64,000 nt of DNA from Hyphomonadaceae bacterium BRH_c29. Lineage in GTDB: Bacteria; Pseudomonadota; Alphaproteobacteria; Caulobacterales; Hyphomonadaceae. The first letter of the stretch is position 1; each line of letters begins with the position of its first letter. The stretch spans positions 95,964-159,963 of the forward strand of contig LADW01000077.1 of assembly GCA_000961695.1 (NCBI GenBank), read 5' to 3'. Under the pieces are notes generated by a model. That model worked only from the letters and a program-made list of their open reading frames with translations, was not told the origin of the DNA and did no database searches. Positions 1-64,000 of this stretch are shown here, one piece after another. A program made the translations under genes and the position numbers.

Positions 1-825
1 AATAATATCGACTGGGGCAAACAGCTCGCCGATAACTGGCCCGTTCTGGCGGGATATGGCCTCAAGGCCGTCGGCGCTTTCATCGTGCTTATTGTTGGTC
101 TGCGTGTGTCCGGATGGGTCGCGTCCATGGCGCGCAAGGAAGCGCTCAAGCGGCCGAACATTGATGCCACGCTTGGCAGCTTCTTTGCCTCCATCACACG
201 CTGGTTCCTGACGGCCGCCACGATCATCGCCGCGCTCCAGCTGTTCGGCGTTCAGGCCACCAGCTTCGTCGCCATCCTCGGCGCCATGACCCTGGCCATC
301 GGTCTGTCACTGCAAGGCGCGCTCGGCAATATCGCGTCGGGCATCATGATCATGCTGTTCCGTCCGTATGGCGTTGGCCAGTATGTCGAGCTGTCGGGTG
401 AAGGCGGCACGGTGAAGGACATCAACCTGTTCCAGACGATCCTCGCCTCCCCGGACAATGTCCAGATCATCGTACCCAACAGCCAGGCCATCTCGGGCGT
501 GATCCGCAATTATGCGGGCTACCCGACACGCCGCGTGGATCTTCTTTTCAGCGTTGACTATGGCGATGGCCTGCAGAACGCGATGGACGTCATTGAGCGG
601 GCTGTAAAATCGGACTCGCGCGTTCTGGCAGACCCGCTTCCCGTGGTGCGGGTAAGCACGCTAGGCGCCAGTTCGGTTGACATTATCGCCCGGCCCTGGG
701 TGAAAACGGAAGACTATTGGGAAGTGCGCTGGGCGTTGACCAAGACAGTGAAAGAAGCCCTCGACGCAGCCGGCATCTCCATCCCGTATCCGCACCAGGT
801 CAACATAAACCGCGAGGCCAGCTGA
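1..825 (+). CDS. MscS family mechanosensitive ion channel (5' end probably outside window; ORF track starts at 85)
   Basis: MscS-like pore/beta domain: LGAMTLAIGLSLQGALGNIASGIMIMLFRPYGVGQYVELSGEGGTV; reading frame is open upstream of 85. Confidence 0.85.
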   Translation, partial: NNIDWGKQLADNWPVLAGYGLKAVGAFIVLIVGLRVSGWVASMARKEALKRPNIDATLGSFFASITRWFLTAATIIAALQLFGVQATSFVAILGAMTLAIGLSLQGALGNIASGIMIMLFRPYGVGQYVELSGEGGTVKDINLFQTILASPDNVQIIVPNSQAISGVIRNYAGYPTRRVDLLFSVDYGDGLQNAMDVIERAVKSDSRVLADPLPVVRVSTLGASSVDIIARPWVKTEDYWEVRWALTKTVKEALDAAGISIPYPHQVNINREAS

Positions 826-866
826 TCCTTGTTGAACGCCTTCCCGGCGCATGACAGAACGCTTGC

Positions 867-1994
867 ATGACGTTTCAGATAGACACATCCGGCTGGCCTC
901 CATGGGCCCTCGCGATTGAACCCATTTTCGAGAAATGGGGCATCGTTGTCCTGTCGGCTGTGGTCATCGGGATCGTTGCGGGCCTGATGCGCCGTCTGGT
1001 CCTGTTGATCGGCCAAAGGGCGATCTCCAAGGACAAGGAGTTCGAAGGCTCGAACTGGGACCTCGCCGCTTCGGTGACCCGGATCTTTGCGCTGATCCTG
1101 CTCAGCCCCATTCCGCTCGGCTTTGCCGGGTATGACTGGGAAGTGCTGGTGGAGAAACGAGGGCCGGGCGCCGTCGGCGCGGTCGCCATCCTCGTCATCG
1201 CCGTTATCGTCGCCAACGGGGTCGCCCGTTCGCTTCGCCGGTTCGGACGCAAGGCGCATCGACGCGCAGGCGCAGACGATACGCTGTTTGCCTTTGCAGC
1301 CTCACTGTTCAAATACCTGATCTTTGCCGTCGCCATTGTCTTTGCGCTGACCCAGCTCGGCTTCCCGACGGCGTCGCTCGCCGCCCTGCTGGGCGCTGCT
1401 GGCCTCGCCATCGGCCTTGCCTTGCAGGACACGTTGAAAGCCGTTGCGGCCGGCATCATGCTCGCCATCTTCCGGCCGTTCCGGATCGGCGACTATGTCA
1501 GCGCAGCGGGGTTGGACGGTGAGGTGATCGACATCACACCCTTCCTCACGCAGGTGAAGCAGATCGACAACAAGATCGTCTCGATCACCAATGACAAGGT
1601 CTGGGCCGAACCGCTGATCAACCACACGCGCCAGACGCGCCGGCGGCTCGATCTCTATTTCGACATTTCCTACGACGACAATATGGACCTTGCGCTCGGC
1701 CTCGTGCGCGATGTGGCCAATGCCCATCCGCGTGTGCTGGCCAAGGACGAAACATGGGTCGGTGTCCATTCCCTCGCCTCTTCAAGCGTGCAGCTGCGCC
1801 TGCGCGCCTATGTGGCGACACCGGAATTTGTCGATGTTCGCGCCGGCATCACCAAGGGCGTGAAGGAAGCTTTCGATGCGAACGGGGTGACCATCCCCTT
1901 CCCGCATCAGGTCAATGTTCCGTACAAGGGAAAGGCCGACGCAACGGAAACCGGACCACTGGTGCAAACGGCCAAGCCGCCGGAAGATGACTGA
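867..1994 (+). CDS. MscS family mechanosensitive ion channel (second, tandem)
   Basis: ALLGAAGLAIGLALQDTLKAVAAGIMLAIFRPFRIGDYV; several N-terminal TM segments. Confidence 0.88.
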   Translation: MTFQIDTSGWPPWALAIEPIFEKWGIVVLSAVVIGIVAGLMRRLVLLIGQRAISKDKEFEGSNWDLAASVTRIFALILLSPIPLGFAGYDWEVLVEKRGPGAVGAVAILVIAVIVANGVARSLRRFGRKAHRRAGADDTLFAFAASLFKYLIFAVAIVFALTQLGFPTASLAALLGAAGLAIGLALQDTLKAVAAGIMLAIFRPFRIGDYVSAAGLDGEVIDITPFLTQVKQIDNKIVSITNDKVWAEPLINHTRQTRRRLDLYFDISYDDNMDLALGLVRDVANAHPRVLAKDETWVGVHSLASSSVQLRLRAYVATPEFVDVRAGITKGVKEAFDANGVTIPFPHQVNVPYKGKADATETGPLVQTAKPPEDD

Positions 1995-2364
1995 GACGTC
2001 GCCCCCCAGCGAGCCCGCGCAGCCGGTGACGCCGGAACACTCCGGTACGCCGACGCCGAAGCGCACGAAGCAAGCCCCTCAGAAGCGCTCGCTGCTGCGC
2101 CGCCTGTTCGGGATCAGCCCATGGGGCGCGCTGAAGCTGACCGGGCTCTGCATTCTTGTCGGCTTTTTCGTCATGGCCGCGAATTTCAATCCGGCCTCAC
2201 CGGACGCAAACATTCCGGCAGCGCTGGCCGCAATTGCGCGGCAGACGCTCGCAGCCGCGGGCTGGGCCGCGCGTAATTTCTGGAAGCCTGCATTGGCCGG
2301 CGCAACCATCGTGTTGCCGGTCTGGATACTTTGGCGCCTGATCAGCCTTCCGTTCCGGAAGTAG
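1988..2364 (+). CDS. hypothetical membrane protein
   Basis: ORF with two hydrophobic segments; internal ATG at 1988 chosen because it overlaps the preceding stop region. Confidence 0.5.
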
Positions 2365-2788
2365 CCGCCGCATCCGCCACCGGAGCCCACTGCTGGGTCT
2401 GGCAGAGTGGCCCGATACAGCCCTTCACTTCCAGCACGCCATCGTCCAGCCGCTTGAGCCGCGAGGCATAGGTCTTGCCTTTCTTCGGATCATAGATCGT
2501 TCCGCCGGCCCAGCCTTTGGACTTCTTCTCAAACCCCTGCAGCATGGTCAGGCCGAGGATCTTCTGGCCTTCCGCGTCAGTCACGGTTTCGGGCGTCTTG
2601 CCTCCCGGCAGACTGGCCGGGTCAATCCAGACAACCGTTCCGCATGGCGAACCGTCACCGCAGTCGGCAATCCGGACATGAGAACTTGCGCCCTCGGTCG
2701 CAAACGTGCCGAACACATCCCCCGGATCGGCACAGGCACTGCCTGCCGCGAGGGCAAACGCGACAATCGGGAAAAACGTACGTTTCAT
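2342..2788 (-). CDS. DUF2147-family secreted protein
   Basis: Signal peptide, then GDVFGTFATEG...CGTVVWIDP...WAGGTIYDPKKGKTYASRLKRLDDGVLEVKGCIG, typical of DUF2147. Confidence 0.8.
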   Translation of the reverse strand: MKRTFFPIVAFALAAGSACADPGDVFGTFATEGASSHVRIADCGDGSPCGTVVWIDPASLPGGKTPETVTDAEGQKILGLTMLQGFEKKSKGWAGGTIYDPKKGKTYASRLKRLDDGVLEVKGCIGPLCQTQQWAPVADAAATSGTEG

Positions 2789-2850
2789 GGGATGTCTCCG
2801 GCTTCAGGCGAGCTATAGTTGATACAAGAAAACACCGAGGGAGAATAGTA

Positions 2851-3753
2851 ATGGACACGTCAAAACTCATGTTCCGCGACGGCCTGATGAAGGGCGAACG
2901 CATCCTCATCACCGGTGGCGGCACCGGCCTCGGCAAGGAGATGGCTGAAGGCTTTCTGACTCTCGGCGCGGAGGTCCATATTTGCGGACGTCGCGGTGGC
3001 GTGTGCGAGGAAACCGCTGCCGAACTGATGGACAAACATGGCGGCAAGGTCGTCCCACACGCTTGTGATATCCGCGTGGGCGAAGCCATCACCGACATGA
3101 ATGACGAGATCTGGGCCAAGCACGGCCCGCTCACCGGCCTTGTGAACAATGCCGCCGGCAATTTCATCTCGCGCACGGAGGATCTCTCCATTCGCGGGTT
3201 TGACGCCATCGCAAACATCGTGTTCCGCGGCTCGTTCTACATGACGCACGACATCGGCAAGCGCTGGATCGACCAGAAGCTGAAGGGCAGCGTCTGCTCC
3301 ATCCTGACCACATGGGTGTGGAATGGCGGCCCGTTCGTGGTGCCGTCGGCCATGTCCAAGGCGGCCGTGAACACGATGACCCAGTCGCTGGCCGTCGAAT
3401 GGGGCCGCTATGGCCTGCGCTTCAATGCCATCGCACCCGGCCCCTTCCCGACCGAGGGCATGTCGAAGCGGCTCTCCCCCGATGCCGACGGTGCCGAGCG
3501 CATGGAGCGCGGCATTGCCAACCCGATGGGCCGGGTGGGAGAGATGCACGAACTGGTGAACCTTGCCGTCCTGCTGATGGGATCGGGCGCGGACTATATC
3601 AACGGCCAGACCATCGCCATTGACGGCGGCATGTACAATGCGTCCGGCGGCAATTTCAGCGCCCTGACAGCCTGGGGCGATGACCAATGGACCGCCGCCC
3701 GCGAGGCCATCGAAAGCACGAATGCAAAGGACAAGGCCAAACGAACCGTGTAG
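2851..3753 (+). CDS. SDR family oxidoreductase (2,4-dienoyl-CoA reductase-like)
   Basis: ILITGGGTGLGKEMA Rossmann motif, NNAAGNF, catalytic region; start set at internal ATG 2851. Confidence 0.85.
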   Translation: MDTSKLMFRDGLMKGERILITGGGTGLGKEMAEGFLTLGAEVHICGRRGGVCEETAAELMDKHGGKVVPHACDIRVGEAITDMNDEIWAKHGPLTGLVNNAAGNFISRTEDLSIRGFDAIANIVFRGSFYMTHDIGKRWIDQKLKGSVCSILTTWVWNGGPFVVPSAMSKAAVNTMTQSLAVEWGRYGLRFNAIAPGPFPTEGMSKRLSPDADGAERMERGIANPMGRVGEMHELVNLAVLLMGSGADYINGQTIAIDGGMYNASGGNFSALTAWGDDQWTAAREAIESTNAKDKAKRTV

Positions 3754-3786
3754 GTAGAGCGCGAGCGGGTACGGGGGAGATGCCGG

Positions 3787-4167
3787 ATGAGCCTGACGCG
3801 GATCGCCACTTTCTATGATCCCGAGGAAGCCTATTGCGCCCGCAGCTTCCTCGAATCGCATGGCTTCGAAGTTTGTCTGCTGAACGAGCATCACTTGACA
3901 GCCAATCCGGCCTTTCGGGTGGCGCTGGGCGGGTTTGGACTGGCTGTCCCCACCACTGACGCGGAGTCTGCCCGGCAGGCGCTCCGCGAGATCGAAACCG
4001 GCCCGGAGGCTTCGCCGCCTGATGCCTGCGTGTCCTGCGGCAGCACAGACCTTGTCCGCGCGCGCCGGATGAGCTGGCTGCCTCTGGCCCTGATGAGCGG
4101 GGTTCCGTTCCTACCCTTGCAACGGGCGCGCAAATGCGCTGCCTGTGGCAAGCGTGTTCAGGATTGA
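3787..4167 (+). CDS. DUF2007-type small protein with C-terminal Cys pairs
   Basis: MSLTRIATFYDPEEAYCARSFLESHGFEVCLLNEHH...CVSCGSTDLV...CAACGKR. Confidence 0.65.
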   Translation: MSLTRIATFYDPEEAYCARSFLESHGFEVCLLNEHHLTANPAFRVALGGFGLAVPTTDAESARQALREIETGPEASPPDACVSCGSTDLVRARRMSWLPLALMSGVPFLPLQRARKCAACGKRVQD

Positions 4168-4179
4168 GAAAGAATAAAG

Positions 4180-4911
4180 ATGGCCCAGGAACAGGCGCAA
4201 ACCGGTATTGAGGCGCTCGCGTCCCGGCTCGCAAAATTGCGGGCTGAACGCGACAGCCTCATCGCGGGCCTGACGGGCTCGGTCGCGTCCGGAAAGACGA
4301 CCCTGGCTGCAGCGCTCGCCGATGTGCTGGACGACACGCTGGAAGTGGAGACGGTCTCCACCGATGGCTTCCTGTTCCCGAACAGTGTGCTGGCCGAACG
4401 GGAGCTGACACTCCGCAAGGGCTTTCCGGAGACCTATGACCGGCAGGCCCTCGGCGAGGCGCTACAGTCCCTGCGGGGCGGCAAGGCCGCCTTCCCGACC
4501 TATAGCCATGTGACCTATGACGTGGACCCGGCCCTGACCCGGCTGATCCCCAAGCCGGATGTGCTGATCCTTGAAGGCCTGGGTTTCCAGCCGCTCTCTC
4601 CGCCGCCGCGCGGCATGCATGAACCAGACCTGTTGATCTATCTCGATGCCAGCGAGGAAGACCTGCTCGCCTGGTTCCTTGAGCGCTTCGTGCGCCTGTG
4701 GAATGCTGCGCGGGAAGACCCGGCGTCTTTCTACGCCAACTTCCTGCACATGTCAGAGCCGGAGCTGATGGAGTTTGCCGTATCCGTCTGGGAGCGGATA
4801 AACCTGCCAAACCTCAGAGAGAACATCGTCCCGCTGAAACAGCGAGCCGACATCGTTCTCTCCAAGACCCGCGACCATACAGTGACGATAGCAGAAGACC
4901 GGCTGGCCTGA
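4180..4911 (+). CDS. coaA: type I pantothenate kinase-like protein
   Basis: P-loop GLTGSVASGKTT, STDGFLFPNSVL, RKGFPETYD, C-terminal WERINLPNLRENIVPLKQRADIVLSK resembling CoaA. Confidence 0.7.
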   Translation: MAQEQAQTGIEALASRLAKLRAERDSLIAGLTGSVASGKTTLAAALADVLDDTLEVETVSTDGFLFPNSVLAERELTLRKGFPETYDRQALGEALQSLRGGKAAFPTYSHVTYDVDPALTRLIPKPDVLILEGLGFQPLSPPPRGMHEPDLLIYLDASEEDLLAWFLERFVRLWNAAREDPASFYANFLHMSEPELMEFAVSVWERINLPNLRENIVPLKQRADIVLSKTRDHTVTIAEDRLA

Positions 4912-4917
4912 GCGGGC

Positions 4918-5688
4918 CTATTGGCTGAATATGATGGCGTCCAGAAAGGCAAGCGTTTCCGGCGTGGTCCAGACTTTTGGTTTGTCCATCTGTCCGCCCT
5001 GAAACATGGCATAGGGAACACCACCAGGCGCAAAGATCAGCGTTGTTGGCAGACTGGTATCTTGGGCCGATTGACCGCTTGCTGCCAGCAGAGCGTCGAT
5101 CATAGGCCCCTCAGCCACATAGGGCTCCAGGTTTTCGACGCCCTTTTCCGAAAACAAAGCACGCGCCGAGTCCGGCGTGTCCTTGCGCATGAGATCCGTG
5201 TTGACCGCGAGCAGTGTGACGCCCCGTTCGGCATAGAGCGGTGCTGCCTCCCCCATATCTGGCAGTTCATGAACACATGGAGCGCACCAACTGGCCCAGA
5301 AGTTCAGGACGACCCAGCCCTCCTTTGCCGCTTCCAGCGCAGCACTCAGGTCTCCGTCGACACCCTCAGGCCAGTGCGCCCCGCTGTGAGGTTCGAACAT
5401 GGCGCCGAGCGGTACAGAGGTCATTCCATCGGGAAGCTCCAGCGGTACACGCGCGGCCATCCGCGCATTGAATTTCGCCATCGCTTCTTTGCCGGCTTCA
5501 AATATCTGCACTTCTCTGTCCAGGTAGCTCTGGTCCCGATGCTGCTCCCGAAGTTCTTCCGGCAATGCGGAGAGATCATAGAGATTGGTGTCGGGTTTGG
5601 ACGGCAGAAGTTTGGGGCCCGCGAAAACGCCGACACCAAAACCTGCGGCCAGCGCGATCACGACTGGAAGCCAGAGTTTTCCCTGCAT
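4918..5688 (-). CDS. TlpA family thiol-disulfide oxidoreductase
   Basis: N-terminal membrane anchor; VVLNFWASWCAPCVHELPDM active site. Confidence 0.88.
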   Translation of the reverse strand: MQGKLWLPVVIALAAGFGVGVFAGPKLLPSKPDTNLYDLSALPEELREQHRDQSYLDREVQIFEAGKEAMAKFNARMAARVPLELPDGMTSVPLGAMFEPHSGAHWPEGVDGDLSAALEAAKEGWVVLNFWASWCAPCVHELPDMGEAAPLYAERGVTLLAVNTDLMRKDTPDSARALFSEKGVENLEPYVAEGPMIDALLAASGQSAQDTSLPTTLIFAPGGVPYAMFQGGQMDKPKVWTTPETLAFLDAIIFSQ

Positions 5689-5694
5689 GTAATA

Positions 5695-5736
5695 TCACCC
5701 CTTTTGTTAAAATATAACACTCAACCAAAGGGGTGA
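5695..5736 (-). promoter_or_regulatory. 10-bp perfect inverted repeat overlapping Shine-Dalgarno of the TlpA gene
   Basis: + strand TCACCCCTTT (5695-5704) / AAAGGGGTGA (5727-5736); nested TGTTA-N5-TAACA at 5705-5719; ATG at 5688. Confidence 0.5.
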
Positions 5737-5760
5737 CAATATTACAATTTACCGGAGAGC

Positions 5761-6900
5761 TTAAAGACTCGGGTCGATCAGGTATTTCTCGCCTGTCGCC
5801 TTGGCATTGTAGGCATGCAGAGTTTCCAGGTCGAGCGCTTCGGCCAGCGAGATCGTCTTCGTGTAATGGCTGGCAAAGGTCGTGTTCAGCTCATCGATAA
5901 CACGCTTGTACATACGCTCGCGCACATCCGGAGCGGCCTTCTGGAGGAACGGCGTCAGCAGGTAACCGCTGAGGTTCCAGGCAAATCCCACGCCGGGCGG
6001 CACGAGGGTCGGCGACATGTCGAGCCGGCCATAAATATAGACCTGCGTTTCCTTGCCCGAACCGTAGCGGGAATATTCCGTCATCTTGCGGCTGGCGGCA
6101 GCTTCCATTGCGACAAGGAGCTGACCCGCGAGCGGGCCGCCGCCGATGGCATCAAAGCCGAGCGTCGCGCCCGTTTCCATCAGCGCCGCGATCAGGTCTT
6201 CGAAGAAGGTCGGCGAAGAGGAATTGACGATATGTTTCGCGCCAATGCCGCGCAGGATTTCGGCCTGCTCTTCCTTGCGCACAATATTGACCAGAGGCAC
6301 GCCGTCCTTGAGGCAGATCTTGTTCAGCATCTGGCCAAGGTTCGAGGCGGCTGCCGTATGCACGAGGGAGGAATGCCCCGTCGCGCGCATGGTTTCCACG
6401 AAGGACAGAGCGGTCAGTGGGTTCACATAGCAGGACGCGCCCTGCTCTGCCGTCGTGCCGTCTGGTAGCGCGATACATTGTGAGACATGCAGGGTGCGGT
6501 ATTGCTGATACATGTCCCCGCCAAGGCAGGTGACCATCTTGCCGAGCAGCGCCTGCGCCGCCGGGGAGTCGCCCGCCGCTACCACAATGCCGGCGCCTTC
6601 ATTGCCGACGCCCAGCGACTGGCCAAGACGCGCTTTCATGGCGCGAAGGCCGGCTTCAGGCACATTGGCGGTGACCGTCGGATTGTCCTTTGTGCCGCCT
6701 TGGACGGCGGTCGACATATCTGCCCCGCCGACCAGAAGGCCAAGATCTGACGGGTTGATCGGCGTTCCGGCGACCCGAACCAGCACCTGATCCGGACCGG
6801 GTGTCTTGATCGGGGCCTCAGCGAGGGACAGCTCAAGCTTGCCCTCTGGAGTCACCAGTGTGCGGATCTGCAGGCTTTTCTCGGGAAGTGCGTTTGCCAT
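5761..6900 (-). CDS. zinc-binding dehydrogenase (MDR superfamily)
   Basis: VLVRVAGTPINPSDLGLL, GNEGAGIVVAAG, nucleotide-binding region. Confidence 0.82.
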   Translation of the reverse strand: MANALPEKSLQIRTLVTPEGKLELSLAEAPIKTPGPDQVLVRVAGTPINPSDLGLLVGGADMSTAVQGGTKDNPTVTANVPEAGLRAMKARLGQSLGVGNEGAGIVVAAGDSPAAQALLGKMVTCLGGDMYQQYRTLHVSQCIALPDGTTAEQGASCYVNPLTALSFVETMRATGHSSLVHTAAASNLGQMLNKICLKDGVPLVNIVRKEEQAEILRGIGAKHIVNSSSPTFFEDLIAALMETGATLGFDAIGGGPLAGQLLVAMEAAASRKMTEYSRYGSGKETQVYIYGRLDMSPTLVPPGVGFAWNLSGYLLTPFLQKAAPDVRERMYKRVIDELNTTFASHYTKTISLAEALDLETLHAYNAKATGEKYLIDPSL

Positions 6901-6929
6901 TGGGTTTCCTTTGTTTTCTTGTTTTCTTC

Positions 6930-7904
6930 TCAGGGTCTGATGATGACCTTACCGACAACTTCGCGGTCGGTCAGCAGGCGCCAGGCTTCACGCCAGTCCT
7001 GCAGCGGGATTTCTCTGAACACGTGAGGATGAATCTTGCCGTCTTCGGCCCATTGCCGGATGGCGGCCTGATTTTCACGGCCCCGCTCCGGGAACTGCCG
7101 ACCATACTCGCCTGCCCGTACACCGACCACGGAAAAGCCCTTGATCAGCGGCATGTTCACTTTGACTTCCGGGATACGGCCCGAGGTAAATCCAACGACC
7201 AGCAGCCGCCCGTCAAAGGCGATGCAGCGCACACTCTCATCGAACACGTCACCGCCAACGGGATCGAAGATCACATCGGCGCCGCGCCCATGCGTCAGTG
7301 TTTTCACCTTGTCGCGAAAACCCTGACTTGAATTGATCGCGTAATCGGCGCCGTATTGCAGTACCTTGTCGAGCTTCGCGTCCGAGGCAGACGTCGCAAT
7401 CACCGTCGCGCCGAGCAGTTTGCCAACATCCACTGCCGCCGTACCGACGCCGCCACTCGCCCCGTGCACCAGCAGCGTTTCGCCCGGTTGCAGGTTTGCG
7501 CGGCGGACCAGTGCGACATAGGCGGTGAGGTAAGCGGCGGGAAAGGCGGCGGCTTCGGCAAAGCTGAACGGCGTGGGTTTGCGTGACAGGCCCGCCGCTG
7601 GGAGCACAGCATATTCGGCATAGGCGCCGGTCTTGTTGCCGCCGATGACTTCATCGCCAATAACCCAGTCCGTCACACCCTCGCCGACCGCCTCGACAAT
7701 GCCCGCGCATTCCATGCCGAGCGTAAATGGCAGTTCCGGCTTGAACTGGTACTTGCCCTGGCTCATCAGCATGTCCGGGAAGTTCACCCCGGCGGCTTTA
7801 ACGTGCACAAGCACCTCGCCCCTTCCCGGCTGGGGCACAGGGATGTCTTGCACCTCAAGACCGGAGAAGTCTTCGGTGACCCGGGAACAGACGAGCGCCT
7901 TCAA
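6930..7904 (-). CDS. NADPH:quinone oxidoreductase family protein
   Basis: GRGEVLVHVKAAGVNFPDMLMSQGKY, LLVHGASGGVGTAAVDVGKLLGA. Confidence 0.88.
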   Translation of the reverse strand: MKALVCSRVTEDFSGLEVQDIPVPQPGRGEVLVHVKAAGVNFPDMLMSQGKYQFKPELPFTLGMECAGIVEAVGEGVTDWVIGDEVIGGNKTGAYAEYAVLPAAGLSRKPTPFSFAEAAAFPAAYLTAYVALVRRANLQPGETLLVHGASGGVGTAAVDVGKLLGATVIATSASDAKLDKVLQYGADYAINSSQGFRDKVKTLTHGRGADVIFDPVGGDVFDESVRCIAFDGRLLVVGFTSGRIPEVKVNMPLIKGFSVVGVRAGEYGRQFPERGRENQAAIRQWAEDGKIHPHVFREIPLQDWREAWRLLTDREVVGKVIIRP

Positions 7905-7913
7905 CCAGCGCTC

Positions 7914-8948
7914 CTAAAGTTTGGCGTAGACGGCGCGGACCATGTCCGCAATTTCGAGGCAGGCCTTGCGCGAGCCCGGCGAAATCAGCGTGAAGGCCGT
8001 AAAAGCGTGCGGCAGGCTGTCATAACGCTTGTGGGTCACCGGCACACCGGCATCCTTCAGGCGCTTGGCATAGTCGTCGCCCTCATCGCACAGCGGGTCA
8101 TGCCCGGCCGTGATGACGACCGCTGGCGGCAGGCCGTCGAGATGCCCCGTCTGGCCCGGCGACAGCATCGGGTCTGCCCGGTTAAAGCCTTCCGGCAGAT
8201 ACTGGTCCATGAACCAGTTCATCGTGTCGGTGGACAGCGAGAACGTGTTGCCGAATTCCGTGCGGGAGGGGAAATCCTCCACAATGTCGACCGCCGGGTA
8301 AATCAGCAGCTGCATCACTGGCAGCGGCTTGTCCTCGCGCTGCATCTCCTGGGCGATAATGGCCGAGAAGTTTCCGCCCATGGAATCCCCGCCAACAGCA
8401 GCTGCGCCTTCCGGAGCCCCGAACTTCGCGGCATTGCGCATGCCCCATTCATAGGCGGCGATACAGTCGTCGATGCCAGCCGGGAATTTGTGCGGCGGCG
8501 CGAGGCGATAGTCGACCGACAGGACCGGGCATTTCACCTGGGCCGCCAGGATCGAGCACCAGGCATGACAGGTCTCGAGATCGCCGATCACGCCGCCGCC
8601 CATATGGAAGTACACCATCAGCGGCGCCTTGGGGTTCTGTCCGTCGGGCCGGTAGATGCGGGCCGGAATCTCGTTGCGATCAGGCCCTGGAATGGTCAGG
8701 TCTTCCGTCCGCACGCCGGGTTCGGCGGGCGCCTGGATCGCCGCCAGCGTGTCTTTGGTCACGGCCTGAACCGTTTCGGCTGGCAGGCTGGAAAGTGGCG
8801 GCGCATTGCGCCCGTTCCACATGACCAGTTGCAGCTGGGGCTCCAGCGTCCGGCCCCGGATCGTCAGCGGCTTGCCACCGGCCATTTTCACAAGGATGCC
8901 GCCCGGCAGTTTCATGATGAGCCGGGTGATGGTCTGTTGAAGGCTCAT
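7914..8948 (-). CDS. alpha/beta hydrolase, HSL family
   Basis: YFHMGGGVIGDLETC (HGGG-like oxyanion motif), VGGDSMGGN nucleophile elbow. Confidence 0.88.
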   Translation of the reverse strand: MSLQQTITRLIMKLPGGILVKMAGGKPLTIRGRTLEPQLQLVMWNGRNAPPLSSLPAETVQAVTKDTLAAIQAPAEPGVRTEDLTIPGPDRNEIPARIYRPDGQNPKAPLMVYFHMGGGVIGDLETCHAWCSILAAQVKCPVLSVDYRLAPPHKFPAGIDDCIAAYEWGMRNAAKFGAPEGAAAVGGDSMGGNFSAIIAQEMQREDKPLPVMQLLIYPAVDIVEDFPSRTEFGNTFSLSTDTMNWFMDQYLPEGFNRADPMLSPGQTGHLDGLPPAVVITAGHDPLCDEGDDYAKRLKDAGVPVTHKRYDSLPHAFTAFTLISPGSRKACLEIADMVRAVYAKL

Positions 8949-9021
8949 AGCCTCTCCCCTGTTGTGTTTCTTCGGGAAAGCTTAGACCTGCCTTCCCTCG
9001 CTCGCCAAGGGGGCAACAAGC

Positions 9022-9645
9022 TTACTTCGCGGCAAGCTCGCGCACGCCTGCCATCACCATCCGGGAGGCAAACGCGGTCGCACCCTCCACATCTACAGGC
9101 CGGCGCATCAGCATGATTTCGCCCATCTCGCGGGCGATGCCGATGGCGGCGGCGGTCAGATAGTCGATGTCGAGATTGGACGAGGTGTCGGCAGACAGGA
9201 TGCGTTCGAGGTCCGTCCGGATTTCGGCGGCGACAGCGGACATTTCCGGCGTGTCCACGCGCACACCGATCAGGGCGAGGTGCGAAGATCCCCCTTCAAT
9301 CGCCTGCAGGTTTTCCTCGGCAATGAAGCTGAAATAGGCGCGATAGGCATCGTTCATGTAATCCTGCGCAGTGCGGGCGCGGGCGCGTACGTCTTTCAAC
9401 AGGAACCGGAAACGATAGGTGGAATCCTCGGCAATGGCCTCGAACACCTCCTCCTTGGATTTGAAGTAATTGTAGAACGTGCCTGCGGCGAGGTCCGTCT
9501 CGCGGATGATATCGCGCACGGTGGTTGCCTCGAAGCCAATCCGGGCGAACACGCGCCGGCCCGCATCGAGGATCGCCCGTCGGTTCGCCGCCTTGGAGCG
9601 CGCACGCTTGCCGGTTTCCGTCGCACCTGTGAGATCAACTGTCAT
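9022..9645 (-). CDS. TetR/AcrR family transcriptional regulator
   Basis: N-terminal HTH RRAILDAGRRVFARIGFEATTVRDIIRETDLAAGTFYNYFKSKEEVF. Confidence 0.9.
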   Translation of the reverse strand: MTVDLTGATETGKRARSKAANRRAILDAGRRVFARIGFEATTVRDIIRETDLAAGTFYNYFKSKEEVFEAIAEDSTYRFRFLLKDVRARARTAQDYMNDAYRAYFSFIAEENLQAIEGGSSHLALIGVRVDTPEMSAVAAEIRTDLERILSADTSSNLDIDYLTAAAIGIAREMGEIMLMRRPVDVEGATAFASRMVMAGVRELAAK

Positions 9646-9780
9646 GAAATACCGTCCTACCTGGCAGTATCGTGGCCGAAGGCGTCATGATGTGTCAACT
9701 TTCTTCGCGTGCAGAGCTGCAATGCGTTTCGGCTGAAATTTCAGGGAATTGGCGAGGCGGAAGTCTTCGGGACCGCTCCG

Positions 9781-10479
9781 CTAGCCCGCTTTGGCCAGAG
9801 TATTCAGCACTTTGTTGCCACCGCCTTCAATCTTCTTCTGCCGCATCATGTTCAGGATCATGCCGAACACGACGCGCAGGATAATCAGGATCAGCACGCC
9901 CAGCAGAGGCTGGCCAAACGCCAGCATCAGGCCCGCACCGAGAATGATCGCCACATGCAGCGTCACGATCCGGCCATAGGGTGCGAACATCTCCACCTGG
10001 ATCTCGGCTGTGCGATAGCCGCCTCGCAGGATGAAATCGACGAGGTAGAAAAGCGCGTTCACCGCAATGATGGCGGTGACGAACCAGGTCATGTGGCTGC
10101 CGGTGCCGAGCGCCCAGTCGATCAGCGACCGCATCCCGTTTACCCCCGGCCCTTCAATGTCTCCATCGCCACCGGCAAAGGCACGCAGGAAAATGCCGTG
10201 GCCGAAACAGAACATGCCGTAGTGGACTGTGAAGAAGGGCACCATGAACAGGGCAATCGCCAGATTGACGATATTGCCCGCCACCGTGCCGATCATGCGC
10301 AGCGCCGTGAAAGCCCCGATGATCAGGTTCTCCAGCCAGTAGAGCGCTACCAGCGGCACGGCCTTCCAGCCGAAAAAGACCACGGCGATCACGGGCAACA
10401 GGTCTACCAGCAGGCTCGCCCAGGCGAGCGGGTCGCGATAAGTCCGCGCGAACAGGTCCGGATCGAAAAAGCGCTTCAT
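9781..10479 (-). CDS. DUF6498-like multi-pass membrane protein
   Basis: Multiple TM helices; FFGWKAVPLVALYWLENLIIGAFTALRM. Confidence 0.6.
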   Translation of the reverse strand: MKRFFDPDLFARTYRDPLAWASLLVDLLPVIAVVFFGWKAVPLVALYWLENLIIGAFTALRMIGTVAGNIVNLAIALFMVPFFTVHYGMFCFGHGIFLRAFAGGDGDIEGPGVNGMRSLIDWALGTGSHMTWFVTAIIAVNALFYLVDFILRGGYRTAEIQVEMFAPYGRIVTLHVAIILGAGLMLAFGQPLLGVLILIILRVVFGMILNMMRQKKIEGGGNKVLNTLAKAG

Positions 10480-10503
10480 TGAGGGTCCCCACCCGTGTCT
10501 CGA

Positions 10504-11175
10504 CTAGCTGCCCGGATTGTAGGCCGGGAACTCGAACGGGTTGCGGGGATCAAGCCCCTTGGACCCTCTGGGATTGTTGTAGTTCCCTGTGAGGATCTCG
10601 AAGTGGAGATGGATGGCCGTCGCATTGCCGGACTGCCCCATCATGCCGAGTTCCTGGCCGAAGCCGACTTCCGCGCCGGCCTGAATGCCCTCAGAAAAAT
10701 AGGCCAAGTGGGCATAGCGCGTGTAGACCCCGCCGCCATGATCGATCAGCACCATATTGCCATAACCAGTCGACACGCGCGCCTCGAGGATGCGCCCCGG
10801 CGCTGCGGAATAGACCGGGCCAGCTGGCACGGATTGCAGGTCGATCCCGTCATGACGGCGCGCCGAGCGGAAGCCGAAGCCGGACGAGAGGCAGACATCG
10901 TTCGACGGCGCCGTCGCCAGCACGATCTGCCCCACCACGATGATCGGCTTGTAGTCGGTGACCCAGAAGTCAGAATCCATGGGCGGCGCGTTGGTGACAT
11001 AGATGCCGCCGCACGAGCGCAGGTAAGCATTCGGCTGGAAGGTGCCCTGGACAGTGGCCGTGACCTGTGGCGGGCCGGGGGGCGGCGTGTAGGTTCGCAC
11101 CTGTACTGGCGCCGGCGCGGACGCACACGCAGCCAGGAAAACAAGTGTGAGGGCAGCCCCCAGCAGCCTTATCAT
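10504..11175 (-). CDS. M23 family metallopeptidase, lipoprotein
   Basis: Lipobox LAACAS; GFRSARRHDGIDL, YGNMVLIDHGGGVYTRYAHL, HLHFEI. Confidence 0.88.
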   Translation of the reverse strand: MIRLLGAALTLVFLAACASAPAPVQVRTYTPPPGPPQVTATVQGTFQPNAYLRSCGGIYVTNAPPMDSDFWVTDYKPIIVVGQIVLATAPSNDVCLSSGFGFRSARRHDGIDLQSVPAGPVYSAAPGRILEARVSTGYGNMVLIDHGGGVYTRYAHLAYFSEGIQAGAEVGFGQELGMMGQSGNATAIHLHFEILTGNYNNPRGSKGLDPRNPFEFPAYNPGS

Positions 11176-12503
11176 GCCGTTACCTTCACCCGTTTCGCGC
11201 CCCGCTCAATCTCCTTTGTGAGGTCTCGACAATAAAGGTTAAAATCAACCTGCATCCGGTGGCGCGGGCTATCATAGAAATGGCCGAGATGGGCCTTTTC
11301 GTCAGCCGCCGTGACGCGGTCCATCTCTGCAGCATCCGGGAAGGCATAGTCGCCATTGAGGGCCGCGCCGACGAGCTTGGACTGCTGCTCGGCAAAGTTC
11401 ACCAGCGTCGGCAGCGGCTGGGCGAGACCGAGGAAGAAGATCGTCTCCCGGCCCGGTTTCACCATACGCTTGAACAGCGGGAACGTGTTGTCCTTTGGCG
11501 TCAGGTCAGGCTGTTTCAGGAACGGGAAGGTCACGTTGTAGCCGGTCGCCCAGATGATCGCGTCGACCTTCTCGCGGGTCCCGTCGGTGAAGACCACGCC
11601 ATCGCCATCCAGCTTCTCGATGCCGGGCTTCGGCGTGATGTCGCCGCATCCGACGCGCGTGAGGAACTCACCTGACACAGAGGGGTGGCCTTCAAGCGGC
11701 TCGTGATCGGGCTTGGGCAGGCCGTAGTCTTCCATCATGCCGATGGTCTTCTTGATCTTGGCCCGCGCCAGCTTGCGGCCGAGGCTGGACGGCAACCAGG
11801 CCGGCAGCACCGCCTTGTCGGCCGGCTTTCCGTCCATGTATTTCGGCAGCACCCAAACGCCCCGGCGCATCGAGATCAGCAGCTTCGCAGCCAGCGGGCG
11901 CTGGGACAGTTCCGACGAGATGTCCATCGCCGAATTGCCAGCCCCGACAATCATCACGTGCTTGCCGCGGAAATCGTAGGGTTCGAACGGGTCTGTGTAA
12001 TTGTGGGAGTGAACCTGGTAACCATCGAAATGGCCGGGATAGCTCGGCATCCGCGCGTCCCAGTGGTGGCCGTTGGCGACCACGACCGCATCATATTCCC
12101 GGCTCTCCCCCGTCGACAGGGTCACCTTCCAGCGCCCGCCCGGCAGATCTTCGACACTGGTCACGGCCGTATTGAATGTGATCGTGTCGCGCAGGCCGAA
12201 ATGATCTACGTAATCGTGGAAATACTGCAGCAGCTGGGCGTGATGGGGAAAGTCCGGCCAGTGTTCCGGCACGGGATAATCCTCGAAAGCGAGGCGCCAT
12301 TTCGACGTGTCGATATGCAGGCTCTGATAGCAGGACGAGGCGCCGTTGGGGTTCTTGTAATACCAGTTCCCGCCGATATCGTCCGACATCTCGAAACAGT
12401 CATACGGCAGGTCATAATCCTTGAGGCGCTTGGCCATCGTAAAGCCCGAGCACCCCGCCCCGATAATGCAAGTTTTTGGCTTGCTTCCTGCGTCAAATGC
12501 CAT
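11172..12503 (-). CDS. flavin-containing monooxygenase
   Basis: CIIGAGCSGFTMAKRL (FAD), VMIVGAGNSAMDI (NADPH), SYPGHFDGYQVHSHNYTDP; start set at ATG 12503 with GGAGGA upstream rather than the ORF-track start at 13097. Confidence 0.88.
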   Translation of the reverse strand: MAFDAGSKPKTCIIGAGCSGFTMAKRLKDYDLPYDCFEMSDDIGGNWYYKNPNGASSCYQSLHIDTSKWRLAFEDYPVPEHWPDFPHHAQLLQYFHDYVDHFGLRDTITFNTAVTSVEDLPGGRWKVTLSTGESREYDAVVVANGHHWDARMPSYPGHFDGYQVHSHNYTDPFEPYDFRGKHVMIVGAGNSAMDISSELSQRPLAAKLLISMRRGVWVLPKYMDGKPADKAVLPAWLPSSLGRKLARAKIKKTIGMMEDYGLPKPDHEPLEGHPSVSGEFLTRVGCGDITPKPGIEKLDGDGVVFTDGTREKVDAIIWATGYNVTFPFLKQPDLTPKDNTFPLFKRMVKPGRETIFFLGLAQPLPTLVNFAEQQSKLVGAALNGDYAFPDAAEMDRVTAADEKAHLGHFYDSPRHRMQVDFNLYCRDLTKEIERGAKRVKVTA

Positions 12504-12513
12504 TGTTTCCTCC

Positions 12514-12526
12514 TGACCTGAGGTCA
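12514..12526. promoter_or_regulatory. 13-bp palindrome TGACCT-G-AGGTCA between divergent genes
   Basis: Perfect 6-1-6 inverted repeat upstream of the FMO RBS and the divergent thioesterase gene. Confidence 0.4.
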
Positions 12527-12593
12527 TGTGTATTTTATAAGCTTCCCGGATGTTATCCGAGGCAAAAGGCACGTCAAATGAATGAGGCCCGAT

Positions 12594-13073
12594 ATGACTG
12601 ATGACGCCACGCCAACCCAGGAACCCTGGCAGATCATGGGCGAAAACATTGAGCTGATGACCGGCGGCATCCCCTGGGGACGCCGGATGAGCTTTCGCGT
12701 GACCAAGCTGGAAAAGGGCCGTGTCTGGGGCGTGCAGCCCTGGAAAGAGCGCCTTGTGGGCGACCCGGACACAGGCGTGATCCATGGCGGCGTGCTGACG
12801 GCCTTCCTCGACAACCTGTCCGGCATGGCGGCAAGCTCGTCCCTCAACGAGGCCCGGTTCGTCTCCACGCTGGACCTCAGGATCGATTATATGCGACCGG
12901 CCGAGCCAAAGCGTGAGATCATCGGCGAGGCCGAGTGCTATCACATCACCCGCAATGTCTGCTTCACCCATGCCTGGGCCTATCATGAGAACCGAGACAA
13001 GGTGATCGCCACTGCCGCAGGTGCCTTCGCCATCAACATGCCCCGCGCGATCAGCACGATGAGACCCTTCTGA
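12594..13073 (+). CDS. PaaI-family (hotdog) thioesterase
   Basis: GVIHGGVLTAFLDNLSGMAA ... LDLRIDYMRPAE. Confidence 0.82.
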   Translation: MTDDATPTQEPWQIMGENIELMTGGIPWGRRMSFRVTKLEKGRVWGVQPWKERLVGDPDTGVIHGGVLTAFLDNLSGMAASSSLNEARFVSTLDLRIDYMRPAEPKREIIGEAECYHITRNVCFTHAWAYHENRDKVIATAAGAFAINMPRAISTMRPF

Positions 13074-13074
13074 C

Positions 13075-13509
13075 ATGACCGACGACACCCCCCTCATCAG
13101 CCGCGCTGACCAGGTTTATGCCTTCCTTGGCCGCACACCCTTTGCGCAGGAAATCGGCATGCGCTGTGAGGTCATGGGCGACGAGATGACCGCGATCATG
13201 CCGTTTCAGGACAAGCTGATCGGGAATATCGCGATCAAGGCCCTGCACGGAGGCGCCATCGGCGCGTTTCTGGAGCTGACCGCCATGGCGCAGGTTTTCC
13301 TTGTCGCCGAGCACCTGACCCGCCCGCCGCGGCCGATCAATATGACGATCGACTATCTGCGCCAGGGCCACGCAAAGGACACGTATGCGCGGGCGACCAT
13401 TACAAAGATGGGCCGGCGCATGTGCTCGGTACAGGCAGAGGCCTGGCAGGATGAGCGTTCGAAACCGGTCACGACCTTGCTGGCGCACTTCATGGTGGGC
13501 GGTGAGTAA
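13075..13509 (+). CDS. PaaI-family (hotdog) thioesterase
   Basis: IKALHGGAIGAFLELTAMAQ ... INMTIDYLRQGHAKDTYARATI. Confidence 0.82.
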   Translation: MTDDTPLISRADQVYAFLGRTPFAQEIGMRCEVMGDEMTAIMPFQDKLIGNIAIKALHGGAIGAFLELTAMAQVFLVAEHLTRPPRPINMTIDYLRQGHAKDTYARATITKMGRRMCSVQAEAWQDERSKPVTTLLAHFMVGGE

Positions 13510-13534
13510 GCTGTTGGATAAGCCCGCCTTCAGA

Positions 13535-13576
13535 CCGTATAAAACACCGTATAAACACCATGTAAGGACCGTATAA
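13535..13576. repeat. 42-bp intergenic repeat, copy 1
   Basis: CCGTATAAAACACCGTATAAACACCATGTAAGGACCGTATAA; 38/42 identical to 55260-55301; internal CCGTATAA units. Confidence 0.85.
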
Positions 13577-13593
13577 GCGGCCAGAACGTCGCC

Positions 13594-14841
13594 CTAGTCC
13601 GCGCTGACTTCCGGAAAGGCGCGGGTGAGCTGACGGTTCCACTCGAACTGGACCTGCCAGTTGACGTCGGTCTCGTCCATCAGCGCCAAGCGCACAATGA
13701 CGAGATCCCGGCTGGGAACGATCCAGATCGTCTGACCTTCATGGCCCTGCGCGTAGAAGGCGTCCTCCCAGGCAGGTGTCAGCCAGAAGCCCATGCCGTA
13801 GAAATCCGCGTTTGAGCCCGGCGCCGGGCTGCGCGCCTGATCGACCCAACCTTCCGGCAACAGGCGCGCCCCATCCCACACGCCATCGCGCAGGTAGAGA
13901 TAGCCGAATTTCGCATAGTCCCGCGCAGAGGCCCAGACGTTCGAGCCGCCGAGATACGTGCCAGCCGGATCAAACTCCGGCTGGGCATCCATGCCGAGCG
14001 GCTTGAAGAATAGTCGCCGAAACAGAGCCGCTGTCCGACAGGGCTTTGTTTTCTCAAACGCGTCGTTCCATACGTCTTCCGGACCATCATTCGGCAACGT
14101 ATCGGTACAAGAATACAATTCCGGTGCTTCGAGCACTTCCTTCAAACTCAAAGGGGATTCTTGCGGAATCTCATTTTTGCTGACGGCGTCAAGGAGCCGG
14201 TCCTGAACTGCACGCCCGGCCGCATCAAAGCCAGCCGTCGAATAGTTCCAGACCGTGCCCGGCTTGTGCGCCAGCGGGAATTCATCCCGGATGAAACGGA
14301 TGACGTCAAACCGTCCGGGTCCGAACATCATCCGGATCGCGTCGAAGGATTCGAATTCCCCGCCTGCATCTTCCTGATAGTCCAGCCCGTCGGTCATGGT
14401 GATCCATTGGCGCCAGGTGATGGCCGCGCGCGGGTCGCCGACTTCAAAGACGCCGGGCATGGGTGCGTCGATGTCTTCAATCAGGCCGAGTTGGACGGCG
14501 CGGCCGACCAGTGCCGACGTGATGGATTTTGCCAGGCTCCACGAAATATGTTTCGTGTCCGGGCCAAAGCCGTCGCCATAGGCCTCTGCCACAAGCTTGC
14601 CCTTGTAGATGATGACCACACCATGGGTCACGCCCGCCACGTCGTTGCGGCCCCCGGCCATGGCATTGGCGATCAGTTCCCGAACCGCTGCTTCAGCCTC
14701 CGGCGGAATCTCGCCCGTCTCCCAGCTAGATGTCGGCCAGGCGAGGCCCTCGGGCTGCGCCGGCAGCGGCACAAGCGGCTGGGCTGCTACCGCAAAGGGC
14801 ATCAGCAATGCGGCGCACGCGATGAAAAAGTTGCGCACCAT
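13594..14841 (-). CDS. serine hydrolase, beta-lactamase class C/penicillin-binding family, secreted
   Basis: Signal peptide; SWSLAKS (SxxK) motif; VWNYSTAGFD. Confidence 0.85.
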   Translation of the reverse strand: MVRNFFIACAALLMPFAVAAQPLVPLPAQPEGLAWPTSSWETGEIPPEAEAAVRELIANAMAGGRNDVAGVTHGVVIIYKGKLVAEAYGDGFGPDTKHISWSLAKSITSALVGRAVQLGLIEDIDAPMPGVFEVGDPRAAITWRQWITMTDGLDYQEDAGGEFESFDAIRMMFGPGRFDVIRFIRDEFPLAHKPGTVWNYSTAGFDAAGRAVQDRLLDAVSKNEIPQESPLSLKEVLEAPELYSCTDTLPNDGPEDVWNDAFEKTKPCRTAALFRRLFFKPLGMDAQPEFDPAGTYLGGSNVWASARDYAKFGYLYLRDGVWDGARLLPEGWVDQARSPAPGSNADFYGMGFWLTPAWEDAFYAQGHEGQTIWIVPSRDLVIVRLALMDETDVNWQVQFEWNRQLTRAFPEVSAD

Positions 14842-14885
14842 GGCGCTTCTCTCCTACTGTTACAGTTCAGACTTAGGGGAAAAAG

Positions 14886-15218
14886 GTGAGATACGTCAAA
14901 GCGCTTCTCGCGATAACTGTCGCATTGGCCGCAGGGTGCGGGCTGGGGTCGCCCCAGCCGGTGGAGCCTCAGGCGGCTGAGACCAGCGAGACAAGCCATG
15001 CCCAGACCTATACAGCGTTCGGCGCGGTTCATGTCTGTTCCTGCGTGCATGTTTCCGGCCGCAGCATGGAAAGCTGCGAGCAGGATTTCACGACAGATAT
15101 GACGGGTATTTCGTTCAGCAGCGACGGCGATGTCATGCGCGCCTCCGCTTTGGACGGCCAGGTCAGCGCGGAAGCCCGGTTCACGCCGGGCCTCGGCTGC
15201 ACGCTGGTCGCGCCATGA
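14886..15218 (+). CDS. hypothetical Cys-containing lipoprotein
   Basis: Signal peptide with lipobox-like LAAGC; overlaps next gene by 4 bp. Confidence 0.55.
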   Translation: MRYVKALLAITVALAAGCGLGSPQPVEPQAAETSETSHAQTYTAFGAVHVCSCVHVSGRSMESCEQDFTTDMTGISFSSDGDVMRASALDGQVSAEARFTPGLGCTLVAP

Positions 15219-15673
15219 AACGCGCCGCCTTTCTTCTCGTCCTCGCCCTGCTTGGCGCCTGCGTCAGCGCGCCTGAGCAGACGTCAGACCATCCACTTGG
15301 CTGGATCAGTGGCTGCTGGGAAAATATCGATGGCGATTACCGCGAAGTCTGGTCCCGGCCGGACCATGGCTATCTGTTCGGCTATGCCCTCTCTCTGAAG
15401 GGCGACGCGGTGACCTTTTTTGAACAGTCGCGCATCGATCCAGGTAAAGCCCCCGGCGAGGCTTATGTGTTCAATGCCTATCCGGCCGGGAAAGGTCCTT
15501 CCGCCTTTACGGAAATCGAACGCAGCGAAACCAGCATCACCTTCGCAGACCCCAGCCACGACTATCCTCAACGCATCCGCTATGCCCGCGACGGAAACCG
15601 GATGATTGCGGAGATTTCCCTGATCGACGGATCAAAAGGCCAGGGCTTCGCCTTCCGGCGCTGCAGGCACTAG
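15215..15673 (+). CDS. DUF6265-like lipoprotein
   Basis: LLGACVS lipobox; LGWISGCWEN...REVWSRPDHGYLFGYALSLKGD. Confidence 0.65.
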   Translation: MKRAAFLLVLALLGACVSAPEQTSDHPLGWISGCWENIDGDYREVWSRPDHGYLFGYALSLKGDAVTFFEQSRIDPGKAPGEAYVFNAYPAGKGPSAFTEIERSETSITFADPSHDYPQRIRYARDGNRMIAEISLIDGSKGQGFAFRRCRH

Positions 15674-15676
15674 CGC

Positions 15677-16552
15677 TCAGTCGTCCGCCCGGTCGATGTC
15701 TGCCGGCTCACCTGCGAAGAGGCTCTGATATTCGGGCTTCAGGAATTCGTGAAAGTCAGCCTGCGGGATGGTGACATGGTAAGACCCCTCCGCATACGAA
15801 CCGATCTCATACGGCGCATAGTGTAACACAAAGCCGCCCAGCTTGCCGTCTTCAGTCGATGCGATGAGGCTGATATTCCCGGACAGGATATCCGAGACGG
15901 AGATTGCGTCCTTCGATTCGCCAAGGAACATCTGATAGCCATCTGACGTGCCGCTGCGCGACACTTTGGCGTCAGCAATTGCCTCGTAGACCGTGCCTGA
16001 AAGCGCGGTGGCGGCCGCCTCCTGATCGGTGAACAGAAGTCCAATGCGCAATTGGTCTCCCGTCAGCGCATTGTAGATGCGCCCATCGGTCAAGTAGTTG
16101 CCGTGCGCGCCGCCGGTGAACGTGTACTGAAACCCTTCCAGTCCAACCAGAGTGCCTGCGGCGCCGGTGACCCTCCAGTCGATCTTCAGGCCATAGGGGC
16201 GAAAATAGGTCGGGTCGGCCTGCTTGTAGGCTTCGGCGTCAGCCGTCATGGCGTCCAGCCGGATACGGGCATCTTCCACAACGTCCATCGCGATGGCGGG
16301 CGCAAAGGAGAAGACAGCCTCGTCAAAGCGGATATCGGCCTTGATGACGTCATCATCCACGACAATGGAACGCGGCAGGTCCGCGATCCTGGTTGCCATC
16401 GGATCTGGCAGAGCCGCTGCAGGTTCGACAACCGGGGGCTCTTCCGGTTGCGGATCGGTCGCCGGCACTTCGGCGGTTTGCCCCGCCTGGCCACAGGCAC
16501 TGGGAACTGACGCAAGTAACAGCGCCGTGGACAGGATCAGGACGTTTCTCAT
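15677..16552 (-). CDS. DUF3298/RsiV-type extracytoplasmic protein
   Basis: Lipobox; YTFTGGAHGNYLTDGRIYNALTGDQLRIGLLFTDQ; HYAPYEIGSYAEGSYHVTIP. Confidence 0.75.
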   Translation of the reverse strand: MRNVLILSTALLLASVPSACGQAGQTAEVPATDPQPEEPPVVEPAAALPDPMATRIADLPRSIVVDDDVIKADIRFDEAVFSFAPAIAMDVVEDARIRLDAMTADAEAYKQADPTYFRPYGLKIDWRVTGAAGTLVGLEGFQYTFTGGAHGNYLTDGRIYNALTGDQLRIGLLFTDQEAAATALSGTVYEAIADAKVSRSGTSDGYQMFLGESKDAISVSDILSGNISLIASTEDGKLGGFVLHYAPYEIGSYAEGSYHVTIPQADFHEFLKPEYQSLFAGEPADIDRADD

Positions 16553-16561
16553 TTTGCGAAC

Positions 16562-19500
16562 CTACAGGCTGAGAAGTTCGGCGTCACCTCCCTGTGCCGT
16601 GATATTCACCGTGACCGCTCTTTCTGTGGCGAAGCGGTGAAGATAGTGCGGCCCGCCGGCTTTTGGTCCGGTGCCCGACAGGCCCTCCCCGCCGAACGGC
16701 TGAACGCCCACGACAGCGCCGGTCATCGAGCGGTTGACGTAGCAATTGCCCGCCGGCACCGCCGCCTGAACAGCCTTGTGGAAGCTTTCGAGACGGGAAT
16801 GGATGCCCAGCGTCAAGCCATAGCCCTTGGCATGCAGCGCCGCGCCGACCTTGGCCACATCGTCCGGATCATAGCGGACAATGTGCAGGATCGGACCGAA
16901 CTTCTCTTCCGTGATCTGATCGAGGGAGGAGAGTTCCACCAGCGCAGGGCCGAAGCCGTAGCCGTCGCGGCCAATGTCGCCGGCATCGATCTGATGCAGC
17001 ACTTTCACGCCGTCAGTCGCCTTCATTGTCTCCAGGTGGGCCTCCAGCATTTCGCGGGACTCCCCATCAATGATTGGACCGACATCCGTGTCAGGCTGGG
17101 CAGGGTCGCCGAGCTTCAGCTCGTTCATGGCACCGATCAGACCTTCAATCAGGCTGTCTGCCGTGGCTTTCGGAAGGAAGGCGACGCGCAGCGCCGAACA
17201 GCGCTGGCCCGCAGAGCCGAACGCGGACGTGATCATGTCGTCGAGCACTTGCTCGCGCAGGGCGGTCGTGTCGACGAACAGGCCGTTCAGGCCGCCCGTC
17301 TCGGCGATCAGTGGAATGATCGCGCCATCGCGCCCGGCCAGCGTCCGGTTGATCAGGCGCGCCGTGCTCGTGCCGCCCGTGAAACAGACGCCGGACACAC
17401 GCAGGTCTGATGTCAGCTTCGCGCCAACCGTCTCGCCCTTGCCGGGAAGAAGGTGAAGCGCCTCCACCGGCAGGCCGGCCTTGTGGAACAGTTTCACGGC
17501 TTCAAAAGCGATCAGCGGCGATTGCTCGGCAGGCTTTGCGACGACCGTGTTGCCGGCGGCAAGCGCAGCGGCGAGCTGTCCGGTGAAGATGGCCAGCGGG
17601 AAGTTCCACGGGCTGATACAGCAGAAAACGCCTCGTCCGTGCAGGGACAGGTTGTTGGTCTCCCCCGTCGGGCCGGGCAGACGGATCGGGGCGGAGAAAT
17701 CCTTCTCGGCGCCCATCGCATAGTATCGCAGGAAGTCGACCGCTTCGCGCACTTCGGCGACGCCATCATTGAGCGTCTTGCCTGTCTCTTGTGCCATCAG
17801 CGCGATGAGGCGCGGGGCGCCCTCTTCCAGCGCATCGGCCATGGCGCGCAAATGGCTCGCCCGTTTCGGGCCGCCGAGCTTGTTCCAGCCGGGCTGGAAC
17901 TTCACGGCCACATCAAGGGCGCGGTCGATCGCGTCTTCGCTGGCTTCCTTGCAGGCGCCCAGTACCTTTTCCGTGTCGAACGGTACGCGGCAGAGATCTC
18001 CGCCGCCTGTCTCCGCCTTGCCGGACACGATAGCACCGGCGGCGATGGCCGGGCTGTCGCGGAAGGCGCGGACGGCGGAGGCGATGTCATCGCGCACATA
18101 TTGTTGCGACAGGTCCATGCCGGTCGAGTTGCGGCGCTCAGGCCCATAGAGGCGTGGCGGCGTCGGAATGCGCGGGTGCCGACGCGGGCCGGCTTCGACC
18201 TTGGTGATCGGATCGGCGACGACCTGTTCGGCGGGCACGTCCGGATCGAGGAAGGAATGCACGAAGCTTGTATTGGCGCCATTCTCCAGCAGGCGGCGAA
18301 CGAGGTAGGGCAACAGATCCTTATGTGCCCCGACCGGCGCATAGACGCGCACACGATTGCCCGCCTTGGCCGCGCCGTAGAGCGCTTCGCCCATCCCGTG
18401 CAGGCGCTGGAATTCAAAACCGGTGACGCCCATGGAGTCTGCCATCAGGTCCACGGTTGCCAGCGTGTGGGCATTGTGGGTCGCAAATTGCGGATAGAGA
18501 ACAGGGCTCGCCTCCAGCAGCTGTTTCGCGCAGGCGAGATAGTGGAAGTCCGTACCCTGCTTCGTCGTGAAGACGGGGAAGTTGGGGAAGCCTTCGACCT
18601 GGGCATGCTTGATCTCGCTATCCCAGTAAGCGCCTTTCACGAGGCGCACCATGAAGCGCTGGCGCGTGTCGCCGGCCAGCTGTTTCAGCTTTTCGATCAC
18701 ACCGCCGGCACGTTTCTGATAGGCCTGCACGGCAAGGCCAAGTCCCGTCCAGCCTTTCAGGGAAGGCTCGCGGGCCAGATGTTCGAACAGTTTGAGGGAG
18801 AGGACCAGCCGGTCGGCTTCCTCCGCATCGAGACAAAGATTGATGTTCGCATCGGCGGCCTGTTTGCAGAGGCCGAGCAGGCTCGGATAGATTTCCTTGA
18901 TCACGCGAGCCTCATTGACGGCCTCAAAGCGCGGATGCAGCGCGGACAATTTGACCGAAACCCCATTGGCCGCTTCCGGCGCAAGGGCTTTGTCTTTTTC
19001 GGCGGCGACCTGTTCAATCGCGGACTGATAGGCTTTCAGGTAACGCTCGGCATCGGACGCGGTACGCGCGCCCTCCCCCAGCATGTCGAAGCTGAAATGC
19101 GCCGCGTCGCCCTGGCGCACCATACGGCCGCCGCGCTTCAGCGCATCCTTCACGTTCCGGCCAAGGACGAATTGCTCGCCCATGATGCGCATGGCCTGCA
19201 TCATGGCTGCGCGGATCACCGGCTCACCGCTCTCGCGAACCAGGCCGGAGATGAAATCCCCCGGCCCCTTGCGGGCAGCCGCTGGCACGCCGATGACGCG
19301 TCCGGTCAGCATCAGGCCCCAGGTGGAGGCATTGACCAGCCAGGACTCCGACTGACCCTTATGGGTGCCCCAGTTGCCGGAGCGGATCTTCTCTGCGATC
19401 AGGTCGTCGCGGGTCTCGGCGTCCGGCACGCGCAACAGCGCCTCGGCAAGACACATCAGGGCAAGGCCTTCGGCGTTCGACAGGCCGAACTCCTCAAGGA

Positions 19501-19702
19501 AGCTTTCCATCATGCCTTTGCGGCGCCCCATGGCCCGGGCTGTCTCCACCAGATCCAGCGCCCGGCGTGTGGCCGCCTGACGCAATTCGTCACTTACGGG
19601 CGCCTCCTTCAGGAGCGCATCCAGCAGCGCCTCCTCGTCAACGAATTTGTTGGAGTCGAGGGCGTCCCAGACGAAGTGGGTGGAAGTCAGCGTGTCGGTC
19701 AT
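16562..19702 (-). CDS. putA: bifunctional proline dehydrogenase / L-glutamate gamma-semialdehyde dehydrogenase
   Basis: PRODH domain (RFMVRLVKGAYWDSEIKHAQ) plus ALDH domain (ISPWNFPLAIFTGQ, SAGQRCSALR); start set at MTDTLTS; no obvious N-terminal RHH domain. Confidence 0.93.
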   Translation of the reverse strand: MTDTLTSTHFVWDALDSNKFVDEEALLDALLKEAPVSDELRQAATRRALDLVETARAMGRRKGMMESFLEEFGLSNAEGLALMCLAEALLRVPDAETRDDLIAEKIRSGNWGTHKGQSESWLVNASTWGLMLTGRVIGVPAAARKGPGDFISGLVRESGEPVIRAAMMQAMRIMGEQFVLGRNVKDALKRGGRMVRQGDAAHFSFDMLGEGARTASDAERYLKAYQSAIEQVAAEKDKALAPEAANGVSVKLSALHPRFEAVNEARVIKEIYPSLLGLCKQAADANINLCLDAEEADRLVLSLKLFEHLAREPSLKGWTGLGLAVQAYQKRAGGVIEKLKQLAGDTRQRFMVRLVKGAYWDSEIKHAQVEGFPNFPVFTTKQGTDFHYLACAKQLLEASPVLYPQFATHNAHTLATVDLMADSMGVTGFEFQRLHGMGEALYGAAKAGNRVRVYAPVGAHKDLLPYLVRRLLENGANTSFVHSFLDPDVPAEQVVADPITKVEAGPRRHPRIPTPPRLYGPERRNSTGMDLSQQYVRDDIASAVRAFRDSPAIAAGAIVSGKAETGGGDLCRVPFDTEKVLGACKEASEDAIDRALDVAVKFQPGWNKLGGPKRASHLRAMADALEEGAPRLIALMAQETGKTLNDGVAEVREAVDFLRYYAMGAEKDFSAPIRLPGPTGETNNLSLHGRGVFCCISPWNFPLAIFTGQLAAALAAGNTVVAKPAEQSPLIAFEAVKLFHKAGLPVEALHLLPGKGETVGAKLTSDLRVSGVCFTGGTSTARLINRTLAGRDGAIIPLIAETGGLNGLFVDTTALREQVLDDMITSAFGSAGQRCSALRVAFLPKATADSLIEGLIGAMNELKLGDPAQPDTDVGPIIDGESREMLEAHLETMKATDGVKVLHQIDAGDIGRDGYGFGPALVELSSLDQITEEKFGPILHIVRYDPDDVAKVGAALHAKGYGLTLGIHSRLESFHKAVQAAVPAGNCYVNRSMTGAVVGVQPFGGEGLSGTGPKAGGPHYLHRFATERAVTVNITAQGGDAELLSL

Positions 19703-19725
19703 GGTAAAGCCCCATTCAAGCAATG

Positions 19726-19740
19726 ATTTTGGTACAAAAT
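19726..19740. promoter_or_regulatory. 15-bp palindrome ATTTTG-GTA-CAAAAT upstream of putA
   Basis: Perfect 6-3-6 inverted repeat 23 bp upstream of putA start. Confidence 0.5.
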
Positions 19741-19903
19741 GTAATAACGGGGCAGGTCTTGCACGAGTTCCTGCCGAATTGCAGCAAATCTATATCGCCG
19801 GAAAAGGTCCAACGCGAGAGGGCCGGACAGCTAATCGGGCCTTTACGGTCACGCCCAAGCCCGCCATGTTGCGCGCGGCTGCGTGGCATTGATGGGAGTC
19901 CAC

Positions 19904-21079
19904 ATGCGGATCATGCTCGTGACAGACGCCTGGGACCCCCAGGTGAACGGCGTCGTGCGCACCATGAAGCGCGTGATCGCCGAATCAGAGGCGATGGGCC
20001 ATGTCTGGGAGGTCGTCCACCCGGGGCAGGGCTTCATGACCATGCCGCTGCCGACCTATCCGGAGATCAAGCTGGCCCTGTTCGCCCGTGGCGAGATTGA
20101 GGAACGCTTCAACGAGTTCGAGCCGGACGCCGTGCATATCGCGACCGAAGGCACGCTGGGCATGGCCGGGCGCGCTATGTGCCTGACGATCAAACACCCC
20201 TTCTCGACCGCCTATCACACACGCTTCCCGGAATATGTCTCCGCGCGCCTGCCCGTCCCATTATCCTGGGGCTACTCCTTCGTGCGCTGGTTCCACAAAT
20301 ATTCCGGAAAAGTGATGGTGCCGACACCCTCCATGGTGGAGGAGCTGCGCGCCAAGCAATTCATCAATCTTGTGGCCTGGGGCCGCGGCGTCGATACCGA
20401 GCTGTTCCACCCGTCCCGCCGCATTGAAGAAGGCCAGCCGGGCGACCCGTTCGAGGGCTTCGAGCGGCCGATCTTCCTGAATGTCGGCCGGGTGGCCGTC
20501 GAAAAGAATATCGAAGCCTTTGCCGAGCTGGACCTGCCGGGCACGAAAGTCATCGTCGGCGACGGTCCGCAGCGAGAAGAGCTGAAGAAGCGCTATCCGG
20601 AAGTCAAATTCCTGGGCGCCCGCTTCAATGAAGACCTCGCCACCTGCTATGCGAGCGCCGATGTCTTCGTCTTCCCGAGCCTGACTGACACGTTCGGCCT
20701 GGTCGTGCTGGAAGCCATGTCGTCGGGTACGCCGGTGGCCGCCTATGAAGCGACCGGCCCGCGCGATGTGATCCCCGGCTCGAATGCCGGAACCATAACG
20801 CCGATTGACGGCGACCTGGCTGCGGGCGCTGTGGCGTGTCTCGACCTCGACCGGGAAACCTGCCGCAAGTATGCCGAAGGCTTCAGCTGGCGCGCCTGCG
20901 CCGAAGCCTTCATCGAAAACCTGCAGCCGCTGCCAGCCCCTGCCCGCAAACGCTTCTGGCAGAAGATACGTCTGCGCCGACGCAAGAAGCCGCTGGAACT
21001 GGTCATTCCACCCCAGCTCAATCTCAATCCGAAATCCGAAAAATCCAAAAAGCCCGAAGACACTGACAGGAAGTCTTAG
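19904..21079 (+). CDS. glycosyltransferase family 4 (GT4)
   Basis: MRIMLVTDAWDPQVNGVVRTMKRV ... FLNVGRVAVEKNIEAF ... FPSLTDTFGLVVLEAMSSGTPVAA. Confidence 0.9.
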   Translation: MRIMLVTDAWDPQVNGVVRTMKRVIAESEAMGHVWEVVHPGQGFMTMPLPTYPEIKLALFARGEIEERFNEFEPDAVHIATEGTLGMAGRAMCLTIKHPFSTAYHTRFPEYVSARLPVPLSWGYSFVRWFHKYSGKVMVPTPSMVEELRAKQFINLVAWGRGVDTELFHPSRRIEEGQPGDPFEGFERPIFLNVGRVAVEKNIEAFAELDLPGTKVIVGDGPQREELKKRYPEVKFLGARFNEDLATCYASADVFVFPSLTDTFGLVVLEAMSSGTPVAAYEATGPRDVIPGSNAGTITPIDGDLAAGAVACLDLDRETCRKYAEGFSWRACAEAFIENLQPLPAPARKRFWQKIRLRRRKKPLELVIPPQLNLNPKSEKSKKPEDTDRKS

Positions 21080-22179
21080 TCCTCAGAGCCTGCCTCCAGG
21101 GCAGCGGCCTTTGCCTGTTCGGTCGACCGGTCTTCATCCGTCAACGGAATGAGACCCTTGTCGAGCAGATAGCCGTCCTCACCCATGGCGCTGTCGGAAA
21201 CGAACTCGGCCGCAAAGTCTGCGATCCCCGGCACAGAGCCGAGGTTTTCCCGCTTCACATAAAAGTACAGCATGCGCGAGAGGCCGTAGTCGCCATCCTT
21301 GATGTGCTCGAAATCTGGTGTCACGCCGGACAGCAGGCTGGCCTTCACCCGGTCGGAATTATGCTCCAGGAAGGAGTAACCGAGAATACCGATGGCCGTC
21401 GGCGTCTTGGTCAGCGCCTGAACAACGGCGGCGTCGTTCTCACCGAAATCAACCCATGCACCGTCGGTTCGGATCGTATGCGCACGGTCAAGGAACCTGT
21501 CTTCGTCGAGCTGCTGCAGCACCGTCATGTGCGGATCCTCGAGGGCCCCGTGCTCCATACCAAGCTCGACAAAGGCATCCCGCGTGCCAGAGGTCGGCGG
21601 TGGACCGAAGACGAGGATGGGCTCGTCCGGCAGGGACGGGTCAACCTCACGCCAGGTGCGGTAGGGGTTCGGTTTGAAACCGCCCTCCCCGTCCGGCAGC
21701 TCCTTTGCGAGGGCCCGGTAAAGCTGGGCCTTGGTGATGTCGAAATCAGGCCCGGCCTTCGCATTGGCGATGACGATGCCATCATAGCCGATCCGGATCT
21801 CGATCGGGCGGCTGATGCCGTTCCCCGCGCAAAGCGCCAGCTCACTGTCCTTGATCGGACGGGAGGCATTTGAAATGCTTGGCTGTTGCGGCCCCGTGCC
21901 GAGGCAGAAGGCCTTGAAGCCGCCGCCAGTTCCGGTCGTCTCGACCACAGGCGTCGGCCATTTGGACACCGCCCCGAACTGCTCGGCCACCGCCGTGGAG
22001 AAAGGCGACACCGTGGACGAACCGACGATCTTGATCTTCTGCGCATCGGCGCCCGTGATCGACGGCGTGACGATCTTGTCGCCGACCTCCAGCTTGGACA
22101 GGTCCGTACGTCCGCAGGCTGCCGCCAGGATCAGGGCGGCCAATACCAGGACGATGGCCGGACGGCAGACAGGCTTCAT
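21076..22179 (-). CDS. pstS: PstS-type phosphate ABC transporter substrate-binding lipoprotein
   Basis: Lipobox AAACG; IKIVGSSTVSPFSTAVAEQFG; start set at ATG 22179. Confidence 0.82.
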   Translation of the reverse strand: MKPVCRPAIVLVLAALILAAACGRTDLSKLEVGDKIVTPSITGADAQKIKIVGSSTVSPFSTAVAEQFGAVSKWPTPVVETTGTGGGFKAFCLGTGPQQPSISNASRPIKDSELALCAGNGISRPIEIRIGYDGIVIANAKAGPDFDITKAQLYRALAKELPDGEGGFKPNPYRTWREVDPSLPDEPILVFGPPPTSGTRDAFVELGMEHGALEDPHMTVLQQLDEDRFLDRAHTIRTDGAWVDFGENDAAVVQALTKTPTAIGILGYSFLEHNSDRVKASLLSGVTPDFEHIKDGDYGLSRMLYFYVKRENLGSVPGIADFAAEFVSDSAMGEDGYLLDKGLIPLTDEDRSTEQAKAAALEAGSED

Positions 22180-22257
22180 GCTCAAATCTTTCCCACTTGT
22201 GTGCACATCTATCCGCAAAGCTTCCCAAGACCTAACAACGTTAACCAATCCCAACAA

Positions 22258-22455
22258 TTACGACAGACCGAGGGGGAGAAGTTTTCATGACAAAATTTCA
22301 GCCCCGTAAAATATTTTCTCTTGCGTGCCCGGAATTTGTCCACTACATCGCAGTTCGAAATAGAGATGTGGCGGACACTCTGCGCTAACCCACTCAGTGG
22401 GGGCCCCCGTACTAACGCCCAAAGCTGGTTAAAAGCCCTTTGGAGGTTAGGTGTC
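22258..22455 (+). ncRNA. long leader of ODC-type gene; candidate speF-like regulatory RNA (unverified)
   Basis: ~200-nt non-coding leader with hairpin CCCACTCAGTGGG and GGGGGCCCCC directly upstream of a group III decarboxylase gene. Confidence 0.35.
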
Positions 22456-23649
22456 ATGCACTCCTATGCTACCCCCATTCACGTTGTACGTGAGTCCCAA
22501 CCGGACATGCCTGTCTGGTGTTTTCGTCCCGAGCGCGTCACCGCGTCGGCGAAATGGTTCCGCGAGTCTTTCTCGGCTGAGCCATTCTATGCCGTGAAGG
22601 CAAACCCTGGCGTGCACGTTCTTGACGCGCTCTGGGCTGGCGGCGTTCGCAGCTTCGATTGCGCTTCCGACAGGGAAGTCGAACTGATCCGTACGCGGTT
22701 CCCTTCGGCACGCATTGCCTTCCTGCACCCGGTGAAGAACCGCCGCGCCATTGCCCGTGCCTATCACGAGTTCGGCGTGCGCATCTTCGTCACCGACACG
22801 ATGGCTGAACTGAACAAGATCCTCGAGGAAACCGGCCACCCGTCGGACCTGACGATCATTGTTCGTGTCGCTGTGTCCTGTGAGGGTGCTGCCCTGCCGC
22901 TGGCCGGCAAGTTTGGTGCGAGCGCGGACGATGCTGCAGAAATCCTGCGCGAAGCCCGCCGCTATGCTGACGAACTGGGCGTCTCGTTCCATGTCGGCAG
23001 CCAGGCGCTGAAGCCGACGGCCTGGGCGACTGCCATGGCTGACGTGTCGCGGATCATCATCACGGCTGGTGTCACGGTCGACATCGTGGATGTCGGCGGC
23101 GGCTTCCCGTCCATCTATGCCGATGGCGCGCCGCCCTCGCTGGAATCCTATGCCGCCATGGTCGAAGCTTCGTTCGAGAACATGTTCGTTCTCGAAAACG
23201 CTGACCTCTGGTGCGAGCCGGGCCGTGCGCTGGTCGCCGAGTCGGAAAGCCTGCTGTGCCGCATCGACCTGGTGAAGGAAGATGCGATCTACATCAATGA
23301 CGGCTCCTATGGCGCCCTCTACGATGCCGTGCACGAGCGCTGGCAGTTCCCGATGCGCGTGATCTCTGGCAATGGCCGCAAGATGAAAGGCATGAAAGCC
23401 TACACCATCTACGGCCCGACCTGCGACTCGACCGACAAGTTCCCGGAGCAGATCATGCTGCCGGCAAACCTTGGCGAAGGCGACTATATCGAGTTCGGCA
23501 ACCTGGGCGCCTATGGCCGTGCCATGTCCAGCCGCTTCAATGGCTTCGGTGAAACCGAAGTTGTGGAAGTGCAGGACGCCCCCTGGCCGAGCCTCTACGG
23601 TTCTGTCGGTGCCGAAGTCGTGTCCATCGGCTCGATCGCCACGCGCTGA
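22456..23649 (+). CDS. type III PLP-dependent decarboxylase (ornithine/lysine decarboxylase)
   Basis: PFYAVKANPGVHVLDALWAGGVRSFDCASDREVELI (PLP Lys), GGFPSIY, WCEPGRALVAE, YGPTCDSTD; GGAGG upstream of ATG 22456. Confidence 0.9.
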   Translation: MHSYATPIHVVRESQPDMPVWCFRPERVTASAKWFRESFSAEPFYAVKANPGVHVLDALWAGGVRSFDCASDREVELIRTRFPSARIAFLHPVKNRRAIARAYHEFGVRIFVTDTMAELNKILEETGHPSDLTIIVRVAVSCEGAALPLAGKFGASADDAAEILREARRYADELGVSFHVGSQALKPTAWATAMADVSRIIITAGVTVDIVDVGGGFPSIYADGAPPSLESYAAMVEASFENMFVLENADLWCEPGRALVAESESLLCRIDLVKEDAIYINDGSYGALYDAVHERWQFPMRVISGNGRKMKGMKAYTIYGPTCDSTDKFPEQIMLPANLGEGDYIEFGNLGAYGRAMSSRFNGFGETEVVEVQDAPWPSLYGSVGAEVVSIGSIATR

Positions 23650-24464
23650 ACTTCCGGGAAACCGTACCGCCTGAGGACGAGTGCAAGATCTGCCTCGTCC
23701 TCAGGCGAACTCGTCAAAAACGCCTCACCGCCAATGCCGCGCGCTTCCGTCTCAACCGGCAGGACACGGATGGTCTGGCGCGCAATCGCGGCGCCGGAAT
23801 CCACATAGCTGACAGGCCGGGGCGCGCTGGCGATCAACTGGCCGCGCACCAGCGGAAAGTGCGTGCAGGCGAGCACCACCGTATCGATCTCCTCTCCGCC
23901 CGGCACATCGAACAGCGGCGCCTGCGCCTCTGCGAACCGGTCGATGGGAATGTCTTCGCCGCGCGCGTGCGCTTCAGCGAGACGGACAAGCTCGATGCTG
24001 CCATGCATGATGACATGCAGGTGTCCGGCGTATGTCTGGATCAGCTCAGAGGTGTAGGCGCGCCGGATCGTGCCGGGCGTTGCCAGCAGGCCGACCGTGC
24101 CGGTCCGCGTCAGGCCAGCGGCGGGCTTGATCGCAGGCACGGTGCCGACGACCGGGATATCCAGCACGGCGCGCACCTCGGCAAGGGCCAGCGTCGAGGC
24201 CGTGTTGCAGGCAATCACGAATACGTCCGGACGGACACGGTCGCAGAGCGCCTTCGCCACTTTCGGCAGGCGCTCGCGCAGCGCATCGTCTGACTTGTCG
24301 CCATAGGGGAAGAACCCGGAATCGGCGGCATAGTGCACGCCCAGCGCCGGTCCGAGCGCGCGGATCTCCTCCGCAACGGTGAGGCCGCCCACACCGGAAT
24401 CAAACACAAGCACCCGCCCACGGGCAGGAGACGGCACAAAATTTCCGGGCAGCGCTTCAGACAT
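23595..24464 (-). CDS. murI: glutamate racemase
   Basis: VFDSGVGGLTVAEEI, VIACNTASTLAL, VVLACTHFPLV. Confidence 0.93.
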   Translation of the reverse strand: MSEALPGNFVPSPARGRVLVFDSGVGGLTVAEEIRALGPALGVHYAADSGFFPYGDKSDDALRERLPKVAKALCDRVRPDVFVIACNTASTLALAEVRAVLDIPVVGTVPAIKPAAGLTRTGTVGLLATPGTIRRAYTSELIQTYAGHLHVIMHGSIELVRLAEAHARGEDIPIDRFAEAQAPLFDVPGGEEIDTVVLACTHFPLVRGQLIASAPRPVSYVDSGAAIARQTIRVLPVETEARGIGGEAFLTSSPEDEADLALVLRRYGFPEVQRVAIEPMDTTSAPTEP

Positions 24465-24510
24465 GATGGAACTCTAATCGCATTCGCAAAAGGCGAAAAC
24501 GGGGCAAAAC

Positions 24511-25239
24511 TCAGGTCCAGCGGGCATCAACACAATAACGGCCCGGCGCGATATTTCTGACATCGACGGCCATCCCGGCTTCGCGGCAGATGACCTCTGC
24601 CGCCGCAACGTCCCACAGCCCGCAGCCATTCTCGAAATAGCCGTTCATCCGCCCCAGCGCGGCAGACGCCAGAGAGAAAACAGCGCAGCGATAGCGGACC
24701 ACGGCAAAGCCCTGATCCCTGTAGGCCTCTGCGCGAGCGTCCGTTGTCGAGCCCGGTTCGAAGTCGTTCTCGCCGAGCGCCGTCACTTTTACGGAGCGGA
24801 GACGAGAGCCTCCCTTCTGCGGGAGACAGTTCACGCGAAGACCAGTTCCCGTTGCCGCTGAGAGCAGCAGGCCGAGCTCCGGCAAGGCAATCGCGCCCAT
24901 CACCGAAACACCGTTTTCCAGATAGCCCGCAGAAATACCCCAGAGCGGCAAGCCCAGCAAAAAGTTGGATGTTCCATCAATTGGATCGACAGCCCAGCCG
25001 GTGACATCAGCCCCCAGATCGCCGCCCAACTCCTCGCCAAGGATCTGGCTGTCACCGAAGGCCTGCGACAGATCACGCCTCAGATGCTCTTCGATGTCGA
25101 TGTCTGCGTTCGAGGCAAATTGCCCGGCAGACTTTTCATCGACAACAAGTTCGCCTCTGCGGGCTGTCCAGACCATAGCCAGCTCAGCAGCGTCCTGCAT
25201 GATCGTCTCAAGCTGATGCAGGGCTTTTGCGGACTTCAT
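24511..25239 (-). CDS. inositol monophosphatase family protein
   Basis: ILGEELGGD ... WAVDPIDGTSNFLLGLP ... CGLWDVAAAEVICREAG. Confidence 0.9.
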   Translation of the reverse strand: MKSAKALHQLETIMQDAAELAMVWTARRGELVVDEKSAGQFASNADIDIEEHLRRDLSQAFGDSQILGEELGGDLGADVTGWAVDPIDGTSNFLLGLPLWGISAGYLENGVSVMGAIALPELGLLLSAATGTGLRVNCLPQKGGSRLRSVKVTALGENDFEPGSTTDARAEAYRDQGFAVVRYRCAVFSLASAALGRMNGYFENGCGLWDVAAAEVICREAGMAVDVRNIAPGRYCVDARWT

Positions 25240-25353
25240 ACCAAGGCGCCTCTTTGGGGTCCGCGAACTCTCGGCGGACGGGCGCGGCAGATCAAGAGCT
25301 GGCCCGGCTTGCTTTGCGCGCGCGGCGCATCATGTATATGATCCAAGTCAGGA

Positions 25354-25371
25354 TCGGTGCACCCGCACCGA
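25354..25371 (+). promoter_or_regulatory. 7-4-7 inverted repeat upstream of copper locus
   Basis: TCGGTGC-accc-GCACCGA, 18 nt upstream of ATG 25389; overlaps GATCC-N6-GGATC (25340-25355). Confidence 0.4.
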
Positions 25372-25388
25372 CCGAACCGGCAGTATAA

Positions 25389-25787
25389 ATGACCCTGTTC
25401 CGCCCTTTCCTTCTGGCAGGTCTTGCCCTGTTCCTGGCTGCGCAGCAGGCGCTTTGCGCTTGCGCCGTGCCGCAGGACATGGCGCCCGCAGCGATGGCGA
25501 TGGCGCATGAGATGCCCGCCGGTCATGCCTGCGACGAGACCACCGCGCCGGAGCATGACACAGCGACCTGCCCGCATTGCGGCACCGATACGCAGCTGAT
25601 CCTGCAGATCGCTCAGACTGTGCCGACACCGGCCATTCCTATCAGCCCGGCCCCTGCCCTGTTCCAGCTGGCAGACGTGGCGGCGCTACCGCAAATGCAG
25701 GTGAGGCCACCCAAGCGCGCGCTCTATGAGGCCGCCGGGCCACCCCGGCAGACACCGAGACAGTTGAAAACCCGCTTCCTGAATTGA
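25389..25787 (+). CDS. small exported Met/His/Cys-containing protein of the copper locus
   Basis: Signal peptide; AMAMAHEMPAGHACDETTAPEHDTATCPHCGTD; same strand and immediately upstream of copA. Confidence 0.65.
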   Translation: MTLFRPFLLAGLALFLAAQQALCACAVPQDMAPAAMAMAHEMPAGHACDETTAPEHDTATCPHCGTDTQLILQIAQTVPTPAIPISPAPALFQLADVAALPQMQVRPPKRALYEAAGPPRQTPRQLKTRFLN

Positions 25788-25865
25788 GACCGGCCCGGCC
25801 GGACGTGCCCTGAAGGCGCGCCCGCTTACCATGCCCTTTTCCTCTCAATTCAAGAAGGTGTTCCC

Positions 25866-27785
25866 ATGTTTAACAGACGGCGATTCCTACAGACCTCCCT
25901 GCAGGGCGGGCTATTGCTCGGCCTATCCTCCCTGCTGCCCGCCTGGGCTCGCAGCGCCAGCGACGGCAATACGGGCCTTGAGCCGGTGACGGCCACGAAG
26001 TTTGACCTCTCCATCGGCAAGTTCCCGGTCCGCATTGACGGCCGTGCCGGTGAAGCGACGGGGGTGAACGGCACATTGCCCGCCCCGCTGATCCGCTTCC
26101 GCGAAGGAGACGAGATCACGCTCAACGTCACCAACACACTGGATGAGGACACGTCCGTGCACTGGCACGGCCTGCTCGTGCCGTTCCAGATGGACGGTGT
26201 GCCGGGCGTCACCTTCCCCGGCATCCGCCCGGGTGAAACCTTCACCTACAAATACGCCGTGCCGCAGGCGGGCACCTATTGGTATCACTCCCATTCCGGT
26301 CTTCAGGAACAGGTCGGTCTCTATGGCCCGCTCATCATCGACCCGAAGCATCACGATCCGGTCCAGCATGACCGCGAATATGTGCTGGTCCTGTCAGACT
26401 GGAGCTTTGAGAGCCCGCACCGGATCTTCGCCAAGCTGAAGAAGATGAGCGCGGCCTATAATTTCCAGCAGCGCACGATGGGCGATTTCCTCAAGGACGC
26501 GAAAGAGAAAGGTCTCGGCGCCGCATGGGATGAACGGGCCATGTGGGGTCAGATGCGCATGTCGCCGCGCGACATCGCGGATGTGACCGGGTCGACCTAT
26601 CATTTCCTGATCAATGGCCACGCCACCGCCGACAATTGGAACGGTGTGTTCAAAACCGGCGAGCGTGTGCGCCTGCGCATCATTAATGCCTCGGCCATGA
26701 CGATTTTCAATGTCCGCCTGCCCGGCCTGCCGATGACCATCGTCGCAGCCGACGGCCTGAGTGTGCAACCACTGGAAGTCGACGAATTCCAGATGGGTGT
26801 CGCCGAGACGTATGACGTCATCATCGAGCCGAAGGAAGATCGCGCCTATGCCTTTGTGGCGGAGAGTATCGACCGGTCCGGACAGGCGGTCGCGACCTTC
26901 GGCCCACAGCCCGGAATGCGCGCGGAAGCGCCAACCATCCGCGCCGTCCCCACATTGACGATGAAGGACATGGGCATGGATCACGGGTCCATGGACATGG
27001 GTGGCATGGATATGGGCGAGATGGATATGAGGAGCATGGACCATAGCAAGATGGATCATTCCACCATGCCCGGCATGGACCATTCCGGCCACGACATGAG
27101 CGGCATGGAGATGGATCATTCCAAGCACGACATGACAGCAGACGCCAACTGGCCCGTCGAGAAGAAGACCCTCACCCGAGGCCCCGGCGTTACCAATATC
27201 GCCATGATGCCAATGAGCCGCCTCGATGAGCCCGGCATCGGCCTGGAAGATGTCGGCCATCGCGTGATGCGGTATTCGCAGCTGCGGAGCCTGACGCCGA
27301 ACCCGGACCCGCGCCCGCCGGGCCGGGAGATGGAGATCCACCTCACCTCCAACATGGAACGCTACATGTGGAGTTTCGACGGGGTGAAGTTCTCGGAAGT
27401 GAGAGAGCCCATCATCTTCCATGAGGGCGAACGCCTTCGGGTGACGCTGATCAACAACACGATGATGCCGCACCCGATCCATCTGCACGGCATGTTCTTC
27501 GACCTCGTGAATGGCGGCGGCGACCATAGCCCGCGCAAACATACCGTGATCGTGAAACCCGGCGAGAAACTCTCCTTCGATGTCTCGGCAGATCATGTCG
27601 GCGACTGGGCCTTCCACTGCCACCTGCTCTATCACATGCATGCGGGCATGATGCAGGTCGTGTCGGTTCTTCCGTCTGGTGACAAAATGCCGATGGATCA
27701 TGAGCACATGGACCATGAGAAAATGGATCACGACATGATGGATCATTCCGCCATGGGTCATGACATGAATGGGGAGATGAAGTGA
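25866..27785 (+). CDS. copA: copper resistance multicopper oxidase CopA
   Basis: RRRFLQTSLQGGLLLGL Tat-like signal; SVHWHGLLVPFQMDGVPG, YWYHSHSGLQEQ, HPIHLHGM, WAFHCHLLYHMHAGM; Met/His/Asp-rich repeats. Confidence 0.95.
   Translation: MFNRRRFLQTSLQGGLLLGLSSLLPAWARSASDGNTGLEPVTATKFDLSIGKFPVRIDGRAGEATGVNGTLPAPLIRFREGDEITLNVTNTLDEDTSVHWHGLLVPFQMDGVPGVTFPGIRPGETFTYKYAVPQAGTYWYHSHSGLQEQVGLYGPLIIDPKHHDPVQHDREYVLVLSDWSFESPHRIFAKLKKMSAAYNFQQRTMGDFLKDAKEKGLGAAWDERAMWGQMRMSPRDIADVTGSTYHFLINGHATADNWNGVFKTGERVRLRIINASAMTIFNVRLPGLPMTIVAADGLSVQPLEVDEFQMGVAETYDVIIEPKEDRAYAFVAESIDRSGQAVATFGPQPGMRAEAPTIRAVPTLTMKDMGMDHGSMDMGGMDMGEMDMRSMDHSKMDHSTMPGMDHSGHDMSGMEMDHSKHDMTADANWPVEKKTLTRGPGVTNIAMMPMSRLDEPGIGLEDVGHRVMRYSQLRSLTPNPDPRPPGREMEIHLTSNMERYMWSFDGVKFSEVREPIIFHEGERLRVTLINNTMMPHPIHLHGMFFDLVNGGGDHSPRKHTVIVKPGEKLSFDVSADHVGDWAFHCHLLYHMHAGMMQVVSVLPSGDKMPMDHEHMDHEKMDHDMMDHSAMGHDMNGEMK
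26967..27135 (+). repeat. degenerate coding repeat (MDH/MDM) metal-binding region within copA
   Basis: MGMDHGSMDMGGMDMGEMDMRSMDHSKMDHSTMPGMDHSGHDMSGMEMDHSKHDM. Confidence 0.85.
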
Positions 27786-28594
27786 TGCGCAAATTCTTCC
27801 TCACCTCACTCGCGGCCTGCGCCATTGTGGCCAGCGCCTCAGCGCAGCCGCATGACCATGACGCCGCGCCGTCCGGGGATAAACTCTGGTCACAGGCCGA
27901 TGCCTATTTCGACCCGGCCGAAATGGATGCCGCCCGCACCCACGTTCAGGCGCATTCCGGCAACACGCCCTTCGCCAAGATCATGTTCGACCGGGCTGAA
28001 GTGCAGCTCACGGATGATAAGACCGTCGGCGTGTGGGATGCCAATGCCTGGTATGGCGGCGACATCAACAAGATCTGGCTGAAGACCGAGGGCGAGTATT
28101 CCTTCGACACGCAGGAATTCGAAGACGCCGAAGTCCAGCTGCTCTGGTCGCATGCCATCTCGCGCTATTTTGATCTCCAGACGGGTGTCCGCTATGATTT
28201 CGAGCCGAAGGGCCTCGCCCATGCCGTGCTCGGCTTTCAGGGGCTGGCGCCCTATTGGTTCGAAGTCGATGGGGCGGCCTATCTCAGCGAGAAAGGCGAC
28301 CTGACCGCCGGTTTCGAGACCGAGTATGATCTGCTGCTGACCAATCGGCTGATCCTCCAGCCCCGGCTCTCGGCGGCCTTCTCGGCGCAGGACATCCCCG
28401 AGCGCGAGCTTGGCACTGGCCTCACCAGCCTGCAGGCAGGCCTGCGGCTGCGCTATGAGATCAAGCGGGAAATCGCGCCCTACATTGGCGTCGAATACCA
28501 CAGCGCCTTCGGGGACACAGCCGACCGGATCGAGGCGGCGGGCGGTGACCCGGACGAGACAGTTTTCGTCATCGGCCTGCGCAGCTGGTTCTGA
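27782..28594 (+). CDS. copB: copper resistance protein B (outer membrane)
   Basis: LWLKTEGEYSFDTQEFEDAEVQLLWSHAISRYFDLQTGVRYDF...LGFQGLAPYWFEVDGAAYLSEKGDLTAGFETEYDLLLTNRLILQPRLS. Confidence 0.93.
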   Translation: MMRKFFLTSLAACAIVASASAQPHDHDAAPSGDKLWSQADAYFDPAEMDAARTHVQAHSGNTPFAKIMFDRAEVQLTDDKTVGVWDANAWYGGDINKIWLKTEGEYSFDTQEFEDAEVQLLWSHAISRYFDLQTGVRYDFEPKGLAHAVLGFQGLAPYWFEVDGAAYLSEKGDLTAGFETEYDLLLTNRLILQPRLSAAFSAQDIPERELGTGLTSLQAGLRLRYEIKREIAPYIGVEYHSAFGDTADRIEAAGGDPDETVFVIGLRSWF

Positions 28595-28738
28595 ACCGGC
28601 GCCCAAATCTCATGCCTCGCGGCGCGGAATGCCTTGTTTTAAATCAGAAACAGGGTCCGCGCCGCGTTTGGCACGAGTCTTGTTGTGCAATGCAGCATAG
28701 AGGCGTAGTCTAGAAGGCAAGAAAAGGAATTGGGTAAT

Positions 28739-29035
28739 ATGGAATATTGGCTCATGCCTTGGCGTTCGGCTCTGTCCGTTGCCGCCGCAACACTCGAAAC
28801 CACGCTCGTCATGCAGAAAAGCCTGACCGGAATGACTGGGATGAACAGCTTCGAACCGCTCGATGAGAACCGCCTGCGCGATGCGTTCCATGCTGCGGCC
28901 GACGTAAACCTGCGCCGCTGGGGCGATACGGCGGAAATGCTGCAGAACCTGCCAGACTGGTATCGTGACCTTGGCCGGATGCCGGGCGACCTGATGACCG
29001 ACTGGTTTGACGCCCGCAACCGCGCCGCCGACTAG
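28739..29035 (+). CDS. hypothetical protein
   Basis: ORF with upstream AAGG; phasin-like size and composition, but family not identified. Confidence 0.5.
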   Translation: MEYWLMPWRSALSVAAATLETTLVMQKSLTGMTGMNSFEPLDENRLRDAFHAAADVNLRRWGDTAEMLQNLPDWYRDLGRMPGDLMTDWFDARNRAAD

Positions 29036-29038
29036 AGT

Positions 29039-30424
29039 CTAGACGCCGCCGGTCTCGCGACGCATGGCCGGCAGCCAGACCCCGAAGGCCGACCCCTTCC
29101 CCATCGCCGTTTCCACCGCCATGCCGCCGCGATGGTGGGCCATGATGTGTTTCACAATGGCGAGGCCAAGCCCGGTGCCGGTGATCTTGCCGCCCCGGCT
29201 CTGGTCTGTGCGATAAAAGCGCTCGCCGAGACGCGGCAGGTGTTCCCGCTCGATGCCGGGGCCTTCATCTTCCACCCGCACCCAGACGGCCGGCTCCCCC
29301 GGACCTGGCCTGTTGATCGACTGCAGCAGCGTCATCCGCTCGCTGTCATCCCAGGCCTGTCCGGCACGCGCGCGGGCCTCTGACATATCAGAGGCGAAGC
29401 CATAGGTGACGCGTACCGTGCCATCTTTCCGGCAATACTTGATGGCGTTCGAGATCAGGTTTTCGACGACCTGGATCAGCTCGTCCCGGTTACCGATCAC
29501 GGGCAGCGGCGCATCGGTGCCGGATACGTCAAGGCGAATGCCGCGCTCATCTGCAAAGCCTTCCAGTGCGGCCGTACCAGAGGACATGATCTCCTGCACG
29601 TCTTCCTGATCGCGCGGGGCAACCTGCTCAGAGGACTCGATCCGCGACAGGGACAACAGGTCGGATATCAGGCGCGACATGCGTTCAGATTCGACCGCCA
29701 TGATGTCGAGGAAACGGCCCCAGCTTTCCTTGTCGTCCTTGGCCGGGCCGCGCATCGTCTCAATGAAACCGGACAGCGCCGTCAGCGGCGTGCGCAGCTC
29801 ATGGCTGGCATTGGCGATAAAGTCCGAACGGGCACGGGCCGCGCGACGCAGCGGGGTCAGGTCTTCCAGGACGATTAGCACCCGGTCGATATCTGACGGC
29901 CGGGAGATGTGCGCCCGCCAGGTCTCGTTCGGTCCGGCATCCACTTCGACAGACAAAGGGGCATCGATCTTTTCGTGGATGGCCTTGTCGATGGCCGACA
30001 GGAGCGCAGGTGAGCGGATCACGGTCGAGGCGCGGGGGCGAACCCGGTTGTCGAGGCGCAAAATGTCTTCGGCTTCGGCATTGAACGCAACGATGCGTTC
30101 GTCCAGATCGATCTCAAACGCTGGCAGTGGCAGGGCTTTCAGCGGAATTGAGGCTGTCGAAGAACTTGGCACGATGCTGGCCGGCACGCCATCAGATACG
30201 GCTGAAGCTGGCAATACGGTGGCCGATCCGACATAATAGGCCGCCGCCACAGCGCCCGCAGCGATCAGGGCCACAATCGCCTCGATCAGGCCAATCGAGC
30301 CCGTCACAAGCAGCAGGATCAGGACAGCGGTGAAGCAGGAAACAAGCACGATGAAGTCGCGCACGCGCAGCGTTGTTGCACGTCGAACGCCTTTCCGGGC
30401 ACCATTTGCGAGGACTTCACTCAT
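29039..30424 (-). CDS. phoR: PhoR-like sensor histidine kinase
   Basis: Two TM helices, HisKA FIANASHELRTPLTALSGFIETMRG, HATPase VENLISNAIKYC...VEDEGPGIEREHLPRLGERFYRTD...GTGLGLAIVKHI. Confidence 0.85.
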   Translation of the reverse strand: MSEVLANGARKGVRRATTLRVRDFIVLVSCFTAVLILLLVTGSIGLIEAIVALIAAGAVAAAYYVGSATVLPASAVSDGVPASIVPSSSTASIPLKALPLPAFEIDLDERIVAFNAEAEDILRLDNRVRPRASTVIRSPALLSAIDKAIHEKIDAPLSVEVDAGPNETWRAHISRPSDIDRVLIVLEDLTPLRRAARARSDFIANASHELRTPLTALSGFIETMRGPAKDDKESWGRFLDIMAVESERMSRLISDLLSLSRIESSEQVAPRDQEDVQEIMSSGTAALEGFADERGIRLDVSGTDAPLPVIGNRDELIQVVENLISNAIKYCRKDGTVRVTYGFASDMSEARARAGQAWDDSERMTLLQSINRPGPGEPAVWVRVEDEGPGIEREHLPRLGERFYRTDQSRGGKITGTGLGLAIVKHIMAHHRGGMAVETAMGKGSAFGVWLPAMRRETGGV

Positions 30425-30635
30425 CCGGATTCCCGACGGGCCACCTTCCACACACTTGTAAGATTTAGCCGCTATCGCGACAGCGGAAGAATGCCAAGCC
30501 CTTCAGGGCGGATCACCTGTCCTCGGGCCCTTATCTGACATGTATGTAATTATTGAAAATCGATAATTTATCATTGACAGTCGACTAGTGCGAGCGTAAC
30601 GCACTCCAAGATAGACAGGGAGCGATGCCGAAGGC

Positions 30636-32090
30636 ATGAAACGATCAATCCTACTCGCGGGCACAGCAATTCTTGCGGCATGCGCGTCCTCACCGGCAAA
30701 ACTGAGCGGTCTGGCGGGCGAACCCGTTGAATTCTTTGCGCAAGCTCCGGACGCCCCGTCAGAATGGGCCGCCAGCGGTGTGGCTGGCAAGGCGCCGAAG
30801 GGCGACTGGCTCGCCCAATTCAATGATCCGGTCATGCTGTCACTTGTCAGCGAAGCCCTCACCAACAACCCGACCCTGAAGTCGCGCGCCGCAGCTGTTC
30901 GAGCCGCCGAAGCCGCAACGCGCTCGGCCCGTTCATCTGGCCGGCCATCGCTCGACGCATCCGTTTCCGCCGGTGAGACATCGACCGGGTTTGCCACCAC
31001 CTCCGGCAGTGATCGCACCAATAGCGAAGTCTATGGCGTTGGCCTTGATGCCAGCTGGGAACTGGACCTCTGGGGCCGGATCCGTGCGTCCGTAAACGCC
31101 GCTCAGGCGGACTATACCGCCAGCGAAGCCGATCTCGCCGCTGCTGAACTGTCGCTGGCCGCCCAGACCGCGATTGCCTGGATCAATCTCAACGACGCCC
31201 TCGCCCAGGAACACGTCGCCGAGCAGACTTATGACGCCCGCGACCGTGTGCGCCTGCTGACCGAGCGCCGCTTCCAGCGCGGCGTGGCAGACGCCCTCGA
31301 CGTGCGCACCGCCCGCTCTGCCCTGGCCAATGCCGAAGCCACAATTGCCGCCCGTCGCCAGATCACTGGCGAAACGGCCCGCTATCTCGAAACCCTTCTT
31401 GGCCGCTATCCGGCTGCCGAGATTGCCGCGTCCGCAGAACTTCCCGCGCTTGGCCCACTCCAGCCGGAAGGCAATCCTGCCCTGCTCCTGTCCCGCCGCC
31501 CTGATATCGCTGCCTCCGAAGCGCGGATCGAGGCAGCCGGCATGCGCGCAGAAGCCGCTCGCCTTGCCATGCTGCCTGCCCTGCGCCTGACGGGCAGCGT
31601 CTCGACCAGCCAGGCCGAGCTCGCCGATGCCTTCGATCCCGAATTGATCGCCGCCCGGCTTGTCGGCAGCCTGATCGCCCCGATCTTCACCGGCGGCCGG
31701 CTGGACGCGCAGCGCGATGCGGCTGTGGCGCAGGCCGAAGCGGCGGTGGCAAATTATGTCTCCACCACGCTGTCGGCCTGGTCCGAGGTCGAAAATGCGC
31801 TGGCTGCAGACGAATATCTATCCGTACAGGAACAGGCTCAGGCCCGCGCGCTGGAAGAGGCACGCGCCGCCGAAGACCTGGCCCTGCGCAACTATACGAC
31901 CAGCGGTTCGGTCACGATCTTCAACCTGATCGATGCCCAGACGCGCCGCCTGACCGCGGAAAGCCAGCTCATCTCGGTCCGATCCAATCGCGCCACCAAC
32001 CGTATTTCCTATCACCTCGCCCTCGGCGGCGGACTGCCTGTCCTGACCGCCTCGACCCCAACGACGTCCGCCGAAGCCGCAGCCGAGTAA
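30636..32090 (+). CDS. RND efflux outer membrane lipoprotein (OMF, NodT-like)
   Basis: Lipobox LAACAS; SWELDLWGRIRASVNAAQADY; paired OEP repeats. Confidence 0.9.
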   Translation: MKRSILLAGTAILAACASSPAKLSGLAGEPVEFFAQAPDAPSEWAASGVAGKAPKGDWLAQFNDPVMLSLVSEALTNNPTLKSRAAAVRAAEAATRSARSSGRPSLDASVSAGETSTGFATTSGSDRTNSEVYGVGLDASWELDLWGRIRASVNAAQADYTASEADLAAAELSLAAQTAIAWINLNDALAQEHVAEQTYDARDRVRLLTERRFQRGVADALDVRTARSALANAEATIAARRQITGETARYLETLLGRYPAAEIAASAELPALGPLQPEGNPALLLSRRPDIAASEARIEAAGMRAEAARLAMLPALRLTGSVSTSQAELADAFDPELIAARLVGSLIAPIFTGGRLDAQRDAAVAQAEAAVANYVSTTLSAWSEVENALAADEYLSVQEQAQARALEEARAAEDLALRNYTTSGSVTIFNLIDAQTRRLTAESQLISVRSNRATNRISYHLALGGGLPVLTASTPTTSAEAAAE

Positions 32091-32109
32091 GCCCCAGGAG
32101 TTCCCGTTC

Positions 32110-33381
32110 ATGGCCCGTGTTATTGCCATTGCAGCCCCCATTCTGATCATTGTCGGCCTCGGTATCGGCGGCACGGTGGCGCTGAGCGCCCTGAAGCCCG
32201 TGCCCGAAAAGGCCGAAGAAGCCCGCACCGGCCTCAACGTCTTTGCCGAAAAAGTCCGTCGCGGTGACCTGAAGATCGCCGTTGAGGCGCAAGGCGAAGT
32301 GCGCCCACGCCGCGAAATCGTGGTTGCCCCGCAGATTTTCGGCCGGATCGCCTATGTCTCGCCGGACTTCATCGATGGCGGCTTCATCAAGCAGGGCCAG
32401 CTACTGGTCCGCGTCGAGGCGGCCGACTATGAGCTGGCCGTCGTCAGCGCACGCTCCGGCGTCGCCTCCGCCGAACAGGGCCTTGCCCGCGAGATGGCTG
32501 AAGCTGAACTCGCACGCCAGGACATCGAAGACCTTGGCCTGACCGACGTGTCACCGCTGGCGCGCCGCGAGCCTCAACTCGCCCAGGCACAAGCCGCACT
32601 CAACGCAGCGAAAGCCAAACTGAAGGACGCCGAACTCGCGCTGGAACGCACGGCGGTCTACGCACCCTTCTCCGGCCGCGTGCGGGAGCGCAATGTCGAT
32701 ATCGGTCAGGTGGTTGCGACCGGTCAGTCGCTGGGCGGCATCTTTGCCAATGACGTTGTCGAAGTTTCCCTGCCGCTGGACGATGATGAGATGGGCCGCC
32801 TCGGCCTGCCGCTGGCCTTTGCCGCCAGCGCGCAAAAGCCGGGTCCGAAGGTGGACTTCTCTGCCATCGTTGGCGGGGTCAAGCGCCACTGGACCGGCGA
32901 AGTCGTGCGCACCGCTGCAGCTGTGAACTCCCAGACCCGGCAGATCAACGTCATCGCCGAACTGAAAGACCCTTATGGTGCCGGTGCGGACGATGGTGCC
33001 CCGATGGCGCCCGGCCTGTTCGTCAATGCCGTGATCGAGGGTGACACGATCCCCGACGTCCTGATCGCACCGCGTGCTTCGCTGCGCGGCGACGACCGGA
33101 TCTATGTGGGTAATCCTGACAAGGGCACGCTGTCGATCAAGACGGTGGACCTGATCTATTCCGACACCGAAGGCGCCTATATCCGCTCTGGCGTCGATGA
33201 GGGCGATTTCGCCATCACTTCCCCGATTCAGGCCGCCTTTGACGGCATGAGCATTACCGTGATGGAGCGCCAGCCAGATGGCACCATCAAGATCTTCGAA
33301 CCGACGGACATCACGTCGGACGAGACAAAGACTGAGGAAACCGCCATGCGCATGACCGCCACCGATGGAGCGTCCGAATGA
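32110..33381 (+). CDS. RND efflux periplasmic adaptor subunit
   Basis: HlyD-like: GQLLVRVEAADYELAV; YAPFSGRVRERNVDIGQVVATGQSLG. Confidence 0.9.
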   Translation: MARVIAIAAPILIIVGLGIGGTVALSALKPVPEKAEEARTGLNVFAEKVRRGDLKIAVEAQGEVRPRREIVVAPQIFGRIAYVSPDFIDGGFIKQGQLLVRVEAADYELAVVSARSGVASAEQGLAREMAEAELARQDIEDLGLTDVSPLARREPQLAQAQAALNAAKAKLKDAELALERTAVYAPFSGRVRERNVDIGQVVATGQSLGGIFANDVVEVSLPLDDDEMGRLGLPLAFAASAQKPGPKVDFSAIVGGVKRHWTGEVVRTAAAVNSQTRQINVIAELKDPYGAGADDGAPMAPGLFVNAVIEGDTIPDVLIAPRASLRGDDRIYVGNPDKGTLSIKTVDLIYSDTEGAYIRSGVDEGDFAITSPIQAAFDGMSITVMERQPDGTIKIFEPTDITSDETKTEETAMRMTATDGASE

Positions 33382-36300
33382 ACGGAATCGTCGCCTGGTT
33401 CGCGCGCAACGCCGTTGCTGCGAACCTTCTCATGATCGTCTGCTTTGTCGGCGGCATCTTCGGATATACCGCGATGGAGCGGGAAATGTTCCCGGTCGTC
33501 GCCGTCAACGGCGCCACGGTCTCCGTGGCCTGGCCGGGCGCCTCGCCGCAGGATGTCGAAGAGCAGATCGTTACCCGGATCGAGGAAGCCGTGGCCGACA
33601 TTGACGGCCTCAAGCGCGTGACGTCCACGTCCGCCGAAGGATCAGGCTACGTCAATATCGAAGGCAACAACGATATCGACATGATCCAGTTTCTCGACGA
33701 GGTGAAACTCCGCGTCGACCAGATCAACAACTTGCCGCAAGCGGCCTTCCAGCCGCAGGTGACGCGCTGGGAACAACGTGGCCAGTACATGGGCCTGGCG
33801 ATCCACGGCAAGGTCGAGGGACGCGAACTGAAGCGGCTTGCTGACCGCATCCGCGATGACATCGCCCAGTTGCCAGGCGGCGAACTCGCCCAACTTCAAG
33901 GCACGCTGGACGAGCAGGTGAACATCGAAGTGACCGAGGAATCGCTGCGCCGCTTCGGCCTCAGCTTCGGCGATGTCGCCAATGCCATCCGGCAATCCTC
34001 GCTCAACTCGTCCGGCGGCCGGATCGAATCCTCCACCGGAGACGTCGCGATTACGGCGCGCCAGCTGGCCGACACGAAAGACCAGTTCAACAAGATCATC
34101 ATCCGTCAGACCTCGGAACAGGGAACGGTTCGCGTCGAAGACGTCGCCAATGTCATTGACGGCTTCGTGTCAGACAAGTTCAGCGCCATCTATGGCGGCG
34201 AGCCCACCGCTTTCGTCATGATCCCTGCCCCGGACAAGATGGATGTCGTGAAATACACCAAGGGTTTCCGCGATTATATCGAGCGCGCAAACGACCCGAA
34301 GAACAGCATTCTGCCGGAAGGCGTGAAGGTGGACGTGCTGTGGGACGATTCCGAAGCCTTCAATGACCGCATGCACCTGATCACCTCGTCCGCCCTGCAA
34401 GGCGCCGTGCTGGTGATGATCGTGCTGCTCCTGTTCCTGCGCCCCCTTGTGGCCCTCTGGGTTACGGTCGGCATCTTCACCGCCTTTGGCGGCGGCATCC
34501 TGATCCTGCCGTATCTCGGCGTATCCTGGAACATCCTGTCGACCTTTGCTGTGCTGCTGGTCATCGGGGTGATCGTCGATGACGCGATCGTCGTCGGCGA
34601 AAACATACACAAGGAAGTCGAGAGCGGACGGCGCGAGGGTATCGACGCCGCCATTGTCGGCACGCAAATGGTTCTGAAGCCGATCATCTTCGGCGTTCTG
34701 ACGACGGTTATCGCGTTCCTGCCATGGGCCTTCCTGAGCGGACCGGAGCGGCAGTTCACGCAGCAAATCACGTTCGTCGTGGTCGCGGCCCTCGCCTTCT
34801 CGATCATCGAGTGCATGCTGATCCTGCCGGCTCACCTGGCACACATGAAGAAACAGAGCTTCGAAGGCGCCAGCGGCACATTGATGAAACTGCAGCGCAG
34901 GATCGCAGACAGCCTGCTTTGGTTTGCTGGCAACCTCTACAAGCCTGCACTCGAATTCGCGCTGAAGTTCCGCTATGCGACGGCCGCCTTCTTCTTCTGC
35001 CTCTTCTACCTGGCCTACAGCCTGTCGGGCATGAAGATCGTGCCCTTCGCCTTCATGCCGGAAATCGAAGCCGACCTGATCCAGGTTCAGATTTCGATGC
35101 CGGACGGGACGCCCTATGACCGCCTGATCCAGGTGCGCGACCAGCTCCAGGCTGGCATCGAGAAGAGCGAACAGCAAACCAAGGACGAGCATCCGGAAGT
35201 GAAAGATGGTCTGATCCGTGACGCATCCGTGATCGCATATGGCACCCGCGTGCGCGCTTTCGTTGGCCTGGCGGCCCCCGAAGACCGTCCGGAAACCATC
35301 CGGTCAAAAGACCTCGCCCAGATTCTGCGGGACAATGTCGGCGAGATCCAGGATGCCGAAGAGATCGATTTCGCCTTCACGTTCAATGACAATGACAGCG
35401 GTGTTCGCTTCGCGCTGAGCAACCAGAACCTCGACCACCTCCGCGATGCCGCGAATGATGTGAAGGCGCAATTGGCGACCTATTCCAGCGCCTATGACAT
35501 CGGCGACAACCTGTCCTCGGCTGCCGAAGAGATCCAGATCAGCATGAAGCCGGGCGCCGAGACGCTGGGCATCACGCTGGCCGATGTCACGCGACAGCTC
35601 CGTCAGGCCTATTATGGCGAAGAAGTGCAACGCCTGCCCCGTGAAGGCGAAGACGTCCGCGTCATGGTGCGCCTGCCGGAAGCGGCACGCGAAGACCTCG
35701 ACAGCCTCAACTCACTCCGTGTCCGCACGGCGGACGGCCGCGAAATTCCGGTCACCCAGGTAGCAGACTTCTCGTATGCACCAGGCATCAACCGGATCCA
35801 GCGGCGCGACCGCATGCGCTCGGTCTATGTCTTTGCCGAAGTCAAAGGCGAAGGCGGCCGCGGCGAGATCATGCAGGACATGGAAGCTAATTTCTGGCCC
35901 GACTTCCAGAAACGTTTCCCCGATGTGAAACGCGGCGAGGCCGGTGGCTTCGAGGAAGAAAACCAGTTCATGACCGATATCGGCAGGCTCAGCCTGATCG
36001 CCATCGGTGCCATGTACATCTTGCTGGCCATCGCCTTCCATTCCTACACCCAGCCACTGCTGCTGATGATGGCCCTGCCCTTCGCGTATGCCGGGGCGCT
36101 GTACGGCCTCTGGATGTGGGACACACCGATGGCGCTGTTCTCCTTCTTCGGGATCGCGGCGGCGGCGGGGGTCGTGATCAACGACAACCTTGTGCTGATC
36201 GACTATGTGAACAAACGAAGGGATGAGGGCGCTGGCGCCGTGCAGGCGCTGGTCGATGCGGGCGTCTCGCGCTTCCGGCCGATCCTGTTGACCTCGCTGA

Positions 36301-36599
36301 CGACCATGGTGGGGATCCTGCCCCTGCTGTCACAGCGCTCAGTGCAGGCCCAGTTCCTGAAGCCCATGCTCGTGGCTCTTGGTTCGGCGGTCGGCTTTGC
36401 CCTCTTCATCACCTTGTTCCTGGTTCCGGCGCTTTACGTGATTGGAGCCGAGATCAAGCGGATCTTCGCCTGGACCTGGGGCGGCCACCCCTTCCAGCAT
36501 ATTGGCGACGGATATTCCGGCCATGTCACAATTGACGAGGAAGAGTTGATCGGAACCAGTGGCAGAACTGACAGTTCGCCTATGGCGCCAGCAGAATGA
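33378..36599 (+). CDS. RND efflux permease (AcrB/AcrD/AcrF family)
   Basis: 1073 aa; PGASPQDVEEQIVTRIEEAV; LLVIGVIVDDAIVVGENI; GIAAAAGVVINDNLVLIDYVN. Confidence 0.94.
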   Translation: MNGIVAWFARNAVAANLLMIVCFVGGIFGYTAMEREMFPVVAVNGATVSVAWPGASPQDVEEQIVTRIEEAVADIDGLKRVTSTSAEGSGYVNIEGNNDIDMIQFLDEVKLRVDQINNLPQAAFQPQVTRWEQRGQYMGLAIHGKVEGRELKRLADRIRDDIAQLPGGELAQLQGTLDEQVNIEVTEESLRRFGLSFGDVANAIRQSSLNSSGGRIESSTGDVAITARQLADTKDQFNKIIIRQTSEQGTVRVEDVANVIDGFVSDKFSAIYGGEPTAFVMIPAPDKMDVVKYTKGFRDYIERANDPKNSILPEGVKVDVLWDDSEAFNDRMHLITSSALQGAVLVMIVLLLFLRPLVALWVTVGIFTAFGGGILILPYLGVSWNILSTFAVLLVIGVIVDDAIVVGENIHKEVESGRREGIDAAIVGTQMVLKPIIFGVLTTVIAFLPWAFLSGPERQFTQQITFVVVAALAFSIIECMLILPAHLAHMKKQSFEGASGTLMKLQRRIADSLLWFAGNLYKPALEFALKFRYATAAFFFCLFYLAYSLSGMKIVPFAFMPEIEADLIQVQISMPDGTPYDRLIQVRDQLQAGIEKSEQQTKDEHPEVKDGLIRDASVIAYGTRVRAFVGLAAPEDRPETIRSKDLAQILRDNVGEIQDAEEIDFAFTFNDNDSGVRFALSNQNLDHLRDAANDVKAQLATYSSAYDIGDNLSSAAEEIQISMKPGAETLGITLADVTRQLRQAYYGEEVQRLPREGEDVRVMVRLPEAAREDLDSLNSLRVRTADGREIPVTQVADFSYAPGINRIQRRDRMRSVYVFAEVKGEGGRGEIMQDMEANFWPDFQKRFPDVKRGEAGGFEEENQFMTDIGRLSLIAIGAMYILLAIAFHSYTQPLLLMMALPFAYAGALYGLWMWDTPMALFSFFGIAAAAGVVINDNLVLIDYVNKRRDEGAGAVQALVDAGVSRFRPILLTSLTTMVGILPLLSQRSVQAQFLKPMLVALGSAVGFALFITLFLVPALYVIGAEIKRIFAWTWGGHPFQHIGDGYSGHVTIDEEELIGTSGRTDSSPMAPAE

Positions 36600-36614
36600 T
36601 CTGATACCTAAACA

Positions 36615-36655
36615 GCATAAAATTGCCCCCTGCCGGCGGTAGGGGGCATAAAATT
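36615..36655 (+). promoter_or_regulatory. hairpin flanked by direct repeats between acrB-like and M13 peptidase genes
   Basis: GCATAAAATT (36615-36624) ... GCCCCCT/AGGGGGC (36625-36631/36641-36647) ... GCATAAAATT (36646-36655). Confidence 0.5.
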
Positions 36656-36675
36656 TGAGCAAGGAGAGACCAAAC

Positions 36676-38844
36676 ATGAAACATCTGCTGATGGGCGCTG
36701 CAGCTGTAGCGCTTCTTGCCGGTTGCACACCGAAAGCGACAGCACCGGCTGAGGAACTGACCGCCCCGCCGGTGGCCAATGCCGACGGAAAATATGAAAC
36801 GGCTGACGGGCTTCTTCTGTCCGCGCCGGACTATTGGGGCAGCTGGGGTATCGACCTCAGTGTGCAGAAGACAGACATCAAACCGGGCGATGATTTCTAT
36901 GTCTGGACCAACGGCAAATGGCTCGACTCCTTCGTGATCCCGTCTGACCGCTCGCGCTACGGCTCCTTCGACCTGCTGTCCGAAAAGTCCGAACAGCGCG
37001 TCCTCAAGATCATCAACGATCTCGCCGCGACCAAGCCTGCGACGGACACGCCCGAAGGCAAGATCGGCGCCTACTACAACGCCTATCTGAACACCGATAC
37101 GATCGAAGCCGCAGGCCTGACCCCTGCCCAGCCTTATCTCGACAAGATCAACGCGATCCAGTCGCTGGACGATCTGGCCGTCCTGTTCGGCACACCGGGC
37201 TTTGCGTCTCCCATCAACGGCTTCGTCTTCGCGGATGACAAAGACCCCGAAACCAACATTTTCCAGATGGGACTTGGCGGCCTCGGCATGCCGGACCGCG
37301 ACTACTATCTGAAGGATGACGCGAAATCGGTTGAACTGCGCGGCAAGTATCTCGAGCTCCTCACCTTCCTTCTCGGCAAAGCCGGGTATGAAGATGCCGC
37401 TGGCGAAGCCCAGAAAGTGCTCGACCTCGAAACCGCCATCGCGAAAGCCGACTGGGATCGCGCCCTCTCCCGCAATCCGGACATCACCTACAACAAGGTG
37501 AGCAAGGATGATTTCGTCGCCATGGCCGGCACTTTCCCGGTCCTTCGCGCGCTCGACACGATCGGTGTCGGCAATGAGCAAAACTATCTGGTCGCGCAAA
37601 TTCCGCCGACGCAGGAAGAACTCGACGCCGCCGGCATCTCGGCCGAAGACGCCACCAAACTGGGCGGCGGTTTCCCGGCCATGTTCAAGCTGGCCGCCGA
37701 GACCCCACTCGACACCTGGAAGGCCTATCTGACGGCGCACTTCCTGTCCGACTATGCAGGCGTCCTGCCGAAGGACATTGATGATGCAGACTTTGCCTTC
37801 TACGGCACCGCGCTGCGCGGCCAGCCGGAACAGCGCGAACGCTGGAAGCGGGCCGTCTCTGCAACTCAGGGCACGCTGGGTGAAGCCATCGGCAAAGTGT
37901 TCGTCGCGCGTTACTTCCCGCCGGAAAACAAGGCGGCGATGGATGACCTCGTCAAGAACCTGCGCAAAGCCATGGCCGCGAATCTCGAAGACCTCGGCTG
38001 GATGAGCGATGCGACCAAGGTGAAGGCGGAAGAGAAACTCAACGCGTTCACGCCGAAGATCGGTTATCCGGACAAGTTCGAGACCTATGATACGCTGGTC
38101 GTGGGCGACAATGCGCTCGACAATATCATTTCGGCTCAGGTCTGGCAGACCCAGGACAACCTGTCCGATCTTGGCCAGCCGGTCGACAAGACCAAATGGT
38201 TCATGACCCCGCAAACGATCAACGCCTATTACAATCCGGCCTTCAACGAGATCGTTTTCCCGGCCGCCATCCTGCAACCGCCTTTCTTCAACATCTCGGC
38301 GGATCCGGCCGTGAACTATGGCGCCATCGGCGGCGTCATCGGGCACGAAATGGGTCACGGCTTCGATGACCAGGGCGCGAAGTATAATGGCGACGGCGTG
38401 CTTCAGAACTGGTGGACCGACGAAGACCTCGCCGCCTTCCGCAAGCTCGGCGACGCGCTGGTTGCACAATACTCGGCCTATTGCCCGTTGGACGATGGCG
38501 AAACCTGTGTGAACGGCCGGCTGACGCTCGGCGAGAACATTGGCGACCTCGGTGGCCTCTCCCTCGCCTACCGCGCTTACAAGATGTCCCTGAACGGCAA
38601 GGAAGCCCCGGTGATCGACGGCCTGACCGGCGACCAGCGCTTCTTCATGGCCTGGGCTCAGGTCTGGCGCTCGAAATACCGGGATGAGGCGACCCGCCAG
38701 CAAATGGCATCGGACCCTCACTCGCCGGCAAACTACCGTGTGAACGGCATCGTCCGGAACCTCGACGAATGGTACACAGCGTTCGACGTGAAGCCTGACG
38801 ACGCACTCTACCTGCCGCCAGAAGCCCGCATCCGTATCTGGTAA
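36676..38844 (+). CDS. M13 family metallopeptidase (neprilysin-like), lipoprotein
   Basis: Lipobox LLAGC; VIGHEMGHGFDDQGAKYN (HExxH); ENIGDLGGLSLAY. Confidence 0.94.
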   Translation: MKHLLMGAAAVALLAGCTPKATAPAEELTAPPVANADGKYETADGLLLSAPDYWGSWGIDLSVQKTDIKPGDDFYVWTNGKWLDSFVIPSDRSRYGSFDLLSEKSEQRVLKIINDLAATKPATDTPEGKIGAYYNAYLNTDTIEAAGLTPAQPYLDKINAIQSLDDLAVLFGTPGFASPINGFVFADDKDPETNIFQMGLGGLGMPDRDYYLKDDAKSVELRGKYLELLTFLLGKAGYEDAAGEAQKVLDLETAIAKADWDRALSRNPDITYNKVSKDDFVAMAGTFPVLRALDTIGVGNEQNYLVAQIPPTQEELDAAGISAEDATKLGGGFPAMFKLAAETPLDTWKAYLTAHFLSDYAGVLPKDIDDADFAFYGTALRGQPEQRERWKRAVSATQGTLGEAIGKVFVARYFPPENKAAMDDLVKNLRKAMAANLEDLGWMSDATKVKAEEKLNAFTPKIGYPDKFETYDTLVVGDNALDNIISAQVWQTQDNLSDLGQPVDKTKWFMTPQTINAYYNPAFNEIVFPAAILQPPFFNISADPAVNYGAIGGVIGHEMGHGFDDQGAKYNGDGVLQNWWTDEDLAAFRKLGDALVAQYSAYCPLDDGETCVNGRLTLGENIGDLGGLSLAYRAYKMSLNGKEAPVIDGLTGDQRFFMAWAQVWRSKYRDEATRQQMASDPHSPANYRVNGIVRNLDEWYTAFDVKPDDALYLPPEARIRIW

Positions 38845-38868
38845 CTGGATCGCAGAATCACGCAATCT

Positions 38869-38905
38869 GAAGGCGGCACGACAGATCGTGCCGCCTTCAT
38901 TCTTT
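38869..38905 (+). terminator. Rho-independent terminator
   Basis: GAAGGCGGCACGA-caga-TCGTGCCGCCTTC followed by ATTCTTTTG. Confidence 0.85.
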
Positions 38906-38990
38906 TGTTAAATGAGATATTAATCGTTTTGGCCCACGACTTGCCCTACGGGTGGAGTGCAAGTGCAACTGGAGCGTTTTGAATACACTC

Positions 38991-39347
38991 ATGTCCCTGA
39001 AACCGCGCCTTTTTGGAACAAAAAAGCCTGACGGGCCTGATGCCAGTCGGATTCAGCGAACACTTGCGCAATCCACCATACCTCAGTCATCGATTCCGAA
39101 AACCGTGAACCAGTCGCGCCCGAAGCGCGCCATGGTCTATCGGGAAGCTGCGATCGCCTATGATTCCGGCTATCGCCGCAAAGGCATCGTGCTGGACTAT
39201 TCTGCCTCGGGCGCTCGCATTCGTTTCCCGACCAATGAGCAGCTGCCTGCGACTGTGTATCTGCATGCCCGCGCCGTTGGTCTTGAGGGCCCAGCACGGG
39301 TCGTCTGGCAGCATGGGTCGGAAGCCGGACTCGCCCTGCAAATCTGA
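38991..39347 (+). CDS. PilZ domain-like protein
   Basis: RAMVYREAAIAYDSGYRRKGIVLDYSASGARIRFP (DxSxxG motif). Confidence 0.65.
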   Translation: MSLKPRLFGTKKPDGPDASRIQRTLAQSTIPQSSIPKTVNQSRPKRAMVYREAAIAYDSGYRRKGIVLDYSASGARIRFPTNEQLPATVYLHARAVGLEGPARVVWQHGSEAGLALQI

Positions 39348-39537
39348 ACTGGCACCTGCCATTCCCACGCATCACAGGACCTGAGCCCTCCGCCCGCCCG
39401 GAGACCGGCCCCGCGACGCCATCGATCCCAGTTTGCCGCACCTCGAATGACCCCTGGTCGGGCTTGACGCGCCCCCTTGTCAGGCGCTTTGTGCCTTCCG
39501 AAATAAAGAATTACGCAGATGCAGCAAGGAGACGCAC

Positions 39538-40719
39538 ATGGCTGACCAGGATCCGGTCGTAATCGTTGGTATGGCCCGCACCCCAATGGGTGGGCTTTTG
39601 GGAGACCTCGCCGGTCTCAGCGCCAACGAACTTGGGGGCATCGCAGTCGCCGCCGCCGTCAAGGAAGCCGGCCTCGCGCCAGGCGAAGCAAATGAGATCA
39701 TCATGGGCAACTGCCTGCCCGCTGGCCAGGGTCAGGCCCCTGCCCGCCAGGCTGGTTTCAATGCCGGTCAGGACAAGGGCCTCGAAGCCGTCACCATCAA
39801 CAAGATGTGTGGCTCCGGCATGCAGGCAGCCATCATGGGTCGCAACGCCATCCTCGCAGGCGACGCCGATATCGTGATCGCCGGCGGCATGGAATCCATG
39901 ACCAATGCCCCGCACCTGCTGAACGTCCGCAAGGGCCACAAGTACGGCACCATGGCCGCTGAAGACCATATGGCGCTGGACGGCCTGTCTGACGCCTATT
40001 CCAAAGGCCCGATGGGCCTGTTCGCGGACAAGATCGCCGGCGAATACCAGTTCACCCGCGAACAGCAGGACGCTTACGCCATTGAAACGCTGAAGCGCGC
40101 CCAGGACGCCACCACGTCCGGCAAGTTCAAGCGCGAGATTGCCCCGGTCACCGTGAAGACCCGCAAGGGCGAAACCGTGGTCGACACCGACCAGCTGCCG
40201 CGCGAAGCCATGCCGGAGAAAATCCCGCAGCTGAAGCCTGCCTTCTCGAAAGACGGCACGGTCACCGCCGCCAACGCCTCGGCGATTTCCGATGGTGCAG
40301 CCGCGCTCGTCCTGATGAAGAAATCAGAAGCCGACAAGCGCGGCCTCAAGGCGCTCGGCACGATTGTCTCGTCTTCCAGCCACGCGCATGAGCCGGAATA
40401 CTTCACCACAGCACCTGTGCCGGCGATGAAGAAGGCCCTCGCAAAAGCGGGTTGGAGCGTCGACGATGTCGATCTCTGGGAAATCAACGAAGCCTTCGCG
40501 GTCGTCCCGATGATCGCGATGAAGGAACTGGGCATCAGCCACGACAAGCTGAACGTGAATGGCGGCGCCTGCGCCATGGGTCACCCGATTGGTGCCTCCG
40601 GTGCCCGCGTGATCGTCACGCTGCTGGCCGCCATGGAAGACCGCGGTGTCAAGAAGGGCGTCGCTTCGCTCTGCATCGGTGGCGGCGAAGGCATCGCTGT
40701 GTGCATCGAGCGCGACTGA
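39538..40719 (+). CDS. acetyl-CoA C-acetyltransferase (thiolase)
   Basis: NKMCGSGMQAAIMG active Cys; GGMESMTNAP; NVNGGACAMGHPIGASGAR; CIGGGEGIAVCIE. Confidence 0.94.
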   Translation: MADQDPVVIVGMARTPMGGLLGDLAGLSANELGGIAVAAAVKEAGLAPGEANEIIMGNCLPAGQGQAPARQAGFNAGQDKGLEAVTINKMCGSGMQAAIMGRNAILAGDADIVIAGGMESMTNAPHLLNVRKGHKYGTMAAEDHMALDGLSDAYSKGPMGLFADKIAGEYQFTREQQDAYAIETLKRAQDATTSGKFKREIAPVTVKTRKGETVVDTDQLPREAMPEKIPQLKPAFSKDGTVTAANASAISDGAAALVLMKKSEADKRGLKALGTIVSSSSHAHEPEYFTTAPVPAMKKALAKAGWSVDDVDLWEINEAFAVVPMIAMKELGISHDKLNVNGGACAMGHPIGASGARVIVTLLAAMEDRGVKKGVASLCIGGGEGIAVCIERD

Positions 40720-40756
40720 TCCCCTCGCCTTCGAGCAGGACATAAAATAGATGATG

Positions 40757-40790
40757 ACGGGCCTGGAGTTTTCCGGGCCCGTTTTCTTTT
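40757..40790 (+). terminator. Rho-independent terminator
   Basis: ACGGGCC...GGCCCGT followed by TTTCTTTT. Confidence 0.75.
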
Positions 40791-40799
40791 GAGGCCCCC

Positions 40800-41258
40800 A
40801 TGATCGTGAAGCCCGGCGACTTTGCCGATCCGCAAATCCTCGACCTGCTGCGCCAGCATCTGCAAGGCATGCAGGAGACGTCCCCGCCAGGCCACAGTTT
40901 CGCACTGGACCTGTCCGGCCTTCAGCGGCCGGATGTGACATTCCTGTCGGTTTGGGAGGGCGACACGCTGCTCGCGATGGGTGCGATCAAACAGCTGGCG
41001 CCTGATCATGGCGAACTGAAATCCATGCGAACACGGACGGACAGCCTGCGACGGGGCGCGGCGACGGCCATATTGAATGCTCTGCTGGATCTGGCCCGGA
41101 CACGCGGCTACCGGCGCGTAAGCTTGGAAACCGGCTCAGGCGCACCGTTCGAGGCGGCCCTCACCCTCTACCGCAAGCATGGGTTCCGGGATGGCGAAGC
41201 CTTTGCGGATTATGTCCGCAGCGATTTCAACCAGTTCCTCCATCTGGATCTGACCTGA
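40800..41258 (+). CDS. GNAT family N-acetyltransferase
   Basis: ELKSMRTRTDSLRRGAATAILNALLDLARTRGYRRVSLETG...FEAALTLYRKHGF. Confidence 0.88.
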   Translation: MIVKPGDFADPQILDLLRQHLQGMQETSPPGHSFALDLSGLQRPDVTFLSVWEGDTLLAMGAIKQLAPDHGELKSMRTRTDSLRRGAATAILNALLDLARTRGYRRVSLETGSGAPFEAALTLYRKHGFRDGEAFADYVRSDFNQFLHLDLT

Positions 41259-41272
41259 AACCGGACTGAAGC

Positions 41273-41779
41273 CTACTTCACGTGTTCGACGAGATCGAGC
41301 GGCAGCGCCGTCGTGCGCTTGGCGACGCGGATGACGATGCGCGACTGCACATCCGACACGAGGGCGGAACCTAGCAGCTTGTCACGCAGGAAATTGTCAT
41401 AAGCGTGCATGTCGGTGGTCACGACGTGGACCATGTAATCCACTTGGCCCGTCACGGTCATGCACTCGGTCACTTCCGGCCAGGCCAGGACCATGTCCTC
41501 GAAGGCTTGCAGGTTTTCCCGGTTCGGCAGAGCGAGCTTGACGCTGGCGATCACTTCGAAGTTCAGGCCGAGCGCGAAATTGTCGAGGATGGTCACCCGG
41601 CCGCGAATGAAGCCAGCCTCTTCCATGCGCTTGATCCGGCGCCAGCAGGGTGAGGAAGAAAGTCCCACACGATCGGCGATTTCCGCAACGGAGAGCCCCG
41701 CATCGCGCTGGATGATATCCAGAATCTTAGCGTCGACTGAGTCTATTTCTTGGGCCAATTTTCTAACATCTCCCCGCAT
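41273..41779 (-). CDS. Lrp/AsnC family transcriptional regulator
   Basis: DSVDAKILDIIQRDAGLSVAEIADRVGLSSSPCWRRIKRMEEAGFI. Confidence 0.92.
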   Translation of the reverse strand: MRGDVRKLAQEIDSVDAKILDIIQRDAGLSVAEIADRVGLSSSPCWRRIKRMEEAGFIRGRVTILDNFALGLNFEVIASVKLALPNRENLQAFEDMVLAWPEVTECMTVTGQVDYMVHVVTTDMHAYDNFLRDKLLGSALVSDVQSRIVIRVAKRTTALPLDLVEHVK

Positions 41780-41812
41780 AAAGGCATTTTATGCCCCGAT
41801 TTAACAAAATCG
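41776..41812. promoter_or_regulatory. two adjacent dyads between Lrp and oxidoreductase genes
   Basis: GCATAAA-N5-TTTATGC (41776-41794, overlapping the Lrp start) and CGATTT-AACA-AAATCG (41797-41812). Confidence 0.5.
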
Positions 41813-41885
41813 TCGCAAGAAAGGCAAGCATTTTCATGTAATTTGTCGAATAATCTGCCAAACCCCAAAATTGGACAGACTATCC

Positions 41886-44800
41886 ATGCAGCATCGTGAA
41901 GTTACGCTGGACGACAAATACGATCTTGTCGAGGGCAACGCGTACATGACAGGCATTCAGGCGCTGGTTCGCCTGCCGCTTGACCGCAAGCGCCTGGACC
42001 TCAAAAACGGCGCCAGCACGGCCGGTTTTATCTCCGGTTATCGGGGCTCTCCGCTGGGCGGATACGACCAGCAGCTGAGGGCAGCCCAGAAATGGCTCGA
42101 CACGCATGACATCAAATTCTGGGAAGGCCTGAACGAGGACCTCGGCGCAACGGCCGTCTGGGGCTCGCAACAGCTCGGCCTGTTCCCCGGCGCGAAATAT
42201 GATGGCCTGTTCGGCATCTGGTACGGCAAGGCCCCCGGCGTCGACCGCACGGGTGACGTCTTCAAGCACGCAAACGCCGCCGGCACGTCCGCGCTGGGCG
42301 GTGTGCTCGCCATTGTCGGCGACGACCATAATTGCAAATCCTCCACCCTGCCCTCGCAGTCCGAATTCGCGATGATGGATGCCGAGATCCCGGTGCTGAA
42401 CCCGGCCTCGATCCAGGACGTGCTGGACTATGGCATCCATGGCTGGGAGATGAGCCGCTTCTCCGGCGCCTGGACCGGCATGGTCGCCCTCGCCGACACG
42501 ATGGATTCCGGTTCGGTGGTCAATGTCGACCTCTCACGCTTTCACATCACGGCGCCTGACTTTGCCGTGCCGGATGAAGGCGTGCACATGCGCCGGGGCG
42601 ATACGCCGCTGCTCAAGGAACAGCGTCTGCGCCAGGTGAAGCTGCCCGCCGCGCAGGCCTATGTCCGCGCCAACCGGCTGGATCATGTGATCCTGCCCTC
42701 GCCCAAACCGCGTGTCGGCGTGATTGTCACCGGCCAGGCCGCCCGCGACGTGTTCGAAGCGCTCGCCGCCATCGGCATCGATCCGCAGGAAGCCGGCCGG
42801 CTTGGCCTCGCCGTCTACAAGGTGGCGATGCCCTGGCCGCTGGAACCGGAAGGCGTGCGCGAATTCTGCGCCGGCCTTGAGCGCGTCGTCGTGATCGAGC
42901 ACAAGCGCCCGCTGATCGAAGACCAGCTGCGTTCGGCCCTCTACACCCTGCCCGATGGCCAGCGCCCCGCCATCGAAGGCAAGCGCGACCGGAACGGCAA
43001 GCCGCTCCTGTCCGACATCGCCTCCATCACCATTCCGGAAATGGCCTCCGCCCTGATGCACATCATTCCCGAAGGCTGGGACACGTCCCGCGCCGAGGCC
43101 TATTTCGACCGGGTCGGACGTTCGGGCGAAGCGGCGCGATCCAACGCCTCCCCGACCATCCGCACCCCGCACTTCTGCTCGGGCTGCCCGCACAACACGT
43201 CCACCAATGTGCCGGAAGGCTCACGCGCCCTTGCCGGTATCGGCTGCCATTACATGGCGAACTTCATGCCCGACCGGAAAACCGACATGACCAGCCAGAT
43301 GGGGGGCGAAGGCATCGCCTGGGTCGGCCAGCACTGGGCGACCGAAGAGCCGCACGTCTTCGTGAACCTTGGCGACGGCACCTATTCGCACTCCGGCAGC
43401 CTCGCCATCCGCGCGGCAGTCACGTCCGGCGCGACCATGACCTACAAGATACTCTACAATGACGCCGTCGCCATGACCGGGGGCCAGCATGTGGAGTCCG
43501 GCCAGACACCGGCCCAGATCGCCCAACAGGTCCGCGCTGAAGGCGTGAAGACAATCGTCGTCGTCACCGAAGACCCGACACGCTACGCCAATGTCAAAGG
43601 CCTGCCCGGCGGCGTGAAGATCTATGACCGCGACGAACTTGATGACGTGCAGCAGACCCTGCGCCAGACGCCCGGCGTCTCGGTCATCATCTATGACCAG
43701 ATCTGCGCGACGGAGAAACGCCGCCGCGCCAAGCGCGGCCTGCGTGCACCGGATCGCACACGCGTCATCATCAATACCGATGTCTGCGAGGGCTGCGGCG
43801 ACTGTTCAGTCAAGTCGAACTGCCTGTCTGTAGAGCCGGTGGAAACAGACCTCGGCCGCAAGCGCCGGATCAATCAGTCCACGTGCAACACAGACCTCTC
43901 CTGCCTCAAGGGCTTCTGCCCGAGCTTTGTCACCATCACCGATGGCGAGGAAGCCTGGGAAGACCAGCCACGCCCGGTGTTCAGCGCTGAGGGCCTGCCC
44001 CTGCCCGAGACACCAAGCCTGGCACAGCCCTACAACGTCCTGTTCACCGGCGTCGGTGGCACGGGTGTCACCACGGTTGCCGCCGTGCTCGCCATGGCGG
44101 CCCATGTGGACGGACACGCCGCTTCCAGCCTCGACATGACAGGCCTCGCCCAGAAGGGCGGCCCGGTCCTGTCGCACATCCGCTTCGCGCGGGAGCCGGA
44201 CATGATCTCGACCGGCCGCGTGCCGCCTGCCAGCGCCGATGTCGTCATCGCCTGCGACCTGGTCGTGGCGGCGGGCGGCGACGCCCTGAACCTGATGGAT
44301 GCAGACCGCACGGCGGCCTATGCAAACTCGGACGTCACCCCGACCAGCGAATTCATCCGCAACCGGTCGAAGCGTTTCGAAAGCGATCTCCTCTCTGCCC
44401 GCGTGAAGCGGCAGGCGACGGAGTTCGAAGCCTTCGACGCCGAAGCGCTCGCCATGGGCTATCTGCACGAAGCGATCTACACCAACATGATCATGGCAGG
44501 CTTTGCCTGGCAGAAGGGTCGCCTGCCGATCTCGCTGCGTGCGCTTTACCGCGCCATCCGCCTGAATGGCACGAAGGTGGAAGACAATATGGCCGCCTTT
44601 AATATCGGCCGCATCGCTGCGGCGGATCCGGCCCGCCTGATCAAGCAGGAAGACCCGCGCGGTGAAACCGCCGAGAAGCCGCTGGACGAGCTGATCGAAG
44701 ATCGCGCCGCCCGCCTTGTCGCCTATCAGAACGATGCCTATGCCGCCAAATATCGCGACATCGTCGCCAAGGTGCGCGCCGCCGAAGAGGCCGCCGGGCT

Positions 44801-45344
44801 TGGCGACAAGCTGACCCGCGCAGCGGCGACCTATGCCTACAAGGTCATGGCCTACAAGGACGAGTATGAAGTCGCCCGTCTCTTCACCGATGGAAGCTTT
44901 GCAAAACAGCTCGCCAGCCAGTTCAAGGGCGGCAAGCTGCGCTTCTGGCTCGCGGCGCCGATGATCGCCAAGAAAGACCAGCACGGCCATCTGCAGAAAA
45001 AGCATTTCGGCCAGTGGATGATGCTGGGCTTCAAGCTGCTCGCCAAGTTCAAAGGCCTGCGCGGCACCCGGCTGGACTTCTTCGGTTATACCGAGGAACG
45101 TCAGCATGAGCGCAAGCTGCGCGACGATTATCTCGCGGGCCTGACGCGCATCGCATCCGAGCTGTCGGCGAAGAACCTCGATCTCGCCATCGCGCTCGCC
45201 AGCGTGCCGGACGAAATCCGCGGCTTCGGCCACGTGAAGGATGCCGCCCTCACCCAGGCAAAGGCCAAAGAAGCCGACCTCTGGGCCGGCTGGCCGGAGG
45301 GCAAGCTGCCGACCACAAAAACCACGCTGATCGCCGCAGAATAG
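41886..45344 (+). CDS. indolepyruvate ferredoxin oxidoreductase family protein (fused alpha/gamma type)
   Basis: Large fused protein: FISGYRGSPLGGYD, HFCSGCPHNTST, NLGDGTYSHSGSLAIRAA, 4Fe-4S CxxCxxC VCEGCGDCSVKSNC, GVGGTGVTTVAAVLAMAA. Confidence 0.93.
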   Translation: MQHREVTLDDKYDLVEGNAYMTGIQALVRLPLDRKRLDLKNGASTAGFISGYRGSPLGGYDQQLRAAQKWLDTHDIKFWEGLNEDLGATAVWGSQQLGLFPGAKYDGLFGIWYGKAPGVDRTGDVFKHANAAGTSALGGVLAIVGDDHNCKSSTLPSQSEFAMMDAEIPVLNPASIQDVLDYGIHGWEMSRFSGAWTGMVALADTMDSGSVVNVDLSRFHITAPDFAVPDEGVHMRRGDTPLLKEQRLRQVKLPAAQAYVRANRLDHVILPSPKPRVGVIVTGQAARDVFEALAAIGIDPQEAGRLGLAVYKVAMPWPLEPEGVREFCAGLERVVVIEHKRPLIEDQLRSALYTLPDGQRPAIEGKRDRNGKPLLSDIASITIPEMASALMHIIPEGWDTSRAEAYFDRVGRSGEAARSNASPTIRTPHFCSGCPHNTSTNVPEGSRALAGIGCHYMANFMPDRKTDMTSQMGGEGIAWVGQHWATEEPHVFVNLGDGTYSHSGSLAIRAAVTSGATMTYKILYNDAVAMTGGQHVESGQTPAQIAQQVRAEGVKTIVVVTEDPTRYANVKGLPGGVKIYDRDELDDVQQTLRQTPGVSVIIYDQICATEKRRRAKRGLRAPDRTRVIINTDVCEGCGDCSVKSNCLSVEPVETDLGRKRRINQSTCNTDLSCLKGFCPSFVTITDGEEAWEDQPRPVFSAEGLPLPETPSLAQPYNVLFTGVGGTGVTTVAAVLAMAAHVDGHAASSLDMTGLAQKGGPVLSHIRFAREPDMISTGRVPPASADVVIACDLVVAAGGDALNLMDADRTAAYANSDVTPTSEFIRNRSKRFESDLLSARVKRQATEFEAFDAEALAMGYLHEAIYTNMIMAGFAWQKGRLPISLRALYRAIRLNGTKVEDNMAAFNIGRIAAADPARLIKQEDPRGETAEKPLDELIEDRAARLVAYQNDAYAAKYRDIVAKVRAAEEAAGLGDKLTRAAATYAYKVMAYKDEYEVARLFTDGSFAKQLASQFKGGKLRFWLAAPMIAKKDQHGHLQKKHFGQWMMLGFKLLAKFKGLRGTRLDFFGYTEERQHERKLRDDYLAGLTRIASELSAKNLDLAIALASVPDEIRGFGHVKDAALTQAKAKEADLWAGWPEGKLPTTKTTLIAAE

Positions 45345-45458
45345 CCGACTCTACGCTCCTCCTAATCCTGTTCCAGCCTGAATTCTCAATGTTGTCCGAC
45401 ACAATCACTGTGTTACTTATAGTTGATATTCGCGGACCGCACCGGCTGGAGAAACAAA

Positions 45459-47087
45459 ATGAGAATCGATTGGCGGGAATGGCTACGGCCAGTTTCGATG
45501 CGTGTTTTGTCTCCTGAGGGCAAGCCCTCCAGAGGCGAGTTGATTCTGTTTGCCGGCATCGTTGTGACAGCGATTATCTTCCGCTTCGTCACCCTCACAA
45601 AGGACGCTTTCTGGATCGATGAGGGGTTGACCTGGGCGATTGTCGATCTGCCGTTCAGCTATCTGTGGACCGTGCCATTCGATGCGCACCCACCGCTTTA
45701 TTATACGATACAAAAGGCCTGGCTAATCTTTGGCGACAGTGAATTCGCAATGCGATCCCTGTCAGCCCTGCTCGGTTTGGCCCTGCCGGCCGTCATGTTC
45801 CCCTTCATCCGAAAACATCTCGGCGTCCGGTCCGCGGCACTGGTCGCCTGCTTGGTCCTGCTGTCCTACACGCTGATCGTACACTCCAGCACGATACGCT
45901 CCTACGCCCTATTGCTGATCTTCGGCACGGCAGCGGCGATACAGATCATCGAGCTGACCTCGCTCAGCGACCTGAGCCTAAAAAGCCGGGAAGTCCGCAA
46001 CCGCAGCTTGTTATATATCCTGTACCAGACGGCCGCTCTTTACACGCACTTGATCGCGATCGTGCACGCAGCGGCCTTGGGCGCCTCGATCGTGCTGGTA
46101 AGTTTCCTGATTCATAGGCGCCTCACACCGACGCTGAAAGTTCTTGGCGCCGTTGCCGCTATAAATGCCATTGTCGTGGCATTATGGGCGCCCTGGCCGT
46201 TGTTCATGATGGCCTCTGCGGACGATTTCGGCTGGTTACACCAGGCAAGTATCATCGGTGCCATTAAGACCTTCAGCGAGACCGTGGGCCCGAACGGGTT
46301 CGGCAAGTTTGGCGAAGCCCCGATTCTGCTATTACTGGCGACAGGACTGATCTTTTCCATACGCCGGGCGCCACCCCCGATTCTCGTGTTCATCATCGCC
46401 AATCTGGTTGCCATTCCGGCGGCCGTCTATGTCACGGGCTTTATCAAGCCGGTCTTCATGGAGCGGACGATCCTGCAGGCAATCCTGGGAGGGAGCGTGG
46501 CTCTGGTGGTGCTGCTCCGCTGCCTGCCGTCAAATACCCTGCGCCAAGGTCTGACCGCCGGCCTCCTGATGATCTATGGCGCGTCTTGCGTCACCTACGT
46601 TACACGGAGCGGTCAGCTGAAATACCAGGGCGACAAACTTCAGCTGGTCGAGAATTTTCGTAATGTAGCAGCGCAAATTTCCAAAACCGGAAATTCCGAA
46701 GCAATCCTGATCTGCCGCGAGGATCAGGAGATCCCGGCGCTCTATTATTACATGCGGAATTACCCGGAAAAGACATGGCTGCTAATCAAGGACGACCAGA
46801 CCTACACGATTGACCCGGAACACTGGATCAATTTCAAGAAGGTCCCGGTCAGCCAGCGAACACTGGACCTGATCGCGAAACCAGTTCCTGCGACAGCCGT
46901 CGAAAGCCGATTTGATCGGCTGGACCTCGTTATCAGTCGGGGCTGCCTCTACACATGGCAAAGTCAGGAACCGATGGTCCAATCCATGGGCTATGAATTT
47001 TCTGGCGAATCCCATTTCGCCTGGGTGACAGACCGGGTCTACTTACTCCACAATACACCGCGGAAACTGACGCCCTCGCAAAAGTAG
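45459..47087 (+). CDS. glycosyltransferase family 39-like integral membrane protein
   Basis: ~10 TM helices; FWIDEGLTWAIVDLPFSYLWTVPFDAHPPLYYTI...GDSEFAMRSLSALLGLA. Confidence 0.82.
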   Translation: MRIDWREWLRPVSMRVLSPEGKPSRGELILFAGIVVTAIIFRFVTLTKDAFWIDEGLTWAIVDLPFSYLWTVPFDAHPPLYYTIQKAWLIFGDSEFAMRSLSALLGLALPAVMFPFIRKHLGVRSAALVACLVLLSYTLIVHSSTIRSYALLLIFGTAAAIQIIELTSLSDLSLKSREVRNRSLLYILYQTAALYTHLIAIVHAAALGASIVLVSFLIHRRLTPTLKVLGAVAAINAIVVALWAPWPLFMMASADDFGWLHQASIIGAIKTFSETVGPNGFGKFGEAPILLLLATGLIFSIRRAPPPILVFIIANLVAIPAAVYVTGFIKPVFMERTILQAILGGSVALVVLLRCLPSNTLRQGLTAGLLMIYGASCVTYVTRSGQLKYQGDKLQLVENFRNVAAQISKTGNSEAILICREDQEIPALYYYMRNYPEKTWLLIKDDQTYTIDPEHWINFKKVPVSQRTLDLIAKPVPATAVESRFDRLDLVISRGCLYTWQSQEPMVQSMGYEFSGESHFAWVTDRVYLLHNTPRKLTPSQK

Positions 47088-47132
47088 ATCAGCCGACCGT
47101 TCCGAATAGTCACGGACTCCGCCCAAAGGTGG

Positions 47133-47153
47133 TATGGTTCAAAAAACCATACG
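47133..47153 (+). promoter_or_regulatory. 8-5-8 inverted repeat directly upstream of serpin SD
   Basis: GTATGGTT-caaaa-AACCATAC immediately followed by GGAGGATTCCCATG. Confidence 0.6.
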
Positions 47154-47163
47154 GAGGATTCCC

Positions 47164-48492
47164 ATGCGCCGTTTGATCATTCCCGCCGTCACAGCGCTCG
47201 CCGCGCTGGGCGCGTGCCAGCAGCCTGTGACGGAAGAACCAGCTGTGCCGGGCGCCGAAACAGAGCCTGCGCAATATGTGCCTCCAAAACAGGAGCTTCA
47301 GCCCGTGCCGACCACTGTGATGAAACCAGGCCCCGGCGATCCACTGGTCGAGGGCAACAATCGTTTCGCTTGGTCCTTGTATGACGCGCTGAACGATGCG
47401 CCGGGCAATGTGTTCGTCTCCCCTGCTTCGGTGAGCGAAGCCTTCGCCCTGCTCTATCCGGGCGCCGCAGGCGACACGGCCACGCAGATGGCGGGCGTGT
47501 TCGGCTTTGACGGCGTTCCAGCCGAGGCCTTCGTGGGCGGCCAATACGTGTTGAACCACGCCGTGACGGCCGACACCGAGACGGCGAAGCTGACCATCGC
47601 GAATGCCGTCTGGCTGCGCGAGGGCTCGGCGCTTCAGGCGCCTTACCGGCAGGCCGTGGAAGACATCATGAAGGCCAAGGTCGCGCTGGTCGACTTCACC
47701 CAGCCGGTCGCCGCTGCAAAGCTGATCAATGACTGGGTCGAGGATCACACAAACACGCATATCAAGGACCTGATACCGGCAGATGCGATCAATCCTGCCA
47801 TGACCGAACTGATCCTTACCAATGCTGTCTGGTTCAAGGCCGACTGGCAAAGCCCGTTCAAGGCCGAAGCGACCTATGACGGTGCTTTTTACGCGCCGGG
47901 CGGCGAGATCACAGCGAAGCTGATGTCCCAGACGCTGAAGCATGCGCGCTATCTCTCGCGCGACGGCTATGCCGCGCTCGACCTGGATTATGCCGGGGAT
48001 GACTACGCCCTCACCGTGATCCTGCCGGACGCGCAGGACGGCCTCTCCGATATGACCTCGCAGATGGACCCGGCCACCTTCACGAAACTGCTGTCAGACA
48101 TGGACGGCGCAGCGGAGCAGCGCGTTCACGTCGTGCTGCCAAAAGTGAAGATCGAGGCCAACTATGAGCTGAACGATGCCATGATGGCCCTCGGCCTCAG
48201 TGATGCCTTCTCCAGCGATGCAGACTTCTCCGGCCTGATCGAAGGCGCAGGCCCCGGCGATCTCGCGATCAGCAAAGTGCTGCACAAGACCTTCCTGGAG
48301 ATCGACGAGAAAGGCACCGAAGCGGCGGCTGCCACGGCGATCATGATGGAACGCGCCATGATCATGCAGCCGATGGAGGACCCGGTCGAGTTCCGCGCCG
48401 ACCATCCGTTCCTGCTTGCGCTGCGCCACAAGCCGACGGGCATGGTCATGTTCATGGGCCGGGTGGAAGCACCGCCAGCGGCGGAGGAATAG
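47164..48492 (+). CDS. serpin family protease inhibitor, lipoprotein
   Basis: Lipobox LGACQ; NNRFAWSLYDALN...GNVFVSPASVSEAFALLYPGA; hinge EKGTEAAAATA; FRADHPFLLALRHKPTGMVMFMGRV. Confidence 0.93.
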   Translation: MRRLIIPAVTALAALGACQQPVTEEPAVPGAETEPAQYVPPKQELQPVPTTVMKPGPGDPLVEGNNRFAWSLYDALNDAPGNVFVSPASVSEAFALLYPGAAGDTATQMAGVFGFDGVPAEAFVGGQYVLNHAVTADTETAKLTIANAVWLREGSALQAPYRQAVEDIMKAKVALVDFTQPVAAAKLINDWVEDHTNTHIKDLIPADAINPAMTELILTNAVWFKADWQSPFKAEATYDGAFYAPGGEITAKLMSQTLKHARYLSRDGYAALDLDYAGDDYALTVILPDAQDGLSDMTSQMDPATFTKLLSDMDGAAEQRVHVVLPKVKIEANYELNDAMMALGLSDAFSSDADFSGLIEGAGPGDLAISKVLHKTFLEIDEKGTEAAAATAIMMERAMIMQPMEDPVEFRADHPFLLALRHKPTGMVMFMGRVEAPPAAEE

Positions 48493-48495
48493 GCC

Positions 48496-48822
48496 CTAGC
48501 CTGCGGGCGAGACTTCCACGTCGACGATCTTGCCCTTCTTGCCGATCTTCTTCAGCTCGCGCTCAAGGTTCTTCTTCTTGACCGTTTTGCGGACATGCTT
48601 GCCGTTCTTCATCGTTACGTCGAGGCGGACATGCTCGTCTGGCCCGTCCAGCGCGTCACCGGTCACGCGGACGGCCGTCCCACCGACATAGACGACGCTC
48701 TTGCCGGCCAGGCCCACCGCATCCACCGCGAGGCCAACGGGCACCGTGACGATCTTGGTGGCGACACAGGCCGGCAGCGTGCCGATCAGGCCCGCGATCA
48801 GGAGGGTTCGGATAACGGACAT
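48496..48822 (-). CDS. hypothetical lipoprotein
   Basis: Signal/lipobox LPACV; Lys-rich C-terminus. Confidence 0.55.
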   Translation of the reverse strand: MSVIRTLLIAGLIGTLPACVATKIVTVPVGLAVDAVGLAGKSVVYVGGTAVRVTGDALDGPDEHVRLDVTMKNGKHVRKTVKKKNLERELKKIGKKGKIVDVEVSPAG

Positions 48823-48894
48823 GGGCAGTCTCCCCTTTTTAAAGGGAGACTAGCGCAGAGGAGTGTTTAAGGCACCTTACGGTGCTGACAGCCC

Positions 48895-50487
48895 CTAGCC
48901 CCGCGCGAGGGACTCGTCGATCAGGCGGGCCGTATTGTCCTTGCCGTAGAGCGCGGCGAAGCTGCCGAAGCGCGGACCCTGCTCCTGGCCGAGCAGCACT
49001 TCGTAGAGCGCCTTGAACCAGTCTCGCAGGTTCTCGAACCCGTGTTCCTTGCCGATGCTGAAGGTCAGCGTCTGCAGGTTTTCCGGCGTCGGCTCGTCGG
49101 CAAATGTCTTGAGCTGGGCCGAGAGGTCCACCATCGCCGCGCGCTCCTGATCGGTCGGAGCACGATAGGTCTTCGCTGGCAGGATGAAGTCCCGGTAATA
49201 GCTCATCGCATAGCCGGCGAGTTCGTCCAGCAGCGGGTGCGTCTCTGGCGAAGCTTCCGGTGCATAGCGCGAGATGAAGCCCCAGAGCTGCGAGCGGTCT
49301 TCCGGGTTCGCCACGGCGACAAGGTTCAGCAGCAGCGCGAAGCTGACCGGCATGTCCACTTTCGGCGGGTTGCCGGAATGGATGTGCCAGACCGGGTTCT
49401 CGATCTGCCGCTCCGGCTCTTCCGTCGGGTACTTTTCCAGGAAGGTCAGATATTCGTCGACCGCTTTCGGGATGACGTCGAAATAGAGCTTCTTCGCCAC
49501 ACGCGGCTTCTGGAACTGGAACAGGCTGAGGCTCTCGTCCGGCGCATATTTCAGCCAGTCCTCGACCGAGATGCCATTGCCCTTGGTCTTGGAGATCTTC
49601 TCGCCCTTGTCGTCCAGGAACATCTCGTAGACGTATTGCTCCGGCGGCCGCTTGCCGAGGATCTTGGTGATCTTGGAATAGATCGGCGCATTGGCCTGGT
49701 GGTCCTTGCCGAACATTTCGAAGTCGACGCCGAGCGCCGCCCAGCGCATGCCGAAATCGGGCTTCCACTGCATCTTCACATGCCCGCCGGTGACCGGAAG
49801 GGTGAATTCCTTGCCGGACTCGTCCTCAAACGTGACCGTGCCTTTGGCACCATCGACGGACTTCATCGGCACATAGAGGACGTGTCCCGTTTCCGGGTGG
49901 ATCGGCAGGAACGGGCTGTAGGTCGCGCGGCGCTCTTCGCCGAGCGTCGGCAGCATCACGTCCATGATTTCCTGATACTTCTCCGCCGAGCGCAGCAGCA
50001 TCTCGTCGAACCGGCCGGACTTGTAGCAATCGGTCGCCGAGAGAAATTCATACTGGAAGCCGAATTGATCCAGGAAGGCGCAGAGGCGCGCATTCATGTT
50101 GCGGCCATAGGACTCGGCCGTGCCGAACGGGTCCGGCACAGAGGTCAGCGGCTGTTGCAGATAGGCCTGCAGCTTTTCCGGGTTCGGCACGGTCGGCGGC
50201 ACTTTGCGCATGCCGTCCATGTCGTCGGACACGCAGATCAGACGCGTCGGGATCTGACCCTTTGTCAGCACTTCAAACGCGTGGCGCACCATCGTGGTGC
50301 GGACAACTTCGCCGAACGTGCCGATGTGCGGCAGGCCCGAGGGGCCATAGCCTGTCTCGAAGATGACCGGGTCGCCGTCCTTTCGCTGGCCAGCCTGCTT
50401 CTGCTGCTCGACGCGCTTGTTCAGCGCGCGTGCCAGCTCGAAGGGCCATGCCTTGGCAGTTTCGGCGAGGACGGAGAAATCGGTCAT
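48895..50487 (-). CDS. lysK: class I lysyl-tRNA synthetase
   Basis: [22 protein letters not shown] (HIGH-like) and KISKTKGNG (KMSKS-like). Confidence 0.94.
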
Positions 50488-50575
50488 CTTGGATTGTCAG
50501 TCATTGTTGAGAATTAATGGGCTGGCCGGGCGTAATGGCCCCACCCCACAGCGTCAAGCGAGCCCGGCCATCGCG

Positions 50576-50639
50576 ATGTAAGAAATATTTGACATGTCAA
50601 ATATCTTTGACTACATGGCATGTAAGAAATCTTTTACAT
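50576..50639. promoter_or_regulatory. cluster of three overlapping/adjacent dyads upstream of membrane protein/XRE operon
   Basis: ATGTAAGAAATATTTGACAT (50576-50595), ATGTCAAATATCTTTGACTACAT (50594-50616), ATGTAAGAAATCTTTTACAT (50620-50639); perfect 20-bp palindrome ATATTTGACATGTCAAATAT at 50585-50604. Confidence 0.7.
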
Positions 50640-50655
50640 CACAAAGGACGCGCAG

Positions 50656-51078
50656 ATGTCATTCCGAGAGAAAACCGCCTGGGGCATGGGCCTCATCCTG
50701 ATCCTGGCCGGAGCCTGGTATTTCAGCAAAGTCGTCAGCGTTTCGACAGCGCTGGGACATACGTCACCGCCCGATCTCCGCTTCTTCATCGGCTATGTCA
50801 CTCTGGTTGTGATCACTTCGATCATCGTGAACGTCATGCTCGCCATCATGTCCGGCAAGGAGGCCAACGCCCCGGCGGATGAGCGCGAGAAGGCCATTCT
50901 CGACAAGGCAGGCCACTGGGCCGGCTATGTGCTGGCGGTCGGCGCCTTCGGTGGCCTCTGGCACTTTGGCTGGCTCGGCGACGGCAACCTGATGTTCCAC
51001 ATCGTCTTCGGCTCGCTGATGCTGAGCCAGATTGCGGAATATGCGTTCCAGATATTCCTCTATCGCCGGGGCGTTTAA
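50656..51078 (+). CDS. small membrane protein (DUF2178-like organisation)
   Basis: Four predicted TM helices; 2 bp upstream of the XRE regulator gene. Confidence 0.6.
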   Translation: MSFREKTAWGMGLILILAGAWYFSKVVSVSTALGHTSPPDLRFFIGYVTLVVITSIIVNVMLAIMSGKEANAPADEREKAILDKAGHWAGYVLAVGAFGGLWHFGWLGDGNLMFHIVFGSLMLSQIAEYAFQIFLYRRGV

Positions 51079-51080
51079 CC

Positions 51081-51308
51081 ATGGCCAAGCGCCCCCCGAT
51101 CGGGAATCGCATCCGCGAGCTGCGCGAGCAGCATGGAAACATGAGCCAGGCGGCCCTTGCCGAAGCCATCGGCGTGACGCGCCAGACCGTGATCGCCATC
51201 GAACAGGGCCGCTACTCCCCGTCCCTCGAAAGCGCCTTCCGCATCTCACGCGTCTTCGACGTCGGCCTGGAAGACGCCTTCAGCTGGTTGGAAGCCCAAG
51301 ATAGCTGA
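51081..51308 (+). CDS. XRE-family helix-turn-helix regulator
   Basis: IGNRIRELREQHGNMSQAALAEAIGVTRQTVIAIEQGRYSPSLESAFRISRVFDVGLEDAF. Confidence 0.9.
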   Translation: MAKRPPIGNRIRELREQHGNMSQAALAEAIGVTRQTVIAIEQGRYSPSLESAFRISRVFDVGLEDAFSWLEAQDS

Positions 51309-51897
51309 GCACGGCATGGCGGATGCGGGCATTCAGATGCGCCCGGTCCGTCTCGCCATTCAAACCGGCGGCATCGGTGATGCCGTGGGCCAGCGCGAAG
51401 ACGTCCTGCGTCGTCGTATCGAGATCGAAGGGCAGGTCGATCTCGCTGCTCTCCAACAAATTACGAACCACCATGACGATCTTCTGCTTCGCCGCCTTCA
51501 AGCCGAAATCCTGACCGAGCCGGTGTTCTTCCAGATCGATCAGGCGCGCCAGCATGGGCCGGTCGAACTGGTGGCACACGGCCACATCGATCAGCGCATC
51601 GATACACTCGCGGATGGGCCGAGCGGTATAGCTGGCCCTCACCTCTTGCATGCGCGTCGCCATCAACTCGGAGTCTGACAGGACCAGCGCGGCGGTGATC
51701 GCGTCCTTGTTCGGGAAGTACTGGTAGAGCGATCCGACCGAGACGCCGGCGCGCTTTGCGATGGCGTTCGTCGTGTAACCGTCCAGCCCTTCACTTTCGA
51801 GAATGCGAGCCGCCGCTTCGAGGATGGCCTCGACGGTCGCGGCCGAGCGGGCCTGTACTGGTGACTTTCTGGGCTTTGGCAGCGTGTCTGGGGTCAT
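51280..51897 (-). CDS. TetR/AcrR family transcriptional regulator
   Basis: VEAILEAAARILESEGLDGYTTNAIAKRAGVSVGSLYQYFPNKDAI. Confidence 0.9.
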   Translation of the reverse strand: MTPDTLPKPRKSPVQARSAATVEAILEAAARILESEGLDGYTTNAIAKRAGVSVGSLYQYFPNKDAITAALVLSDSELMATRMQEVRASYTARPIRECIDALIDVAVCHQFDRPMLARLIDLEEHRLGQDFGLKAAKQKIVMVVRNLLESSEIDLPFDLDTTTQDVFALAHGITDAAGLNGETDRAHLNARIRHAVLSYLGLPTS

Positions 51898-51975
51898 GGT
51901 CGAATGCGAGTTTTAATGCGAGCTATTGCTCATATTTATAAAGGTAGGCGCAGAAGAGACAAAAGGAAAGCCGTC

Positions 51976-52683
51976 ATGCCTTTCGATTGCGAAGTCACCT
52001 CCGTCGCAAACCGCGGCCTGAACCATCCGGATGTGGTGCACACGCTGAAGCGGCTCCACCGCGAGGCCGCCCGCCGTGACGCCCGCGTCTTCGCACGCGC
52101 CCTGCCTGCCATCATTGCGGGCAAGTTCACCGGCCGGTCTACATTCGAGTCGGCAGAGCCCTACCTCTCGAAAGCCTTCATTCCGGTCTCCGAGGAGTTC
52201 GGCCGCTTCATGTACCTGACGGCCCTCTCCCGACAGGCCCGGAACATTGTCGAGTTCGGCTCATCCTACGGCATTTCGTCGATCTACCTGGCCGCCGCCG
52301 CGCGGGAGATGGACGGTTTCTTCACCGGCAGCGAGATGGACGCCGAAAAGACCCGGATCGCCGTCGCGAACCTGCACGAGGCGGGCCTGTCACGCTGGTC
52401 GGACATTCGCGAGGGCGACGCGCTGGAAAGCCTCGCCCCGCTGGAAGGCCCGGTGGACTTTCTGTTCCTGGACGGCTGGAAAGACCTCTACATCCCGGTC
52501 CTGAAGCTGATGGAGCCGAAACTTGCCCCCGGCGCCGTGATCTTTGCCGACAATATCCGGAGCTTCCGCAAGACGCTGAAGCCCTTTGTCGACTATGTTT
52601 CAGACGGCGCGAATGGCTATGAAAGCACCATTCTGGGCATTGGCAGCGGCGTGTCCCTCTCCGTCTGGCACGGAAAAAGTTAA
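51976..52683 (+). CDS. class I SAM-dependent methyltransferase (O-methyltransferase-like)
   Basis: NIVEFGSSYGISSIYLAAAAREMDGFFTGSEMDAEKTRIAVANL; VDFLFLDGWKDLYIPVLKLMEPKLAPGAVIFADN. Confidence 0.82.
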   Translation: MPFDCEVTSVANRGLNHPDVVHTLKRLHREAARRDARVFARALPAIIAGKFTGRSTFESAEPYLSKAFIPVSEEFGRFMYLTALSRQARNIVEFGSSYGISSIYLAAAAREMDGFFTGSEMDAEKTRIAVANLHEAGLSRWSDIREGDALESLAPLEGPVDFLFLDGWKDLYIPVLKLMEPKLAPGAVIFADNIRSFRKTLKPFVDYVSDGANGYESTILGIGSGVSLSVWHGKS

Positions 52684-52707
52684 GCCCCGTTAAAACTCCG
52701 TATTGAC

Positions 52708-52734
52708 AATCATTCGCAGTGACTGCAAATGGTT
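52708..52734 (+). promoter_or_regulatory. candidate Fur-type operator upstream of bfd
   Basis: AATCATTCGCAGT-G-ACTGCAAATGGTT, 11/13 matching arms, ends 3 nt before ATG 52738. Confidence 0.45.
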
Positions 52735-52737
52735 CTC

Positions 52738-52938
52738 ATGATCATTTGTGTCTGCAACGCCATTAACTGCAAGAGTGTGCGCGCCGCCGTCGAGGCCGGT
52801 GCGGACAATCCGAGAGCCGTGCAGGCGCACCATGGCTGCAGGTTCCAGTGCGGCAAATGCCGGTCGTCCATCGGCGAAATGATCGCCGACACGTCGAATG
52901 ATCGCGGCCCGGCACCGTCCCTGATGGCGGCTGAGTAG
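52738..52938 (+). CDS. bfd: bacterioferritin-associated ferredoxin
   Basis: MIICVCNAINCKSVRAAVEAGADNPRAVQAHHGCRFQCGKCRSSI (4 Cys [2Fe-2S] pattern). Confidence 0.87.
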   Translation: MIICVCNAINCKSVRAAVEAGADNPRAVQAHHGCRFQCGKCRSSIGEMIADTSNDRGPAPSLMAAE

Positions 52939-52944
52939 AAAACC

Positions 52945-54474
52945 CTATTTGACGCCAAGCGTTGTCAGGCTGGTCACGTGGTGACGTAGCCAGGCCTCGT
53001 CGACATATTCATACCCGCAATCACCGCGCAATTTGCCCCACGAATTGCGGATGATGAAATAGCCCTTTCCCGCAGGAGCAGGCGCGCCTTCGGACAGGTT
53101 TCCTTTTGGGACATATCCAACAATCAGCACGGCATGGCCCGATGACTGGGTCTTGTCGCTCGAACTGTACTTCAGATATCCTTTCGGCAGGGAAGCCATA
53201 TAGCTGTCACTGACTGAAATGGATGCCATGACCGGCGCGATCCTCAGTTTTGCCGGTAATTGCTGCTGGACGGCATACGTCTTCCACGAAGCCCCACTCC
53301 ACACGATCGAAGACCGGCCATGGGCGTTGATATTGTCCGCCGCGAAATTCATTGGCGGGTAGTGATACTTGAACTCGACCACGTAGCCGGACGAGGGACT
53401 GTTCGTCATGTGCGGATTGTCCTGCTTCCCCTGAAAGTTCAGCTCGGTGCAGTAGCCTGAATATCCGTCACAGGCCTTGGGATAGACATCGTCATACATC
53501 GCACCGGTACCGCGTGTGTCCACAGTGGTGATCATGTTCCGGGACGGATTATACGGCCAGGCCATCTCACGTCCGAAACTGGTTCCGAGATTGTCGAACC
53601 GCTTCACGCTCATATAGAGAGGCAGACCCTCGCGATACTTGGCATATCCCGTCAGGATTTCGGCCCTCAGATACGTGAATTGTTCGGACAGATTGTATCT
53701 CTGCTTCCGCTTCATGTTCGCGCGCATTTCGATATTCGCGGTGAGCGCGAACGCGGCGCAGGATCCACGCCTTCCCTGATTCCGGATGCAGTTCAGGTAG
53801 GGTTTCATCGGGAAGCTCCACTTCGCGAGCAGTCCGTTTGCGTTCGGCGTACAGGAGGTGGATCCGTCGGTGATCGTGCGCGGCGTGCCACGCTCCACCG
53901 TGCAGACGGAGGCCGCAGCAGCCGACGTCTCCGGCTCGCCATAGAAACCGGATGAGGCGGACGCCTCGTCGTAAACCTCGGTCAGGGCTGGCAGGAGCTG
54001 CGATGTGCTGAGCTTTGTGTTGCGGACAATTTTCAACGCCCTGTCGCGGAACGGCTCGGGCAGGTCGGCGGCGCTGCCGGCAAGCGTTTCACGAAAAGCC
54101 TTGTCGTCCCGTGCGATCTGCGCCGTGGAGCCAAGGTCTGCGAGCACATCGACCGCCGGGTTCAGACGCACATCATAGACGGCGCCCTTCGCGAACCTGC
54201 CGGTATCCAGACGGGCGACATAGTCTGCCAGCGCACCATCACGCAGCGCGGCAGTGATCGCGTCGAGATCCTTCGTCTGGATATAGTCGCCCACCTCTTT
54301 CGGGTTTGCCCGCAGATAGGCGACGCCGGCACGGACAGCCGCCTCATACTCGCGGTCAGCAGCGGCATCATCCGCTTCTGAAATCGTGAAGACATCCCCG
54401 TCTTCCTGAGCCAGGGCGCCCTGCCCGGCCGTCAGCATGGCAAAAGCTGCGAGAACCTGTTTCCAGTGCTTCAT
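52945..54474 (-). CDS. secreted C1 (papain) family cysteine peptidase
   Basis: Signal peptide; CIRNQGRRGSCAAFALTANIEM (active Cys), SSGHAVLIVGYVP (His), IIRNSWGKLRGDCGYEYV (Asn). Confidence 0.88.
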   Translation of the reverse strand: MKHWKQVLAAFAMLTAGQGALAQEDGDVFTISEADDAAADREYEAAVRAGVAYLRANPKEVGDYIQTKDLDAITAALRDGALADYVARLDTGRFAKGAVYDVRLNPAVDVLADLGSTAQIARDDKAFRETLAGSAADLPEPFRDRALKIVRNTKLSTSQLLPALTEVYDEASASSGFYGEPETSAAAASVCTVERGTPRTITDGSTSCTPNANGLLAKWSFPMKPYLNCIRNQGRRGSCAAFALTANIEMRANMKRKQRYNLSEQFTYLRAEILTGYAKYREGLPLYMSVKRFDNLGTSFGREMAWPYNPSRNMITTVDTRGTGAMYDDVYPKACDGYSGYCTELNFQGKQDNPHMTNSPSSGYVVEFKYHYPPMNFAADNINAHGRSSIVWSGASWKTYAVQQQLPAKLRIAPVMASISVSDSYMASLPKGYLKYSSSDKTQSSGHAVLIVGYVPKGNLSEGAPAPAGKGYFIIRNSWGKLRGDCGYEYVDEAWLRHHVTSLTTLGVK

Positions 54475-54706
54475 CTTTGTCTCCAACAACTTGGCCGGGG
54501 CGCCCGTTCACACTGGCCTTCTGGAATCAATCACGTCGCCCGCAGGCAAACTCCGCCATCAGGGCATACGGACCAGAGCAGTAGGGGACGGCCCTGCAGT
54601 GTCGCCTCCGAGTTGCCCCTATGCTTGGTGAGACTGTGTCTCACTATCATATGCATTTGATTTAATTAGGTTTTTCCTTGCCGTTCCGCCCCAATCAGCC
54701 TATCTG

Positions 54707-54724
54707 CTACGTATATTCACGTAG
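54707..54724 (+). promoter_or_regulatory. 6-6-6 inverted repeat upstream of bacterioferritin
   Basis: CTACGT-atattc-ACGTAG, about 30 nt upstream of ATG 54755. Confidence 0.4.
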
Positions 54725-54754
54725 GCATTCCGATAGCATTGAAGGAGCTCCCCC

Positions 54755-55243
54755 ATGAAAGGCGACAAGAAGGTCATCGAATACCTGAACAAGGCGCTGA
54801 AGAACGAGCTCACCGCGATCAACCAGTATTTCCTGCACGCGCGCATTCTGCAGGACTGGGGCGTCTCCAAGCTGGGCGCGAAGGAACACAAGGAATCGAT
54901 TGAGGAAATGGAGCATGCCGACTGGCTGATCCAGCGCGTCCTCTTCCTTGGCGGCCTGCCGAATCTGCAGGATCTGGGCAAGCTCAATATCGGCGAAAGC
55001 GTGCTCGAAATCCTCGAATGCGACCTGAAGCTGGAAAACCTGGCGATCCCGCTGCTGCGCGAAGCTATGGCCTATAGCGAGTCCGTTCAGGACTATGTCA
55101 GCCGCGACCTGTTCGGAAAAATTCTCCACAATGAGGAAGAACATGTCGATTTCCTCGAGACCCAGTTCGAGCTGATCGAACGCATCGGCATCGAGCGCTA
55201 CACCATGCTCCAGTCCGAAGCGAACGCCTCGCCGGGAAGCTGA
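54755..55243 (+). CDS. bfr: bacterioferritin
   Basis: MKGDKKVIEYLNKALKNELTAINQYFLHARILQDWGVSKLGAKEHKESIEEMEHADWLIQRVLFLGGLPNLQDLGKL. Confidence 0.96.
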   Translation: MKGDKKVIEYLNKALKNELTAINQYFLHARILQDWGVSKLGAKEHKESIEEMEHADWLIQRVLFLGGLPNLQDLGKLNIGESVLEILECDLKLENLAIPLLREAMAYSESVQDYVSRDLFGKILHNEEEHVDFLETQFELIERIGIERYTMLQSEANASPGS

Positions 55244-55259
55244 TTTCCGGCCGGCGGCA

Positions 55260-55301
55260 CCGTATAAAACACACTATAAACACCGTGTAAGCACCGTATA
55301 A
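55260..55301. repeat. 42-bp intergenic repeat, copy 2
   Basis: CCGTATAAAACACACTATAAACACCGTGTAAGCACCGTATAA; 38/42 identical to 13535-13576. Confidence 0.85.
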
Positions 55302-55319
55302 ACGGACCCCGGAACCGGC

Positions 55320-56135
55320 TCATTCCGCCGCGGCGATGAGTGCTGCGTTGAAGGCCGGTTCGGGCAAAGCCGCCATCTCGCGCACCGTTTCATCCACACG
55401 GGCCCGCGCGCGCACCGCTTCGAACCCGCCTTCCCCCTTGATCCGCCCCAGCCGGTAGAGCCCGGCATCGGCGCCGCCGGTCAGGATGAAGGCCGGATCC
55501 CAGGGCAGCCTGGCTGCCTTGGCGAGTTCGTTCGTGCAGTTCGAGGTCAGCGTGTTGTAGAAACGCGGGCGGTGTTCGATGGAGACCGTTTTCTCCAGCA
55601 GCGCGGTGAGATAGGCCTCTGCCTCACCCTGGCTGAGCGCCAGCGGGTACATATAGAGTTCCCGGTCCATCATGACGGCGCGCCTTGTCATCAGGTCGCG
55701 CGGACTGGCCCAGTAATACATCAGCTCATACTTGTTGAACGCACCGGCCAGGGCGGAATACTGCTCCCGCGTTTCCTTGCGCGCCTCGATGGTGAGGCCG
55801 ACCAGATCCCCTTCCCCGAATTCGAACAAGATGAATGTGTGCGCCATGAGCTTCAGGCCCGGATGCGGCTCCATCACGAACCAGACGCGGCGGACATCCG
55901 AGATCTGATGCGGCGGCACAGCGGTCCAGACCCTCTCGTCCGGATCATCTTCCGTATACGTCCAGTCCCCATAGGGGGCGATGGAGAAAACCCCATCCGC
56001 CAGATCAACATGCGGCAGGCGGGAAAGATGGGGATACCAGTCCCGGTCATGCCGCGGCTGTTTCGCCATCACGGCGATCAGGAACACACAGAGCGACGCC
56101 GCCACCGCACAAAGGACCGGGGCGACCCAGCGCAT
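55320..56135 (-). CDS. DUF4105/Lnb-N-terminal-like membrane protein
   Basis: N-terminal TM; LMAHTFILFEFG...YYWASPRDLMTRRAVMMDRELYMYPLALSQGEAEAYLTALLEKT...FYNTLTSNCTNELAK; start set at ATG 56135. Confidence 0.7.
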   Translation of the reverse strand: MRWVAPVLCAVAASLCVFLIAVMAKQPRHDRDWYPHLSRLPHVDLADGVFSIAPYGDWTYTEDDPDERVWTAVPPHQISDVRRVWFVMEPHPGLKLMAHTFILFEFGEGDLVGLTIEARKETREQYSALAGAFNKYELMYYWASPRDLMTRRAVMMDRELYMYPLALSQGEAEAYLTALLEKTVSIEHRPRFYNTLTSNCTNELAKAARLPWDPAFILTGGADAGLYRLGRIKGEGGFEAVRARARVDETVREMAALPEPAFNAALIAAAE

Positions 56136-56140
56136 GGGGG

Positions 56141-57733
56141 TCAGCGGCTCGCCGGCTTGAAACTGTCGGCCTGCGCCATCGCCCATTCGCTGGCGAGGTG
56201 CGTACCTTCCGCATCCGACAGGAGCTGGCCACGCGCGAGCAGATCGTACGCCTCGTCTGCCGGGCGGGCGATGTCTTCGGTCACCCGGTGCATGATATGG
56301 CGCGGGGTGAGTTCGCCCGGATGCTTGCAGCCGGCCGCGCCGACCACTTCCATCAGCGCTTTCACCGTGTTGCGCTGGAAATTTGCAACGCGCACCGCCT
56401 TGTCCGACACGTCCAGCCCGTGCTGACGGCTCGGGTCTGAGGTCGCGATGCCGGTCGGGCACGTATTGTTGTGGCAATTGAGCGACTGGATGCAGCCCAG
56501 CGAAAACATGAAGCCGCGCGCCGTATTCACCCAGTCCGCACCGAGCGCCATGGAGGAGGCAATCGCAAAGGCGCTGATCTGCTTACCAGAACAGGCAAGA
56601 CGGATTTCATCCTTGAGGCCCGTGCCGACCAGCGCGTTGCGGGTCAGGATCAGGCCCTGACGCAATGGCGCGCCGACATGGTCGAGGAATTCGGCCGGGG
56701 CCGCGCCTGTGCCACCCTCCCCGCCATCAACGACCATGAAGTCCAGCCGGACACCCGTCGCCAGCATCGCCTTGCAAAGCGCCAGCACTTCCCAGCGATT
56801 GCCGACCGCGAATTTCGCGCCGACCGGCTTGCCGCCGGACAGCTCGCGCAGCTTCGCGACGAACTCCATCATTTCGGTCGGCGTGGAGAAGGCCGAATGC
56901 CCCGGCGGTGAGATACAGGTCTGCCCCACTTCAATACCGCGCGCTTCGGCGATGGCATGGGTTACCTTCGCGCCGGGCAAGACGCCGCCATGGCCGGGCT
57001 TGGCGCCCTGGCTCAATTTGATCTCGATCATCTTGATCTGCGGATCGGAAGCGACGTCTTTGAATCTCTCCGCATCGAACGTGCCGTCCGGCGCACGGCA
57101 GCCGAAGTAACCTGATCCGATTTCCCAGACGAGATCGCCCCCGCCCTTGCGGTGGAAGCGCGAGACACCGCCCTCACCCGTATCGTGATAGAAGCCGCCG
57201 CGCTTTGCGCCGGTCGACAGGGCTTCGATCGCGTGGGCGCCGAGCGCGCCATAGCTCATCGCAGAAATGTTGAGCACGCTGGCGGAATAAGGCTGCGCCG
57301 TGCCGGGCGCGCCGACCATGACGCGTGGATCGGTTTCGTCGCAATGCACCGCCGCCATGGAATGGGCCAGCCATTCATAGGGCGGACGGTCCATGTCCAG
57401 ATGGCTGCCGAAGGGCTCGACCGAGGTCACATCCTTGGCGCGGCGATAGATCATCGCGCGGTCTTCATGATTGAAGGGCCGGCCCTCGGTTTCGCTTTCG
57501 ACGATGTAGGATCGCAGGAAGGGCCGCATTTCCTCCGCCAGCCAGCGAATGCGCGACAGAAGCGGATAGTTGCGCCACAGCGTATGGCGTCGCTGTACCA
57601 GGTCCGACAGACCCAGCAGCGTGAGCAGTCCGGCCAGAATGGCCGCGATCTGCGCAAGCGATCCGGTAGACCAGAAAAACACACCGCCGATAAAAATCAG
57701 CGCAACGATGATCAATGCTGAATAGCGTGACAT
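56141..57733 (-). CDS. FMN-binding glutamate synthase family protein
   Basis: LNISAMSYGALGAHAIEALSTGAK; EIKLSQGAKPGHGGVLPGAKV; VDGGEGGTGAAPAEF; CHNNTCPTGIATSDP. Confidence 0.92.
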   Translation of the reverse strand: MSRYSALIIVALIFIGGVFFWSTGSLAQIAAILAGLLTLLGLSDLVQRRHTLWRNYPLLSRIRWLAEEMRPFLRSYIVESETEGRPFNHEDRAMIYRRAKDVTSVEPFGSHLDMDRPPYEWLAHSMAAVHCDETDPRVMVGAPGTAQPYSASVLNISAMSYGALGAHAIEALSTGAKRGGFYHDTGEGGVSRFHRKGGGDLVWEIGSGYFGCRAPDGTFDAERFKDVASDPQIKMIEIKLSQGAKPGHGGVLPGAKVTHAIAEARGIEVGQTCISPPGHSAFSTPTEMMEFVAKLRELSGGKPVGAKFAVGNRWEVLALCKAMLATGVRLDFMVVDGGEGGTGAAPAEFLDHVGAPLRQGLILTRNALVGTGLKDEIRLACSGKQISAFAIASSMALGADWVNTARGFMFSLGCIQSLNCHNNTCPTGIATSDPSRQHGLDVSDKAVRVANFQRNTVKALMEVVGAAGCKHPGELTPRHIMHRVTEDIARPADEAYDLLARGQLLSDAEGTHLASEWAMAQADSFKPASR

Positions 57734-57851
57734 GGGTGTCTGGAGCCCTCCCGGCAGATTCCCGATTAAGCAAGCCTAGCGGGCTCCGCAGAAGTGTGGA
57801 AGACCTGCACGCAGGGGGGCGGTGTTCCCTGCCCGTATGAAAGGATCCGTT

Positions 57852-58751
57852 ATGAAGCCCGTTGTGTCTCTTGCGATTGCTCTTCTTGTTGCTGCGCCTG
57901 CAGCATTTGCCCAATCCGGCTCGCCGACGGGCGGACGCGATTACCAGGAAGACGTCTACGTCACGCCCTACTGGACGCGCATGCCGGTTATCGAAGCCAT
58001 TGGCCGCGCCAACATGCAGGTCGCGCCAAACCGCGCGTCTTTCTCGGTGACCTATCTGGAAACCGACAAGAATGCCGAAGATGCGATGAAGCTGGCCGTG
58101 CAGCGCGGCAAGCTTGCCTACGAGACCGCCAAGAAGATCGCAGGCGACAAGGCCATCGTGCAATCCTCCGTGTCGGTTGATGCCTATTACGAGCAGTATC
58201 GCGACAAGGACGGCAACAAGATCGAGAATGATCGCGCTGACAAGATCGCAGGCTATGAAGCACGCGTTTCTTTGAGCGTGCTCGTCGAAGATATTTCCGT
58301 TGCCGGCAAGGCCCGCGCAGGCGTGCTGGCGCTTGGCCCGGAAAGCTCCACGCCGCTCAACACCTATCTGGAGGCAACAACGGAAATGAACCGCGCCGCT
58401 TATGAAGCCGCGGTGTCTGATGGGGCTGCGCGCGCAAAGGCAACCGCAGAGGCGGCCGGTTCAAAACTCGGCAAGCTTCTGGCCGTGCAGGAAGGCAGCG
58501 GGCCGTGTCTTGGCCGCTGGTCAACAAATGCCGGAACGGATGACGACTACTATTATCGCTCTGCCGGCGCGCCGCCGCCTCCGCCTGCCCCGATGGCGAG
58601 CATGGACTCGGTTGTCGTGACAGCGGCCAAGATCGGCCGCAAGAACGTGACCATCACGCAGGCAGACATTGATGCACTCGATCTGCCGTCTGACACGCGC
58701 AAGCAATCCATTTCTTCCAGTGTCTGCATGATTTACGCATCCGGTAATTGA
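57852..58751 (+). CDS. SIMPL (DUF541) domain exported protein
   Basis: Signal peptide; IEAIGRANMQVAPNRASFSVTYLETDKNAEDAM; C-terminal VVTAAKIG. Confidence 0.78.
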   Translation: MKPVVSLAIALLVAAPAAFAQSGSPTGGRDYQEDVYVTPYWTRMPVIEAIGRANMQVAPNRASFSVTYLETDKNAEDAMKLAVQRGKLAYETAKKIAGDKAIVQSSVSVDAYYEQYRDKDGNKIENDRADKIAGYEARVSLSVLVEDISVAGKARAGVLALGPESSTPLNTYLEATTEMNRAAYEAAVSDGAARAKATAEAAGSKLGKLLAVQEGSGPCLGRWSTNAGTDDDYYYRSAGAPPPPPAPMASMDSVVVTAAKIGRKNVTITQADIDALDLPSDTRKQSISSSVCMIYASGN

Positions 58752-58784
58752 CACATCATCCGAATACGGATCTTATAAAAGTTC

Positions 58785-58825
58785 ACAACCCTGCGCGATT
58801 CCTGATCGTGCAGGGTTGTTTCCTT
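58785..58825 (+). terminator. Rho-independent terminator
   Basis: ACAACCCTGCGCGA-ttcctga-TCGTGCAGGGTTGT followed by TTCCTTG. Confidence 0.82.
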
Positions 58826-58932
58826 GTGGAAATCGTGGCTTGGGTCTTTTCACGTTTCATTTTGATTCGTGAACAGTGCTGCGTAATCTGAAAATCACGC
58901 CCGTATGACGGGCCCATAGAGGAGACTCTCCC

Positions 58933-59361
58933 ATGGCAAAAGCAACCAAGCCTAAAAAAGCTGCTGCGCCGAAGAAAGTAACTGCACCCGCTGCAGTCGC
59001 AAAGCCTGCAAAGGCTCCGTCGCAAAAAGAAGTGCTGATGGAAAAATATATCGCCGACCTGAAAGAGAAGGTTGGTGAAGCACGTCCTGACATGGCGCTG
59101 CTCGAAGGCGCCGTGAAAGCGTGCGGTCCTTCGATCTACAAATCTGACTCTGCAACGGTCGCCGCGTCGTCGAAAGACGAAATGGCCCGCATCAAGAAAA
59201 CCTTCATTGCGAAGAAGCTTGGTGTGACCGACGAAGCCAAGGCCGATGCGGCTCTGGCAGAAGCCATCGAAAAGTATGGCCGCTCGGTGCGCGCAAAGCA
59301 TCGCCCGGTGGTCTACTATCTCGTTGCCAAGGCGCTGCGCAAAGGCTCCGTGCTGAAGTAA
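58933..59361 (+). CDS. DUF2853-family protein with Lys/Ala/Pro-rich N-terminal extension
   Basis: MAKATKPKKAAAPKKVTAPAAVAKPAKAPSQKEVLMEKYIADLKEKV...HRPVVYYLVAKALRKGSVLK; AGGAG upstream. Confidence 0.78.
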   Translation: MAKATKPKKAAAPKKVTAPAAVAKPAKAPSQKEVLMEKYIADLKEKVGEARPDMALLEGAVKACGPSIYKSDSATVAASSKDEMARIKKTFIAKKLGVTDEAKADAALAEAIEKYGRSVRAKHRPVVYYLVAKALRKGSVLK

Positions 59362-59382
59362 GCGATCTTCCGGAAACGGAAA

Positions 59383-59423
59383 AAAGCCGGGCCAGCTTGC
59401 GCTGCGCCCGGCTTTCCTTTTTG
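59383..59423 (+). terminator. Rho-independent terminator
   Basis: AAAGCCGGGC...GCCCGGCTTT followed by CCTTTTTG. Confidence 0.82.
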
Positions 59424-59440
59424 CCCGAAGGTATTTCGGC

Positions 59441-60577
59441 CTAGTAGCCGTTCAGCTTCGCATAGCGATCGCGGTGCCAGCTGGCAGAGCCGTACATCGC
59501 TTCCTGCACGCGGGCGCGTTTCATGTAGAGGCCGGGGTCTGCCACATCGGTCATGCCGATGCCGCCATGCATCTGCACGCACTCATTCGACACGAGATGC
59601 ACCAGCTCGCTGGCACGCGCCTTCGACAGGCTTGCCAGTTCCGCCACATCATTGCGACCGGAATCGACAGCGTCCAAAGCCGCCGCGATGCAGGACCGCG
59701 TCATCTCGATTTCGGTGAACATCTTTGCGGCGCGGTGCTGCAGAGACTGGAACGATCCGATCAGCTGGCCGAACTGTTTGCGGCTGTTCAGGTATTCCAG
59801 CGTCATGTCGAACGCAGCCTGCGACGAGCCCAGCATTTCGGCGGCCTGCCCGATCGCGGCGCGATCCAGCACAGGCTCCAGAATGTCCGCGCCTTCATCG
59901 GCCGCGCCAATCAGCGCATCCGCGCCCACCATCACATCCGTGAAGGTGATGTTGGCGGCGCCATGACTGTCGACCGTCTTCAGTTCCTGGATCGAAACGC
60001 CTTTGGCATTTGCCGGCACAAGGAACAGCGACAGGCCATGACGGTCGCCCGGCTCGCCAAAGGTGCGGGCGACGACAATCAGCATGTCCGCGTGATGGCC
60101 ATCCGGCACGTAGCGCTTCTCGCCGTTCAGCGTGTAGCCCTGCCCGTTGCGTTCGGCTTCGGTGGCAACGTTCAGCGGATTGAAGTGCGCGCTTTCATCG
60201 AGGGCCAGCGCGAAGGTGACCTCGCCGCCAGCAATCTTCGGCAGCCACTCGGCCTGTTGCGCCGGAGAGCCGCCGAGCTGGATCGTGCTTGCGCCGATCA
60301 GGGCGGTCTGCAGCAGCGGCGTTGCGGCCAGCGTGCGGCCTTGCGCCTCAAGGATCTGGCCAAGGCCGACGAGGCCGAAGTGTTCGCCGCCCGGCTCTTC
60401 CGGAACGATCACGCCAAAGAAGCCAAGCTCCGCCAGTTTCTGCCGGGTGGCCGGGTCTTTGCCATTGGCGCCACTGTCGCGCAGCTGGCGCAGGTGCGTC
60501 ACCGGCAGTTCATCACGCGCGAAGGCCATCGCCGTTTCGCGCAGCATTTCCTGATCTTCGGTCAGAAGGAAGGTCAT
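59441..60577 (-). CDS. acyl-CoA dehydrogenase family protein
   Basis: ACAD fold motifs; FGVIVPEEPGGEHFGLVGLGQILEAQGR; QMHGGIGMTD. Confidence 0.92.
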   Translation of the reverse strand: MTFLLTEDQEMLRETAMAFARDELPVTHLRQLRDSGANGKDPATRQKLAELGFFGVIVPEEPGGEHFGLVGLGQILEAQGRTLAATPLLQTALIGASTIQLGGSPAQQAEWLPKIAGGEVTFALALDESAHFNPLNVATEAERNGQGYTLNGEKRYVPDGHHADMLIVVARTFGEPGDRHGLSLFLVPANAKGVSIQELKTVDSHGAANITFTDVMVGADALIGAADEGADILEPVLDRAAIGQAAEMLGSSQAAFDMTLEYLNSRKQFGQLIGSFQSLQHRAAKMFTEIEMTRSCIAAALDAVDSGRNDVAELASLSKARASELVHLVSNECVQMHGGIGMTDVADPGLYMKRARVQEAMYGSASWHRDRYAKLNGY

Positions 60578-60610
60578 GTCATTTATCTCCGTTTATCTTC
60601 TGCCGTCGGC

Positions 60611-61825
60611 TTACTGATGGTCTTTCAGTCCAAGCACGCGCTTGGAGATGACGTTGAGGTTTATCTCGCTGGTGCCGCCCTCGATGGAGTTGCCCTTCGA
60701 GCGCAGCCACTGACGCGTGACCTTCTTGGCCCCCTTGTCGAAGCCCTCCCCTTCCCAGCCGAGGCCTTCGGAACCGAGCGCTTCGATCAGAAGCTCATGG
60801 CGGTCCTGGTTCATCTTGGCTGCGCCATATTTCAGGATCGACGCGGTGTGGCTGACGGCCTGACCGGCCTTGGCCTGTTCGGTCTGGCGCGCGACGGTCA
60901 GATTGAACGCCTTGGCGTACATCTTGTGATCGGTGATGCGTCCGCGCAGGTCACCGTCCAGCAGCTTGCCGTCACTGTCAGTGCCGATGTGGATCTTGGC
61001 ATACTCATCCGGGCCAAGAATGCCCGAGCCGCCCGTGCCGCCGAAGCCGCCTGCGGAAATGGAAGAGCGTTCGAACTGAAGCAGCCGCTTGGCGATCTGC
61101 CAGCCGCCATTCACTTCGCCGACCAGCTGGTCCTTCGGCACTTTCACGTCGGTGAAGAAGGTTTCGCAGAACGGGCTCTCGCCCGAGATCAGCAGGATCG
61201 GGCGCGCTTCCACGCCGGGGCTTTCCATGTCGAACAGGATGAAGCTGATGCCTTCATGCTTCACGCTCGTATCCGTGCGCACGAGGCAGAAGATCCAGTC
61301 AGCCTTGTCGGCGTAAGAGGTCCACACTTTCTGACCGTTGATCAGATAGTGATCGCCCTTGTCCTCACAGCGCGTCTGCAGGTCGGCGAGGTCTGAGCCT
61401 GCGCCCGGCTCGGAATAGCCCTGGCACCAGCGCGTCTTGCCTTTCACGATGTCCGGCAGGAAGCGCAGCTTCTGCTCCTCATTGCCGAACTCCAGCAGAG
61501 CCGGGCCGAACATCCAGAGGCCGAACGAGAACAATGCCGGGCGCGCCTTGATGCGGCGCAGCTCTTCCTGCAGCACGCGGTCTTCCGCGCGGGAGAGACC
61601 ACCGCCGCCATATTTCTTCGGCCATTGCGGCGCGGTCCAGCCCTTCTCGCCCATGCGGTCGAGCCAGAGTTTCGACTCCGGGTTCTTGAACGTCCCACGC
61701 TTGCCGCCCCAGACGATCTCGTCGTCTTTCATCGGCGTGCGCATGGAGGGCGGGCAGTTCTCTTCGAGCCAGCTGCGCGTTTCGGCGCGGAAGGTCTCGA
61801 GCTCGTCGACGATCGTGTCGGCCAT
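60611..61825 (-). CDS. acyl-CoA dehydrogenase family protein
   Basis: GYSEPGAGSDLADLQTRCE; VWTSYADKADWIFCLVRTD; IEGGTSEINLNVISKRVLGL. Confidence 0.94.
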   Translation of the reverse strand: MADTIVDELETFRAETRSWLEENCPPSMRTPMKDDEIVWGGKRGTFKNPESKLWLDRMGEKGWTAPQWPKKYGGGGLSRAEDRVLQEELRRIKARPALFSFGLWMFGPALLEFGNEEQKLRFLPDIVKGKTRWCQGYSEPGAGSDLADLQTRCEDKGDHYLINGQKVWTSYADKADWIFCLVRTDTSVKHEGISFILFDMESPGVEARPILLISGESPFCETFFTDVKVPKDQLVGEVNGGWQIAKRLLQFERSSISAGGFGGTGGSGILGPDEYAKIHIGTDSDGKLLDGDLRGRITDHKMYAKAFNLTVARQTEQAKAGQAVSHTASILKYGAAKMNQDRHELLIEALGSEGLGWEGEGFDKGAKKVTRQWLRSKGNSIEGGTSEINLNVISKRVLGLKDHQ

Positions 61826-61901
61826 GGCGGTCTCCCTTGATAGATTTCGCTGGGAGTGACCCTATTCCGCTGCCGCAGCTGAGCCAAGCATTGTCGCAGG
61901 G

Positions 61902-63323
61902 TCAGATACGCGGTGTCTTCACCCAATAGTGTGGTGTGCGCACGAGGCTCCAGAGCGCGCGGACCATGGCGATTGTCTGCAGCGGCCAGTAGAGCGGCAG
62001 GGTCAGCAGGTCGAACAGGCGCCGCCTGCTCCAGGTGCCCGGTGCCAATCCTGCTGAGAGCAGACCAACCGACAGGGACGAGATCAGCGCCGCAAGCCCG
62101 AACGGCCCGAGCGAGAGGTCCGGGCTGAGCAGGCATACCGCGCACCAGACCGCCCAGGGCCCATGCACCATGGCCGACAGGATCGCCGCGCCGAGCGTCA
62201 GCTGTACCGCGGCAAAGCCTGAGAGCGTCAGGCCCGGCGCCTCGCTGCGGCTGCGCATCAGCACGCACCATGTCTGCATATAACCTTTCAGCCAGCGCGA
62301 GCGCTGGCCGCGCCAGACAGCGCCCTCTTCCGGCGGGGCCTCCAGCGTCGGCGAGGTGATCGCACCGACCCGGTGGCCGAGCCGGGCGAGGCGCAGGCCA
62401 AGGTCCGCGTCTTCGGTGACATTCCAGGCGTCCCAACCGCCCGCCTTGACCAAAGCCGTGCGCCGGAAGTGATTGCTGGTGCCGCCAAGGGCGACCGGCA
62501 GGCGGAGGCGTGCCAGCGCGGGCACGATCAGGCCGAACTGGATGGCGTATTCCAGCGCCCATTGCCGCGCGAGCCATCCGCCTTTGGCGGGCACGCCAAC
62601 CAGCGGCGCCTGCAGGCAGACCGTCTCCGGCCCGGCCGCATTGAAAGCGCGGACAGCGGTCTTCAGCTGGCTCGGGTGCGGCCTGTCCTCGGCATCATAG
62701 ACCACGACATAGGTGCCCTGGGCGCGGGCGAGCCCATAGTTCAAGGCGCGCGGCTTGGTCTGCGGATTGCCGGGCGGGACGATCAGCAGTTCCGTCTGCG
62801 AAGGCCACTGAACCGTCTGGATCGCTACCTGGGTGCGCAGGTCGGATTCCTCCACCAGCAGTTTCAAATCGATCAGTGCTTCGGGATAGTCGAGCCCCGC
62901 CATCGCCGTCGCCAGCTGGGGCATCACGGCTGCCTCGTCCTTCAGAGCAATCAGGATCGTGTAGACCGGCAGCAAGGGGGCCGATGTATCCGCCTCCAGA
63001 CAGGTGAGCCGCTGCCACCGCGCGACGCAAAGCAGCCATAGGCGGAACAGAATGATGGCCGCGAAAACCGGCGGAGCAAAGACGGTCACCAACAGTCCCG
63101 GCAGTTCCGGCACCAGCAGGGTCAGGAGGCAGAGCGCCAGCAAAATGCGCCTTCCGGCCTCTTCCTGCGATGGACTGAGCGTCTGCCGGGCGGACAGACC
63201 GGGCGAACGGCGATGGAATCCGTAGGCCGCATGATCGGCCAGTAGCCAATCTTGCGCCGGGCGCAAAAGCGGTCTGCGCAACCGCGCGCGCCCATCTGCA
63301 TCGTTGAACCCCTCACCACCCAT
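61902..63323 (-). CDS. family 2 glycosyltransferase, integral membrane
   Basis: YTILIALKDEAAVMPQLATAMAGLDYP; VYDAEDRPHPSQL; TEDADLGLRLARLGHRV; RSRWLKGYMQT (QRxRW-like). Confidence 0.87.
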   Translation of the reverse strand: MGGEGFNDADGRARLRRPLLRPAQDWLLADHAAYGFHRRSPGLSARQTLSPSQEEAGRRILLALCLLTLLVPELPGLLVTVFAPPVFAAIILFRLWLLCVARWQRLTCLEADTSAPLLPVYTILIALKDEAAVMPQLATAMAGLDYPEALIDLKLLVEESDLRTQVAIQTVQWPSQTELLIVPPGNPQTKPRALNYGLARAQGTYVVVYDAEDRPHPSQLKTAVRAFNAAGPETVCLQAPLVGVPAKGGWLARQWALEYAIQFGLIVPALARLRLPVALGGTSNHFRRTALVKAGGWDAWNVTEDADLGLRLARLGHRVGAITSPTLEAPPEEGAVWRGQRSRWLKGYMQTWCVLMRSRSEAPGLTLSGFAAVQLTLGAAILSAMVHGPWAVWCAVCLLSPDLSLGPFGLAALISSLSVGLLSAGLAPGTWSRRRLFDLLTLPLYWPLQTIAMVRALWSLVRTPHYWVKTPRI

Positions 63324-63536
63324 AGGTTTAGGAAGCCTGTGGATAACTTTCAGACTACAAATCACAGGTTGAATTTATTTCGTTTCCGAAACGATTCTTC
63401 CGAAAGGCGAGGATATTCGCCTCAAATACGACCCCAGACCTATCCACAGACCTGTCCACAGCCCGAATTTCCGGCGCGTCCCGCCCCCCGGCGAAACCTC
63501 CCCGGAAAACAACGCACTTGCGAGTCTTCCTCGGAT

Positions 63537-63551
63537 GTTCTATATTTGTTC
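63537..63551 (+). promoter_or_regulatory. alphaproteobacterial SOS (LexA) box GTTC-N7-GTTC
   Basis: GTTCTATATTTGTTC ends 1 nt before photolyase ATG at 63553. Confidence 0.7.
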
Positions 63552-63552
63552 C

Positions 63553-64000
63553 ATGAAAGGTGTTCACCTCATCTGGTTCCGGCGCGATTTACGGGTGCAT
63601 GACCATGCCGCCCTGAACGCCGCCATCGCGAGCGGCGCCCCGGTGCTGCCCCTCTATATATTTGAGCCGGGCCTCTGGGCCTTGCCGGAACACTCACGGC
63701 GCCAGTTCGACTTCCTCATGGACTCCCTGACAGAGCTGGATGAGGCCCTCACGGAACGCGGCGCCCGTTTGATTGTGCGCACGGGCAGTGCGCTGGACGT
63801 GCTGGCAGACATTCACCGCCGCCACGGCATCGAAGCCATTCACATGCATGAAGACACCGGCCTGCCGTGGACGCGGGCGCGCGACCGGGCCGTCCGCCGC
63901 TGGGCGATGCAGGCGGGGATCTCCCTGCGCGAGCAGCCTCAAGCAGGTGTGGTTCGCGGGCTGAAGACGCATGAGGACTGGGCCCCGCACTGGAATGCCG
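63553..64000 (+). CDS. deoxyribodipyrimidine photolyase/cryptochrome family (3' truncated by window end)
   Basis: MKGVHLIWFRRDLRVHDHAALNAAIASGAPVLPLYIFEPGLWALPEHSRRQFDFLMDSL...IHMHEDTGLPWTRARDRAVRRWA; open to the window end. Confidence 0.93.
   Translation, partial: MKGVHLIWFRRDLRVHDHAALNAAIASGAPVLPLYIFEPGLWALPEHSRRQFDFLMDSLTELDEALTERGARLIVRTGSALDVLADIHRRHGIEAIHMHEDTGLPWTRARDRAVRRWAMQAGISLREQPQAGVVRGLKTHEDWAPHWNA

Follow-up and report, generated by a model that had tools for sequence, protein, structure and literature searches.

A four-unit direct repeat at fixed intergenic positions in a clade of Hyphomonas: a possible set of chromosome-scale protein-binding sites

The window (the whole stretch of DNA that was analyzed, 64,000 nt) contains two copies of a short element built from four direct repeats, which belongs to a family restricted to a single clade of Hyphomonas. 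Across that clade, the copies occupy fixed intergenic positions, mostly in the origin-proximal half of the chromosome and more evenly spaced than random, and within any one species their sequences drift together. The best explanation that we can offer for this pattern, at a little under an even chance, is a set of sites at which a putative clade-specific Hyphomonas protein would bind and act at the scale of the chromosome, the protein, its binding and the task of the sites being read from the pattern itself. No description of this repeat family was found in the searched literature, including searches for Hyphomonas together with "intergenic repeat".

Architecture of the element

The two copies had been described in an earlier note as 42-mers at 13535–13576 and 55260–55301, identical at 38 of 42 positions and built from degenerate units, and this description held. 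The distances to the neighboring genes were also correct: the copies lie 25 and 16 nt past + strand stop codons and face opposing stops at 13594 and 55320. A gapless alignment of 59 copies resolved each copy into four direct repeats of the unit ACCRTNWAwNN, spaced by 12, 11 and 11 bp, and moved the true start one base upstream, to the ACC at 13534 in copy 1 and at 55259 in copy 2. The units, the associated box of copy 1 and the flanking genes are as follows:

13075..13509, + strand: gene upstream of copy 1, 144 aa, thioesterase-like by eye (ORF)
13513..13522, + strand: associated box of copy 1, GTTGGATAAG; its reverse complement, CTTATCCAAC, is DnaA-box-like
13534..13545, + strand: copy 1, unit 1, ACCGTATAAAAC, 12 nt (59-copy gapless alignment, as for all units)
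13546..13556, + strand: copy 1, unit 2, ACCGTATAAAC
13557..13567, + strand: copy 1, unit 3, ACCATGTAAGG
13568..13576, + strand: copy 1, unit 4, ACCGTATAA
13594..14841, − strand: gene opposing copy 1, 415 aa, beta-lactamase-like by eye (ORF)
54755..55243, + strand: bacterioferritin-type gene (bfr, by eye), upstream of copy 2
55259..55270, + strand: copy 2, unit 1, ACCGTATAAAAC
55271..55281, + strand: copy 2, unit 2, ACACTATAAAC
55282..55292, + strand: copy 2, unit 3, ACCGTGTAAGC
55293..55301, + strand: copy 2, unit 4, ACCGTATAA
55320..56186, − strand: gene opposing copy 2, 288 aa

The repeat units are strongly over-represented in the window, where CCGTATAA occurs six times against 0.21 expected and ACCRTATAA five times against 0.08 expected, all five within copies 1 and 2. 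The match at a lag of 11 was 0.74, compared to 0.17–0.38 at other lags, corresponding to direct repeats with an 11-bp period. When 123 copies were aligned, the columns A-C-C-.-T-.-.-A returned at period 11 with 1 to 2 bits of information. Copy 1 contains no inverted repeat.

Distribution, fixed positions and concerted drift

A profile built from eleven copies in the genome that the window comes from (R1) was searched against that same 3.70 Mb genome and yielded 34 copies, of which 33 had an E value below 1e-4. A set limited to the two window copies would have counted against the earlier note; the search confirmed a repeat family instead. Pattern searches of the same genome had given five and later at least 11 distinct copies, with none for a reversed-pattern control. 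A broader, gapless profile built from 59 copies (R2) detected 20–31 copies per genome in 10 of the 42 Hyphomonas genomes and no match in the remaining 32, and nine non-bearing genomes searched at E up to 10 gave two weak matches in total. On other species, R1 had found 0–17 copies and R2 raised these to 20–24, showing that the weak matches reflected drift between species and not absence. R1 had no match in 24 genomes from other families of the order. A strict-pattern scan of 85,000 species genomes, which overlooks drifted forms of the element, matched only H. jannaschiana VP2, Hyphomonas sp. CY54-11-8 and the metagenome-assembled genome DE15.006, and nothing outside Hyphomonas. An origin from a plasmid or phage was rejected: the phages and viral contigs searched gave no match, and a single plasmid match was at chance level (E = 0.05).

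By lysyl-tRNA synthetase identity, all ten bearers rank among the eleven closest genomes (90% or more), and a LysK tree groups them in one supported clade of eleven. The eleventh member of the clade, G027, is a 74%-complete draft with no copy and a bfr gap cleanly without the element (G027:C318, L197); either the whole set was lost or there is a problem with the assembly. In G005, a single weak R1 match, possibly a relic, was found at the orthologous sahH position.

To place the copies relative to their neighbors, they were clustered by flanking genes, using flanks from all or most matches in G036, G019, G032, G004 and G028, and from nine in G006. All copies taken from these six species grouped at 25 orthologous positions, each occupied in 2 to 8 species. 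Copies 1 and 2 of the window are at two of these, seen in five and six species, respectively. The flank formed by the gene upstream of copy 1 is orthologous in G004, G019, G032 and G036, and the bfr gap of copy 2 also carries the element in G004, G019, G028, G032 and G036; the bfr gap of the outgroups showed no sign of it. In G036 and G064, inserted DNA parts bfr from its element, which in G036 has remained with the opposing gene after the insertion next to bfr.

Copies beyond the 25 positions were seen only in the window's own genome, where two multi-copy cassettes hold eleven of them and one is an orphan. The first cassette, found outside the window at L021–L024, L027, L028, L044 and L076, with several of these loci close to contig ends, is ≈480–1070 bp long and combines the element with a repeated ORF (MHPALRPYYDHVIPVFWPWLWLNLVRF...) that has no Pfam match. 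At L024 and L027, the homology downstream of the element runs, by eye, into a transposase-like ORF, suggesting that the cassette spread with an insertion sequence; the truncated transposase-like pieces at these two loci had no Pfam match. The second cassette, also outside the window (L048, L074 and L075), is ≈700 bp long and carries a variant element with a first spacing of 11 instead of 12.

Because the extra copies are limited to the cassettes and the orphan, there is no sign of the element moving on its own. Nor was any species-specific insertion found among the copies from the six species; as all of these are at shared ancestral positions, the element is immobile in those species, and we rejected a mobile element on this basis. 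Thus, where the earlier note had proposed a mobile or selected element, selection stands and mobility, in these six species, does not. A selfish short repeat of the REP or MITE kind, spread in the ancestor of the clade and now decaying, might account for the restriction to one clade, the cassettes of the own genome and the lack of any trace in the outgroup bfr gap. It does not fit the lack of species-specific insertions, the absence of inverted ends or the selective conservation of certain columns described below, and we consider it highly improbable. The element resembles REP/BIME and other short intergenic repeats in being short, intergenic and clade-specific, but differs from them in having few copies, no palindrome and no turnover between species. 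The REP-like function suggested in the earlier note also found no support: there is no hairpin, and one formed between the flanking GC arms was rejected since these arms paired no more than shuffled partners.

The sequences of the copies change while their positions do not. The ACC.T..A columns were held at 0.90 identity while the remaining columns drift: at base 6 of the unit, G000 and G004 mostly carry A, G028 and G006 mostly G, and G036 mostly C. In the variable columns, similarity between non-orthologous copies within one species (0.625) exceeded the 0.583 of orthologous copies in other species; with species labels shuffled within loci it was 0.530 (sd 0.003), far under the within-species value. 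Sites that remain fixed while their sequence is rewritten genome-wide would be expected from a co-evolving binding protein, and protein binding, one of the functions named in the earlier note, is the likeliest use of the element. It is rare for dozens of chromosomal sites to change their sequence together from one close species to the next and yet stay put, and this case could allow the evolution of DNA-binding specificity to be read site by site.

Gene context and alternative readings

The earlier note considered the element confined to convergent intergenic gaps and acting on 3′ ends. All 25 positions are intergenic (two copies placed in an ORF by a simple gene caller were contradicted by their orthologues), but genome-wide only about 8–9 of them are convergent; seven are co-directional in the sense and three in the antisense orientation, and five are divergent. 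Promoter or 5′ regions of hisF, dnaK and rluB (gene names here by eye) are included. Placement at 3′ ends only was therefore rejected. The neighbors are, by eye, housekeeping genes such as serB, parE, sahH, hisF, dnaK, infC, thrS, rnd and bfr, and no DNA-binding candidate other than BlaI was obvious by eye among the genes flanking the positions.

The element might still be a transcription-end signal, such as a bidirectional terminator, a roadblock or a rut-like RNA site. Many positions are 0–80 nt past a same-strand stop, several have an intrinsic terminator directly downstream of the element, and the RNA of the unit would be A/C-rich and G-poor. As the earlier note had stated, the element is not itself a classic GC hairpin/U-tract terminator; hairpins, where present, are downstream of it. 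Bidirectional termination, however, leaves unexplained the divergent positions and the AGCS/gloA position, where the element lies beyond a separate intrinsic terminator. Together with the three antisense co-directional positions, flanks that form no stem and the lack of any overlapping Rfam model, by which a known RNA family was rejected, this makes an end signal quite unlikely. The copies could also be transcribed and bound as RNA, by a protein or a small RNA. The element is strongly polar, with a different, 12-nt unit 1, and the co-directional positions favor sense over antisense by seven to three, but that difference is not significant, 3′ ends, 5′ regions and antisense orientations are all used, and no conserved structure was found; a site acting at the RNA level is thus very unlikely.

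If the copies were operators of a transcription regulator, the 25 sites would be its regulon and the neighboring genes its targets. Response regulators of the OmpR/PhoB type bind tandem half-sites ≈11 bp apart, much like the four direct half-sites with an 11-bp period seen here, and some sites closely precede a gene start, a thioesterase-like one in G004/G032 by 11 nt and an alcohol-dehydrogenase-like one by ≈20 nt. On the other hand, convergent genes flank about one-third of the positions, and the sites are not consistently upstream of promoters. The neighbors (serB, parE, sahH, infC, thrS, bfr, hisF and dnaK, by eye) are unrelated, and the sites are evenly spaced and in the origin half of the chromosome. 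We consider a regulon of this kind unlikely.

Chromosomal placement and comparison with known site systems

In the complete genomes, the origin is near hemE/parAB. The sampled GC skew of G036 agrees with this, placing the origin near hemE and the terminus near 2.1 Mb; ParB is 8–9 kb from hemE in G036 and G019, and parAB ≈7 kb from hemE in H. neptunium (PMC6650430). The origin-proximal half contains 20 of 24 sites in G036 (p = 8e-4), 20 of 23 in G019 (p = 2e-4) and 19 of 25 in G064 (p = 0.007), although these tests, like those of spacing, are not independent, since the complete genomes share the same ancestral positions. The sites are dispersed and depleted around the terminus, as in site sets of the nucleoid-occlusion type. 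On the complete chromosomes, their mean distance within the origin arc is 92 and 100 kb, and their spacing is more even than random in G036 (CV 0.53 vs. 0.94 expected, p = 0.0017) and G019 (CV 0.61, p = 0.016). Both placement and spacing could in part reflect where conserved genes lie. There is no replication-strand bias, the strands being mixed. In the terminus half of G036 (L112–L131), GC was ≈0.55–0.60 in most samples, compared to ≈0.61–0.64 in the origin half.

Unrelated housekeeping neighbors, the use of every orientation, avoidance of the terminus and even spacing make action at the scale of the chromosome most likely. According to this model of chromosome-scale binding sites, ≈25 sites would have become fixed at ancestral intergenic positions and then been retained, each offering four half-sites aligned along the same helix face through direct repeats 11–12 bp apart. 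The specificity of the putative protein would drift and all sites would follow. Once bound, the protein might mark the nucleoid near the origin, either for its segregation into the bud or for placement of division, a role like that of SlmA, Noc, RefZ or RacA sites rather than control of each neighboring gene. A more specific version, possible but rather doubtful, is a clade-specific positioning system of budding bacteria, in which ≈25 evenly spaced origin-half sites serve a putative protein of a type new to whole-chromosome action, whose fast-evolving specificity rewrites all sites in each species. The absence of the element from 32 of the 42 genomes indicates that the budding life style of the genus does not in itself depend on such a system. 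To our knowledge, alphaproteobacteria have no known system in which dispersed sites serve site-specific nucleoid occlusion or chromosome anchoring. For H. neptunium, no driving force is known for the passage of the second origin through the stalk and into the bud (PMC6650430). In the species that bear them, these fixed, evenly spaced, terminus-avoiding sites may offer a direct handle on questions of segregation and occlusion.

On present evidence, the element belongs to none of the SBS/NBS, RefZ or ram systems, though it shares features with each. SlmA and Noc likewise use a few dozen dispersed sites with few in the terminus: there are 24–52 SBS in E. coli and ≈70 NBS in B. subtilis, not uniformly distributed and scarce in the terminus (PMC4726725). 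Those sites are palindromes, whereas the Hyphomonas sites are four direct 11-bp repeats, all intergenic and with fast drift at the species level. A Noc-like ParB paralogue was rejected, since G007, G019 and G036 each encode a single ParB_N protein and no second one, so that, apart from ParB itself, a ParB-type binder is unlikely. The RefZ motifs (RBM) of Bacillus have conserved positions relative to oriC across the genus (PMC6657595), comparable to the 25 orthologous positions shared here by up to eight species each, but they are five near-palindromic sites compared to ≈25 direct-repeat sites in Hyphomonas. The ram sites bound by RacA in B. subtilis are dense near the origin and tether the chromosome (PMC6593407); the density near the origin is shared, with a putative function here, but ram sites also occur elsewhere on the chromosome and their motif is unrelated. 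The repeat architecture itself has a different parallel. In parC of R1 (ParMRC plasmids) and in other iteron arrays, head-to-tail 11-bp direct repeats like those of the Hyphomonas element are bound by multiple protomers. While parC is one centromere, the element has four repeats in 25 dispersed chromosomal copies.

A GKTGGATAAG-like box precedes the element by ≈20 nt in 66 of 138 orthologous copies. Searched as [GT]TGGA[TC]A[AG], the box begins 20–22 nt ahead of the first ACC in 57 of the 138 and 32–33 nt ahead of it in nine, and it was not found in the 40 nt downstream of the element in any of them. The box reads TTATCCAMC-like on the other strand, and its fixed distance, the likeness of the 11-bp array to head-to-tail low-affinity DnaA 9-mers and the origin-proximal location of the sites would all suit a cluster for DnaA titration or replication control. 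Such a role is nevertheless extremely improbable: only 11 of the 25 positions commonly have the box (in half of the species or more), base 6 of the unit drifts between species whereas the specificity of DnaA is known to be stable, and the most conserved triplet (GGT) differs from the DnaA core. In the proposed model of chromosome-scale binding sites, the upstream box may recruit a second factor.
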